This document shows, one piece after another, positions 1 to 64,000 of a stretch of DNA of 64,000 nucleotides. Location of the stretch: NCBI GenBank assembly GCA_028015205.1, contig CM051518.1:30470001-30534000 (forward strand), read 5' to 3'. The notes under the pieces were generated by a model. That model did not search any database and had not been told where the DNA came from. It saw only the letters and a list, made by a program, of their open reading frames with translations. The first letter of the stretch is position 1. Each line of letters begins with the position of its first letter. The position numbers and the translations under genes are program-made. The stretch comes from Mytilisepta virgata (taxonomy: Eukaryota > Mollusca > Bivalvia > Mytilida > Mytilidae).

Positions 1-22
1 AACTAAACAAACAAACAAACAA
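1..22 (+). repeat. 3' tail of a SINE cut by the window edge
   Basis: The window opens with AACTAAAC followed by (AAAC)n. The reverse complement of the complete SINE at 30076-30343 ends in the same CCAACTAAAC(AAAC)n tail. This is therefore probably the end of a + strand copy of that SINE whose body lies to the left of the window. A simple (AAAC)n microsatellite is the alternative. Confidence 0.4.
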
Positions 23-1436
23 ATATATAATATATCTAAATTATTATAAAATATACAGTTTATTTGTTCAATACTTAGAAACAAGTACTAATGCAGTCTT
101 AGGGAGCTTTTCATAAGTACCGGTACAAATAAAGTGTATATTTTCCAACAATGTACAATGATGTATGTATATTGTTTTTATCCTGCAATGATAAATTTTT
201 ATCTATTATTGAGGCAAGCAATGAAAATGGGGCATTTCTGGCATGTAATCTAGGAAATACATAATTCATAAAAACACTGAAAAAGTATCAGTACACAGTA
301 CAAACTATCATTGCTAAGGCCACAGCAAATTGATTTTAAGTTCTTTGGATTTTACCCGTCCAAATTTCGGACTTTGTTAATTTTAAGAAGAGAAAAATTT
401 TGCCTCTTCATTTTCCAAAAATTCTGAAAATTTGACCCAAATTCTTCATTTTTCAAGAAATTGAAAGTAAAGTGTTGCCTGCTCCTAAAATTTGTTAAAG
501 CATAATAAAAAATTCCATTTTTAGTTAAAAAAAATTTGTGCCGCATGTAAATTTGATCATCACCTGAAAAAAACTAGTCCTCAAGAAAAAAAAAATAAAA
601 TAAAAATTTCGCTCACCCACACCTATTTTTGCCATAAAAAATCCAAAGAACTAAAAATCAGTTTAGTGTGGCCTAATGATGACAAGTGTACAAGGAGTTG
701 ATAGATGCTACTAGCAGAATATGGAAATATCTATCACATTTTATCTGGCTATTTAACAGGCGAGTTGGAGTATATTATTTTTAAGCCTGATTAGATGTAG
801 ATTCTCCTTCAGGTACGAGTGAGTTATGGAATTTCTCCACCCAAGATAGTTAAATTTTCGGTTTACAACACGCAAGCCTTTAGCGAGCGTGTTAAAATCT
901 AAAATTTAACTATTGAGGGTGGAGAAATTCCATAACTCATGAGTAAATTGAAGGAGAATCTGTTTCTCCTATGATTTTTGACAAAAACCTCAAGAAAATG
1001 TCGTTGCTATGTAGTTTGTTGACAAAGACGTCATATCGGGACTTCTCTAGTTTATCGTTCTAATAACTGTAGAAAAAAGGGCAGTTATTCATAGAAATTT
1101 AATCACTGAGAAGTGGTTAAAGATATTATGTATTTTTATCCCACCGATTAAACACCTCAGGAATAGGAGAAATATATATAATGAGTAACCTGAAAACACC
1201 ATGAACACAGGATATTTAAATATTTTGTGAAGGGAAATATGAAGTCCATCACTTTCCAACCAACATATTATTTTAGGCAAGTACTCACATATTGTCTTGA
1301 AAAGGTCTATCTATTTATATAAGTACTCTTTATTCAGTAATTCATGACTTCTGCTAAAAAAATGCTTTTATTCATAAAGCTGCTGTCAAATCATATCATA
1401 AGGCATGAAATTAATAATAGCCCTCTTTTTATGAAG
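23..1436. other. POLR1C intron sequence (5' part of gene is outside the window)
   Basis: This is AT-rich non-coding sequence upstream of the first visible POLR1C exon. No stretch here matches the N-terminal ~125 residues expected of RPAC1, so those exons must lie to the left. Apart from the foldback at 799-961, nothing is recognised. Confidence 0.6.
799..961. repeat. Foldback element with nested inner hairpin
   Basis: Left arm 799-858 and right arm 901-961 are near-perfect reverse complements of about 60 bases. They share AGATTCTCCTTC, GAGTTATGGAATTTCTCCA and AGTTAAATTTT. The 42-base spacer holds a second inverted repeat, AACACGC at 867-873 against GCGTGTT at 887-893, and is more GC-rich than the arms. 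The structure suits a foldback or MITE-type element. No clear target duplication was found. Confidence 0.75.
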
Positions 1437-1553
1437 GTGATTCTGAACCTACCCCAGGAGATACTTTAGAGTTTCAACTGAAAGTTAAATGTACTAAATG
1501 TTTGAAAGTGACAGATACAACAGATCCTGATGACCTGTACAAAGATCATAAAG
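1437..1553 (+). CDS. POLR1C: POLR1C exon a (first visible)
   Basis: The acceptor is ...ATGAAG before 1437 and the donor is GTAAGA from 1554. The exon begins with GT, completing a split codon (probably Gly). It reads [20 protein letters not shown] then [18 protein letters not shown] and leaves one base (G) for the next codon. This is the insert domain of RPAC1. The conserved DTLEF(Q/R)L(K/Q)V(K/R)CT core fixes the identity. The exact 5' edge depends on the upstream exon, which is not in the window. Confidence 0.9.
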
Positions 1554-4500
1554 GTAAGATGTCAAATTGTATACATGTTCACGATTTTTTGGATTTTATA
1601 CAGATCTTACGGGTATAAACATTATTCTCTGAAGTTTGGACTGTTTCATCCACATATCGGACAGTTAGATATTTGTGGTCTTATTCAAGAACAGTGGTAG
1701 CGCTTAGTGATATGAAAAATCCATATCTCTTATTAGATAACAAGAAAAATAAATGGAAATGGTGAGCTGTCAAAAGGGGCGTAAAACGACTAAAATGTAT
1801 GGAAAACAATAGTCGAACAAAACCAAATATAAAATCGTAAAAAAACAACAACAAACTAAAAAGTTAAACCTTTTGACAGCTCACCATTTCCATTTATTTT
1901 TCTTGTTATCTATTGTCGCATGAGCTGTTTCGCAACATACTTAGTTTTTTTTATCATATCTCTTATTGACCCTTTTATGATGCAATATCATTTAGCGTGT
2001 ATTTGATTGGTTGTCAGTCTTGCTAAGCAAGGTCACAATTATGAAACTGCTTTCTTCTTTTATTATTCTGCAGACAGATAACTGCTAAAATTTGTGTACT
2101 GAAGATGTCAGACATCACAAAAACAAATATTCCAAGGAAATATGAGAAAGAGGTTTCAGAATTCATGAAAACTGAATATCAGTTTATGTCAACTGTCTTT
2201 TTTAAATGATATCAAACTTTTGAAATTCAATAACTTGTGTTGTTCAATTTCCATTCATCGTGAAACTTTTAATCATATAAAATTTTGATACTGTAGTGGC
2301 ATGAATATTTGTTCATTACCAGTAGCACCTGCCATATATATGCATCTGAAATTCAAATTTACCTTACCACAAGCAAACCATTTTTGATGATATAAGGGTA
2401 TACCACTTGCCTTATTGTCATATGGGTAATTCACCTTAAGTGCCATCTTTTCTGGTATACAAACCAAGAGATATTATGTACATTAAGGATAAATACATGT
2501 ATCTGTCCTATGATGACTCAGTAAAAAATATATTTTTCAGTGACAACAAAGCATTTAAAGTGGCTACCTATTGGAAATCAAGCAGAATTAGTGAGTAAAT
2601 TATTACAAATCTAATTATGGTCACTGTTGCAATGATAGGAATTGATATTGTTTGAAAATAAACTTACAAGCAAGCTAATTATTAGGCATAATTGATTATT
2701 AAGTTGTTCATTGACTATTCTCTATTTTTACATCCAATAGAAATCAAGTTAACGTCACATGCTTTTTTAAACTAAAATGGCATACCAAAGGTGACAAACG
2801 TCCAGCATAAATGAAATCAATTTCCACTTTTTCTCAAATGGTAAAATGAATTAAAATGTTTAAAGAAAAGGACCAAATAACAAGTCAAAGACTCATTCTG
2901 AGTGCTCACAAGGTACATGCCATGTTACATTGAAAGTTACCCCTAAATGAACGACAAATTCTTGGCAAACTTTTATAGTTGTAATCCTTTTAACAACAGT
3001 TTCAGAAGTGGACGAGATACCCTTAAACCGGTTACAACTATGGCAATATAAACATTGTATTAACTACAATATCATTGTAGGGTTCTACAGTATAATCATT
3101 TTTTCCCACTTGTTTGTTTGCTTTTCCAATAAATTTATCATTTTTAAACCCTCCACAAACATAGTTTTGGGTGTATATAGGAATCAGCCTATCCATCTGT
3201 CTGTGTCTGTCTGTCTAGAATTTTTTTGTACCTTCAGTTTCTCAAACATGCCTTATCAGAGGTTAATGAAACTTTGCATACTGTTAGATCCTAGTACGTA
3301 GATGTGTGCATGCAAAGTATGTCCTGGTCCAATACTTTTTCCCATAATTTTATACCCTTTTATGTTTTGGACTTAGAAATTCTGTCTTTCCCCCAATTTT
3401 TTTTGTACCCGCATTTTCTCAAACATGCCTTATCAGAGGTTAATGAAACTTTGCATACTGTTAGATCCTAGTACATAGATGTGCACATGCGAAGTTGTCC
3501 TGGTCCAGTACTTTTTTCCATGTTGATATTCTTTTGGACATAGAAATTCTGTTCTGGTCCAAAACTTTAGCCTTTTATTAGATATGCACATAATAAGGAT
3601 TTCATTGATCAATTACCGGTAGCTCCTCATATCTTTGTTAAATAGGGCTTCATAATTTTATAACACACATTTGATATCAGTTTCTTTTGGTAAATTCCTT
3701 TTTTTTTCTTATTGTATAATAAAAAATACCAAAATTATGTCTCTTTTTAAGAATTATTCTGTTCATTTATACCCAGTTGAACAGCGTTATAATGTACCTG
3801 TGCCCATTTAATTTTAAATTTCTTTCTATAATAAAATTGGCAGTTTCTTATATGATAGGAGTGGGGGGTATTGATTGTGACCTTTGCTCACAGCAAGGTT
3901 GCCATTTCCTCAGGCAATCCTAACCTCACTTGTTGTTATTGAATAAACCAATAATTGTCTTTTGATTTTGTAAATATGAAGTGTTCTTGCCTTTTGAAAA
4001 ACTAAAAGACCACTCAGTGAAAATAATTTTTTTCAAAAGTCAGTAAAATTGCACATTTACCTGATCAAAGAACAGTAATTGTACAGAGACAACTACTATA
4101 TCCCTGACTTTGGCATGTGGAAACAATTCAGTAGGGTTAAACTAGTTATTTTGGATCCAGACCCTCCAACTATTTATAGTCACAGGCAAATGAAAACACA
4201 AATAGAAGCACAGTAAAACTGAAATAGAAATCTATACAATCTGTTAGAAAAGTACCTCAGGATATTAATTTACAGTAACCAGAAGGACAAACAAGCAAGG
4301 TATAAAGCAGGAATGCTCACAGTCACTGAAATTTTCCTCACAACCAAAATATCATTGGCAAAATCATCAAGCTGTCCAACAAAACAATTGTTTCAGTTGC
4401 AGGATTCCAAATAGATTTTTTATTGCATAGAAATGATAGATTGTTTTTGGTCAAGTATGATCTTCTGCAATGCCATAATAATGGAACACAAATAATTTAG

Positions 4501-7500
4501 TTATTATGTAAGGATCAAGTAAGCCAATAAATATTCTTACAACAAAAAAACAAGATTCAGTGATTTGATAACAATTTTGATTTTTCTAGCTAGTATACAT
4601 AGATATACCGGTATATCGTTGTGCACCTGCCTTCAAAATATATCAAGGACTGTACAGATACAGTGTTGTCAGACTGAGTTACTGTTCTTTGTTTAATATT
4701 TCAGTTTAAGGAAGGTGATATAAGACCAGTACATGATGATATTTTAATTGCCAAGTTACGTCCTGGTCAGGTAATTATTTACCGGTATACATATCTATTT
4801 GGATAAGATAACATTATAGTAACAAGTGTTTTTTTCTGATCAATGATGTACTTTTACTTCAGAAACTGATTTCTGGATTCGTTGCACTTCAGATATTGAT
4901 CAAATATTTTCTTAAGACAGTATGGGTCAAACATTTTTTATTAGAACTTTCACGTTTATTATCAAATTGATTTGTGGTGATGTCCTATTTTATTGTCTCG
5001 CCTGTGACAAAAAGTCATGAAGGCGTGATATAGGTATTACTTTCCAAGAACACTTAAAACTTTTACTTTTCACAAATAATACTTACAATTAAGTTTTTTG
5101 GTCCACAGATACCTTCAATCTAATTAAAAACCGATCTCTCATCGCTCCCGTTTTCTGATATATCGCGTGGGGGATCTAACGAAATCCGCTTTGAGGTCAC
5201 ATGTGAGTGAACTGGAACTTATGAATTTATAATAATATGCAAATGAGTTGACTTCCTATCAATAAGCCAATCAAAAAAGTTTATGAATTCTGGGGACTGA
5301 CGATTTCTTCGTTAATAAAATGAGTTACATCCCTTTACCACACGATCAACTTACAAGATCGCCTAAGCCGCAAATTCATTGGTCGAACAGGACACACCTA
5401 CGAGGTCACTCACATGTGACCTCAAAGTGGGTTTCGTTAGATCTCCCACGCGACATATCAGAAAACGGGAGCGATGAGAGATCGGTTTTTAATTAGATTG
5501 AGATACCTTATGGTATAAACTTTGCCGCAGTATACTTGTCTTGTGACCCTGACCTCATTTCATGGTTCACTGACTTCATAAACATAAATGTAAAATCTGC
5601 GTCCAAGTTTCATTGTTAAATTCATTTCTCAGCAATTGTAATACATAGGCCAACCATATTTGATCTATGGATAGTTCTTAGTGGGTACATGCCAGTCTGA
5701 CACCTGGCTTGGGACCTTGACCTTAATTTCATGCTTGAGTGACTTTGTCAGATTTTCGTGGTCAAGTCCATTTCTCAGCAACTATAATACCTAGACCCAC
5801 CATATTTGGTCAATAGATAGTTCTTGTTGGGTACATGTCACTGACAGTCAGTCTGACACCTGCCTTTTGACCTTGACCTCAATTGCCTGGTTGAATGACT
5901 TGTGTCACATTTTCATGATTTAGTCCATTTCTTAGCAACTGTAATACCTAAGCCCACCATATCTGGTCAATAGATAGTTCTTAGTAGGTACATGCCAGTC
6001 TAACACCTGTCTATAGACCTTGACCTCAATTTCATGCTTGGGTGACTTTGTCACATTTTCTTTGTTTTGTCCATTTCTCAGCAACTATAATACCTAGACC
6101 CATCATATTTGGTCACTAGATAATTCTTAGAGAGCACACAACAGTTTTTCTTAGAACTTTTCATGACGTCATGAATTGAAGGAACATACTCAAAAGATTG
6201 ATAGCTGGACAATTGGCTGTATCATATACCCATAGACAACCATATATCAAATAAAACATATTTCTTCAAGCTTTCACTGTATACAAGTATTTTTAAGGAA
6301 TTCCTTTCCAAATTCTTACCATTACAGAAAGATAACTGACAAAAAATAGGCCTCCCCCCTTCAAATATTTCAAAAACAGACCAACCTCAGAGCATCCAAG
6401 CAAAGACTCCTGCGTAATTTAGAGAACTGAGTATATGTGTTTTCCAAAGTACACAATCAACTGGTTTCAGCACATGTAGTTTCAGGGTACATTTGCCGCC
6501 TTTTAAAATTGCTACATGAAGTGGTATAAAAATGTTGTGTTTTCACCTACACTATTTTTGGATGTTTTCAGAGTAGTCTCCCATTAATAAAACTTTTATG
6601 AAAATAATTACTTTTTTACATTTCATGCCTTTTTTAAACTTAAAATAAAGCCAAGACTCTAATTTAAATAATGAAACCAAAAAATAATCAGAAATCAATA
6701 TCTAGAACTTATAAATAGAGGGAATTCCATACCTATGACATAATATATTTAGGGAAAAATCACTGTTGTTTGCATTCTTAGTGGATACATATCGGTATGA
6801 CACCTGTCTCTGGACCTTGACCTCAGTTTCATGCTTGAGTGACTTGTGTTAAATTTTGGAGATAAAGTCCAATTCCTCAGCAACTGTAATACCTAGACCC
6901 ATCATATTTGGTCTGTAGATAGTGCTTAGTGGATAAATGCCAGTCTAACACTTGAATTTCATGCTTGAGTGACTTAATATATACCGGTATACATTTTCAT
7001 GATTTAGTCTATTTTCAAGCAACTGTACTAACTAGACCCACAGTATTTAGTTGATTAAGGTTCTTAATGGGTATTTACCACTTTAACATCTGACACCTTA
7101 CCTTTGACCTCTATTTCATGCTTGATTGACCTGTTTCATGTTTTTGGGATAATGTCCATTTCTCAGCAACTGCAATACATAGACCAACCATATTTGGTCT
7201 ATATATAGATAGTCCTTAGTGGGTACATGGCTGTCTGAGACCTTGACCTGAATTTCACACTTGAGTCACATTTTCATGATTAAGTCCATTGCTTCGTACC
7301 TGTAATACATGTACCTATATCTACTGTATATGTTCTATAGATACTTCTTGGCAAGTAGGTGTCAGTCTGACACCTAAGCTTGACCACAATTTTAGGCTTG
7401 AGTGACTCTCATGCCATTTTTACAAATAAGTCCATTTCTCAACAAATGTTATAAATTTATGCAGACCCACCATTTTTTTATCTATAGATAGTTTTTGGTA

Positions 7501-10500
7501 CATACCAGTCTGAGACTGGTCGGCTGACCTTGAACACAATTTTAGGCTTGAATGACATCCATAAGATTTTTGAGACAAATTTGATCTGACAATTACTATT
7601 TCTTTTAAGGCATTTTCCTTTGACTTGCAATGTCGGGTATCAGATTAACTTTAATCTGTGTCTATATGAGTACTCAGGCCACACATTTAGTGTGTCCACC
7701 CTTGTTTAAAAAAAACAAAAAATGTAAAATCTTAAATGGAAAATCTAAGCATCTAGGCAATCGTTAATTACAACTAAAGAAAAGAAGTCTTGGAAGGAAA
7801 AGGTTATTTCAAGTAGCATGAATTTTTTTTTTAAATATATGCTTTAAAGAAACATAGTGAATATAAAGTGCATTTTAGCATGAAAGTAACCTGTTTCCCA
7901 CTTCTCAGTAATGATGCTTTCTACATGTTTTAGATTTTTGCAAAAATATTTGACTGTAATTTTAAAACATCCATTTTATCTGATTTTTGTAAATTACATA
8001 GTGGTAACTTTTGCAGGAGTTAGACATCAGAATGCATTGTGTTAAAGGTATTGGAAAAGATCATGCTAAATTTTCTCCTGTTGGTAAGATTTGTTAGCCT
8101 TTTACTCTATTCCTGGCCATTTTATGCTTTGTCAACTCAAAGGATAGTAAAAAATTCTAACCTTATGAAGGTCACATTGACACTATCACAAATAATTATG
8201 CTGTCTTAGAAGTCTGATATTATTAGATCTACGTTCATATATTCAACCTAGAAGCAGCAAACCATCTATAAAAAGCTTATTGAATGAAGTCTTAAAAGTG
8301 TAATAATTATTATTGTATAGCAACGTAATATTCCCTGTAGAAAGTAACCAAAAGTTCGCATGTAATTTTAGCCGATATTGCACGGAAAGCAATATTACAT
8401 TGTAAGGACAATGTCTGATAGTTTTTTGAGGTTATTTCTGGGATCTGGGTGGTGTCGCCATACAATAAAAGGGTTATTGCATGAAAAAGGAAATATTGAC
8501 ACTCGTAGAATATCATATCGCACTTGCAAGCTTGTGCAATATTACATTCTACTTGGGACAATATTTCCCAGTATTCGTGCAATGACCCTATATTATACCA
8601 CTTTCAAACAGAGTTTGGGGGTATATAGGAATCACTCTTTCAATCAGTCTGTTTGTTTATCTGTCGATATCCTAAACCATCTAATGGAATTCAGTGATTT
8701 TTTATGCAACATTTTTTCACCACATAGCAAAATAATTCATGCCATCATAAAGATGAGACAATTTGACACTTATTTAAATCATATAGAAATAATCAGGCAA
8801 GTTCAATTTCTCCTTAATGGTCTCATGGAATTTAATCAAACTTCAGATAAATGAAGCTCACCATAACTACTTTCTGTTTTATGTTTTGAAGGGAGATAAT
8901 TTTACATAAGAATTTCTTTAATTTATCATATGGTATACATACAATATTGACCTTGTCTTAAAATGTGTGATAGATTTCATTAAAACTTCACACAAGAGTA
9001 ATGTACCATATAAAGGTAAATAAGAAGCAGATATTTTGTGTTTCAAATTCTCTCCTTTCAAACTGGTGGGGTAGGATGGTTCCTGACTTTGATTAAATGA
9101 TCTCTGTGTATGTTTTTCATATTCTGACAATTTTTTTTCAATTTGTTCTTCTAAAAGAACCATACTCTGCAAAGTTTTGTTTTCACAATAGGCTATTTGA
9201 AAACTTGTTGTCAGTTTCATGGATCTGAAACCATAATTTTAAGTTATTTCCCCAAGACAGAGACTACATCTGGATTGTATAGCAGTGGTGAGAAGTAAAT
9301 TAATATAAATTTATGAAATTATATATATATATTGGATGCCATTCTGAAATTCATATAGATAGGAAAAAATTATAAACAGAATGTCTTTTCATTATAACCA
9401 GTAGTAGTCTTTGTTGAGGGAATTAATCAAAAGTGAGTTGTTGATAAGGGCTTTAAAGGAACTGAAAAGTTTCAAGGGGTCAGATTTACCCAAGTCTTGA
9501 ATATCTCAACATTAACACAACCAGATGACATCAGAATTTCATTTATACATTCCCTGATGTTCTTGACCATTCATATTTAGTGCCAAGTTTGTATTTTTTA
9601 TTGCATAAACATTCTATCAAAATGTGCAACTTATTGTTGAAATGAAACATCTCTCTAAAGAATTTGACGATGCAGAAAGATAGCATTTGAATATTAGACT
9701 TGTCATATATTATTTCATACTGTAGTTACAGTTATAACTCAACTTATTATATGTGATGAATGTATTGCAGCTACAGCATCCTATAGACTTTTACCAGAAA
9801 TTACATTACTGAAATCTATAGAGGGACATTTAGCTGAAAAACTACAGACATGTTTCTCACCTGGTGTAATAGAAATAGAAAGAATAAAAGGTTTGTATAC
9901 TAAAGTTATTTTATATCACATCTTTGTCTTCAATGACAAATTAAACATGAAAATGTGGTCTTCATCATATACTTAAAGTGCAGATTTTGACTATTAGTTG
10001 TCCAAAACCTCACCAACAACCTAAATGGGTAATTCATAATCTTAGTACATGTACACTTTTATAGATCAGAACAGCCATACTCGTGACCAAAATCAAAATT
10101 TGTTTTTATAAATGTATGCTAGAAATTTTGACTTCTGAGCTAACATTTTAACCATTTGACAAAGTGATAAAAACAATATTTTCAGCTGATGGCACTTGAC
10201 TATGTTCCAGTCATAAACTTCTTTAGAATGGATTCCCAAAAATATACGTTAGCAAACTGTAGCAAATCAGAGCAACATTGCTGTTGAATCTATAAAAAAA
10301 AATGTAAAAATTAATTTTCCTTAGTGCAATAGAAAAAAAAAAGACTTTTTAGCTCACATGTACCAAAGATTCATGTGAACTATTGCAGTTATTTTGCGTT
10401 CAGCGTCAACATGGTCAGTAAACTTTTACATTTTAATCTTCTCCTCTGAAACCACTGGGTCAATTGGGCCTGATCTTTGATGGAATAGTGCTTTGGTGGT

Positions 10501-13500
10501 CCCTTATCCGATATCTGTTTCGGGTTCCTGACCTCCAAAAAATATCCATAATTGCGAAAAATAGACATGTCAACATAATATTGTTAAAGAATCTTCTTAT
10601 CTGAAACTTGTTGGTCCATTGAGACCAAACATTGATGAAATCGTCCTTAACTTCTCCACTTTCAAAATGTGTCCATAAATCATTACCTTGGACTGATTTA
10701 GTGTGAATTGGGGGAACCAATCTTACTCTTCTTGTCTTTTCATGACTGGTATATTTTGTGAAAAATTTATTTTCTGCATGCTTTATTGAATATTGATTTT
10801 AAATTGGTTCAATGGTTTAAAAAAAAGTAATGTATCTATGTAAAATTCTTAAAGAAAATCTAGTGATGTGACCATGCAACAGATATTTTCATTCCATCAA
10901 CAAGTGATCATCAAACATTCAGTGATTTTTCTGTGTTGCATATTTAATGTACTTGATTGAAAAATATAATCATGCTATTTTTGATAATTTATAATAACAT
11001 AGAATTGAAATTTATGTAAATTGTTCAGGGATCACTTGTTTACAAAGCCGTGTTCTGTCCAGAGGGAAAACTCATTTCCAATAATAGATTCTAATTTCCA
11101 TTTGTACCTGAAGGTAACAAAGCCGTTAAAGCAATAAGACCTTGTTTTGTGCAAGAAAATACAATAAAAATATAATGCAAATTGTAATATCAGTACAATT
11201 ATACTTTCATTTATTTACTTATGGTCAGATTTCAGTATCGATACCATATAGCCTTGACACATCCAAAACCAGGACTCTGTATTAAGTTGCTCATTTCTGT
11301 GGTCCCTTAACTATTATGTTTACAGAGGTTCCACTGTAGTAAAGTGTCCTCTAGAAAATGGTTTAGAGCTACTATTAACAATTACATATATATTATAGAA
11401 AGAGTGAACAACAGTAAACCATTGCACCATTGTTATACAGGATATAAATAGGTATTGCTCATGTTAACAGGAAAGAAGAAAGCAAGGGTAGCTAATACAA
11501 GAAGAGATGCATGCAGTCGTGAAGTGTTCCGTCATGAAGATCTGAAAGATTTAGTTAAACTTGAAAGAATTAGAGATCACTTTATTTGTAAGTTTATTCG
11601 AATCTTCCAAAGATGTATTATTGTTTTATATTGAAAACATTATTCACTGCCTGTATAAAGGTGTACATATAAACTTAAGCTACTGCATGTCTTACATTAG
11701 ATTGAAAAACTAGTTTTAGCTCTCCAGGACTAGTCTAGCCAACTAACATATTTAGTTAACCTGGCCAAAGGCCATGTGAGCTTTTGTCATCACTTCACGT
11801 CCGTCATCCGTCCGTCGTCAGTTAACTTTTTACATTTTAATCTTCTCCTCTGACACCACTGGGCCAAATGAAATTAAATTTGGCAGGAAGCATCTGTGTA
11901 AGGTCCTTAATAAAGTTTGCTCATTTCGTCAGACAACAAACATGGTGGCCATGGGCATTTGTTGATTTTGATTGGCTAAGTTTTCAAAAATCTTCTCCTC
12001 TGAAACTGCTAGGCCAAATGGAACAAAACTTGAGAGGAAGCATAAATGGGAGGTCCTTTATAAAGTATCCTCATTTCGTCCCAATTGGACTACAAATATG
12101 ACTCAAATAGGTACATCAAAACTCTGTGGTTTCAAACTTCATTGCGTTTAAGATAAAGTAAAAGAATTATTTTCATTGGATATTTGAATTCGTGGTTTAC
12201 TGGGACCCACAAAAACCAGGAAAATTGGTATACAACAAATAATAATGAATTCACAGTATATTGGAGGTCCTTCATAAAATTTCCTCATTTCGTCCTGATT
12301 GGACTACAAATATGGACGCCGTGGGCAGTTCTTTTTTTTGATTGGCTGATATAAAACAATCTTCTCATCTGAAGTCGCTTGGCGAAATGGAACGAAAGTT
12401 GACAGCAAACATCTATGGGAGGTTCTTTACAAAGTTTCTTCATTTCATCCTAATCGGGCAACAAATATGGCCGTCATTCTTGTTTCTCATTGGTTGATTT
12501 AAAAAAATAAAAAATTCTGGAATGACTTGGCCAAAACTATCAGCCAAACTTGACAGGAAGCATCTATGGAAAGTCTTTTATGAAATGAATTTTTTTCATC
12601 CTGATTGGATGACTAGCATGGCTGACATGGGCAATTCTTGTTCCTGATAGGCTGATATAAAGAAATATATTTTCTCTGAAACCTCTTTGCCAAATAGAAC
12701 GAAAATTGACAGGAAGCATCTGTGGGAGGTTTTTTACAAAGTTTTCTCTTGTCCAGATCAGGCAACAAACATGGCTGCCATGGCCAATTCTTGTTTCTGA
12801 TTGATTGATTAAAAATAGAACATAGTCAGGTGAGTGATACAGGCTCAGCCCTCTGAGCTTCTAATTTAATCTTCTCAGATATCCCTAGACCTTTTGATCT
12901 ACTTGGCCAAAATGAACTAAAATAATGTCTGTGTAATTTGCTCATTTGTCCCAAATTTACTACTAAGACAGTAACAATAAAATGTTTTTGTTTGTAATGA
13001 GTCAAAACTTTTAAAAATTTCTCCTTTGAAACTGTGTGGCCAAATGAACTAGAGCATCAATGGAAGGATCCCTGTTAAATTTATCCATTTTGTCCGAGTT
13101 AATGTAGTGGCAATTGCAAATACATGTACCTTTAAAACAAAATATTCACTGAAGATGCTTGGATAGACTACAAGTTTATATATATGAAACATCAGTGAGG
13201 AGATCAATTAAATAGCTTAAAAGTGGACAAATCTCCTCTGAAACGGCTTGTACAAAATGAAAAAATACTTCATATGAAACATCAGTGGATGGTCAGAAGA
13301 TCATGGTTGTCATTATGAATAATTAAGTCAGATTTATATTAGGTTTCATTTGAGTGAGCCACTAGTCAAAAAAGCAAAGATGGTTCATAGAGAAAAGAAA
13401 TAGGTTGAATGTTAATTATTCTTTATAGTTTCAGTGGAATCTACGGGAGTTCTGACACCAGATGTATTAATGTGTGAAGCAATAAAAATATTAATGAAGA

Positions 13501-13550
13501 AGTGCACAACATGTCTGGCAGAACTGAAAGAAAGCACAGATAAAACCTGA
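1437..13550 (+). CDS. POLR1C: POLR1C / RPAC1, RNA polymerases I and III shared subunit (3' seven exons)
   Basis: This is the alpha-like subunit that dimerises with POLR1D and nucleates assembly of RNA polymerases I and III in the nucleus. Seven exons (1437-1553, 2541-2590, 4705-4770, 8017-8083, 9771-9890, 11471-11587, 13429-13550) join in one frame with GT-AG junctions and matching phases. They give 659 coding nt, about 219 residues ending at TGA 13548-13550. Human RPAC1 has about 346 residues, so roughly 125 N-terminal residues are missing to the left. Family signatures seen: [87 protein letters not shown]. The small C-terminal alpha-type dimerisation strand and helix region is complete. Introns run from 0.8 to 3.2 kb and are rich in mobile elements. 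No frameshift or premature stop is seen, so the gene looks functional. Confidence 0.96.
1735..1954. mobile_element. 220-bp non-autonomous element with 13-bp target duplication
   Basis: The 13-base repeat CATATCTCTTATT occurs at 1722-1734 and again at 1955-1967, bracketing the element. Inside, a ~44-base inverted repeat starts at 1735 with TAGATAACAAGAAAAATAAA and ends near 1913 with its complement. A further ~40 bases close with a T-rich run. The flanking duplication supports a real insertion into the POLR1C intron. A 13-bp duplication is long for most DNA transposons and the T-run recalls a retroposon tail, so the class is uncertain. Confidence 0.7.
2541..2590 (+). CDS. POLR1C: POLR1C exon b
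   Basis: A 50-bp exon between TATTTTTCAG and GTGAGT. It completes a split Val codon and then reads [16 protein letters not shown], ending in phase 0. The WLPIGNQA motif is diagnostic of RPAC1. The exon is too short to be seen without the flanking exons. Confidence 0.94.
3141..3560 (+). repeat. 'TACCCCC' family repeat head with two ~175-bp units
   Basis: A decayed head (AAACCCTCCACAAAC...GTTTTGGGTGTATATAGG) followed by CTGTCTG repeats matches the head of the better copy at 16459. Two tandem copies of a ~175-bp unit follow, each with TTCTCAAACATGCCTTATCA and AATGAAACTTTGCATACTGT (near 3239 and 3417). It lies in a POLR1C intron and has no coding capacity. Confidence 0.7.
4705..4770 (+). CDS. 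POLR1C: POLR1C exon c
   Basis: A 66-bp exon of 22 whole codons between AATATTTCAG and GTAATT. It reads [20 protein letters not shown] then [18 protein letters not shown] is almost invariant in animal RPAC1 proteins. Confidence 0.95.
4994..7704 (+). mobile_element. 'TCTCGCC' repeat element with ~145-bp tandem core
   Basis: The left end at 4994 carries the hairpin CGCCTGTGAC/GTCATGAAGGCG. The right end carries the hairpin GGCCACAC/GTGTGTCC followed by ACCCTTG at 7704. Between them, about nine diverged units of ~145 bp repeat the themes TAATACCTAGACCCACCATA, TTTGGTC, TAGATAGTTCTTAGTGGGTA, CATGCCAGTCTGACACCTG, GACCTTGACCTCAATTTCAT and CCATTTCTCAGCAACTG. About 0.6 kb of different sequence (6150-6770) breaks the array, and a MITE (5116-5500) sits near the left end. 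The element fills most of POLR1C intron 4771-8016. Terminal hairpins around a minisatellite core suggest a non-autonomous Helentron-like element; this class is inference. Confidence 0.7.
5116..5500. mobile_element. 385-bp MITE with ~97-bp terminal inverted repeats and 9-bp TSD
   Basis: Terminal inverted repeats of about 97 bases (5116-5212 and 5404-5500) begin CAATCTAATTAAAAACCGAT. They enclose ~190 bases of non-coding sequence. AGATACCTT at 5107-5115 is repeated exactly at 5501-5509, a 9-bp target duplication. Long terminal repeats with a 9-bp duplication are typical of Mutator-like elements, and Merlin elements (8-9 bp) are another option. It has no transposase. It inserted into the tandem-repeat element around it and is therefore younger. 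Confidence 0.88.
8017..8083 (+). CDS. POLR1C: POLR1C exon d
   Basis: A 67-bp exon between ACTTTTGCAG and GTAAGA, reading [20 protein letters not shown] then PV, plus one base of an Ala codon. [16 protein letters not shown](A) belongs to the alpha-subunit core fold and is nearly identical to the vertebrate protein. Confidence 0.96.
8375..8583. repeat. Possible foldback/MITE remnant (ATTGCACG ends)
   Basis: ATTGCACG near 8378 and CGTGCAAT near 8576 form a short inverted pair. The motif GCAATATTACATT occurs twice inside (8389 and 8537). Both strands are open for ~75-90 codons, but the peptides resemble nothing known. It is probably an old element in the POLR1C intron. Confidence 0.35.
8584..8665 (+). 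repeat. Fragment of 'TACCCCC' family head
   Basis: TATTATACCACTTTC...GTTTGGGGGTATATAGGAAT followed by CAGTCTGTTTGTTTATCTGT matches the heads at 3141 and 16459. The fragment abuts the inverted-repeat stretch at 8375-8583. Confidence 0.55.
9771..9890 (+). CDS. POLR1C: POLR1C exon e
   Basis: A 120-bp exon between TGTATTGCAG and GTTTGT. It completes the split Ala and reads [39 protein letters not shown], then a G. The (A)[12 protein letters not shown] and CFSPGVIE motifs match the family. The donor GTTTGT is non-consensus at +3 and +5. Confidence 0.94.
10351..10745 (+). repeat. 'AGCTCACC' family copy, truncated, in POLR1C intron
   Basis: It begins TTTTTAGCTCACATG...CATGTGAACT and runs into TTTTAATCTTCTCCTCTGAA, ACCACTGGGTCAATTGGGCC and GGTGGTCCC, the same order of motifs as at 21796. 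No 3' terminal hairpin is present. The antisense open frame across it is an artefact of the repeat. Confidence 0.7.
11471..11587 (+). CDS. POLR1C: POLR1C exon f
   Basis: A 117-bp exon between TGTTAACAG and GTAAGT. It reads (G)[38 protein letters not shown], then a T. The GKK.ARVAN.R.D..SREVFR and R(I/V)RDH(F/Y)IF motifs are characteristic. Confidence 0.95.
11754..12864 (+). mobile_element. 'AGCTCACC' family element, copy in last POLR1C intron
   Basis: The head CCTGGCCAAAGGCCATGTGAGC (from 11760) is followed by five or six diverged ~150-bp units sharing CCTCTGAAACTGCTTGGCCAA, GACAGGAAGCATCTATGG, GTTTCCTCATTTCGTCC and ACAAATATGGCCGCCATGGG. The tail is CAGGTGAGTGATACAGGCTC and ends near 12864. 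It sits between POLR1C exons f and g. Similarity to copies at 13840, 18677, 21796 and 29004 defines the family. Confidence 0.8.
12870..13330 (+). repeat. Degenerate units of the 'AGCTCACC' family
   Basis: Three weakly conserved units (CTTGGCCAAAATGAACTAAA, CTCCTTTGAAACTGTGTGGC, CTCCTCTGAAACGGCTTGTA) continue beyond the tail of the preceding copy. They look like an older, decayed copy next to it. Confidence 0.5.
13429..13550 (+). CDS. POLR1C: POLR1C terminal exon with stop codon
   Basis: The acceptor TTTATAG is followed by a completed Phe codon and [39 protein letters not shown] and TGA at 13548-13550. The C-terminus has the length expected for RPAC1. Confidence 0.95.
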
Positions 13551-13673
13551 TGAAGATTAAAAATTTGATGGTTATTATGTTTGTGAAGTTACAAACATGG
13601 TTATCAAGGTCATGAGTCATCATATCCTCATCCCATTTAAACAATGATAAAGACAAAATTATCATTAAACAAT

Positions 13674-13679
13674 AATAAA
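13674..13679 (+). terminator. Probable POLR1C polyadenylation signal
   Basis: AATAAA lies 124 bases after the POLR1C stop codon, in an A/T-rich stretch. It is the first canonical hexamer after the stop. The 3' UTR would end at about 13690-13710, shortly before the repeat that begins at 13840. Confidence 0.6.
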
Positions 13680-13839
13680 ATTATCAAGAAAAAACAAAAC
13701 ATAGTTCATCTTAACATGATAAGATTTTGAAATATAGTCAAGAAAAAATACCTGCAAAAGCGAAGACAAGTGACATATCCCAAGTAAAAAGAAGTCAGTG
13801 CAATTACCATTAAAGTCTTGTATTGTGCACACACTTTTT

Positions 13840-15808
13840 AGCTCACCTGGCCTAAAAGGCCATGTGAGCTATTGCCATCACTTGGTCTTCATTGTCCGGC
13901 ATAAACTTTTCCTTTAAAGATCTCCTCTGAAACCACTGGGCCAATTGGAACTAAACTTTGCAGGAATGATGTTTTTGAGTTCCTCTACAAATGTTCCTAA
14001 TTTCATCTTGATTGGGCAGAAAACACGGCCATCATGGGAAATTGTTATTTCTGATTGGCTGAGTTTTCAAAAATCTCCTCTGAAACTGCTTGGCAAATGG
14101 AACAAAAGTTGACAGGAAGCATATATGGGAGGTCCTTTATAAAGTTTCCTCATTTCCTCCCGACCTGAATACAAATATGGCGGCCATGGGCATTTCTTGT
14201 TTCTCATTGTCTGATATAAAAAAATCTTTTCTTCTGAAATCGCTTGGCCAAATCAAACAAAACTTGACAGAAAGCATCTATGGGAGGTTCTTTACAAAAT
14301 TTCCTCATTTCCTCCAGATCGGGCAACAAACATGGCCATCATGGGCAATTCTTGTTTCTCGTTGGGGATTCAAAAAAATTTTTTTTTTCGGAAACTGCTT
14401 CGGCAAACCTGTCATCCAAACTTGACAGGAAGCATCTATGGAAAGTCTTTTATGAAATGAATTTTTTTCATCCTGATTGGATGACAAGCCTAGCTGACAT
14501 TGGCAATTCTTGCTTCTGATTGGCTGATATAAAGAAATCTTTTTCTCTGAAAATGGAACGAAAATTGACAGGAAGCATCTGTGGGAGGTTTTTTTTACAA
14601 AATTTCCTCTTGTCCAGCTCAGGCAACAAACATGGCTGTCATGGCCAATTCTTGTTTCTGATTGGTTGATTAAAAATAGAACATAGCTGAAAAATGCACT
14701 TTTTGGCTCATATCTCAAAAACTAAAGCAGTTACAGCAAAACTAAAAATGTTTGAGGTAAAAATCTGTATGCCATGAAATTTTCAGACGAATCGGTCAAT
14801 TCATTTTCGAGTTGATGCCCCAGAATTTTTAATTTTAAGGAAACTTGAATACAGTAGAATCTTGATTAAGAATTTCTTGAAATCGAAGGGGTCTGTAAAA
14901 TTAGTTTGAGGCATCAGTAGTTCAGGCCATAGAAATCTGGAAAATTTTCGGTTACAAACCAGTAATAAATTTAAAATTTAATTTACATCCTTTTTGTCTA
15001 TCTGATCCTTAAAACAACATCCACTCATCAAATCTTGTTTTGAAATTAATAATGTAAGAATAAATCACCCATAAACTTTTAAGTGGATTATCAATGACCT
15101 GTAATTGACATTTAATCACCTTCTTGTCATCAATGTCTGACCTCTGGTTATTCACACTTATTTTTTACATATGCCAATTAAAAATTATGTTCGAGTTACT
15201 GAGAGTAAATTTTCATTATATTACTGTTGTACGGACCAGAAAATTAGTTCGAGAATTCGAGAAATCGGTGTTCGAAAAATCGAGAGTAAATTTACATAGA
15301 CATAATGGAAAAAGTGCCCGGACTTTCATAAAGGGTCGAGAAATCCATGGTGTTCGAGGGACCAGAGTTCGAGTCACCAAGATTCTACTGTATTATTATA
15401 GATAAAGACAAACTATAAATAGCAAAAATGTCCAGCATTACCTGAAATAAATTAAATGGTAGCTGTACAAGTAAAATGGGGGGTCAAGGTCATTGAAAAA
15501 GTCCATAGCAATTGTTTGAAAAGTCCTTACAACCATATATATTTGGGTTTAGGACCCTATAATTTACCTGTACAAGTCAAATAGAAAGGCCAAGAGTTAA
15601 GGTCATTGAAAAAGTCCATAGCAACCGATGAAAAAAGTCCCTAGCAACCAGATTTATTTGGGTTCAGGATTATATATTTTAGCTGTACATTCCAATATTA
15701 AGGCGAAAAATGCGACGGTATATTACATTAAATAGCAAAAATTGTCATTGATGCAAGATCTACACAAAAAATAACAGGTGAGTGATTCAGGCTATTTGGA
15801 GCCTCTTG
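13840..15808 (+). mobile_element. 'AGCTCACC' family element, best-preserved ends
   Basis: The 5' end folds as AGCTCAC-c-TGGCC / TAAAA / GGCCA-t-GTGAGCT (13840-13870). About six ~145-bp units follow to ~14690, with CTGAAACTGCTTGGC, GACAGGAAGCATCTATGG and CATGGCCGCCATGGGCAATT themes. A 3' hairpin AGGCT/AGCCT (15789-15804), preceded by ACAGGTGAGTGATTC, is followed by CTTG. Between ~14695 and 15770 lies non-array sequence that includes a pogo-like MITE. There is no transposase. Terminal hairpins and a minisatellite core fit a non-autonomous Helentron-like element (inference). It begins about 150 bp after the POLR1C poly(A) signal. Confidence 0.8.
14852..15390. mobile_element. pogo/Tigger-like MITE with TA target duplication
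   Basis: Terminal inverted repeats CAGTAGAATCTTG (14852-14864) and CAAGATTCTACTG (15378-15390) are flanked on both sides by TA. The subterminal sequence GTGACTCGAACTCTGGTCCC, read from the right end inward, resembles pogo/Tigger ends of the form CAGTAGAACCTCG...CTCGAA. The element is 539 bp without transposase coding, so it is non-autonomous. It is nested in the repeat element at 13840-15808. Confidence 0.82.
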
Positions 15809-16458
15809 TTACTATTCACGACTGGGATAAGATTTGGTTAGTTACTTGTGAAGTACTTTATAACGAGAATGTGTTACCTTCAGCAGTTGAATTGACTATA
15901 GAAAAACGCATGCACTAATAAAAACTAAATGAAATTTAAATTTGCAGGGGGATAGACATTTTACTATTTCTTGTTTGATAATATTTCACTTTTGATAATA
16001 TAGATGTATCCTCTCATCCTTGTATTCATCAGCTTCATTCTGGCATTTAAGCACTAACTGAAGTTCCTTTGAAATTAGAAAATGTTTTTAACTGCAGCTA
16101 AACATAAATCAGATTTTTCATACCAAAGAGATATTTCTCCAGTAAAAGCAAAATTTCCATTCGTCTGCTACCTGGTTGATTTTGAAAAATCGTCTCCTCT
16201 GAAACTTCTAAATGATATGAAGCATCAATTGTGGCATCATTGATGGTTAATTTGAGTAAACTTTATCTTCTAAAAGAAAAAAATATAAACCTAAGTATGT
16301 CTAAATTAAAACTGGAGAACATTGTGAAATAAATCTGCAAAATAAATTCTTTACTAGTATTTAGAGTAGATGTTTTCTTTATCTTTAAAATTACTTTAAT
16401 TACTTGATATTAATTTTAATGAATATTATTTTAAAAAAAATTTAACTGGCATGTTTAT
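15809..16458. other. Intergenic, nothing recognised
   Basis: AT-rich sequence between two repeat elements. A weak trace of the 'AGCTCACC' family (TCGTCTCCTCTGAAACTTCT, near 16190) is the only recognisable content. Confidence 0.5.
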
Positions 16459-17864
16459 TATACCCCCCGAAAACGAAGTTTTGGGGGGTATATAGATTTC
16501 AGTCTGTCTGTCTGTCCATCTGTCCGAACCTCGTGTACATGCTTTGTGTTATCAATTCCAGTTACAGCTTATTCGGACCTGTTTACCGCTACGATTTTAG
16601 CATTATGACTACGATTTTCAGACCCCAAAATAACGCCTTCCGTCCTTTTAAACGTTTTTTCTACGTCAACTAGGTAAAACGGTAAAAAAAAGAAAAACGC
16701 AAAGTTCGCTCAGAACCTTTCGCGACATGTCGATATGCCCAGGCATAAAGTTAAAGGACGCTCGAATGAACGTTGACTTATCCTAATGGTGCTTTGACTG
16801 ATGGTAGAACTTTCGTTTTGCAAACGCTCATAAGATTTTGACTCGGCATCATTTCATGCATGATGAAGCCAGTAAAAAACATGCCAGCCAAACGTGAATA
16901 CAATGATCTCTGGAAATTCCTTCAATCTTCATCAAAAGGCGAAACCTTTATATTATGTATGTCAGTCGGTGAAGTCTCACAAATATTTCTATGTGCTCAC
17001 GGATGTAAATTTTACTGGTGAAGTCTCACAAATTTGGAAAAGTGCCGAAAATTGGAAGAGGACAAAACGAGGGCGACTGATGATGTGCACAATCATAGCT
17101 CAAAATGAATTCCCATTTATTACACCTCCGCTCTTTACAATTTGCATTAAGGAAATGTTTCCAGGTTAATGACTTGCTGCAGGTATGTAGATAATTTTAT
17201 CAACTATCAACATAAAAACACCTTCTCACAAAGACAAGTAAGATTTCATTAGGATAAATGAAATTTGTCCCAGCTTGTCTTTCACTCTCTCTCTCTCTTA
17301 ATTCCCTCTATTATGGTCTGGGTGATGGGAAGGGGGGTAAAAAAGCGTATTTTCTAGGGGCCACTATGCCCAAATTTTTTTCAAGTTTGGACTTTTTTTC
17401 AAGTTTTTTTTCCAGCATTTTTTCCAGCAAATGTCTCCCCTCTTTAAGAACTTTGACTTATTCTCACGGCACTTCGACTGATGCTAGAACTATCGACTTT
17501 GCAAACGCCCATAGATTTTGACTCAGCATGTTTTGCTGGTGATCTACATACCTGCATGCAAGTTGTTAAGATTTTCTATCATCATTTTTGCATTTTGAAC
17601 TTGCTCATTTTCCAACAATATTCTATATGAATAGTACCAATTTTGTGTAATCAACTCCTCTTACAGCTTTAAATCAATGGTCTGAAACTTTGCAGGGTGT
17701 TTCATCTACTCCTCTTACAGCTTTTACTTTCTAAAGTGCAGAGGGCTCAACAGATGCATGATCGGGGGGTATCAATAGTCCGTTAAGGACAGATTATGTG
17801 AACAGGTTTACAAAGCAGTTGGCGCGGGGGGTATTTGTGGCCCACTAGACCACAGTAACTCTAG
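16459..17864 (+). mobile_element. 'TACCCCCC' family element with strong 5' hairpin
   Basis: The 5' end is the hairpin TATACCCCCC-g-AAAAC/GAA/GTTTT-GGGGGGTATA (16459-16492), followed by (CTGT)n-type sequence. The right end reads GGGGGGTATTTGTGGCCCAC, TAGACCACAGTAACTCTAG, ending at 17864, with a small GTGG/CCAC hairpin. The ~1.3 kb interior holds two similar blocks (AACGTTGACTTATCC... near 16770 and AACTTTGACTTATTC... near 17450, each followed by TGCTAGAACT or similar). The 91-codon open frame at 16894 lies inside and matches no family known to me. It is probably the same structural class as the 'AGCTCACC' elements. Confidence 0.72.
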
Positions 17865-18060
17865 TTTTTAAATATTTTAATTTGAAATGAAACAATATGT
17901 TGATTAGTCAGCAAATTAAGAGTATAATCTACTTCGGGTACTGTACATGTGACATCATTAATGTATTTCATTTGTACTCTGCAGTCCACAGCGTAAACAA
18001 GTTTTTCAAATGATTCTACCTGCATTTTTTATCAGAAAATTATTGTAAATTAAATTATAA

Positions 18061-18212
18061 GGATTGTTATAAGTTTTGGGACATTGTTATACTTATGTTA
18101 CCTATTTTGGTTATTTTAAGCTTAAACATAAACCAATTGATGGTTTTTGAAGCTTAAACTGCCTCAAAATAGGTAATATTGTATAACTTGTTCCAAAATT
18201 GAAAACAATCCT
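18061..18212. repeat. Foldback element
   Basis: GGATTGTTATAAGTTTTGGG (18061) is mirrored by CCAAAATTGAAAACAATCC ending at about 18212. TTACCTATTTTG is mirrored by CAAAATAGGTAA. An inner AAACC/GGTTT pair surrounds AATTGAT. The arms are ~50 bases with some mismatches. No target duplication was identified. Confidence 0.65.
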
Positions 18213-18676
18213 CAACTCTAAGCAGAACAGAAGTGTTTTTTTTTTTAACATTTTGCCTGAGATAATGGAACAGAGTGTTGGCTTGAATATTCAGTTTTTT
18301 TATCAATGATCAGTCCATCTCTTTTAATTTTTTACCCATTCATGTTCTGTTTTGTGAGTAATTCCATAGTTTGCATCAATATTATGGATATATATATGTA
18401 TTGAATCATATGATACATATGGAAAATGTGACCAGGATTGGACCATCTTTTCTTCACACTGTTAAGTCTTATACAAAATTAGTACTAGTATTTCTTTTAA
18501 TGATAAAATCAGGAGTTCAATTAATATAACTATATCCTTGTAGCAATTATTATTCAGTAAATTTTGCTGGTAAATCGTTTTTATTTTTATAATTGCTTAA
18601 TAGTTATGATATCTTCAGATCAGTCAGAAGTAATAGTGTCTATATTACTCTATAGATAGAGATGAATTTCCTTTTT

Positions 18677-19916
18677 AGCTCACCTGGCCAAAGGCCATGT
18701 GAACTTTTGTCATCACTTGGCGTCCGTCTGTTAACTTTTCACATTTTAATCTTCTCCTCTGAAACCACTGGGCCAAATAGAATTAAATTTGGCAGGAAGC
18801 ATTCATGTAAGGTCCTTTATAAAGATTGCTCATTTCGTCCCGATCGGATTACAAATATTGCCGCCATTATCAGCTCTTATTTCTGATTAGTTGATGTAAA
18901 AAAATCTTCTCTGAAATCGCTTGGCCAAATGGAACAAAACTTGACAGAAAGCATCTATGGGGATTTCTTTTCAAAGTTTCCTCATTTCGTCCTGATCTGG
19001 CAAAAAACATGGCCGCCATAGGCAATTCTTGTTTTTGATTGGCTTATATAAAAGAATCTCTGAAATCGCTTGCCTAAATAGAACAAAACGTGACAGGAAG
19101 CATGTATGGGAGGTCCTTTATAAAGATTTCCTATTTTGTCCCGATCGGAATACAAATATGGCCACCATGAGCAGTTCTTGTTTCTGATTATCTGATATAA
19201 AAGAATCTCCTCTGAAGTCACTTGGCCAAATAGAACGAAACTTGACAGAAAGCATCTAATTGAGAGGTTCTATACAAAGTTTCCACATTTCGTTCTGATC
19301 AGGCAACAAACATGAACATCATGGACAGTTCTTGTCTTTCGTCGGTTGATAATTTTCTTCTTAAAAACAGCTTGGCCAAAGGGAACGAGACTTGACAGGA
19401 AGCATCTGTTGGAGGTTTTTTACAAAGTTTCCTCATTTTGTAAAAATCAGGCATCAAACATGACTGCCATGGACAACTCTTGTTTCTGATTGGTTGATAT
19501 AATTAAAAAAATTTTTCTCTAAAACTGCTTGGCCAAATAGAGCCAAACTTGACAGAAAGTGTCTATGATGTATAACAAAAATCTACAGAACCACAGAATT
19601 GCTTGAAAACAAACATTGTCTGAATGTTCCTCTTAAGGTGCTCACCAATACTGTTACTCTGGTGCCTATCCCCAATTCAAAATGGCTTTCAGCAGAGGAC
19701 TTAGGTTAACATAAGACCCTATGGGAAATACATGCCAAAATCTTCTGCAGAACCGCCAAATTTTAGAAAGTAGAAGGACCTTGATGAAGAAAAATTTGGT
19801 TCCTACAAGGCTTACCACACTTCATAATGGGAAGCGACTTCTCTCTTTGATGTACATCAATAAAAATGGCTTTCAAACCAGGTGAGCGATACAGGCTTAG
19901 TTCTCATAGCCTCTAG
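18677..19916 (+). mobile_element. 'AGCTCACC' family element, intergenic copy
   Basis: It starts AGCTCACCTGGCCAAAGGCC at 18677 after a T-run. It contains about seven ~145-bp units (CGCTTGGCCAAATGGAACAA, CTTGACAGAAAGCATCTATG, TTTCCTCATTTCGTCCTGAT). It ends CAGGTGAGCGATACAGGCTT...AGCCTCTAG at 19916. Here the terminus is CTAG rather than CTTG. The open frames on both strands repeat from unit to unit and are not genes. Confidence 0.8.
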
Positions 19917-20376
19917 TTGATGTTATGAATAAAGTTGGGGTCAATTGACTCAAATCGTGTCATTGAATTTTGTGATGTCAAAAATTCACTGGAAACTGTT
20001 CTAGCTGGAATTATGTCTATTATTCGGTACAATGCATGTTCAGTGTTAAAACAAATTAAGGAAAACATATGTAGTTTTCTTGTTTAACCCATTCATACAA
20101 GACAAATTGTCGTACTACTTATACTATTTATATTCTTACTTGTTTGGTCTATACAGCATCACACACATACGTGATAGATACATATCTTTTCTTACCCGTA
20201 TCTGAACTACACAAGAAAATTTAGTATCTCCCGAATCCTACATATTGTGATTAATTTTGGGTTTCAGTTTTCTGAGTTATTGCCTTTCATAAGTTTGACA
20301 TTAGTAATACAGACAATCAGAATCCACAGTCGATGTTTTTGGACATCGTTTGGAAGATACCTTCAAATCTGAATTT

Positions 20377-20667
20377 CAAACCATAGACGTTAAAATTTAT
20401 ATTTGCTGCTTCTCCGCCGAGCACGTGGCATCTAGGAGTTAGAGCAAAGGACTGGTCAGCTCGGAATCAGTATAATGTGTCCAAGGCTATATGTCTCCTG
20501 CGGACTGTTACGTCGTGAGCTGGCACGTTAAAAATTCGGCTCCGCGTGTCGGTCTAGTACAGACTGACAGAGCAGTGTTAATATTCATAATACATCAACA
20601 TGTTCTCCTCCTGATATGCGTATAAAATTGCCACTAGACGTTAAACTATAATTCACCCATCCGTCCA
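20377..20667 (+). mobile_element. 5'-truncated SINE with 14-bp target duplication
   Basis: TCAAATCTGAATTT at 20363-20376 is repeated exactly at 20668-20681. The 291-bp insert contains GCTTCTCCGCCGAGCACGTG, CATCTAGGAGTTAGAGCAAA, GGACTGGTCAGCTCGGAATC, CACGTTAAAAATTCGGCTC and a CCATCCGTCCA tail. Most of it is the reverse complement of 33485-33750, where a tRNA-like head is also present. This copy lacks that head, so it is 5'-truncated. Confidence 0.85.
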
Positions 20668-21076
20668 TCAAATCTGAATTTATTGGGGAAAGAATATTCA
20701 GCTTCTGATGAGAATAATTCAGTTAAGAATTTATTTCACAAGAAAACACATGATGTTTCGTCATACGTGTATATAAATAAAAATTCGAACCTATTTCCTT
20801 GATCTTTTTGCTTAATATTTTTGAGTATCATATACCTCCTGTATCACTGAAAATATTAGGCAATACGTTGTGTGACGTAAAGCGGAAGGATCTCTTATCT
20901 GATCTTCCAATGAAGCTGAATTACGGAAATTATCGATGACAAGTCGTCCATTCACGCAAATAATCATATTCACTGTCACTCACGCGCCAATGATTTGTCA
21001 ACCGCATTACAAACTTCTTCCGGTATGAAAAATAGTGCACATTAAAATTAGTTGAAAAAATGAATTACCGATAAAC

Positions 21077-21255
21077 AGAATGATAGGTAGTTTCGTTTTT
21101 GATACTGACTATATCACGTGGAATATCTAAACTCGCCCTTCGGGTTCGTTTTTGATACTGACTATATCACGTGGAATATCTAAACTCGCCCTTCGGGCTC
21201 GTCTAGATATTCCACATGATATAGTCAGTATCAAAAACGAAACTACCTATTATTC
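21077..21255. repeat. Foldback element with a 53-bp duplication in one arm
   Basis: The right arm (to ~21255) is the reverse complement of the left arm: AGAATGATAGGTAGTTTCG, TTTTTGATACTGACTATATC and GTGGAATATCTA. The hinge is CTCGCCCTTCGGGCTCG. A 53-base block of the left arm (21093-21145) is repeated in tandem at 21146-21198, so one arm is doubled. Identity between arms is about 95 percent by eye, which suggests recent origin or conversion. Confidence 0.85.
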
Positions 21256-21795
21256 TATTTGTACTCAATAGTCAATGACTGTTTGTCTCTCACTTTTTCA
21301 TGTACCATGTACGTATTGTACTGTTAGCTAGGAATTAATCCAACGTCTATAATACAATTGTATGTAATAAAACACACAGAACAGTTTGTGAACAGGTTTT
21401 CACCAAAAGCTGTCTGGTAAACAAAACCGACAAATTAAGTTATGGGTTTTCATTTGTATGCAGTCTACCTTAATTTGGAAAATTTTAATTAATGAAGAAT
21501 AAGAAATTAACGTCTACTGTAAAATTTGCTGTCTCAAGGATATATGAACTTTTAAAAAATATTTTTTAAACTATCTTAGGAAAAGTCCATATCCTTGGAT
21601 GGAAATTATGAAAATATTGGGAGTAAGATGACACAAAAACATTCTTTAGACCCTTATTTGCCTTAATACAGGCATTAAACCTCCAATTTTTACTAATTTG
21701 ATTTTGTTTTATATGGTTGTCGGGTACATTTCCAAATATTAAATATGCAAACTTGCAAACTAAAATTATAATCTGTTGCAACTCGGCTGACCCAG

Positions 21796-22980
21796 TCAGG
21801 TGAGCTATTGTCATAATATGGCGTCCGTTGTCCGTCGTCTGTCGTCCACATTTCACATTTTAATCATCTCCTCAGAAACCACTGGGCCAATTGGGCCTTT
21901 GGTGGAATGGTCCTTGGGTGGTCCCCTTCCAAAATTATGTCCGATGTTCCCGACCTTTCACCAAGATTGTGACCAAGCTAAAAATAGAAAAAGGGGGTCA
22001 AATTTTAAAAATCTTCTCCTCTGAAGCTACTATGCCAAACTTTGCTGAAATGATCCTTGTGTAGTCCCCTTCCAAATTGTGCCCGATGTTTCCGACATCT
22101 GATCAAGATGGCTGCCACAGCGGAACTTAGTTTAACATAGGACCCCATGGGAAATTCACATAAAAATCTTCTTCTGAAACTACTTGTCCAATTAGAACCA
22201 AACTGTGGTGGAATGGTCATAAGGTGGTCCTCTTTCAAAGGTGTGTTTGATGGCCTTCACCTCCGACCAAGATGGCCGCCACAGCCGAACTTAGTTTAAT
22301 ATAGGACCCTATGGGAAATTCATTTAAAAATCCTTTTATATGAAAGTAGTGATCAAATGGCAACCAAATTTAGCAGTAGATGGCCCTCTTTCAGAAATGT
22401 GTCCGATGAACCGGACGAGCAACCAAGATGGCCGCCACAGCCGAACCAAGTTTAACATATATATAGGACCTTATGGAAAATTCATTTAAAAATCTTTTTG
22501 TCTTGAACTACTGACCCAATTGCAACCAAACTTAGCAGCAATGGTCCTTAGACGGTCCTGTTTCAGAGCTGTGTCCGATGAACCGGGCGATCAACCAAGC
22601 TGGCTGCCAGAGCCGAACTAAGTTTAACATAGGACCCTATGGGAAAATTCAGTAAATAATCTTCTTGTCTGAAACAACTGAGCCAATTAGAACAAGACTT
22701 GGTAGCAATGGTCTATAGATTGTCCTCTTTCAGAATTGTGTCGGATGACCCTATGGAAAATTTATTCAAAAATTCTCTTGTCTGAAACTACTGAGAGGTT
22801 GGAACCAAACTTAGCAACAATGGCCATAAGATGATCGTCTCTCACAATTGTGTCCGTTGACCCAAACTATCAATCAAGGTGGCTATCGCAGTCGAACTTT
22901 CAACCCTGGGGGGAACTGGTCGTATATGTTATAGGCAATGCACTGTCAGGTGAGCGATACCGGCTCCTGAGAGCCTCTTG
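21796..22980 (+). mobile_element. 'AGCTCACC' family element, variant core
   Basis: The left end TCAGGTGAGCTATTGTCATA lacks the 5' hairpin. Seven ~150-165-bp units follow with CCTCTGAAACCACTGGGCCA, AACCAAACTTAGCAGCAATG, GTCCGATGACCCGGAC-like, CAAGATGGCCGCCACAGCCG and AACATAGGACCCTATGGGAA. The right end CAGGTGAGCGATACCGGCTC...GAGCCTCTTG is complete at 22980. The core units match those at 29004 more than those at 18677, so the family has two core subtypes. Confidence 0.8.
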
Positions 22981-25017
22981 TTTTCTGTGCTGTTTCCACT
23001 TTATTTGTCACATCTGTGTAGTGTTTGTTTTCAATGTTACTGTGTTAATAAATTCATCTTCAATGGGTGTTACCATATCAAACCACGCATTTTGGGGGGA
23101 TAAATTTGAAAATAAGTTGTTTAGATTTGGCATTGTAAAACGAGTCTGGCATATAAATGGATAAAACAGAATTGACACTGAACTAATAAACGATTTTACT
23201 ATCCCCACATTATTATAAGAAGGGGGACAAAGAAATGAGCACCCGAACGGTTACATTTTAAAAGTGTGAAATTTTTATCAAATCGGAATTCACAGAAAGG
23301 GTGTATCATTTTCCTGATGTTATCTCAAATGTCTTTTCAAACCTGTTGTTAATCTTGAGACCAGCAACTAACATCCACATCATGAAACTCTGTAAATGTA
23401 CTATTATATTTTTTTTCGTTGGGAGTTGTTTTATGAATCGTTAGGTGCGAGTTAGGAAATTTTAATATTGGAATATCAATATTATGAAATAAAATCGCTG
23501 TTAACTTCTTGGCTACGGATATTGTAAACCCATTATTGCAAAACCATTAGTTAAATCGTTTGACATAAAATAAAGAAGTTGATATTCTTGGCAAATAAGA
23601 TAAGATCACGAAGCCAGAATGAAACTATTATTTGTTAATTTTGGAAAAAATAAAATGAAGTTCAAAATAAATAAAACTTTATCCGGTATGAGAACAATCG
23701 GCAGAAAAATGATAAGAAAGTCGCCAAAGTGTCGAAGATCCGTGAAACCATCAACAAAACTCATAAAGTGATCAATAGACCAGTAAAACTTGTACATTAG
23801 TTATAGCACTGCTAAAACAGAACATTTCGGTGTTTTGATAGTTATTTCTGGTTTCCTGTTAATTTTCAAACCTTCAGACAATTTATTGGTTTTCAGCTAT
23901 TACATAACACAAAACTTGTCTGTAGAGATTGGGAGGTCCTACGTATTGTTTAATTTGGTAACCTTTGATTATATGTTCACCAATTATCACAAACGATTAA
24001 ATAATGTATTTATCTAAGTCTTCCATTTAGATGTCTTTCATATACTGGCTGACTCACAAGCTGCTAGATTCTCCCCAATATATCTATGTCTCACTCCTTT
24101 CATAATGTTATCAAAAACACACAAGTTTTCATTATCATATCTTGCTACTAATGTGTATTTAAAAGGAAAATGACAGAAAAAAGGTTATCCACCCATCACA
24201 GTTATCTCATCATCAATCCAAAAATGTTTTCTTATTGTTCAGATATAGATTCCTTTGTTAAATAAGATACATTTTCTCTTTCTGTGCCAGGTTGATCTGA
24301 CAAGAGATAGAAATCTCGTGTTTCTTATCTAATGTATATAAATTGGTCAGTCTAAATAGCCAATTAGAATTGACATAACATGTCTAGAATTTATATTAAA
24401 TTTTTGGTTGAAAAAAAATATCTTGAGGATATGTAAATTAATTTTTTTTTTTTTTTTGGTGTCTGATGTGATGCTAGAATATATTTTATTTGTAAATTTC
24501 CGGATGGATAAGATATTTTGGCTTGTTTTTTCTTCCCATCGGCTGTGATAAAGTAAAATGATTCCTGTCCCTATTTATGCGTCAGGTTGCTGTAACCTAC
24601 ATTTTATGAAATATTGCGTATGACAAATAATAAGAATCTACTATGATGAAGGATTGTATGCAACTGGTATTGGGAATAGAAGTTAAAAGAGTACAGCGTG
24701 TAAGAAAAACTGCCATCGATTTTTGGTGGGCACTTGTGTTACTGTGTATGAACTAAGGGCGAAGTTATTTGCCAACAACTTTTTTGTTTAATTCCGTAAT
24801 CATTTATTTTGCCAAACCGAGATGAAATGAATTTTTTCGAGTACAAGTTTTTTTAAAGGATTTCAAAGGCATAACATTCAACCCCGGAATGATTTAGAGT
24901 TTTGTGATTTGCAATTGTCCTACATCTAACTTCACTGGTATACAATGATAAGATCAAGATGACGCTACTTATTGGTCGGTAGAAATTCTTTACACAAGCT
25001 AAGGAACAATCCTTTTA
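22981..25017. other. Intergenic, no gene recognised
   Basis: AT-rich sequence with a poly(T) run near 24442. No exon, RNA gene or clear repeat ends were recognised on either strand. Confidence 0.5.
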
Positions 25018-25330
25018 ATAGGTGAGCTATTGCCATCATTCGTCGATACATTTTACTCTGTCATGAAACCTCTGGACCAGTTACTCGTGACTGTAATATT
25101 TGGTGGAGTGCTCCTCTTTCAAAATGACATCTGTATTATGGGAGTCAAACGTTGGACCAGTATGACCGCTGTTATTAAAAATAGATAAATCAATTAAAAT
25201 ATATTAAAAATATTCTGATACCACTGGCCCATTCAGGGCCAAAACGTTGGGGGAATGGCTCTTGGATGGTCCCCTTTCAAAGTTGTGTCCAGGTCCAGAT
25301 TTTGGACCACCGCTACTAAAAATATAAATA
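25018..25330 (+). repeat. 'AGCTCACC' family fragment
   Basis: AGGTGAGCTATTGCCATCAT at 25019 leads into two degenerate units (ATGAAACCTCTGGACCAGTT; TACCACTGGCCCATTCAGGG, AATGGCTCTTGGATGGTCCC). The 3' terminus is lost. Confidence 0.6.
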
Positions 25331-25967
25331 TAAAAAATATTTGCAGCTTCTACTTGTTCGTGTTCGGACAAAATAGAATGATTTCTTTAGAGGAAACGGT
25401 CACAATGATATTGTACATAAGACTTCTATATATTTTTTCGATATTTTACCCGATTTGTTCGAACAATTCATACGGAATACCTATATCTCGCCTTCAGGAA
25501 TAATATGTTGATTTTACACATAATCTTAGAAGATCATATATTTAGAAGGTAGAGAATTTTAAAAGATAATCTGCTTTAGAAAATATGTAAGGCAGTGATC
25601 CATCAGTCATCATTCATATTCCATATATACAAGACAGGTTAAATCTCTTGCTGTCTGATGAATGATTACCCCTGATAATTACCTCTTAGATGAATTCCTG
25701 GATAAAAATTCAAGATTGTTTTAGTTACTTTTATAAGTAATGACATGGCTCATTCCTCACGTTTGGCTGTTTTGCGATTTCGTTTTTTTAGAGAAATTTT
25801 ACAAGTTGTTTTAACTGGTCTATCAGAATAGGCAAACAAAACCATGACTAATTGACGACTATCTCTGGTGGAATCTGTGATTTTCTTGGGAAATGCTTGT
25901 CTCATTTCAAAAGACCACTCTGAACAACCTGTTTCTGCCAGTTACGCAGTGAAAGACACGAGTCTTA

Positions 25968-27480
25968 TGATACCACAAGAGTGGACACACCAAATGTCTC
26001 GCCTGAGTATGCACATGGAGACATAAAAATAATTACCTGATATCCGACATTGCAAATCAAAGGAATATGTATTAAAAGAAATAGTAATGGTCAGGCGATA
26101 ATTTATCAGACAAATCTCATACATGTCATTCAAGCCTAAAACTGTCCAAGACGAGCTGACAGGTCTTAGACTGGTATGTACCCACCACAAACTATCTTTA
26201 GACCAAAAATGGTGGGTCTATATAATACATTTATAACATTTGTTGAGAAATGGACTTATTTGTAAAAATGGGACAAGAGTCACTCAAGCCTAAAATTGGT
26301 CAATTTGGATATAAGTATTATACAGTTACAAAAAATGGACTTAATCATGAAAATGTGACTCAAGTCTGAAATTTAAGTCAAGGTCTCAGACAGCTATGTA
26401 CCCACCAAGCACTATCTATAGACCAAATATGGTTGGTCTATGTATTGCAATTGCTGAGAAATGGATATTGTCCCAAAACGTGAAAAAAGTCAGTCAAGCA
26501 TGAAATAGAGGTCAAAGGTAATGTTTCAGATGTTAATTGGTATACCTACTAAAAACTTCTATCATCCAAATTACTGTGGGTTTTGTTACAAATGTAGTAC
26601 GGTTGCTGAGAAATATACTTAATCAAGAAAATGTATATTAAGTCACCCAAGCAAGAAATTCAGGTCAAGTTCAGCTGACAGGTATTAGATTGGCATGCAT
26701 CCTCTAGGAACTATCTACAGACCAAATATGATGGGCCTAGGTAATACAGTTGCTGAGAAATGGACTTAATCTAAAAAATGTTACACAAGCCACTCCAGTA
26801 TGAAAATGAGTCAAGGTCCAGAGACAGGTGTCAGACTGGCATGTACCCACAAAGAACTATATTGACCAGATATGGTTGGCTTAGGTATTACAGTTGCTAA
26901 GAAATGGACTTAATCGCGAAAATGTGACAGGTCACTCACCCATGAAATTGAGGTCAATGTCAAAAGGCAGGTGTCATACCGACATGTACCCAGTAAGAAC
27001 TATCTTTTGACCAAATATGGTGGGTCTAGGTATTAAAGTTGTTGAGAAATGAACCTAATCTCGAAAATGTGACAAAGTCACCCAAGCATGAAACTGGGGT
27101 TAAAGTCTAGAGACAAGTGTTAGAACGGCATTTACCCACCAAGAACTATCAATAAACCAAATACGGTGGGTCTACGTATTACAGTTGCTGAAAAATAGAC
27201 TTAATCAAGATAACTTGGATGAAAGTCACTCGTCCATGAAATTGGCCTAGTTTCTGAGAAAGGGATTTAATTACGAAACTTGGATGCAGATTTAACATTT
27301 ATATTTATAAAGTCAGTGAACCATGAAAATGAGGTCAGGGTCACAAGACAAGGATATTGCGGCAAACTTTATACGATAAGCTATCTATGGACCATAAATC
27401 TTAATTGTAGGTATTATATGTGCAAAGTTATTAAAGTTTTTAAAACTCTAACTTTGGGCTTTTGTGCTATAAAAAGAAAT
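25968..27480 (-). mobile_element. 'TCTCGCC' family element, inverted and truncated copy
   Basis: Read on the minus strand, this is the same family as 4994-7704. AGAGTGGACACACCAAATGT near 25978 is the complement of that element's 3' hairpin. About nine units follow (ATGGGTCTAGGTATTACAGT, TGCTGAGAAATGGACTTAAT, CATGAAATTGAGGTCAAGGT, CAGACTGGCATGTACCCACC, AAGAACTATC). The 5' hairpin end expected near 27480 is absent, so the copy is truncated there. The last unit (27280-27480) is more diverged. Confidence 0.75.
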
Positions 27481-29003
27481 AAAATCTAATGGAAAGTAAG
27501 TTTTATTGTTTTTCACAGGTATTTAGTGTACTTTTCTATCGTTTTCGATTTCATTATTGCAAAAAAGCTTTATATGATCGCTTCGTTTACATAATTCTCA
27601 TTTGTGGCCATATTAGAATGTGTATAATTCATGGCAGCCATACGTTTGTATAAGATTTTAAACATGGGTAACGTTATTTGCTTAAATTTTACCCCTCGCT
27701 TCCGCTCGGGATATAATTTTGCCAAACAATTTTACCTATATTAAAACCAAAAAAATCGAATCACTGCAATACTGACAGAAAATGTAAAAGGATGCATGGA
27801 TGTAAATTACTAACTCACCTTTATCGCTAATTAATATGGAGATTATTACAAACAAGTTAACGTTCACTTGATAGTCTTTTCGTCTCGGTTTTCGTTCAAG
27901 TAAAATAAAAATGCCTCTCTAAAAGTAAATAATACATTAAACCGTTGAGTTCTTGCATTTTAGTGCATCAATTACTTTAAACCTACAGAGATGATACTTG
28001 CAGAAATGAGACCGATTATACGAGGCGTTGATATATCTAACAATTACATACCTTGTTTATTATACAAATTCTGCTTATGTCATTACCAAAATGTTTTCTT
28101 TGGCTTATGCGTGGTTCATGGTATCTTTTTCTTTAAAAAAAGATTTCGTTCGTTCCATGTCTGATCCCCTTTAAAATTTCATCCATTGATTTAGTCAGTT
28201 ATATTGTTCAGGGGGGAGTAACTGACCTTGGTGAGTCTTTGACAATTCTTACCCCAGTTTCAGGATTAGTGAGCAAATTTCGATAATTCGTTCAAGTGAC
28301 AATTTAAAAGTTAACAGTAAACTATTTTTCAATTGTGGATTTAAATGAAAAGGATAACGAAAACTTTTCTGGAAAATAGGGGCCTTTGGGGGAAGCATGT
28401 CAGAATTTAGTCCGAGATCCCTCTGACGTATTTTAGAAGAGCTAAAATGCTAAATAAGAGAAGTACATGTTGTTTTCTTGGTAGAAAATATACCTTTTAG
28501 TCGAAAACCACTGACATGTACCGGTAAAATTTACAGTTTTATACAGGGGGTGCGCTCTGACGATTGACATTCCATGGCCCCAGCAAATTCTAAAAAAAGT
28601 CCTTTGATGTCAGAGGAGCCTCAGCCTAGTCAAATTTGTATACAACATGGTTGAGTCCCTGTCCTTAATTGTAACAACTCGCGTTTAAAACTATCCGATT
28701 CTAGGCAACTACTTTGTTTAAGGGGCACGAAGAACTTGGCCAAATTCTATTTTATTACTATTATTATTATTATTACTAAAGGTGTGTTTCTCACTAAATG
28801 TCGGCTACAGATATTACCAGTAAGGCTGTTAAACTGTAGGTGAACAGTTTTCAGCTACTATTCAATGTCAGTATGCTTATCAGATGTTTAGGGATCGTAA
28901 CTTCATATACACAGTTCTATATAAACAGGTTCTGTTTCTTTTTTTTATCCTTTTCGGCTTAACTATTTGGACAATTTGGAATTTTGAAAATCTTAGCATT
29001 TTT
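27481..29003. other. Intergenic with small palindrome and ATT microsatellite
   Basis: Mostly unassigned AT-rich sequence. CCCCTCGCTTCCGCTCGGGA near 27692 resembles the GC-rich hinge of the foldback elements in this window. (TTA)n lies at about 28745-28778. No coding exon was recognised. Confidence 0.45.
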
Positions 29004-29897
29004 AGCTCACCTGACCTGCAAGGCCATGCGAGCTCTTGCCATGGCTTTGCGTCCGTCGTCCGTCGTAAACTTTCCTGTAAAGATTTTCTCCTCTTAAACC
29101 ACTGGGTCCATTGGGACAAAAGTTTGGTGGAATGGTCCCCTTCCAACATTGTGTATATCCGAATTCGGCCTACCGACATGGCTGCTGTTACTAATTAGAA
29201 AAAAGGTGGGATGAATTTCAAGAATCTTCCATGAAACTGCATGGCCACTTGAAACCACACTTGGCAGCAATGGTCCTTAGGAGGTCCTTTTTCAGAATCA
29301 TGTATGATGACCCGGATTGTTAACCAAGATGGCCACCACAGCCGACCTGAGTTTAACATAGGACCTTTGGGAAAATTCATTTACACATTTTCACTGAGCC
29401 AATTGGAACTAGACTTGGCAGCAGTGGACCCTAGATGGTCTTTCAGAGTTGTGTCCAATGACCAGGACTGTGAACCAAGATGGCTGCCACAGCCTACCTT
29501 AGTTTAACATAGGACCCTATTTGCAAATTCATTTAAAAACATCCTCTTGTCGGAAACCACTGAGCCAATTGCAATTGGACTGTTGGCAGCAATAGTCCTT
29601 AGATGGTCCTTTTTCAAAATTGTGTCCGATGACCCAGACTATCAGCCACGATGGCCGCCACAGCCGAACTTGGTTTAACATAGGACCCTATGGGAGAATT
29701 CATTTAAAAATCTTGTCTTACCCACTTGAACAATTGGAACCAGACTGCGCAGCAATGGTCCTTAGATGGCCCTCTTTCGGAATTGTGTCCGATGATCCGG
29801 ACAGGGAACCAAGATGGCTGTCACACCCCAACTTAGTTTAACATAGGACCCTATGTCAAAATTCATTTACAATTCTTCTTTTCTGAAACCACTTGAC

Positions 29898-31038
29898 CCG
29901 GCGTTTTGCATTTGCGCCAATTTTGTTTTTTTTTTCATTTGGGCTAATTTACGGGTAAACGCAAGAAACATAATTTATTTATATGCTAACAAAAAATACC
30001 ACTTCCGTCTGCAGTCTGCCCCCTGCTCACCACGGGGAGGTGGATGTTGGATTTCGAGCAGGATAAGTTTATTGTTTGTTTGTTTGTTTAGTTGGGGTTT
30101 AACGCCGTTTTCAGCACATTTTGGCCATTTCGCGGCGGCCAGTTTTTAAAGGTGGAGGAAGCCGGAGTACCCGGAGAGAACCACCGACCTTCGGTAGGAA
30201 AATTGGCAATCCTTGTCAATTAAGATCGGAGTCGAACACACCCCGCCACAGGTGAGATTCGAACTCACAACCCCAGCGTTGACAGGCTAGTGATCAGTAA
30301 TAGTCATGACGAACTACCTAGACCACTCGGCCACCGAGGCCCCTAAGTTTATTGTAAAAGTTTGTAAAACTATATACATCACAAGTAAAATAGCACTTTT
30401 TAAATAAAATAATAAGGGTTTGACGTCAAAAGCACATTTAAATTAACAAGTTGAGTATTTGTATGCAACAATTCTGATGAACTGCGACCTTCTGATTTCT
30501 TCTCTACAATACATCCGATAGTTTTCAGTAACAAAGTCATTTTTTTCCATTTCATAGTTTCTTACGACTGCTGGCATATCGAGCATTCTTTAAATCACTT
30601 GGTTGAACGTGATTTTTTTGCATTCCCTGTAACTCGGTTCTTACAATTTTGGATGGTCTACTTGAGGTATCACCAGAGTGCTTCCTGCATCTGACACGGA
30701 GCTGTTTTACCTCAGTCTTGTGGTCATCCGTAATGTGGTTATGTTCATGTTAAGTTTTCACAATTGTCATTCCTTCACTGTCAGTTGTATTCCTAGCTTT
30801 ACATAACTTACTTGTACATCTATAGCCATTCCTTCACTGTCAGTTGTAATTCTAGCTTTACATAATATCTAATATGTTGGCGCAATTGATATACTGGCGT
30901 AATTAAGTTGTGGCGCAAAAGGACGTCAAACTGGCGCAAACTGATATTTCCCTGCTGCTTTGTATCAGATCTTACCTGTTAAAATTTAATTGGCACAAAT
31001 TAAAACTTTGTTTTGGCGCAAATGTCATACTTCTCACG
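29898..31038. mobile_element. ~1.1-kb insertion with GCATTTGCGCC ends
   Basis: This segment splits a repeat unit exactly. GCATTTGCGCCAA-TTTTGTTTT near the left end is mirrored by AAAACTTTGTTTTGGCGCAA near the right end. TGAC at 29894-29897 and 31039-31042 may be a 4-bp target duplication. The interior holds several TGGCGCAAA-type motifs (30880-31025), a ~70-bp direct repeat (CATTCCTTCACTGTCAGTTG at ~30768 and ~30828) and the SINE at 30076-30343. The transposon class is not clear. Confidence 0.55.
30076..30343 (-). mobile_element. tRNA-derived SINE, full length, 12-bp target duplication
   Basis: TAAGTTTATTGT at 30064-30075 is repeated exactly at 30344-30355. On the minus strand the 268-bp insert begins with a tRNA-like head. 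Its box A is TGGCCGAGTGG (30323-30333) and its box B is GAGTTCGAATC (30256-30266), so it would be transcribed by RNA polymerase III. A conserved-looking middle (GGTTCTCTCCGGGTACTCCG near 30165) and a (CAAA)n tail follow. The head resembles a long-variable-arm (Leu/Ser-type) tRNA. It is not a functional tRNA gene. A bivalve SINE superfamily with a conserved central domain is likely, but the family was not checked. Confidence 0.92.
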
Positions 31039-31117
31039 TGACTAATTCGAACATGACTTGGCAGCAGTAGTCCTTATATGGTTTTCTTGTCCGATGACCC
31101 CGACTGTCAGTAATAGT

Positions 31118-31172
31118 TATCCCACGAGGACGCGGTATGTTATACAGACACACCAAGTCCGAGTGGGGTAAC
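31118..31172. repeat. Short foldback with GC-rich arms
   Basis: TTATCCCACGAGGAC is mirrored by GTCCGAGTGGGGTAA with a 25-base loop (one or two mismatches). It lies directly after the resumed repeat unit, so it may mark the end of a second insertion (31111-31957) in that copy. The rest of that span is AT-rich and unassigned. Confidence 0.6.
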
Positions 31173-32170
31173 ATTCAAAAATGTTAATGTTAATTTTTAA
31201 ATGTAGTTTATGTTTAAAATTTAAAATTACAATTAATTTACAATTTAAAAGAGTCAATTAACACCTTTAAAAATCTCTAAGGGCATAGCCTGGTATGTGT
31301 TCTCTTAAAATTTACTAATAATAACCACACACCTGAATATCGCTTTTGGAGACCGTTTTAACACAAATTTACCAAATTGAAATCCTAAAGACATTTTTCA
31401 ATATGAAGGACACACAGAATTAAAATTAATATTTTGCTGTGAGTTTATATATCTCCTTTCAGTAGAATGGTTTTGGTTCTGAGTGTCCTTCTTGGCAACA
31501 TTCCAAAAAGACAATCAACCCTATATAGACCTTTGCGGGTAGAAAACTTGGAACTTATTAATAATTCAGCATAAATTTGTGTTTTGTTAACATTAACATG
31601 CATTGCATACAATCGGTTATGGTAAATAGTAGATAAATATTTAAGATTTAAATACAGGGACAAATGGTCCTACACCTTTGAAATAGACTCACATTTAATT
31701 CCACAATTGCTCCTCTTAGTAGTGCAAAAAAATAGTCGAATTAGAAACCTTTAAATATTTCGGTTTAAATTGCTATTTTGAGTTTATTGTTGCATCTTTT
31801 ACTTACTTTAAAAGAATTAATATCTGAAATATATCCGTAAAGCAAGGGTAATCCTGTCATATGTTCAATGTGCCTGGGTTAAGCAGAAAAAAAACTTCAC
31901 GAGGAGTATAAACCCATGATTGTGCCAAATTGCATAATATACTATGACCAACATCACCAACAAAATGGCAGACTTAGCCGAACCTACTTATAAAATTATT
32001 CATTTTAATAACTTGTTTTAATAACTTGTTGTCTGAAGCCATTCATTTTGAAACTTGATAGAAAATGTCCTTATGTGGCCCCTCGACAACCAAGATGGCA
32101 AAACTTTAAATTCTTGTTTCATGGTCTTAATGATCCGCAAAATAGATAAGCGATACAGGCTATCCAGCTT

Positions 32171-33484
32171 ACTCGTTTATTTTGCAAGTTATGCACACTT
32201 GGATGAGAGCTCTGAGAAAGAGAATCGATCGTAACCCTGCTTTGGTGATATTAAAAGAAACGAGCCTACGAAAATACAAACTTTTTAAACACCTCTTCGT
32301 GTTTTCGTGGCAGGCCGTTAGATATTTACACCATTATAATCATTACTGTTTTGGTATCCATAACATAATCATTTCAGGTAAACGATTTACAGGTAATGTG
32401 ATATTTTAATCCGTTATTTCTTAATTTTTCTACCTCTCAAATTAATTTACTGAATTTGGGGATCGTGTTCAATTCATTTTATTAAGAGATAAATATCCAG
32501 TTTCCAGTGGAGACCTATAGTTACCCGGTGTCAATGATGTTTACTTTGTAAATGAGTTTGGTTTGCTGTATTGTCAACTGCACGAAATTGCAATAACAAA
32601 GACAATCTATCGGTAACATTAGTTTTCGTGTTCTAGTAGTCAAATCTCACATTACAGTAGACAAACTAAAGTGGATATATAGATCAGGACAACCATAGCC
32701 AATATATTTTTTTTATTTTCGGAAGTCATCATCAAACAAACAATCCAGTCAAGTCGATTAATGAGAATGTAAAATACATTTATTTCAACGGAAAATATAC
32801 TCAAGAGTTCTTTTCCTGGTCTTTAAGGGGAAGGGGGGGGGCAGATGACAGCTGATAGTGAGGAGGAGCAGTCGAGTCTCTTATTGCCTGGGTTCTGGTA
32901 TACTTTCTTTTGGTTCTGTCGATCCCTCTCCCTATAGTCACCATGCAGAGGTTGATACTATCGTCAGAATGTCAGAAGTCTGTGCTCTATGGTTTGTCTG
33001 TCCTTGCCTTCCGTGTTTGGGGATTTATTGGGGGAGGGGGATGTTTACCTTGGATGCATCCTTAGCAACAAATGTTTAAGCTATTCTTTTACTCTTCTTG
33101 TCCTTGTTTTGGGTTCTCCATATCGATGGTCATTGTTATGGTTGCCATTGTTATGCATGCTACTGAAGAAGTCATTTCTGTTAATGAAGATTAGACTAAA
33201 GGGAAAAGGATTCGTCTCAGTCTTGGACGAAGGAGAGTTAACCGGGTACTGCTGCTGAGGAGGAGAAGGTCCTTTCTCATTACAGCTCAGAACTACGCTC
33301 GTCGCTCGTTCTGCACGAGGACTACCTTAGTCATTCTGTTTTTGCTGTGGAGAAGAAAACGTTTCTTGCTCTCTTTTCCAAACGTCTGACTGGTTATAAA
33401 CAACATATATAGGCTACATTTACTTTCTGGTACAGAAGGCCACTCTGCATTTTTCCGGACTTTTGACTTGCAATTGTAAAAGTA
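32171..33484. other. Intergenic, with an unusually GC-rich 32.8-33.4 kb stretch
   Basis: 32171-32830 is AT-rich without recognisable content. From ~32830 to 33420 base composition rises, with a G-run at 32835-32841. Overlapping open frames of 73-89 codons exist, but none resembles a known family. CAGAAC/GTTCTG form a small hairpin near 33290. It may be a decayed mobile element or retrocopy. No splice-consistent gene was found. Confidence 0.4.
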
Positions 33485-33845
33485 GACTACGTTAACCTTT
33501 TTCTAATAGACCGCTAGTATATCTATCTGCATATCAGGACGAGAACATGTTGATATGATATGAATATTGTTCCTGCTTTGTACTAGACCGATATGCTGAG
33601 CCGGATTTTTAACGTGCTAGCTCAAGGGGTAACTGTCCGCAGGATGACGTAACACCCCACTCGGACACATTATACTGACTCGGAGCCGACCAGTCCTTTG
33701 CTCTTACTCCTAGATGCCGCGTGCTTGGCGGAGAAGCAGCAACCAATTTTAATGTCTTTGGTGTGACCCGGTCGGGGATCGAACTTGTCCACGACCTTCC
33801 GCACTCGAGCCCAGCATGCTACCACGAGCCCACCGATGCAGTTTA
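33485..33845 (-). mobile_element. tRNA-headed SINE, second family
   Basis: On the minus strand a tRNA-like head starts near 33845. Its box A-like sequence is TGGGCTCGTGG (33822-33832) and its box B-like sequence is AAGTTCGATCC (33776-33786). The body (GCTTCTCCGCCAAGCACGCG, CATCTAGGAGTAAGAGCAAA, GGACTGGTCGGCTCCGAGTC) matches the truncated copy at 20377-20667. The 3' end is decayed and no target duplication was found. It is unrelated in body sequence to the SINE at 30076. Confidence 0.82.
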
Positions 33846-33859
33846 TTTCTACACTGAAG

Positions 33860-34480
33860 CATATACAAAACCCCATTCAGTTTTATCCGTGTCCATCCGT
33901 CCGTCTGTCACTCTTTAGTTTTCGCACCCTAACGTACATTAGCCTTGGCAAAATGCTTCGAAATTATATACTATGCTTATTTCCACAATGTTCAGATCAA
34001 GTTCGAATTTGAGTATTGTATATTTTACCGTTCCATAGTTAAGCATTTTAAAAGAGGGAAATTGCAAATATTTTACTTTCCACAGCCAAATATTTTGAAA
34101 CCTGTATTTTACCTTTTGTCGTTCCCGAGTTATGACCCCTTATAAATAGTAAAAAATGTGAGTGTTGTACTTTAGGCACTGATACCTGGTCAGATGTTAA
34201 ACAAATTAAACACAATACTTATTACAATATGGCACCTTTTACGATTCCAGAATTATACCCCTTTATGAATGGAAAAATAGCAAACTTTGTCGTTTCCGAA
34301 TTTGGCTGTTGATATGGGAATTAGCCATGAAAAATAGAGTATTATTACACCATATCATTTAAAATTCGGAATTATAGAGATCACTCATACAGATAGAGTT
34401 CGAATTTGACATTTTTCCTTTTTGTCGTTTCTGAGTTATGTCCCTTTGAATATGGTATCTGTTAATAGCAAAAATGTAGG
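33860..34480 (+). repeat. Minisatellite-type repeat with 'GTCGTTCCCGAGTTATG' units
   Basis: After CCATCCGTCCGTCTGTCACT, three or four diverged ~150-bp units recur, each with ACCTTTTGTCGTTCCCGAGTT-like, ATG(A/T)CCCCTTTAT-like and AATAGCAAAAA motifs (near 34110, 34230-34290, 34425). This is a fourth family of the head-plus-tandem-unit type. No gene is present. Confidence 0.6.
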
Positions 34481-35390
34481 TTTCCGTTCAATAACTGGAG
34501 CCCGGGGGGTAACTCCCTATATGCGGGGATGTACGGAAAATTTGGGTGGGTTTTTCATGATTTTTGGTATTAATTCGAGGTATGTTTTAAAAAACTAATA
34601 TTTATTCGAGTTGTATTTACATAAAGTTTGAGTGCTAGTCTATTCCTCAGATATTTGTATAGAAACATCAGTATTTTTCGGGTAGGTATTTTTATCAAAA
34701 TTATTTTTCCAGTATATTATTGACAGGTATTCTAGTATTTGCTCGGGTACCTTTTCTTAAGCCATTTCCGCACATCCCATTAAAAAATCCAGAGCCGGTC
34801 GCGCTTTGTTTCCACTTACCGAGGGTCACAAATCTGGATATGCACGCATGTATTTTGTTTCAGTCGGTCTTCGTGAAACTTGATGTGAAGACTAGAGTCC
34901 ACCAGGCGACAATATAACTTTTGTTAGCTTGGTTTTGTGTTCTGTTTTTGTTTTTGTTGTTTTGTTTTGGCCTAAATATGTAAGTAAAGTGTATCATATT
35001 TGGTCCAAAAAAGAGAATTGGCATATTTCGCAGCGGTGATGTATGTGAGTCCGTAATATTCCTGTTAGAGAGATACCATATCGACGGAGACACGAACAAA
35101 ATGCTACTAGTATACGTAAAAAGTAACTGCAGAAGACCATACACTTTCTGATTTTGACGGCCCTTTACATATAGTATTAGGGTGTTTAAGAATTTCCTTG
35201 ACCACTTGTGCAGTCACAATTATGTTTTTATTATTCAAATTAGCAATCGCTTTAAAAAAAATTGCAATCAAAGATAAACTTACCTCTGTATAAATCAGAA
35301 GAAGAATACCCTAAAGTGGCAATAATAATTAATTGACAAATAAGTTTAACAAGTTCGTCGATAACCATTTAGGGGATAACTGTATTGTAT
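34481..35390. other. Intergenic, nothing recognised
   Basis: AT-rich with a short GC-rich piece (GAGCCCGGGGGGTAACTCCC near 34498). No exon or repeat ends were recognised. Confidence 0.45.
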
Positions 35391-35520
35391 TTTATCAGTT
35401 GCCGACGTAAACCGCTGGTTTTACCGTCGCAAATTGAGTTTACCTGGCGACGCGTAGCGGAGCCAGGTAAACGGATATTTGCGATGGTAAAACCACCGGT
35501 TTATGTCGGCAACTGAAAAC
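35391..35520. repeat. Foldback with GC-rich hinge upstream of PTK7
   Basis: Left arm 35391-35448 (CAGTTGCCGACGTAAACCGC, TGGTTTTACCGTCGCAAAT, GTTTACCTGGC) is mirrored by right arm 35462-35519. The short hinge is GACGCGTAGCGGA. Arms match over ~58 bases with a few mismatches. It is of the same style as the foldbacks at 799 and 21077. Confidence 0.82.
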
Positions 35521-35696
35521 CAAAACAACAATCCAAACAAACTGAAGAGCAAATTAATGCCAAAATGACAAGGGTAAAGCCAAAACAAAATACTTAGAAA
35601 TACTTCTGTGTGTCTTATTTTACCTAAATTTTCCAAGTGTCTTCAAGACGTCATAATTTTAATTCTAATGCAACATAACATAAAACGTCCTTTTTG

Positions 35697-35764
35697 ATTT
35701 TAGGCCTTGAGCACAACTGATGAGTCGTAAATCGACGAAATGTGCACATCTTGTGCATTAAAAT
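35697..35764 (+). ncRNA. Type I hammerhead self-cleaving ribozyme
   Basis: All elements of a type I hammerhead occur in order. Outer stem I is ATTTTA (35697-35702) with TAAAAT (35759-35764). An internal loop is GGCCTTGA/AT. Inner stem I is GCACAA (35711-35716) with TTGTGC (35751-35756). The core is CTGATGA (35717-35723). Stem II is GTCG/TAAAT/CGAC (35724-35736). GAAA follows at 35737-35740. A minimal stem III is TG/TGCA/CA (35741-35748). The TC (35749-35750) completes the AUC cleavage triplet, with cleavage expected after 35750. A two-base-pair stem III and an internal loop in stem I are typical of hammerheads in animal Penelope-like elements and retrozymes. No reverse transcriptase and no second tandem copy was found nearby, so it is probably a remnant or solo copy. 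Confidence 0.85.
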
Positions 35765-35953
35765 TTGTATCAAAGAATGTGTTGTATTCTTAACAGTTGT
35801 GTCTAACGGATACAGTAACTCGGAAAAATATGAAGCTGCACAACAAAGAAATATAAACGCCTACATAAAATATAAATTTGCAATTATCTGTCTTTTATAC
35901 CAAGTTTAGCGCAGGTAAGCCAGTAGTTCAGTACTTTGTTGGGATTCGATAAG

Positions 35954-36004
35954 TAGGCGTGGTCTGATTATAATGAAAGGTTTGATTGGCCAAGTTTATA
36001 AAAA
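35954..36004 (+). promoter_or_regulatory. Possible PTK7 core promoter (CCAAT-like and TATA-like)
   Basis: AGGCGTGG (~35954), GATTGGCC (inverted CCAAT, 35984-35991) and TTTATAAAA (35996-36004) cluster about 520 bases upstream of the PTK7 start codon. The spacing of CCAAT to TATA is shorter than usual, and no transcript start can be seen. This is weak support only. Confidence 0.22.
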
Positions 36005-36518
36005 AATAATGTAAACAAAAGCACATGGCATAGCGATTACATTCTTTATTCGGATGTAAAAAGACGTTTTGAGCACAAAGTGCGATATATCAGACGCAGA
36101 AAAATTGTGAATTCAACATTTTGATGTATCTTGTTTTTTTCTCAGCCAGACGATTATAGTGTTTTATTGTGTAATTTTGAATCCTTTTGTGGTGGTGGAG
36201 AGAAAGAATATAATATTACGCGAAAAAGGGAAAGAATATATTGATATATGTTGTGGAAACAGATACTTTCTTGGACTTCAAACAAACAATAATAATTGTA
36301 GAAACCGATTCTGCCATTCGTGTCATTTTAATGTTAATAGCTGGAAAGTCAACGCCCCTTATATTGGATTACTTTCTTGCGTATGCGCAGCGGGTGTGTG
36401 GTAATTTGGTCGATCTGAGGCTGAGATAACATTTTGACAGTTATCAGTTTTGTGTTTAAGGTGTAAACAGAACATTAAATTTGGGATGTGTATCACAGAG
36501 TAGGACTCTTTGTTAATT

Positions 36519-36570
36519 ATGGAATATAAATTTTATACGAAGACATCTATTGCAGTTTTTTGTTTTGTTG
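36519..36570 (+). CDS. PTK7: PTK7 coding exon 1 (signal peptide)
   Basis: ATG at 36519, then a Lys-containing n-region, a hydrophobic core (SIAVFCFVGLI) spanning the splice, and a probable signal peptidase site after CA, before QD. The donor GTAAGT starts at 36571. The 5' UTR extent is unknown. Confidence 0.8.
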
Positions 36571-39349
36571 GTAAGTTTTGCAAACTTTGCTTTAATCAAT
36601 TAATGAACACCAATGTCACAAGCTTTGCCTACATGTAGCTAATTTTCCAAAGTGCCAAAATTAACACCAAGATAATGTCATTTTCATATGTTACAATTAA
36701 ATCAGATTATTTCACGCTATGTGCAATCTTGAAAAACGTAATAACCTTTCATAGTTGTTATCTCCCTTGCCTCCAGGCCAGTGCTGTCAGTCTAATTAGC
36801 TAGGCCTAACTGCAGGAGTTTTTTTGCACTTCCTAATCCAGTTTTTCAATACCCATGTCAACACTGCTTGATATAATTTGTTGGTCTAATTGCAATTATA
36901 GATGTTTTTAAACTGTACAGTAATGAAGAATATTACAAATGTACATTTTTTCATACATTAAAAATTACAATAAAAAACATCATAGTACCAAATAATTCTA
37001 ATCTGTCTTTTATTTTGTCATATGTTGTAGAAAATTATACATTGGTGATGAACAAATTACTGTAGTTTTGTTTTGCATGTCTACTCATTTACCATATATC
37101 TAAATAGTTTCTATAGTTTATTTATTGGTAAAATCAAGGTTTCAAAATTTTTCTTACAGATTTCAAATAAAATAAATATTCCCTACTTCATTTCTTCATA
37201 ATTTGCAGTTAAAGGGGTTGAAAACAGACCATATAGTTGCACATGTCAAATTAAAAATTGAGTAAAGTTTTACAAACAAGATAAAATTATTTTCCATCAC
37301 TCTTTTGTAAAACAAATAAGATTATTCACCAAGTTAGTTAACAAAACTAATTACCATACAAAAAAATTAAAATTCACCCGTTATCATTTGCAAAATGTGT
37401 TAATATTATTTAATGCCGCTACTAGAGTTTTGGTGTTTTGTAATTCAAATTAGGAGAATAAAATTGATTTTAAATAAATATCTGTCAAATCTACCATTAT
37501 TTTGTATAACATTAGGTGAATAGGTTGAAGAGGTTAAACACTGGAGTACAATAGATTTAGTCTCTAACAGAGTTGCTTTGTTGACATTGCTTGTAATAAA
37601 AATATTTGGTATTTATTGTCACTTAATCTCTATTTAAAGAAATAAACTCATGTGACTCATCTAAAGACTGCATCTGGAGGTTTGTTGGTCAGTGACATAA
37701 ACATTTGTGCAATTTATTTCTGTTACTTATCAGAGTGAATTGAGATCTGAAACCAATTTTTTCCCCACAGATTTGTATATTCAAGTAAACCGTGTCCTGC
37801 ATCCTTCTCATAAAATGTTTGCAAAAAAGTCCCAGTTAAGTAAGAGGCAAAGAAAATGAGAGATGATGTTAAGGAGTGTTGTTATTTATAATACAAACTG
37901 ATATATCTATACATCAGAATGTCAGAGTAACACAGAAAATCAAATAAAACAACACTGTATCTGTCAAGTATTAATATGATGGACAAATGATACTCATATA
38001 GAGAGGTGTGAGAGCTGCTTATACTGACAGACTGATAAACTTTGTAAACAAAAATGTCACACAGTGATAGAACTATAAATCTCTGGGTTTAGTAAACTTC
38101 TCTATCACACTATAGATAATACTAATACCAGGTAATGATAGAATTATCATCAGACTTTAGGTATTCTTGGTGACACTTTTAATCCGAAGAGATTTTGTAG
38201 AAGCAAAGAAACAACATGGAATTCTAAAAACGATCATTCAAGAATTTGTCAGAGCTCTAAATGTTTTATTTATTTACATTATTTTTATTTTATTAAAAAA
38301 TCCTTGTTGTCACTATTTCTGAAAATGCAATCAAAGTGTAAAACCACATACTTTACAGTAATATCTGATGTATTTTTATGAAGATAATGTGAAAATTTGT
38401 AATTACAGTAATGAGAGTATGATTTGATTCATATTTTATCACTCTTTCTAATGGCCATTACTGCTGTTATAAGATGTACCTGCTGTTATAAGATGTACCT
38501 GCTGTTTACAAGTTGTTTAGATAGACAATTATAGGTCCTCTGTGTATACAGATAATATTACCAAAGCTTTAAAAGTCATATTCAGTATGGCTGTAAAACC
38601 AAAATATTAAGTTTTCAAAGAGATAAGGATTAAAATTAAAGAATGTGGGGTATGCATCAAATAGACAAAATTCCATTATAATATTATTGGATATACATAA
38701 TACTGGATTTTATTAAACTGATTATGAGCCATCAGGTGGCATATATAAAGATAGACATTCCAGTATCTATCATCTTAAGACACATAACAAAGATATATGA
38801 TATAATTTAATTATTAGCAATAAGTGTCCATTTCAGATGCTTATTGAAACAGACATTTTTATAAATTTTTAGTTCCCCTTTGACCATTTTCAAGTAAATA
38901 TTTTGAATATCGGGAAGTTATGGTTAATATCCCAAGCTTAAAATCACCATACTAAAAATAGGTTGTGTAAAAAAACTATTTAATTTGTGAGTTCTTGATT
39001 AAAAACATGTAGATGTCAATAAATATAAAACAGGAACATTATTATATTGCAGGATTAATATGTGCACAAGATACATTTTACTTCAGTCAGAAACCACAAG
39101 ACAAGTCTGTTGTAGATGGAACAGAAACCATACTTCTCTGTGATGTGAACAGTCGTAGACATATCGTGTTTGACTGGATTCAGAATGGTAAACCAGTTAC
39201 TAATACAACAAGACGTTTCCAGGAAGGAAGTTACCTTCGTATATTACGTGTGACAAGGGAAGATGATGCAGGACCATTCCAGTGTATTGCAACAAATATA
39301 ACTTCAGGATTCTCTCTTCAGAGTGGAGAAGCCACATTGAATATACAGT
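36519..39349 (+). CDS. PTK7: PTK7-like receptor, signal peptide and first Ig domain (5' two coding exons)
   Basis: PTK7 is a single-pass surface receptor with seven Ig domains and a catalytically inactive kinase domain, a co-receptor in Wnt/planar cell polarity signalling. Exon 1 (36519-36570) and exon 2 (39053-39349) join in phase 1 to give a 116-residue start. The signal peptide is MEYKFYTKTSIAVFCFVGLI then CA. An Ig domain follows with B-strand Cys (ILLCDV), core Trp (FDWIQNG), the RRFQEGSYLRI stretch and the F-strand motif DAGPFQCIA. Sequons NTT and NIT are present. RRF..GS.L and D.G.FQC.A agree with PTK7 domain 1 as I remember it, more than with other Ig receptors. The ATG has A at -3, G at +4 and an in-frame stop at 36501-36503. 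The remaining domains would lie beyond 64 kb. Another PTK7/off-track-type Ig receptor is the main alternative. Confidence 0.83.
36571..39052. other. PTK7 intron 1
   Basis: 2.5 kb of AT-rich sequence. A 21-base direct duplication (GCTGTTATAAGATGTACCT, ~38464-38505) is the only structure noted. No additional exon was recognised. Confidence 0.6.
39053..39349 (+). CDS. PTK7: PTK7 coding exon 2 (Ig-like domain 1)
   Basis: A 297-bp exon between TATATTGCAG and GTAAGT. It is a symmetrical 1-1 phase exon, as is usual for Ig-domain exons. It encodes about 99 residues from the end of the signal peptide to TLNIQ. Its composition is clearly less AT-rich than the surroundings. The open frame continues upstream to 39013 and downstream to 39420, but both extensions are intronic by the splice signals. 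Confidence 0.9.
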
Positions 39350-40090
39350 GTAAGTACCTTTCATTTCATTGCACCTTTACAGTCATTGATACAAGTCTAC
39401 ATTTTGATACCTGTTTTTAGTTATATGCTGTAATGATGATGATTTAAAACAAGTATGAAACAAATTCACAAGAATTTTCCTTTTAATTTCATAAATTTTA
39501 AACCGATTAATGTTCAGACACTAATTTAGTTGGTATTACATATAAGTTCAATATGTGAACCTAATAATAAAGAAATAAGATCTTGTCTGTTGTTTCAAAG
39601 AATTTGTTCTGTTAAATCCAGGGGTATCAGTTCTTGTCTTCAGTAGAGAATAAATAATGAGTATATCTCTCAAATACCTGAAAAATACTTGCCTGTTTGT
39701 ACTGATATCATAGAAACATTATAATGTACAAAAACATCTTTTTTTAAATTACAGTTCATTGTTATGAGTTGAATTTCAATCAGTTTATTAGAATGTTTTT
39801 GTTGGCTTAGCTATTTTAGTTTTATATTTCTCCTATATTTTTGTTATTTTCTTCTTTTATTTGACTCTTTTTAACCCAGAAAACAAATAACTGACAATTT
39901 ATTGTAATTTTGACTGAAGGCAGAGTAGCTATTTTAGGATTGTTTCATAACAGATGGTCAGGTTACATCTAGCTATGATTATATGCCTTTTTGATTTCCA
40001 ATATTTGTCAGTTGCAGTTTGATTTTTCGAGATCTTTTATAATCTCTTATAAGACCTGTTATTTATGTATTGGTTTACACTATTGGGTAG

Positions 40091-40161
40091 TTTTTTTGTT
40101 TTTTGTTTTTTGTTTTTGTTTTTGTTTTTGTTTTTGTTTTTTTTTTGGGGGGGGGGGGGGG
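40091..40161. repeat. (T5-7G)n tract ending in 15 G
   Basis: TTTTTG-type repeats from 40091 pass into T10 and an uninterrupted run of 15 G at 40147-40161. It is a low-complexity microsatellite in the PTK7 intron, with quadruplex potential in the G run. Confidence 0.9.
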
Positions 40162-43078
40162 TTGTAAAGGAATAAATGTAGAAAGATAGAAAGTTAAGGA
40201 TTAATTTTTAACATGGTACAATACTCAAATAATTAAGAATTTGCAGGTTCATTAAACAAGTACATGTACAATCATGTAATCCGGGAGAAATCTAGCTATA
40301 GGTGTTAATTCTTGTTGTTATTACATATAGACCTGGAAGGTCTTACTTATCGTTACATAGAAAACCTCTAGCTATTTATACTGTACAAATAAACATCTTC
40401 ATTGTTTACATTTGAAGACAAAGTGTATGATTGATATAATGAAAGTAGATTTTTCTATTTGTTTTTACTGATGTAACATTTCCTTTGTGTTACTATAAAC
40501 AAAAGATAATCTGTTAATTTACTGGGGCCTTGGGATTACACACAAGAGAGTACAACCCAAAACATACATGTCTGATCTTCTTAACAGATAATTGTATGGA
40601 CATTAATCAAATTTTTGAGTATCCCAGCTTCAGAGATGTGTTACATAAAGTATAGATAATTCAGAATCTAGTGGCTGCTTTCATTAAATTTATAATGAAT
40701 TTGTTATAATAATTGAATGACTTAAATATGAATTTACATGTACAGTTGTGTTTGTTGATTCTTTTAGTTTTTTGTTTTTACACAAATTTTCCTATATTTT
40801 TTGGAAAATAAGCTCCATGTTCAATTTAAAGCATTTGAATTTTTTGAAAGGATAGTCATAAAATTAATGTTCACTGTCTGTTTGTAATTTTAAGGGATTT
40901 GATGAGAAGATATTTTATAATTGTACAAATTTTTATTCATCAAAGTAACATTTAAAAGAAGGCAAATGTCTACCAAAATATTTATAAAGTTCTTATCTGA
41001 CTTAATATTAACAGTTATCTACATTGGAGAAATAGATCATTTTCTCACATCAGCTCCTCACAATTTTATAGGAGATAGTACTGATGGTCATTTTGACCTA
41101 TGACCAGAAGGTCAGACAATGATTGATGTGCCTAATTTAACCACTGGTTTTCAACAATAGACCAAGAATTCATTATTTAATGTAAATTAAAGAATTTGGC
41201 AGGTGCTTCATTTCAAGTTTGAATCATGGTGGTAGTTTTATAAATAAATTCTAAATTGGTTGTAGCACTCTTCTGTCATCGGCCAGGGGAAGGGTTAATC
41301 AGACAAATTTGATAGATGGAATTTCAAAATTCTCTTTGTTTATATAAGATGGGGATTGCTTGGTAACATTAAAATAGTTTCAAAAAATTAAACTTGATAG
41401 TAAAACTGAATATTTTGTTATGCTTAGTCAGTCTGATGGCTCAACTCAACATGATCAGGTTGAAAAGCTGTATACAACCACTAATTGAAAAATCTGGTTT
41501 ACAATGCAGTTAATTGATTGTTATAATTAAATCTGTAAACTTGATAATATTGTCTTGGTTAAAATGACAGATTTATAATCAGCTGTGTTTGGGTGGGCTT
41601 TTGTTGTTTCTATCCAGTTCATCTTGGATGTTTAAATAATGTACACCTAATTTATTTAATAATCATACAAAATTTATTCTTTGAATATTTCTTATTTTTG
41701 ATGGTGAAATTTTTGAAATGAAATATACATATGTACAAGCTGTTCCTAGAGCTACCCTTTCATATTATTATGTAGCTATAAAGTATATATTGAGAAATAA
41801 GGTTTCATCTAGGTTTCAGATAATTTCTTACTTATTGATGCTTTTTCTTAAATGAAGTGAATATCTTCTGTTACAAAAGAAAAAAAAAATCAGGTGTGAG
41901 CAGCAGGATGGTTTGGAATATAAATTCTATATAGCTATCTTGTGACTATTTTACGGTTGAAATATCCCTTCAGTTTTAATATTTTAAAAAAATATCTTGT
42001 CACATACATACATGGACATGAACAATACCTCAGGTACACCGTGTAATGATAGTTCTGCAATACCCTACATGTATTAAACTGATTTTGTGATTTCATTTGG
42101 TTTTCATTTCCCAGTAAATATGAATTCGTATTAGATAAGGGTGATGTTAAAACTTATCATGTCCCTTACAATAGAATACCCAAGTCTGCCTTGTCATATC
42201 ATATCTTATGATCAAATTTCTCAAATTTTGTTTTAGTTAAGATTTATATCTGTTGCATCATTTGCATATTTCTGATAAAGTTTTATTCATATGACATCTT
42301 TAATATATTAAAACCAGTGGGATGTTTTGTTGTTCAATACATAAGCAAAATAACTTGTTTATTTCTTATTTTCTTTTCATAAGGATACATTTCTGTCCAT
42401 AGTGGGTCTTAATTTAAACTGATGAATTATTATTGAAATGTAAAAGGAAACAGTTCATATTTCCAAAATGGATATCACCCATGATGTGGTCTTACACATG
42501 ATTAAGATTTTAAATTCATACCCATAATTTGATACTTAGACAAATTGTAAGATGTAAAAAAGTGACAAGGGCAGGTGAGGTATTTTATGGTTAATTTAAG
42601 GGTTCATGGAGTGATTCACCTGTAGGATACCTGGTTAAAGTAGCAGCTGATTTATGACAGGAAAAGTTTTATGAGCAATTACAATGTGTAAACATTGGTC
42701 ATATTGTTATAAACATATTATTTCCTATAAGGGAGAAAGGACAGCAACTTTATTAAAGTTGCTTTTCATTTTTCATGGTCGACGAAGCTAAAATAGATTA
42801 TCAAAGAGTTATAAAGGAGCCATGCCATAAACCGATAATCCTGCTCATAAAAAAAACCAGTTAAATTCATAGCATAATGATTGTCCAAAATTGTTCACAC
42901 ACCATAAGATATTTTGCCCGCTTTCCTCCAATTTACAATATCTGAGCATCAGATTCAAAAATGGAGAATTAAAATCCAAAGCGTTACACACTAAATTAGA
43001 AAGTTATTTATGGTCTGACAGAGACAAGACAAGGATTACAGCAGTTATTAGTATATATTGCAGTGTATGTGTAGCAAT

Positions 43079-43183
43079 AATCCCATTTGAGATTCTGTGT
43101 CCGTAGCTATTTTTCTGATTTGGTTGTCCATTTAGGCCAAGTCAGAAAAATAGCTCTGGACACACTGAATCCCAAAAGGGATT
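43079..43183. repeat. Inverted repeat with ~45-base arms
   Basis: AATCCCATTTGAGATTCTGT...AGCTATTTTTCTGA (43079-43120) is mirrored by TCAGAAAAATAGCT...GAATCCCAAAAGGGATT (43142-43183). Flanking sequence also repeats in direct orientation (GAGACAAGACAAGGATTACA near 43021, GAGACAAGAGAAGGATTATA near 43282). Confidence 0.7.
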
Positions 43184-44689
43184 GATGTAGCAGCAGAATG
43201 TTAGTTACTAAAATGCCAACCTGGTTAAATACCTTAGTGTGGATCACACAGTAGAAAGTTATATATGATCTAACGTTATATCGAGACAAGAGAAGGATTA
43301 TAGCAGTGACCAGTATACATGTATATGTAACAGCAGAATGTTGAGTCCTTAATGCCAACCTAGCTTAAAGATACCTTCCTGTGTGGTGTAACCTTTGAGT
43401 GCCATACCTTATAGAAAGTATATTCTGTATAAATTCAGCATTACATACCACAAGGCAGTATTACTTTCACCCTTCATCATGCCATTGCCTTGATAATATG
43501 TGTGGTTAGGATCACTTTATGCATAAAAACTTTTAATTCATTCTTTTACCTGTGTCTAAAGTTACAATAGTGGAAAAAACACATATCAAACACACAAATC
43601 GAATATTACTGAGGAACTCTGACTTTTTGCTTATTGGCCATTAAAATAACTGCACTTTATACCTGCTGTTGAGTGCCCAGGATATAAGACAAAAGGAACA
43701 AAATAAATAGATAATGAAAAATAAATTTAAATGAAAAGAAGATAGAAATATATAAGGCATTCTGGCAGGTGCCAGATTTTACAATCTGTTTGATAGACAT
43801 AAAAGTTTGATTATTACCCAATAATATAAATCTTTGATTGGTATTTATGTGAATTTAATGTTCCAATTGCATGAAATCATGCTCACTAAAATATCTCCTA
43901 ACTGTAGTGTTTCCATGGTGTTAATATCAGCTTCTAGAAGAACGCAAGCTTTGTCATCATGTTACAATAGATTATGGGATATGTATTGTTATTTAGATCT
44001 CGTAAAAATTTATAAATGTAGTTTAAAATAGTGTTACTGTTTATTATACATGTATTGTGTAAATGTGTAATGGATTTACGTTTTAAGTAGGCAGATTTAC
44101 ATTGTATTATACATATAATTACAAATAAAAGTAAACCAACACTGGTTATACATGTACTAGAATATTAAACAGTACATGTAGATGTACATAGTGGCCTAAA
44201 CAAGGAATATCTAAGCAACTAGTTCACCTAGGCTAACCAAATTTGGTGTAGTGGTTACGTAACGGTTTTGCAGATTTTAAGACAGATCTGGGTTAGACAT
44301 TTCAAATTCAAAAAAATTTCAGGTTTTTGATTGCATTCTTTTTTCCATTGTAAATTCCCCATCCAAAATAATACATGTATTTACTGCTAAAAGCATAACT
44401 TTTATAAACAGTGGTAAATTTTGTATGTTTTCTTGGAGACCCATTGATTTTAATTAACTTATAAAGAATTATTTTATAATTGTAGCATTAAGACTTTCAA
44501 ATTACAAAATGTTCCAAAACTCCATTCTACATTTACTGAGGTTTCCAGACAGTAGGTCTTTTTGTCAGTAACTGTATAGGAAGAGGAGGGGGGCATATTT
44601 TTTTGAAACAAGTGCCTGTGCTGGATATTATAGGTCAACTAAATTTTATATGTAAATTCTCTTGGATGAGTGTATTTGTCCAACAGATG

Positions 44690-44860
44690 TTGCACAGTCT
44701 CTGACCTCATTTTCATGCTCCAGGGATGCACATTAGATCAATTTCTCAGTAAATGCAAATGATGCTGCTCGACTATATTTGGTCTATATTCCTTTCAAGT
44801 TGTCCTTGGTAGTCTGACATGTCACCTGACTTCACTTAACAGAAGACAGAGAAACTTGTA
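44690..44860 (+). repeat. Diverged 'TCTCGCC' family unit
   Basis: CTCTGACCTCATTTTCATGC, ATCAATTTCTCAGTAAATGC, CTATATTTGGTCTATATTCC and GGTAGTCTGACATGTCACCT follow the unit order of the array at 5530-7590. It is one old unit left in the PTK7 intron. Confidence 0.5.
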
Positions 44861-45173
44861 CTAGTGTTTGTACTTTGTTGGTCTTATACTATTATGTTAC
44901 AATGTATATGTATATAAAATAATGTACATTTTAAAAAGATTTAAAATCGTTTCCTCAGATTGCTATCTTGCTAAAGAAGTACATAATCAATTATTTTCAT
45001 TTGTGAAATTCTGAAACCATGCACAGATATTATGAATAGTAGTTTAAAATGATAGTTAAAATATGATTAAAATGCAGTTACGGAAAAGACTTTACGGAAA
45101 CGACTGGCTGTTTTCATCTTTTTTATGGAGTTGCCTCTAGTTTAAACATGATAGCAGAATCAGTTTGCATAAG

Positions 45174-45500
45174 AAGTCCCATAACTCCTACAAAATTTGT
45201 TGAATCAGAATGGCGGTATATTATGCACATCTACACTTCAATGGATTAAATCCTACCAAATATGGAAGCTATCTGCCAAGTGGTAAGGAGATGCATCCAC
45301 AAAGTCTTAAAAATTTTTTATTGTTGAGATATGTTGAAAATAGTCTAAGTCCCATAACTCCTACAAAATTTATTTAATCAAAATGGTGGTATATTATGCA
45401 CATCAAATTGTACACTTCATAACAATAAATCCTACCAAATATGAAAGCAATCCGCCAAGCAGTTTCAGAGGAGATTTGTCCACAATGTAAATGACATGTT
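45174..45500 (+). repeat. Two tandem ~173-bp units ('AGTCCCATAACTCCTACAAA')
   Basis: AGTCCCATAACTCCTACAAA occurs at ~45175 and ~45348. Each copy is followed by AATGG(C/T)GGTATATTATGCAC, TCCTACCAAATATG and CCGCCAAG-like motifs. The second copy ends with AGAGGAGATTTGTCCACAAT. It is an old dispersed repeat. Confidence 0.7.
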
Positions 45501-47857
45501 GAAGAAACATAACTGTTTTCTCTGATAAAGAATGGGATATGACGCCTGATCAAAATGATCAGGTTTTACCAGCTTATTTCATAGACTGCACAAGGTGGGG
45601 GACAAAAAAGTGACCTGGTATTATGAGCAAGTATTTTATTTAAATTTGTGTGTACAAACAAGATACAATGTAAATGAAGAATGAACAAAATTCAGCAGTT
45701 TATGTGATTTTACATTTGCAGAATACTTTAGAAATTGATATCTGCAATACATTTTGGGGGTGAAAATATATTTATAGAATAAATTTCCAGTTACATTAGA
45801 CAGAATATGACTAATCTTGCAGCAAAAAGAAAGAATAAATCCAGTTTTTGGAAATATTAACATGATAATTCCTTATCTGATAATACCCAGAGGATATTGT
45901 AGTTTTACTTATAATCTGTTTGACTGAAAAATTCTGAAATTGTATATGGTTTATCTTCTAGGGATTTAGTATTAGATATACCCTTGAGGGAGTCTAATAG
46001 GGATATAACTAATGTATAACATGATGTCATGTTCATTGCAATAATTTAGAAGGAGTTGGGACTCTGGGTTTGATTTCATAATGTGGTATACATGTGATTA
46101 TTGAACAACTCTTTATTTTATGAACAAAGGGAATAAAAGTTGTGGAGATTAACCTTATTTTCATGTACTTGGTGTCAACCCCTTTTAAATTTTTCAGGAT
46201 AAAATCATACAGTATTATTTTGACAAGTGTTAATAATTACTGAAGCACCATACATGTCAGAATGTCTTGTTACACTACATTTATGTAATGTCAATACCTG
46301 ATTTAATTGCTGTTAAGTGTGACTTTTACTTTATTAAAACAATAAATATTCTGAACTTGTCACTTCAAAAACATATGTCTGATTGAAAAAATCTTTGAGG
46401 AGTATTTAATTTTACTACAACAAAAGAGTTTAAAGTATATTGCCCTTTAGAGAAACTTTTGTTTACATCATTAATCAAGCAGCTCATTCAGTTTTAGGGG
46501 CAGACATTTTTATGTAAACAAGATATGAAGAAAACTTTTTAATATAGGATAAGCTATTCTTCAATGTTTCAACATTTAAAGTCCTGCTGATGCAAACAAA
46601 TCAAGGAAAAAAGTCTAATTTTTGTAGTGCTGTGTGATCAACTCGACCTTAAATGACAAGGGTTTCCAATTTTCCTCCAATATGTACATGTAGGTGTAAT
46701 AATAGTTAAAAATAGAATACAAAAGATCAAAATCCATCTCTAAAATAGCAATATTTTCATTTGATTTAAAGAGATTAAACACTTGAAGACTTAAAATTAT
46801 CTAGTATTACAGGTAATTACAGGTAATCTTTATCAGAAATGAACTTTAAGTACTATCACAACATTCCGTAATTAGTATATTTATATAAGGGATTAAAAGT
46901 AGGAGAATCAGGATGACACCATGTAGGTGGTTCTATCTGGGTAACTACAGCTTCTTCCTCCAATAAAAATCGACTCCCATGACATTAACCTGACATAAAA
47001 CCACAATAAATCATACCGATTTCTGTAGGATCATTACTGCAAATACCTTATTTTAGATATATCCAAAAATAAATATGGTCAGATTTTTTATCATTTGCTT
47101 CATTTTTTAAGGACAACACATTTTTGCACTGAGTTTTTACAAATATATATATTTAACCTAACAAAGACAGGTTCAGATATGAAAAGTTTCACAGAAGGGT
47201 TACTATAAAGTTGGTGAGGGATGTAAGTAGATGCATGAAATCTGTAAATAACTTGACAAAAAAGGGATAACTCTTGTCTCAGTAGAAAATTTGAGGATTT
47301 CAAATTGATAAGCAGTTAGTTATTATATTTCTTACTGAGTTGATTTGCTTTCTTTGATGTAGATATAGATGGTCTGGTATAAAAGTCTTCTTTTCTGAAA
47401 ATGTTTCACTGTGTATATTTTTTAAGATTTACGTACATTCTTTCATTGAATTTCAATAGAAGATATTAAAAAATAGTTTCTGGTTTGTACATTTACATTG
47501 TATAATGAAATTAGTATTTTTGTCAAGTTACTGTTATATAATTTTAATGATATATATAACCTAGAGATAGATTGAACAAAGAAACTCTGTAATAATTCAC
47601 ATATTTTTGTCTTGTAAATATTGTATATACACATATATAGTTTGTATTAAATGGAATTGTTATGCTATTTTTTTATATTGGTCCATCGGCTGGATTGGCT
47701 TTAAGTAATTATTTAAATTTGAATAAACTATTTTTGGTTTGAAAAATGCATAAATTTAAACATGGGCATGGGGTATTTTCATTTAATTTGAAACTTAATT
47801 TCTGACTTGGTACAGACACTGATTAGTGATGGGGTTAAACTAGTTTATGGATACCCA

Positions 47858-47871
47858 CCCCCCCCCCCCCC
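47858..47871. repeat. 14-base C homopolymer
   Basis: An uninterrupted run of 14 C preceded by ACCCA and followed by ACTCCCCC. It is low complexity and prone to length error in assembly. Confidence 0.9.
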
Positions 47872-50800
47872 ACTCCCCCTTATCTATCCTGACAACACAC
47901 TATGAAAACCAATACAGTCCATTTGGTTAAGACTTCCTTTTTTACTATACTGTGATCTTCTTTTTTAAATGAAAGGAAACTGAATGGGTACCCTTTAAAC
48001 CAGTTAAACCTTTCTTAGTGTCTATCCTGACTCTATTCATGGCTTGTTTGTTACCATTACTGTAAGTCTGTCATTTGGATGTCATTAATTGATTTGTACA
48101 TGTATGCCATTCCCAGCTAAATCTGCTTTCTTATTCAATATTCAAGTATAGACCTTGACACATTCAGTAAGAATACTGCCATTGATTCACAGAATAATGT
48201 ATTTTTAGCAGTTTTGAAATGTATCTTTGGATGGAAAACCATAAAATGATCATAAGATTGATAAAGTTTGGGAAACATGCTTCAGGGACTTTTTTATGTG
48301 TTCTGCTTTGGATCTGAGAGAACTAAAGATGTAAATTCTTTGTAAGATTTTATTATATAGATGTTTGAAGTTTTTTTTCCAGATCTCTCTTTATCTTTGA
48401 ATTTCAATTGAGTATAAAGACTATCCATGTTTGTTGAATGATAGTCAGACAGATTCCAACCAACAAGATAAAATTAAAATTTGGTAACTGAGCAACCACA
48501 GATAAATAAAATTATTATTCTGAGACATGTATTACCTTTACTTTGATCTGTCTAAAAACCAGTGAAACCACAAAATAGGTTAAAATTTAAAATTAGTGAC
48601 AACAAAGAAAGGGGTGTTTAATGGTGATCTGCATTGGATTTAAAGGATCTAAAACTTGGTAGGTAAATTACCTTCTGAGGATTAGAGAAATAGGTTTTTC
48701 TCACTTAAAGGACGTATGTTACAAAGGTGAAGTGATCTAAATTTTCAGAAAAATTTCACTGTAGAAATTGAGCTTCAATAAAATGAGAATAATATGATTA
48801 GAATCAAGGGCTTACTACCTTCAGTTTACAGTGCTTGGGATAAGCCAGTCTAAGCTCTCATGGTGTGTTTCTGGAAATATATCATAAAAAACTTCAATTT
48901 AATTACATTGAAATAAAGAAACAGCACATAAAACTGTGAGGCTTTAGGCCGTATTTACTAATTTGTCAATGAGGCAGACATAATTAGTTGTAAAATTTAA
49001 AGATTTATTGCCTACTTTTGAACAACAGGAATGAAATGTTTACATTTGTGTTGTAAGTTTTGAACAAACTTGTGAACATGAAGCATGATTTATATAATAC
49101 CTGGAGATAAATTGTTTATGCCATTGAAAAAGATAAGGAACTGTTTAAAGTCAGGATTGAAAAACGAGGAGTGCACTTGTCTTTGACAAGACTGTTCTTA
49201 CTGGTTTTAATAAGATGGATCCTAGTCCTAAGGATGCCAGAATAATGTATAACAGTTATCATAACTCATTATACTGACAGTATTCTCATAGAATTCATTT
49301 ATATTTCATTCAACCATGAAACAAGAAAAAGATGGAGTTGTTTTATTCTAAACAAAATCATGTAATTAACCAAATAACAATTTCAGATGAAAAAAAAAGG
49401 TTGACTTGGCTCAGAATTTAATTTTTTATTCTGTTATTAATCATTTTTATGTAATTATGGTAAAATTGAGGGTAAAAAATTATATAACTATTGTGCTGCA
49501 AAAGCAGATGGCAAAACATATGCAAATGGCAGATTTTCACTGAACCTCAGGGAAGATTTTACACAGTTCCACATGACTGATTCAATCTTTTTATAGCCTG
49601 AATTACAGCAACCAATGTGACAAAACAAAAATCAATCAGAAAAATATAATTTTATGGGGATTTCAATATTGGAACATTGACTTTTTATTACTCTAATTGG
49701 CAAATTTTCTGTCATTGCATTCTATGATGACAAAAGAATGATTATACAGCCCTATGGTGTTAGAATGATTAGACCATGGACATGCATTAATTAAATTGTT
49801 TTGTACCAAAAATCACCAGCTGTTTTTCCTCTCACACTAATATCAATGGCCCTTCTATTATGTTGGTATTCCTAAGGGACCCTTGGTTTCATTGGATGTT
49901 CAAAAGAATCGGTAATTGGAAATGGTTTATTTGTTTACATTTTAGTGTAGTAATGTGAGAAACAGAATACCTTTTATTTAACAAATTTATTTGATATTTC
50001 TACCTTAAAGATGAGAATGTTCTGATAGGTCGTATAATGTCTTATTAGTCAGACAGGGCAAATTACATTCAGTTTGGATGTTGGATGTATTTATTTACAA
50101 ATTATTAAGTTTCCTCACATATACTTTTATTCACAATTGAAATTTTGTATTACTCAGATTTTTATAAATGAATATACAGTCGGCTTAAATCTTCTTGCAA
50201 ACATAGATTTTCGGACCTGTAAAATCTAGACATTCTGTGTTCAGTGTATAGTCCATCCTTGTCTGTAGGTGTACTTTAATGCTGAGATAACGATTTTTGT
50301 GTATAGTACATGTGTAATACTGTTTGAGGTACAATGTTATTTTCTGTTTGTTCCTAACATCACTATGGAGCTGTGTTATTTCTATCATTCTGTATACACT
50401 GGTGGTTGTTTTGTATTGCAGATTAAATGAAGTATTTTAGTTTAGTTTTGATTGGCACTGTGCTTTGATCTTGTCAGGTAAAATAAACATGACTCTTACC
50501 TTATGGTAGATTAAAAGGTTTTATGTAGGATTGTGAGAGGAAGAGAATAGGAATTTTAGGGCATGATGTAACTAGGGTGAAAATATGACGGAAATATTAC
50601 TAAATCTTAGATCTGTACTGGCAGAAAGAAATCAAAGGGTAAAATTGTTAATAATGCATCAAGGGAAGTGGGTAGGGCATGCTTAATACATTTACAGAGA
50701 CCAAGATTATCTATAACTTATCTAAATATTCAATCATCAAAGGTCTACCAGATATCTCTGGTAAATTGTTTAAAACCTCAGTGTCACCAAGTTTAATCCA

Positions 50801-53800
50801 ACAGAATTAGTATGTTCCCAAGTTTGACCTTATAAGACCTTCACATGTTATACCAGGCGAAGTACTGAGCATAATGTTTTATGGGATTTGTGAAAGACTT
50901 GGCCATAAAATGGTCATAAAATGGACATTTGAATGTATAACACTGTATAGAAATGATCACCTCTGACAGTATATTATATTACAATGTACTGTTAGCATTA
51001 CTAATTAATGTTTAGTCTTATAATTGCTTAGTAAGTAATTACTTTTGGGGTTGTAGACAATACCCAGGTGGATTAAAGAATCTCTGCTCCTAAAATATCA
51101 TTTTACTTAGGTTTTATTGTAACAAAGAGTCTGTAAATAGTGATGATAAAGTTCAAATTACTACAGTTAAATATAATTTATTTTATTTGTCTGTAGAGTG
51201 TGGGACATAATGCTTAATAAAGCACCCATAAGACTTAGTTGTATGGAGAATTTGTAATGTGATTATAAAAAGATTATGTTTTCTGTCACAATTTAAATGC
51301 TTTTTGAAATATTTTTCTTCTCATTTTTCTCAGATTTTGTGCAAATTGGGGCAATTCATGTCCGTGTGTGGCCTAAAAAAGTGCAGTTGATTTTAAATTT
51401 ATTAATGTAGCAAATAGTTTATTTAATTAGTACATATACATGTATGTTTTATGTTTGTAACCCTAATAAACATTAAACCAGTAGATGAAAGATATTTCCT
51501 TATGCTATCTTGGCAATCCATATTGGCTTTCATTTTTACCCTCTAAATAACTACCAGAATGTTTTCTCTCTTATACATGCATCACCTGCAATCATGATAC
51601 TTTAGCCTTTGGTAAACTTTGAATAATTTTATGATAAAAATACAGCACCCTCAAGGATGATTATATGATTGCTCTTTGTTGTGAAGCAACACTGATTCAA
51701 TGTATTTAATAGAAAGAGTAAATGTCTTTCAATATACACAAAAATCATTGAATAAGATTGCTGACAAGCTAAAATTAGTTCAAAAATTTCATCTACATCT
51801 AACAACATGTGCTGCAGTCTCAAAGATATTGATAGGTAAAACTTCGTCTATGAATGGATACATTGCAGGCCATGAAGCCATAGAATTAACACAAACATTA
51901 TCATATATATAGAGTCAGTTATAGTATTATAGGTATAGTATCAGGAAGACCTTGAAAACCAAAGAAGCAAATATTTATAGGTTATACTAATGACTTTTGG
52001 ACTCTTACAATGAGGTATGCACACCTATAATTATACCTGTGTCATTTCACTTTGATGTAACTCCCAGGTGCAATCAACATTCTGTCACAGCTAGATTGAT
52101 TTTATTTGTTCAGTTTAATTATATTTTCTTTAAAATTCCCAAAAGAAGAAAGATTGTCAGTTTGGTTAATAGAATTTAACAAAACAAGTAATGGCTTTCT
52201 GATGTCACTATTTAAGCACATCTTTAACATGTTTGATGGCATTCTGTCACTATGTGAACCTAGATTTCCCAAATTGTAAATTTACTATTCTCACATAAAC
52301 TGTGTAAATGTCATTTGCTGTAAACCTTACATTATTGGTTACGGTAACTGTGGTTCCAAGAAAAATGCTGGATTCCTATGGAAAAAATTACCAATTACAT
52401 TTTTCACACTTTTCTTATATAAAAACATTTTTCTGATGTTGGAAATTTGAAATGAAAGACCTAGCTGTTCAATTGATTACATACATTAATTTAAACCATG
52501 AACTGCATGAATTAACAAGAAAATCTTTGGATTACAAATGATATAGCTCAAAAGTGATCTCTGACACTATTTAACTTAAATGAGGTATTATTAAATTAAC
52601 ATAAAAACATCATTTTTACAGCCAGACAAATTAACATGCAATATCTGTAGTGTCATAATTCATAATGGAGACTTATTGAGATATTAAATAGTTATGAAAA
52701 ATTTTAAGATTTAAAATCTTTGAATTGAATTACACCAGTTTGACATTTAAGTTCTATAAATGGTGGAAAATTTCAAGACTTCTTGACTTACCTTTTATAC
52801 TTTTAATAAAGATGTATTGAATGAGTTGAGGCCTTTACACTTTATCATAATTAATTTGGAATGGCTCATATGTGATACTAGATACAAGTGCATAATTCTA
52901 TCTTGTACAGGTGAAATGAGTGCTTTGTATTATTGTACGTCTTACATTCCTATCTTCACAATAAAAGTTCCAGCATCGAATGAACTGGGATAAGCATGGG
53001 TGTCTATTCTGTTCATTTGTCATTATTTTGGTCACCATTTGATGAATATAAAACTGCCGAAAAAATTTTCAAAAGTCTTAGGTTTTCAGAAAAATTTAGA
53101 ATTTTTATGGTCTTTAGATGATAAACACAAAAAATATCTAACCAAATACATTGAAATTTGAATGGTTGATTTGTTTGTTGAACTTTTCTGGCTGGTAATT
53201 AAATGAATTGAAATTTGTATACAGTATCATAAAATTAAGATAGAATTGCTTTATTTATCTTCAGTGATTTCTGACTTATTTTGTTATGATCAGGGGTATC
53301 TATGACTACTCAAGGACAATTATGTAATATAAATCAGAATGATATTGGGTATGTGTCAATGAGAGTAACAAACCAGATGTTACCATTGATTGAGAAAATA
53401 CCCTTTCATGACATCAGACATCCTTGGTGTATGTTTGGAACAATGTAATTGATTTATAATTGTTTCTCTTTTAAAACCCTCTGATACAATGTATCCTAAT
53501 TTTGGACCCTGTCTGAGAATTTGACTTTCTTATTGAATTTCCACAGAATTGCAGTTTGTTGATAAGAATCAGTAGTATTATGAAGACAATATATAAATGA
53601 TGCCATCACATGATTTATAATACAAAAGTAATGTCTAGGGGATGATTTAATGGAGAGAGTTTTGTTCTGATGTTCTGTTTTTCCTGTACATCTGCTTTTC
53701 TCTGAAATGAGAGTCATAGATATAGCATGATTATCGGTTAAAATCAAACCTCAGGTGATGCCATGCCGGATGTGTTGAAAAATTTGTGATTTACCTGTTG

Positions 53801-56800
53801 TCCAACAACTCAACTTTATGGGGTACATATGTGCATATGATGTAAGGTTCTGATTTGTACGATATTGTGTGATTAGGCCATTTATCTCTTAGAGATTTAC
53901 ATTTTGTTTGACAATTTGTTGCTTGTTTTACATAAAGAAATTTTCTGTTTTGCATTTATGTAATTCAAAAATGTTTTTTTTTTTGTATAATTTCTTTTAG
54001 AATAGAAAATATTAATCGATCAAAGAAAATATAAAAAAAAAATCATGAGTAACCAAAGACTTAATGGAAATATTGATATATGAACATCAGCAGTAAAAAA
54101 ACATGCAAAGAAGATGAAATTAATTTATTTTTTGTATGTTTTATATATCCTGACATGAAAATACAAGGATATTGGGTATACATCAAGGAGACAACATCTT
54201 ATAGAACTGAATATTGGAAAGATTGTTTACACCTTGGGGTTGTTGTGTAGTCTTTAACTTATATTTATATCTTATATTTAAATTAATTGGCCATAGTTAG
54301 GCCTGTAAAATAAAAATGGCAAATAAAATATGTTTATATTAGTTGTGCAAATAAAATATGTTTATACTAGTTGTACTTTTGAATATATTGTTTCTAACTT
54401 ATCCCTCTTCTAAATGATTAAAAGCTATTATTTGCACTAAGTTTGGTATAAATCAGATATACTCCTATAGGGCTAATGTCCTCAAGGGTATATCCAATAC
54501 TTCCAGACACGAACTTGGCGAAACTTTTGCATGTACTGGTATATATATGGATAGCTGTTTACAATGTTATTGTACTCAACAATATAATTCATTGTTCTCA
54601 GGATTTGAAACATTTCTTATATTAGTTATATGCAATTTGAAAGTATCAACAAAAAGTAATTGATTTATTGAGCACTTTCCAGTTGAATAATACAAGTAAT
54701 TGTTAGGTAATCTTATGACATATTATCAATATGTTATGAAGGAGATTATTCCATCATTCCATTTTGACAAGTCTAGTACTCATCATATAATAGTTCATGA
54801 AAAGTTAAGTAAATGCATTTTATTGAATAAAATGTTGAAAAATATAACTGCTATAGATTTAATTTTAACAATAATTCTAAATAAGAGGAGAAAAATGGGT
54901 ACTTTAGGCAGAATTATTAGATGCCAAAGTGTTGATGAGCGGAAGTGCAGAATAATCTATAAACGTTAATAAAAATAAATAAATGTAAAATGTCACAATT
55001 GAAATATTGAATCCTAATGTGTTTAGGTTTGAAGTGAGACAAATTTATAGTATTGATTTGGGGCACTGACCAACGTGTAGTTCTCAGCACTACAATTATT
55101 GTGTCTTGTAATTTTATTTTATCAGCCAAATAAATTAATTTTATATTTCAAGATAAACTTTACACCATCTTCTCAAAAGATATATACAATTCAGGATATG
55201 ACAGTCATGTCTCAACGTAAAATGTCTAGTACTTAGATTTTGGGAGAGGATGCATTCCAATACAGTATTTATTGATTATCCCTGTAAGTCAGTTGAGAAG
55301 CAGTTTATTTTATGAACATGTCTCAGTATTTGAGAAAAGTTTTTTTTTGTATCTAAACTGACACTTGAAGAATTGATGGACTTGTTTGGACTGTTGTATA
55401 GAAGTAGGCGGAGTTTACACCTGGACCTGTGAGATTTTTATGAGAGTATCTCCCGCTTAATCAATTTGGTGTTAGATAAAACTCCACAACATATTCACCA
55501 AACTATTTAGCTTTGAAAACACATTGATTAACATCTTTAAAGCACTTCAAAATTTATGAAAAAAATTATCTGCCTTAGCAGGGGAAATATGTTACTATTC
55601 AATAGAGAATTTCTTTTAATGGATTTTGTGAATTTATAATGTGTTAAGATTGATTTATGATGTTTTTAATAGGTTGAGAGTTTATTTGGTTGTGTTTACA
55701 GCTTAATTGGCCTTATCAGAAACTTGTCTGAAATGTTTTGGTCTCTTTAATGGCAGACTTTTTAAAAGATTAAGATTTTTATGCAGATGTAAAACAGGCT
55801 TTCGGTTGTGTAATAGTACCGGGTATAATGTTTTGAATAAAAAGTTTTCTTCTGGTTAGGTATATATACAGCCATTAATTAAATTTTCTTGGGTTATGTA
55901 GTTTGGTTGAAAAAAAAAAGAAATCCTTCTCTTTGAAAATCATCTGCTTCACATGCACAGACCTAGAAACTTCCCTACATAGTGGTACTACAAATATATC
56001 GTTAGTCACACATGAAATCATTGAGGTTGTAAGTGTATTTAATATCTGGCAATGGAATTTCTAGCAATTGTTGCAAGATTGAATTGCAACATGGATTATA
56101 TTTATTTAGTTTTTCCCAAAAATATTTTCCACTGGAATTTTACCTGTTTAGAACATGTGTGTTCCATCAATATACAAGGTCATGCTGCCCAAAGATTAAT
56201 GATACATTGTATACCACTGAGAGAGAAATCAAGTACTTTATACTGAATAAACAGTGTGAAATTAATAATGTTGGACATGCCTTTATCTCTGACCAATACT
56301 TAGTAATTTTACCCTCTTTGTGAAGAATGTCTTGATAATACTGTGGGCATCTGTCTTCTATTGCTAAACACTTGTTTGTTCCTGTGTGGATAATTTGATA
56401 GTTTATATAGATTGTGGATTGGGAATAACTGATGTCAGGAGAATGGCTATATAGCGGATGAAGGTTTAAGCTTCCAAGTTCTGCAATGACCTATTATATT
56501 TGAAAGTTAAAACCATTATTCCAAGCAGATACAAGCATATATACTCTGTAGAGTGTATAAGCAAAAGTTGTATATGTAGAAAACACCATTGACTGTCGAC
56601 TTAAATTCTAGCATGATAGTATAAACATAAAATCATATTATATCATGGTATATATATAATCACGCCAGTAGATTATATTGAAGATGTGGGTGAACTAATT
56701 TTTGAAACACGTGCTTCTCATCAGTGTCAATCCATATCTAAAATATCTGATCATCTTCGATTTCAGAATTTCATTTGATGAATGAAGTTTTGAGTAAAAT

Positions 56801-58479
56801 TGTACAATGTCTAATTGGCCATTATAGCTTATTTCAATAAAGTATGCTTGTTAATTCAGATGGTTGAATCATGAGAGGATGAAAATACAAAAATTACGAA
56901 ATCCCTAATGTTGATTGTTAGTTTTTATATATTTACCTGGACTAAGTATCTTATTCATAGAATATTTAAAATTCCAATACCAGTCTTCCAAAAGTTTATT
57001 TTTCTGCAGATATTTTATGATGCAATAGTTTTTTTAATAATTGGTAGAATATTACAATAATTGAATAAATCCAGTTATTTGAGTGACAAACTAATGTCCG
57101 ATAACCCTCTTCTTTTTTAAGAGTTTAACTCCATTAATGACATCGTGTTTAATGGTTTGGTAATCCACAGTTATTTGATCATGTTTTGATATAGGACCGA
57201 TAAAAATCATCTCCGATTAATTTACTTCAAAAGTAAAACATTGGTTGACACCCTTGTGCGGCAGATGTTGTTTTGTAGTGTTATAGATGCTGGGTAATGG
57301 ATATTAATTTGATTGTTACAACTAACTCCAGGGATTTGTGAATGATCATTGTTTGTATGAAGATTTACAGAGTGTTCTTTTGACCGTTGGTTGGATATAA
57401 CATGGCTGATAATGTTACCGACTATGATTGACTGATTATTATTGTGATTTAATGACTTTCTGACCACATCAAGATCAAGTTTGCCTTTCCTTATTAAAAA
57501 AATCATTGAACATTGACAACTAGTTATTTTAGATAACATCAAAAGCTACTGACCACAGCAAGAGAAAATTAGGTGTTTTTTTTAACTTGTTTTCCATATA
57601 GGTTATTGTAGATTGATAATTGCATGGTATCATAGATTGTTATCAATCTCTATATTTGCTGTCTGATTACATAACTGTACTTTTACAATCAAATTATTCA
57701 ATATTCAATACATTATCAACAAAATTTATCAAAGAGCAGAAAGTAAATGTGTTCCTATATGTAGGAGTGATTTAAATCACAAATATAATCAATCACAGCT
57801 TTTATGGAATAAATTCCAATACTTTAGTCATTTACTTCCAAAGAAAATGTGTAAAACTTCAGAATGCTTTTATTTTAAACAAGTAATTTACTTTTGAACA
57901 TTAAACTTTGAAATGATAAATGGTTATTGTTATTGTCAAAGAGAATGTAATCTTGCTAGTTAAAATGAGGCATTGGATTGGAGAAATTAATGGCAATTTT
58001 ATAACACATCACTTCCAAAGCACTCATCAAATATAAAAATGCATGGCTAAATTGTTTTATAAAGCAAAGCAGTTCGTGTATTTCATGGACCATCGCTTTT
58101 CCTTGTTAAAATTAAATTTCGCATCTTTTTTGTATTGGATTGTATCATTGCATTTATCAATGGCTATTAATTTCTTGGTTTTTGCTCAGTGATGTTTATT
58201 GATAGTGTATAGACACATTTATCTTGATTCAAACTATTGTTTAAGTGTTTTTTAGCCATTTTCATCCAGTCAAAATGGGTTAGATAAAACTATTATATAT
58301 CAGAAACTTGTGGATAGGTAAGACAGTGTACTCAGGAAATATTCAAGCAATTTGAATAAATATTGAATGTAAATATTGGTTTAAGTTTGTTTTTTATTGG
58401 GGTTTTATGTCAGTTTTAAGACTCTATGTCTATATATTTGTGGCCATTCTTTTATTGGTTGAGTAAGCTGGAGCATTTG

Positions 58480-59494
58480 GAATGAACCGCCCCAGCCTTC
58501 AGATGTTTGAGTTAACCGAGACTGCATTAAGTACTCATTGTCACCAGAAAATTCAGATAACTATATACTATTTACAAAAATACACAATTTTGATCAGAGG
58601 AGAAATCTCACCCAGCTATGTATATCTGCACATAAGCTGGGAATTGAATGTGGTAGGTACCAGGGTATGCTCAGACAAGACAGAATTTGTTCTCGGTGCA
58701 CATTAGGTGAGGTTGAGGATGAAATTCATTATATGTTGAAATGTAGTAAACACTTACTTGAGAGGGAAAAGTTAGTAAACCATATTTCAAAGTCCTATAA
58801 AAATTTTCACACATTGAATAATAAAGATAAGTTTATTTGGATGATTAATACTGAAGATCCCTCATTACTCAAATATATTTGTACATTTATACATGATACT
58901 GGGTGGTAGTCATACTTGGTTTGGATTGTATCTGTATGCATGTCTAAGGTGGCTTTCCAATTTTGCATAAAATACAGGTAGGATTTTATCCTTTAAGCAT
59001 AGTCTCTTGGTGTTTTTTGCAATGTTGGAATGTTTCAATATGTGTGCAGATTAAAACCTTGTAATCATTTACTACACCCTAAAATTGTAGTACATAAGAA
59101 ACTTTCTCCATTGATATGACATATGCCATTCCTGCATGAAGTTCAAGTATGACCTGGTCATTATAGCATTGACTCTTGGTGCTTCATGCAGTTTTGTCAC
59201 TGTTATGCCATTGGCAAATTATATATATATTTATATATGTATACTGCAAAATTTATGTGTTTACTGGTAATGAGCAGGTTCTGTAAATCATTTTATTTGC
59301 TTTTATAAGTGATGTTCATGCATACTGGTACATATTTAATTGTGTTGAAAATTATATGAGTGCTGTGTTGTAGGAGGGAGTTGTCTCCCATTTGTCAATG
59401 ATTGTGAATGTATAAAATTATATGTGTTCTGTAATATGCCCTCCTGGGGCCCTTATTTGGAAATAAAGTATATCTATCTATCTATCTATCTATA
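58480..59494 (+). mobile_element. 5'-truncated LINE (non-LTR retrotransposon) copy
   Basis: The copy contains the C-terminal end of a reverse transcriptase ORF (stop at 58907-58909), then ~560 bp of 3' UTR. It ends GGGCCCTTATTTGGAAATAA, AGTA and a (TATC)n tail at 59470-59494. A short tandem tail after an AATAAA-like end is usual for such elements. The 5' end is undefined; recognisable homology begins around 58480-58590. It lies in the PTK7 intron in sense orientation. Confidence 0.75.
58538..58909 (+). pseudogene. C-terminal fragment of LINE reverse transcriptase
   Basis: The frame reads ...RRNLTQLCISAHKLGIECGR then YQGMLRQDRICSRCTLGEVE and DEIHYMLKCSKHLLERE. The zinc-knuckle-like spacing is C-x2-C-x9-H-x4-C. 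The (I/L)SAHKL.IE.GRY and ICSRC....EDEIH..L.CSK pattern is common at the C-terminus of non-LTR retrotransposon polyproteins in molluscs (from memory). Only ~105 residues remain, so it is a dead fragment, not a host gene. Residues before ~58590 do not align with that pattern and may be frame-shifted. Confidence 0.72.
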
Positions 59495-62400
59495 CCTGCC
59501 CTATCGATAATGCTTAAATGATATGCAAATTTGGACAAAAATTATTCCCTAAAGATGTTAAAAGAAATGTGTAAATTTTATCATACTAATTCCCTTTACT
59601 TTTACTAGTAGTTTCTATAGAGAACTATATCTGAGAAACTTGAAGGTCTTACTCGAGATTGACCTCGGAATTTCCTCTACTGCTGTTTTAGATACATTAC
59701 TGTATGCAAGATGGTAGGAGAAATATGATCAGATGGAATGGTTAATTCTAATATGATGGAAAATTTGTCAAATAACCTTTTTTTGATGAAGTTGTAATTG
59801 CTTGACACAGTGCTTGTTATGACTGATAGTATTTAGATATTATCTGCAGGAAGTATCTTGATCCAGGGGGAGATAAAAACATGGACATAAAACAGATGCT
59901 AACATCTTAATATGATTTTTACTGCTATTTTATTGAAATGGTGCTGGCTGAGTATTCCACTTTTATTACTCTATAATTTGAACATTTTTACTACACTATA
60001 AAAAAATAAAAAAAGTAAATACTTTCATTCAAATAGTCTTAAGTTTGACCATAAATCATTTCATAATGGATGTTCTAGTAGGGCGGGAGAACTTGTTAGA
60101 TATTGAACATACGGTATTTCATATTGTTTCAGAACTTGGTCTATCTTTAAGACTATGGAAAACTTTTTCTTACATCAGAAATTTCCTATTTACGTCATAC
60201 TATATTCTATGTTGATCATCACATTTCGTAGAGATTTTTTTACTGTATTTGATTGGTAGTTAGTGTTTAACTCTGTAATTGTAAAAGGGGTAAATATAAT
60301 CTTTAACTATGTCCGAGTAGAAAGAGGAGGAATCTTTACACCAACTGATATTATTTTGTTTAACAATAAAATAAATAGGAATTAGGATTCCCTTTAATAA
60401 TATTCATGTTACAAAGCTGCTGAAAAAAAAGAAAGCTTGTCAGTGTTGTCTTTCACTTCGTTACACGAAAATCAAATACATGTAAGTAAAAAGATTTGTC
60501 TGGTACATGTACATGATATTTATGTTAAATTTCATTAAGGTGCGATTGAATAGATGAATAAAACATTTTCATTAAAGGGAAGATGTAATGTACCATCCTT
60601 TATTAGCAACACACTGAAGTCATGAATAGCTTAAAATATTTTAATTATATTGAAGATACCTGATTATTTCAGAGTGAAGGGAAATGTGAGATAAAATGGC
60701 CATTAGCATTAGATACCTAATCTCTTAGGATTGATTGGTATAGCCTATCATAATATGGATGTTCAAGGTTTAATACCAAAATGTAAGAAAAATCTCATTA
60801 AGTTAGCAAGTGGTAAATCATCCAGCTAATTGTTATTCACTTTCAAAATATATTTCAATTTATATCATGTTAGGCCAAAAAAAGTAAAAAAATTGAAAAA
60901 GACAAAAGATAAAAAAAAAAGTTTCCCAACATTTTAATAAGGTTTTATACAATACAAACTCATTCCCTATGAATGAAATTATTTTATATACCTTTTCACT
61001 ATCTTTAAATTGTACAGTTTTACATTGGGATTCATAAATCAACATATATGTAGGACGAACATTTACCACCAAGGGAGATAATTATTGCTGAGGTATAGTT
61101 ATTTTTTGTAGTCCAGCAGTGCTGTTTAGTTAAGAGAGATTTATAACATGAAGATGTCCTAGACTGTATTGTACTTTGTAGTTCACTGGACTAGCAATAT
61201 ATTATATTTGACAGGTATTCATTAGGATATGTCTTTGATGTGGCTAGCTTTATTGTACAAGATAATGGTGTTTTTCCATTATTTCCATGATTGTAAGGCA
61301 ATTTCTCTTAAGTGTAGAAATTTAGTTACTAAGGTCTCTGCATTTTCTGTTAGTTCTAAAGTAAAAGAAAACTACCCTTTCTGAACACAAGAAAACAAGC
61401 CTCTCATTGTTACACTCAAATACATTGTTTACATACAGCTTGTGCAGATTGAAATAAAAACATTGAACCTTTTTCATATTTTAGATGTTTAAATATTTTA
61501 TCCCAAGTAATTTAAGTCGTGTCACATTTATTCCAATATATTGATATCTAATTAAAAAAGTGTTTTTTTCTCCATGCCAGCTGCTATATTTTGAAGAAAT
61601 TGTACAATATTAAGCTGAATCCGAGATAGAAGAAAATAGTTCTGTCACTTCTCTAATTTCATTTTCTATGAAAATCAATACCTGTAATTAGTAAGGTAAA
61701 TCTTAACGAACAGGAAATTAGAAGTGCAGCGTTTACATATAGTTATGTAGAAGTCCTTGTGGTATGAAAGGCCAGCAGAAGATAATGATAGGGTTGCATG
61801 ACAAGCTATCTTGTTAGATGGCCATTTGGAGATAAATTGTATATAATACACATGTCAGTGATATTATAACCCAGTATTATAATACCACTGTTACAAGATT
61901 TCACAGAAGATTAATTCATTCCGACCTACCAATTGTTTGAGATGTAAATTATACCTTTTGTGGTCTTTTTATAATGGTAAAAAAACTAGATATCATTTAG
62001 ATGTATTTAAACAAAAGTCTCAGGGATCATAAATTTGAAACTGATTAAGAAACTACAGATGTACTTTTAGGTTATATTCCTGCATATCAAATATTGTAAT
62101 TAGAATATATATGACATTTGTATTTCATAGACTACTGATAATATATTCACCTGATTATTTTTTGTAACTTATGCAATTATACTTGAAAATATGTGAGTTG
62201 CATCTGGTGTTTCTTTACTTTTGTCTGCTACCTTTTTGCAGATGAAAGAAACAAGAAAATTGAAATATCTCCTGAAGTCAAAGTTTAGATCATTGTTTTT
62301 ATATGTTTAAATTTTTTTTTAAATAATGACATAAAATTTTCTCCTCTTTGAAGTCAGATTGTCAAGGGTTAAAATTACTTCATACAAGGTAGAAATTTCA

Positions 62401-63406
62401 ATACAAATTTGTTTGGCAAACCCGGAGGTGGGGAAGAGGGGCAGGATACTTGGGATTGAGACCATTTTTTCAACATTTTTGTTATATAAGGCAAACTTAA
62501 TGGTTTTAGAGGTAAATAAAAAACCAGCTTTGTTTTACAATTTAATAATTTAAATCCAAACATCCTATTTTAAAAATTGCTTGTAAATGTATCATTTACC
62601 AAATTTTATATCTCTTTACTAAATGTAAAATATATTTCACATCTGTCAATATTTTTCATAAAGGTTGCATTCATTTCAGAATTTACAATATTATTTGTTA
62701 TTTGTTTGTTTGTTTTTTGAAGTTAGAACATTTGTAGACATAAAGGATATTATGTATAAAATCTATCAGTTTGCTGTTAGTTTAGTGGTAATTTTCCTAT
62801 CTTCTGGTTCAGCAAGTGTTGTATGGTCAATTAGCAAGTAAAAGATGTACCAGTATTGCAGTTGTCTGACAGGATACAAGATCCAGGAGTTTGTAGTAAA
62901 ATTCTTTGTTATGCATTACTTCTGTTGATAGATGAGAGATTAAAGTAAATGTTGTATATTTCTTTCACTTATTGAAAGTGCATTGTTAACCATTTGTCTT
63001 GGTATTGATCTGTGTTTACAACTAAAATCAGCAGATTACACAAATATTTTGTGTACTCTATAAAATGTAATAAAAATAATCTAGGGTTGTGGCTCTGTTG
63101 TGAAGACCACCCCCAACTCCTAGATCCTATTATTCTTTTGGCATGTTCAGTCTGAAGGGATGTTGGCTCCATGAAGCATAGCCCAAAGCTTCCTTTTTCA
63201 AAAGTCAAGCTTCAGACAGTTAATTCTTCAAGTTTTGCTAATAATTATTTGTCATGTTATTCCTACAAGCTATAGGCAAAATAAAAAATCTATATCAAGC
63301 AGGACTTCAGAATTTGTTAACACTGTGGAAAATTTATTTGTGTGTTTAAATTTAAATTTCGTTTTCCCTGATGCAAAAAAATGGATAACTGAAAAATTTG
63401 GTGGTG
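59495..63406. other. PTK7 intron 2 (right part), nothing recognised
   Basis: AT-rich sequence between the LINE tail and the tandem arrays. No exon, RNA gene or repeat ends were recognised. Confidence 0.5.
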
Positions 63407-63592
63407 TTTTACTGTAAATTAACCTTTGGGTTAGCATTTTACTGTAAATTAACCTTTGAGTAGTGTTTCACTGTAAATTAACCTTTGGGGTAGTTTTTTT
63501 TTGTGTAAATTAATCTTTGGGGTAGTGTTTTTTTGTGTAAATTAACCATTGGGGTAGTGTTTCACTGTAAATTAACCTTGGTGTAGTTTTTT
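63407..63592 (+). repeat. Minisatellite, ~30-36-bp unit, six copies
   Basis: Six units of the form (T/C)ACTGTAAATTAACCTTTGG followed by GGTAG and a variable T-run. Length differences between units come mainly from the T-run. Confidence 0.9.
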
Positions 63593-63657
63593 AAGATATA
63601 AATTTTAAAGCAGTAAATTTATCTACAATATAACTATGAACTTGAATAACAACCTCG

Positions 63658-63765
63658 ATATCTCAAAATTTTAATTACCAGTGTATATCTCAAAATTTTA
63701 ATTACCAGTGTATATCTCAAAATTTTAATTACCAGTGTATATCTCAAAATTTTAATTACCAGTGT
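63658..63765 (+). repeat. Minisatellite, 27-bp unit, four identical copies
   Basis: Four exact copies of a 27-base unit beginning ATATCTCAAAATTTTAATTA and ending CCAGTGT, at 63658, 63685, 63712 and 63739. Complete identity suggests very recent expansion and probable length polymorphism. Confidence 0.95.
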
Positions 63766-64000
63766 CGAACCTCGTACTATTCAGAACCTAATTACTTCAA
63801 ATGTTTTTGTTGGTCTTTTGGATGTTCGACAGTACAAATTATCCACAAAACAGGAAAGTTTTATAAATAGTTTTCTCTAGACTGTTTTGAATCCAAAAGA
63901 CAAATCTGTATCGAATTAAAAACTCCAATGCTTGTTTTCAGTTTGAGAAGAAAGAATTTTTGCTGTTTTAGTTTATTTTTACTTTAAAGTTATCAGTACA

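Follow-up and report, generated by a model that had tools for sequence, protein, structure and literature searches.

A hammerhead ribozyme relic in Mytilisepta virgata belongs to a retrozyme family that shares a start module with EN-first Penelope-like elements

Metazoan non-LTR retrozymes were described by Cervera and de la Pena in 2020 (PMC7229834), who give the mussel family a length of about 350–390 bp. Penelope-like elements (PLEs) were proposed there as movers on the grounds of the hammerhead, tandem copies and co-existence, not of a common sequence; in the available parts of PMC7229834 and PMC7761336, retrozymes of the build found here are already published, PLEs are suspected of moving them, and the autonomous element responsible for animal retrozymes is left open. 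A further point of reference is the Poseidon PLE of Anolis, an EN-last element whose reverse transcription, as reported in PMC11167929, starts internally in the RNA. The family analysed here resembles the published metazoan retrozymes in its type I hammerhead with a short stem III, its unit of approximately 348 nt, its low GC content, its head-to-tail arrangement and its many dispersed copies, and differs from them in that 33 of the 41 rows found with the hammerhead query are shorter than one unit, the other 8 being longer.

The window, by which we mean the whole 64,000-nt stretch of DNA that was analysed, carries a type I hammerhead ribozyme motif on its forward strand, located with the full stem I at 35697–35764. 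As the original prediction described, direct reading finds the conserved core CUGAUGA (35717–35723), a stem II of GUCG/CGAC with the five-base loop UAAAU (35724–35736), the conserved GAAA (35737–35740), whose last A pairs with U35749, a two-base-pair stem III and an AUC triplet. Stem III consists of the A-U pair plus UG/CA and is capped by the loop UGCA. Stem I, also read directly as predicted, has an outer helix of 6 bp (AUUUUA/UAAAAU), an 8 × 2 internal loop and an inner helix of 6 bp (GCACAA/UUGUGC). The core, the three stems, an NUH site and an open stem I, which together define a type I hammerhead, are all found in the motif. Hammerheads are expected to cleave directly 3′ of the AUC triplet, and the predicted cleavage site lies after C35750 (35750/35751).

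Thermodynamics and covariance models are of limited help here. RNAfold favours another fold of the motif, at −13.4 kcal/mol against −5.9 kcal/mol for the hammerhead, and 27 of 200 shuffles fold equally well (z = −1.12), so that folding energy alone gives the hammerhead no support and the case for it is comparative. The Rfam type I model RF00163 matches positions 35711–35756 with 29.8 bits, the E-value being 2.9e-5 for a search of 701 nt and 2.7e-3 for the full 64 kb. The original prediction had named the lack of a covariance-model hit above threshold as grounds for refutation, and formally that is what was found, the curated gathering score being 34 bits; on the other side, at least six loci in the genome exceed 34 bits with the same model (73 of 120184 candidates scored), five of them in the family of the window copy (L106, L107, L108, L109 and L111) and one in a sister family. 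Rfam is a weak test of minimal hammerheads, and is also blank for two loci with hammerhead-like motifs, L083 and L088. The predicted improbability of a chance origin is borne out by at least 40 places in the genome that match the hammerhead query at 92–100% identity (40 of 862 candidates scored). In addition, the six pairs of inner stem I form with differing letters in 36 of 36 cases, G-U counted, across the window motif and five sister-family hammerheads (L110, L116 twice, L115 and L112, the last with one core letter altered). These comparisons confirm the hammerhead as a real motif, with cleavage as its predicted activity.

By family comparison, the window copy spans 35697–35778 on the forward strand and corresponds to positions 266–347 of the 348-nt majority unit, that is, to the final 82 nt of a retrozyme unit truncated at its 5′ end. 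The tail at 35765–35778 links the hammerhead to the 3′ end that the family members share. Judged in this way, the window holds the remnant 3′ end of a single non-autonomous copy of metazoan type, an ordinary relic of a retrozyme, and the original prediction of a solo remnant or retrozyme monomer was right in kind. The search for tandem copies that it proposed finds them elsewhere in the genome, with no tandem partner seen in the window. A separate, inverted fragment of a retrozyme body (unit 184–263, 85% identity) lies on the reverse strand at 35514–35586. Twin priming comes to mind, as the fragment stops at unit position 263 and the hammerhead copy begins at 266, yet 110 nt between the two are unmatched. 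The fragment adjoins a long, MITE-like inverted repeat at 35392–35519, with 43-nt arms of 91% identity; folded as RNA, 35380–35530 gives z = −14.1. Immediately 5′ of the hammerhead copy, 39 nt at 35661–35699 match L074 876–914 at 97% on the minus strand of the window, perhaps as a further repeat.

A longer retrozyme query gives at least 62 matches in the 1.03-Gb genome (5771 candidates, of which 40 were scored). Scoring covered about a hundred places in all; from the numbers of candidates, the family may run to thousands of copies. In the 78 loci assembled, the unit is approximately 348 nt long, starts with TTATTTTTACCACTGAGTCGATGCCACTGCTGGTGGA, carries the hammerhead at its 3′ end and is repeated head to tail in many loci, with a GC content of 0.36–0.40 (8 units). 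The family thus places its hammerhead in a small tandem repeat of low GC within the 150–450 bp range of metazoan retrozymes, and the window copy is a single, truncated member of it. A stable circular fold of the unit was looked for in 8 of 19 units, in which the energies are unremarkable (z from −1.92 to +0.38).

The two ends of the copies are arranged very differently. At the 3′ side, 74 of 83 chained elements end no more than 10 nt from the family 3′ end, at unit 345–354 of the L022 reference, and 56 end exactly at 354; in the majority unit this common end lies 29 nt beyond the cleavage site. The adjoining 3′ flank starts with NTAT or TAT in 53 of the 67 copies that end at unit 352–354. The 5′ ends, by contrast, are scattered across the whole unit, and the 74 rows with ends at 345 or beyond range in length from 82 to 1178 nt; about three of these rows, realigned to a neighbouring element (L055 second, L021 second and L052 first), are not independent. 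There is a small excess of 5′ ends near the cleavage site (unit 313–325; 5 of 74 rows, about 2.8 if even) and just over one unit (339–345; 4 of 74, about 1.5 if even), but neither amounts to a marked accumulation. An apparent cluster at unit 28–31 of the L022 reference arises at least in part from mismatches of that reference copy, and the majority reference was used instead. Chains shorter than 45 nt are omitted from the end, flank and length counts; the end, flank, length, identity and derived-letter counts leave out L003, L009, L013 and L057, each of which represents the same or a near-identical stretch as another locus, and L031 and L035–L038, which are array loci on contig C1. Reverse transcription that begins at an internal point of a circle or multimer of the RNA would produce this pattern of one shared 3′ end, 5′ ends at many places and lengths above one unit.

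Adjacent units share more with each other than with units elsewhere. In 28 pairs they have 58 derived letters in common, where a trans control predicts 17.7, and unit identity is 0.882 in cis against 0.869 in trans, being higher in cis in 19 of the 28 pairs. More than half of the derived letters (32) stem from the arrays at just two loci, L033 and L072, possibly through later conversion, and the remaining 26 still exceed the roughly 9.5 expected. Target duplications are too weak to serve as general proof of insertion, the mean score being 4.80 in 74 copies and 4.33 in the 366 chimeric controls. L041 (14 nt) and L053 (10 nt) alone surpass the best control of 9, which L007 ties; in L041, TATTT lies within the duplicated target.

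The genome also contains at least 95 GIY-YIG matches (150 of 491 candidates scored), which mark PLE-like elements, and 12 of these places were examined. Two of the 12 are EN-first PLEs, which we take to be of the Naiad type, with the GIY-YIG domain followed by a weak reverse transcriptase (RT) match in one open frame. This order, GIY-YIG before RT in a single frame, is seen in PLE-1, where one copy has a frame of 1011 codons and the other scores 25.5 bits for GIY-YIG, above the cut-off, and 17.9 bits for RVT_1, below its cut-off of 29.6. The PLE-1 unit is 3.37 kb long and its tandem unit starts with TTATTTACTACGACTGAGTCACTGCCACGGCCGGTGGA. A relative, PLE-2, accounts for 23 of the 107 listed RT matches at 61–62% identity, and is inferred to be EN-first as well from its relation to PLE-1 and from one open frame of 1035 codons. 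PLE-1 itself contributes 54 of the 107 listed RT matches at full length and 99–100% identity, and its 300-nt 3′ ends are 100% identical in 40 of 40 among the matches listed (40 of 783 candidates scored). To judge from these near-identical copies, PLE-1 is a recent burst.

The retrozymes and these PLEs share a module of approximately 40–100 nt, situated just past the common 3′ end, at the tandem junction, in two PLEs and two retrozyme families. When the majority retrozyme unit (fam1) is compared with the whole PLE-1 unit, the highest-scoring local alignment coincides with the junction of each, with a score of 35, or 39 across the junction; none of 5000 shuffles (maximum 33) and none of a further 300 (maximum 34) reach 35. 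Control comparisons stay lower, with a maximum of 25 in 26 slices of the window and of 24 in 22 other pieces of PLEs. In the second retrozyme family, present as a dimer in L116, the unit L116b starts with TTATTTACAACCACTGGGTGGATGCCACTGCTGGTGGA and matches PLE-1 with a score of 39 (41 across the junction), again at both junctions, where 500 shuffles reach at most 30. Among the eleven sister-family loci probed (L110 and L112–L121), L116 alone shows the module. For PLE-2, whose unit is incomplete here, the only 5′ piece compared is L143, which has the module at its junction: unit 1–79 of fam1 scores 64 against it, compared with a maximum of 41 in 1000 shuffles and 22 elsewhere in L143, and L116b scores 57 over approximately 105 nt. 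The mussel retrozyme carries a similar start module. A secondary structure common to the module was looked for and is unsupported, and scans of viral contigs for the module and for a mussel-type hammerhead give 0 matches.

The PLE-1 3′ ends were inspected in 20 copies out of the 54 with a full-length RT, and TTAT comes next in all 20, extended to TTATT in 19, one of the 20 being a tandem junction; five other PLE-1 ends show TTAT in 4 and TTCT in 1, and a sixth was sought and not located. Nine of 10 PLE-2 ends run into TTTTT, like the start of the PLE-2 unit itself and not like TTATT. The EN-first PLEs resemble the retrozymes in their unit-start module, T/A-rich junction and tandem arrangement. 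They differ in encoding an endonuclease (EN) and RT and in their hammerhead content: pieces A and B of PLE-1 contain no CTGANGA, with no Rfam match in B, and PLE-2 has a single CTGANGA in L143, with no Rfam match in the three pieces scanned.

These features lead us to propose that the retrozyme RNA is probably copied by the enzyme of an EN-first PLE from the module junction, which would give the ends and dimers seen. In the putative cycle, tandem retrozyme copies would be transcribed and their hammerheads would cut the RNA to monomers of approximately 348 nt, which a host ligase, by analogy with published retrozymes, could close to circles. Closure would set the unit-start module TTATTTTTACCACTGAGTCGATGCCACTGCTGGTGGA right behind the segment to be copied. 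EN-first PLEs have a 5′ end homologous to this module, so that the endonuclease-reverse transcriptase of such an element would recognise the retrozyme RNA by it. The enzyme would nick DNA rich in T and A, often at TTATT, and start on the RNA at an internal point 29 nt past the cleavage site and immediately before the module. From there it would cross the ligated site, might exceed one turn and could stop anywhere, which would yield one 3′ end for all copies, 5′ ends at many positions and partial dimers arranged head to tail. Uncut multimeric transcripts would account for the copy ends as well as circles do. For the window copy, copying would have stopped after 82 nt, keeping the ribozyme without the start module, so that it would not be expected to make a circle of its own.

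Since the unit-start module is common to both at their junctions, the retrozymes look like parasites of EN-first PLEs that are circularised by their hammerheads. We lean, with less assurance, towards extending this to animal retrozymes in general: a PLE 5′-end module would be placed behind the start by circle ligation, and the PLE enzyme, which is telomerase-like, would prime on nicked T/A-rich DNA and read round the circle, sometimes more than once. If true, the purpose of the hammerhead would be to make circles that unite the start site with the recognition module. The junction module names a concrete enzyme and RNA as candidate copying machinery for animal retrozymes. Among the titles and abstract openings surveyed, none reports a start-site module that EN-first PLEs have in common with retrozymes; what is new is the likely partner, EN-first PLEs sharing the start module, whereas retrozymes of this build are already known.

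The ends of the copies could also be explained if the family were a SINE mobilised by a LINE, with a linear RNA ending in GAAUU copied from that end by the LINE enzyme and the hammerhead as a passenger. A common 3′ end, 5′ truncation and the few target duplications of 9–14 nt are typical of LINE/SINE pairs too, and because the PLE-1 shuffle maxima of 33 and 34 come close to 35, we have trimmed our confidence in copying by a PLE and slightly raised that in a LINE. We nevertheless consider the LINE unlikely: tandem copies continue past GAATT, which makes the copying junction internal to the RNA, the module beyond GAATT matches PLE unit starts, and copy lengths exceed one unit. It is more improbable still that the module is a common repeat inserted independently in PLEs and retrozymes, or a satellite picked up by both. 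The module does build a 73-bp tandem array on contig C1, as such a repeat might, but it occupies the unit junction in four families, two of PLEs and two of retrozymes, and outside the junctions no match in the compared pieces rises above background.

Least credible of the alternatives is a domesticated ribozyme that cuts read-through or 5′ transcripts of PTK7. The core is intact, the motif lies on the strand of the proposed gene, and the ATG taken as the PTK7 start (36519–36521, forward strand) is found by direct reading 769 nt past C35750, as the original prediction placed it. The gene is a plausible candidate for PTK7: the immunoglobulin exon at 39049–39417 scores 59.1 bits against Drosophila Otk, while the highest bit score, 72.3, belongs to Contactin 4. 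The suggested cutting of PTK7 RNA finds no support, however, as the window copy is one among many near-identical dispersed copies, in which the hammerhead letters are conserved no better than the unit body. CTGATGA is intact in 19 of 36 retrozyme units (0.53), compared with 0.55 for 7-mers of the unit body. Extra conservation of the hammerhead was also looked for in 36 units of the longer query, leaving out L013, L031 and L035–L038, and was not found. A gene-associated regulatory hammerhead would be a single conserved copy tied to its gene, whereas the window copy is a member of a dispersed family. Regulation of PTK7 was set aside as the default reading for these reasons; as a relic, the window ribozyme gives no evidence for such control.

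Ten of the 12 GIY-YIG places examined have the GIY-YIG domain at the end of the open frame. These EN-last elements of the same genome resemble the retrozymes in bearing hammerhead-like CTGANGA motifs that, drawn by eye, have pairing partners for stems I and II; they lie after the open frame in L082, L083/L084/L093, L088/L091 and L092. They were rejected as retrozyme partners on comparison of 3′ ends, as no retrozyme tail was found in those examined and several copies terminate at or near (TA)n. The original prediction had likened the two-base-pair stem III to hammerheads of both retrozymes and PLEs; the likeness holds for published retrozymes, and the hammerhead-like motifs of PLEs here look smaller by eye. 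Poseidon of Anolis (PMC11167929) shares with the system described here an internal start, an AT-rich target, partial tandem copies and a hammerhead nearby. Unlike the EN-first elements, it is EN-last, and its start site reportedly lacks homology to the DNA that is cut; in the present system the flank and the RNA junction are alike.

The start module of the retrozyme (unit 5–80) makes up the 73-bp array, which runs through L080 1721–2785 in 10.5 copies and leads into a nearly full unit; the array also occurs in L031 and L035–L038 on contig C1, and is perhaps a satellite seeded by the retrozyme. The second hammerhead retrozyme family (L110 and L112–L121) gave 18 matches from 17 candidates, and the end of L115 resembles that of the Mytilus retrozyme. 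Elsewhere in the window, microRNA models match 818–940 on both strands below their cut-offs, as expected of a long hairpin. On the reverse strand, 30001–30062 is a weak match to an HDV-like ribozyme (RF02682, 32.9 bits; curated score 44), and 30244–30340 is a 97-nt tRNA-Ser-like sequence with the anticodon ACT (30.3 bits), perhaps a tRNA-derived repeat.
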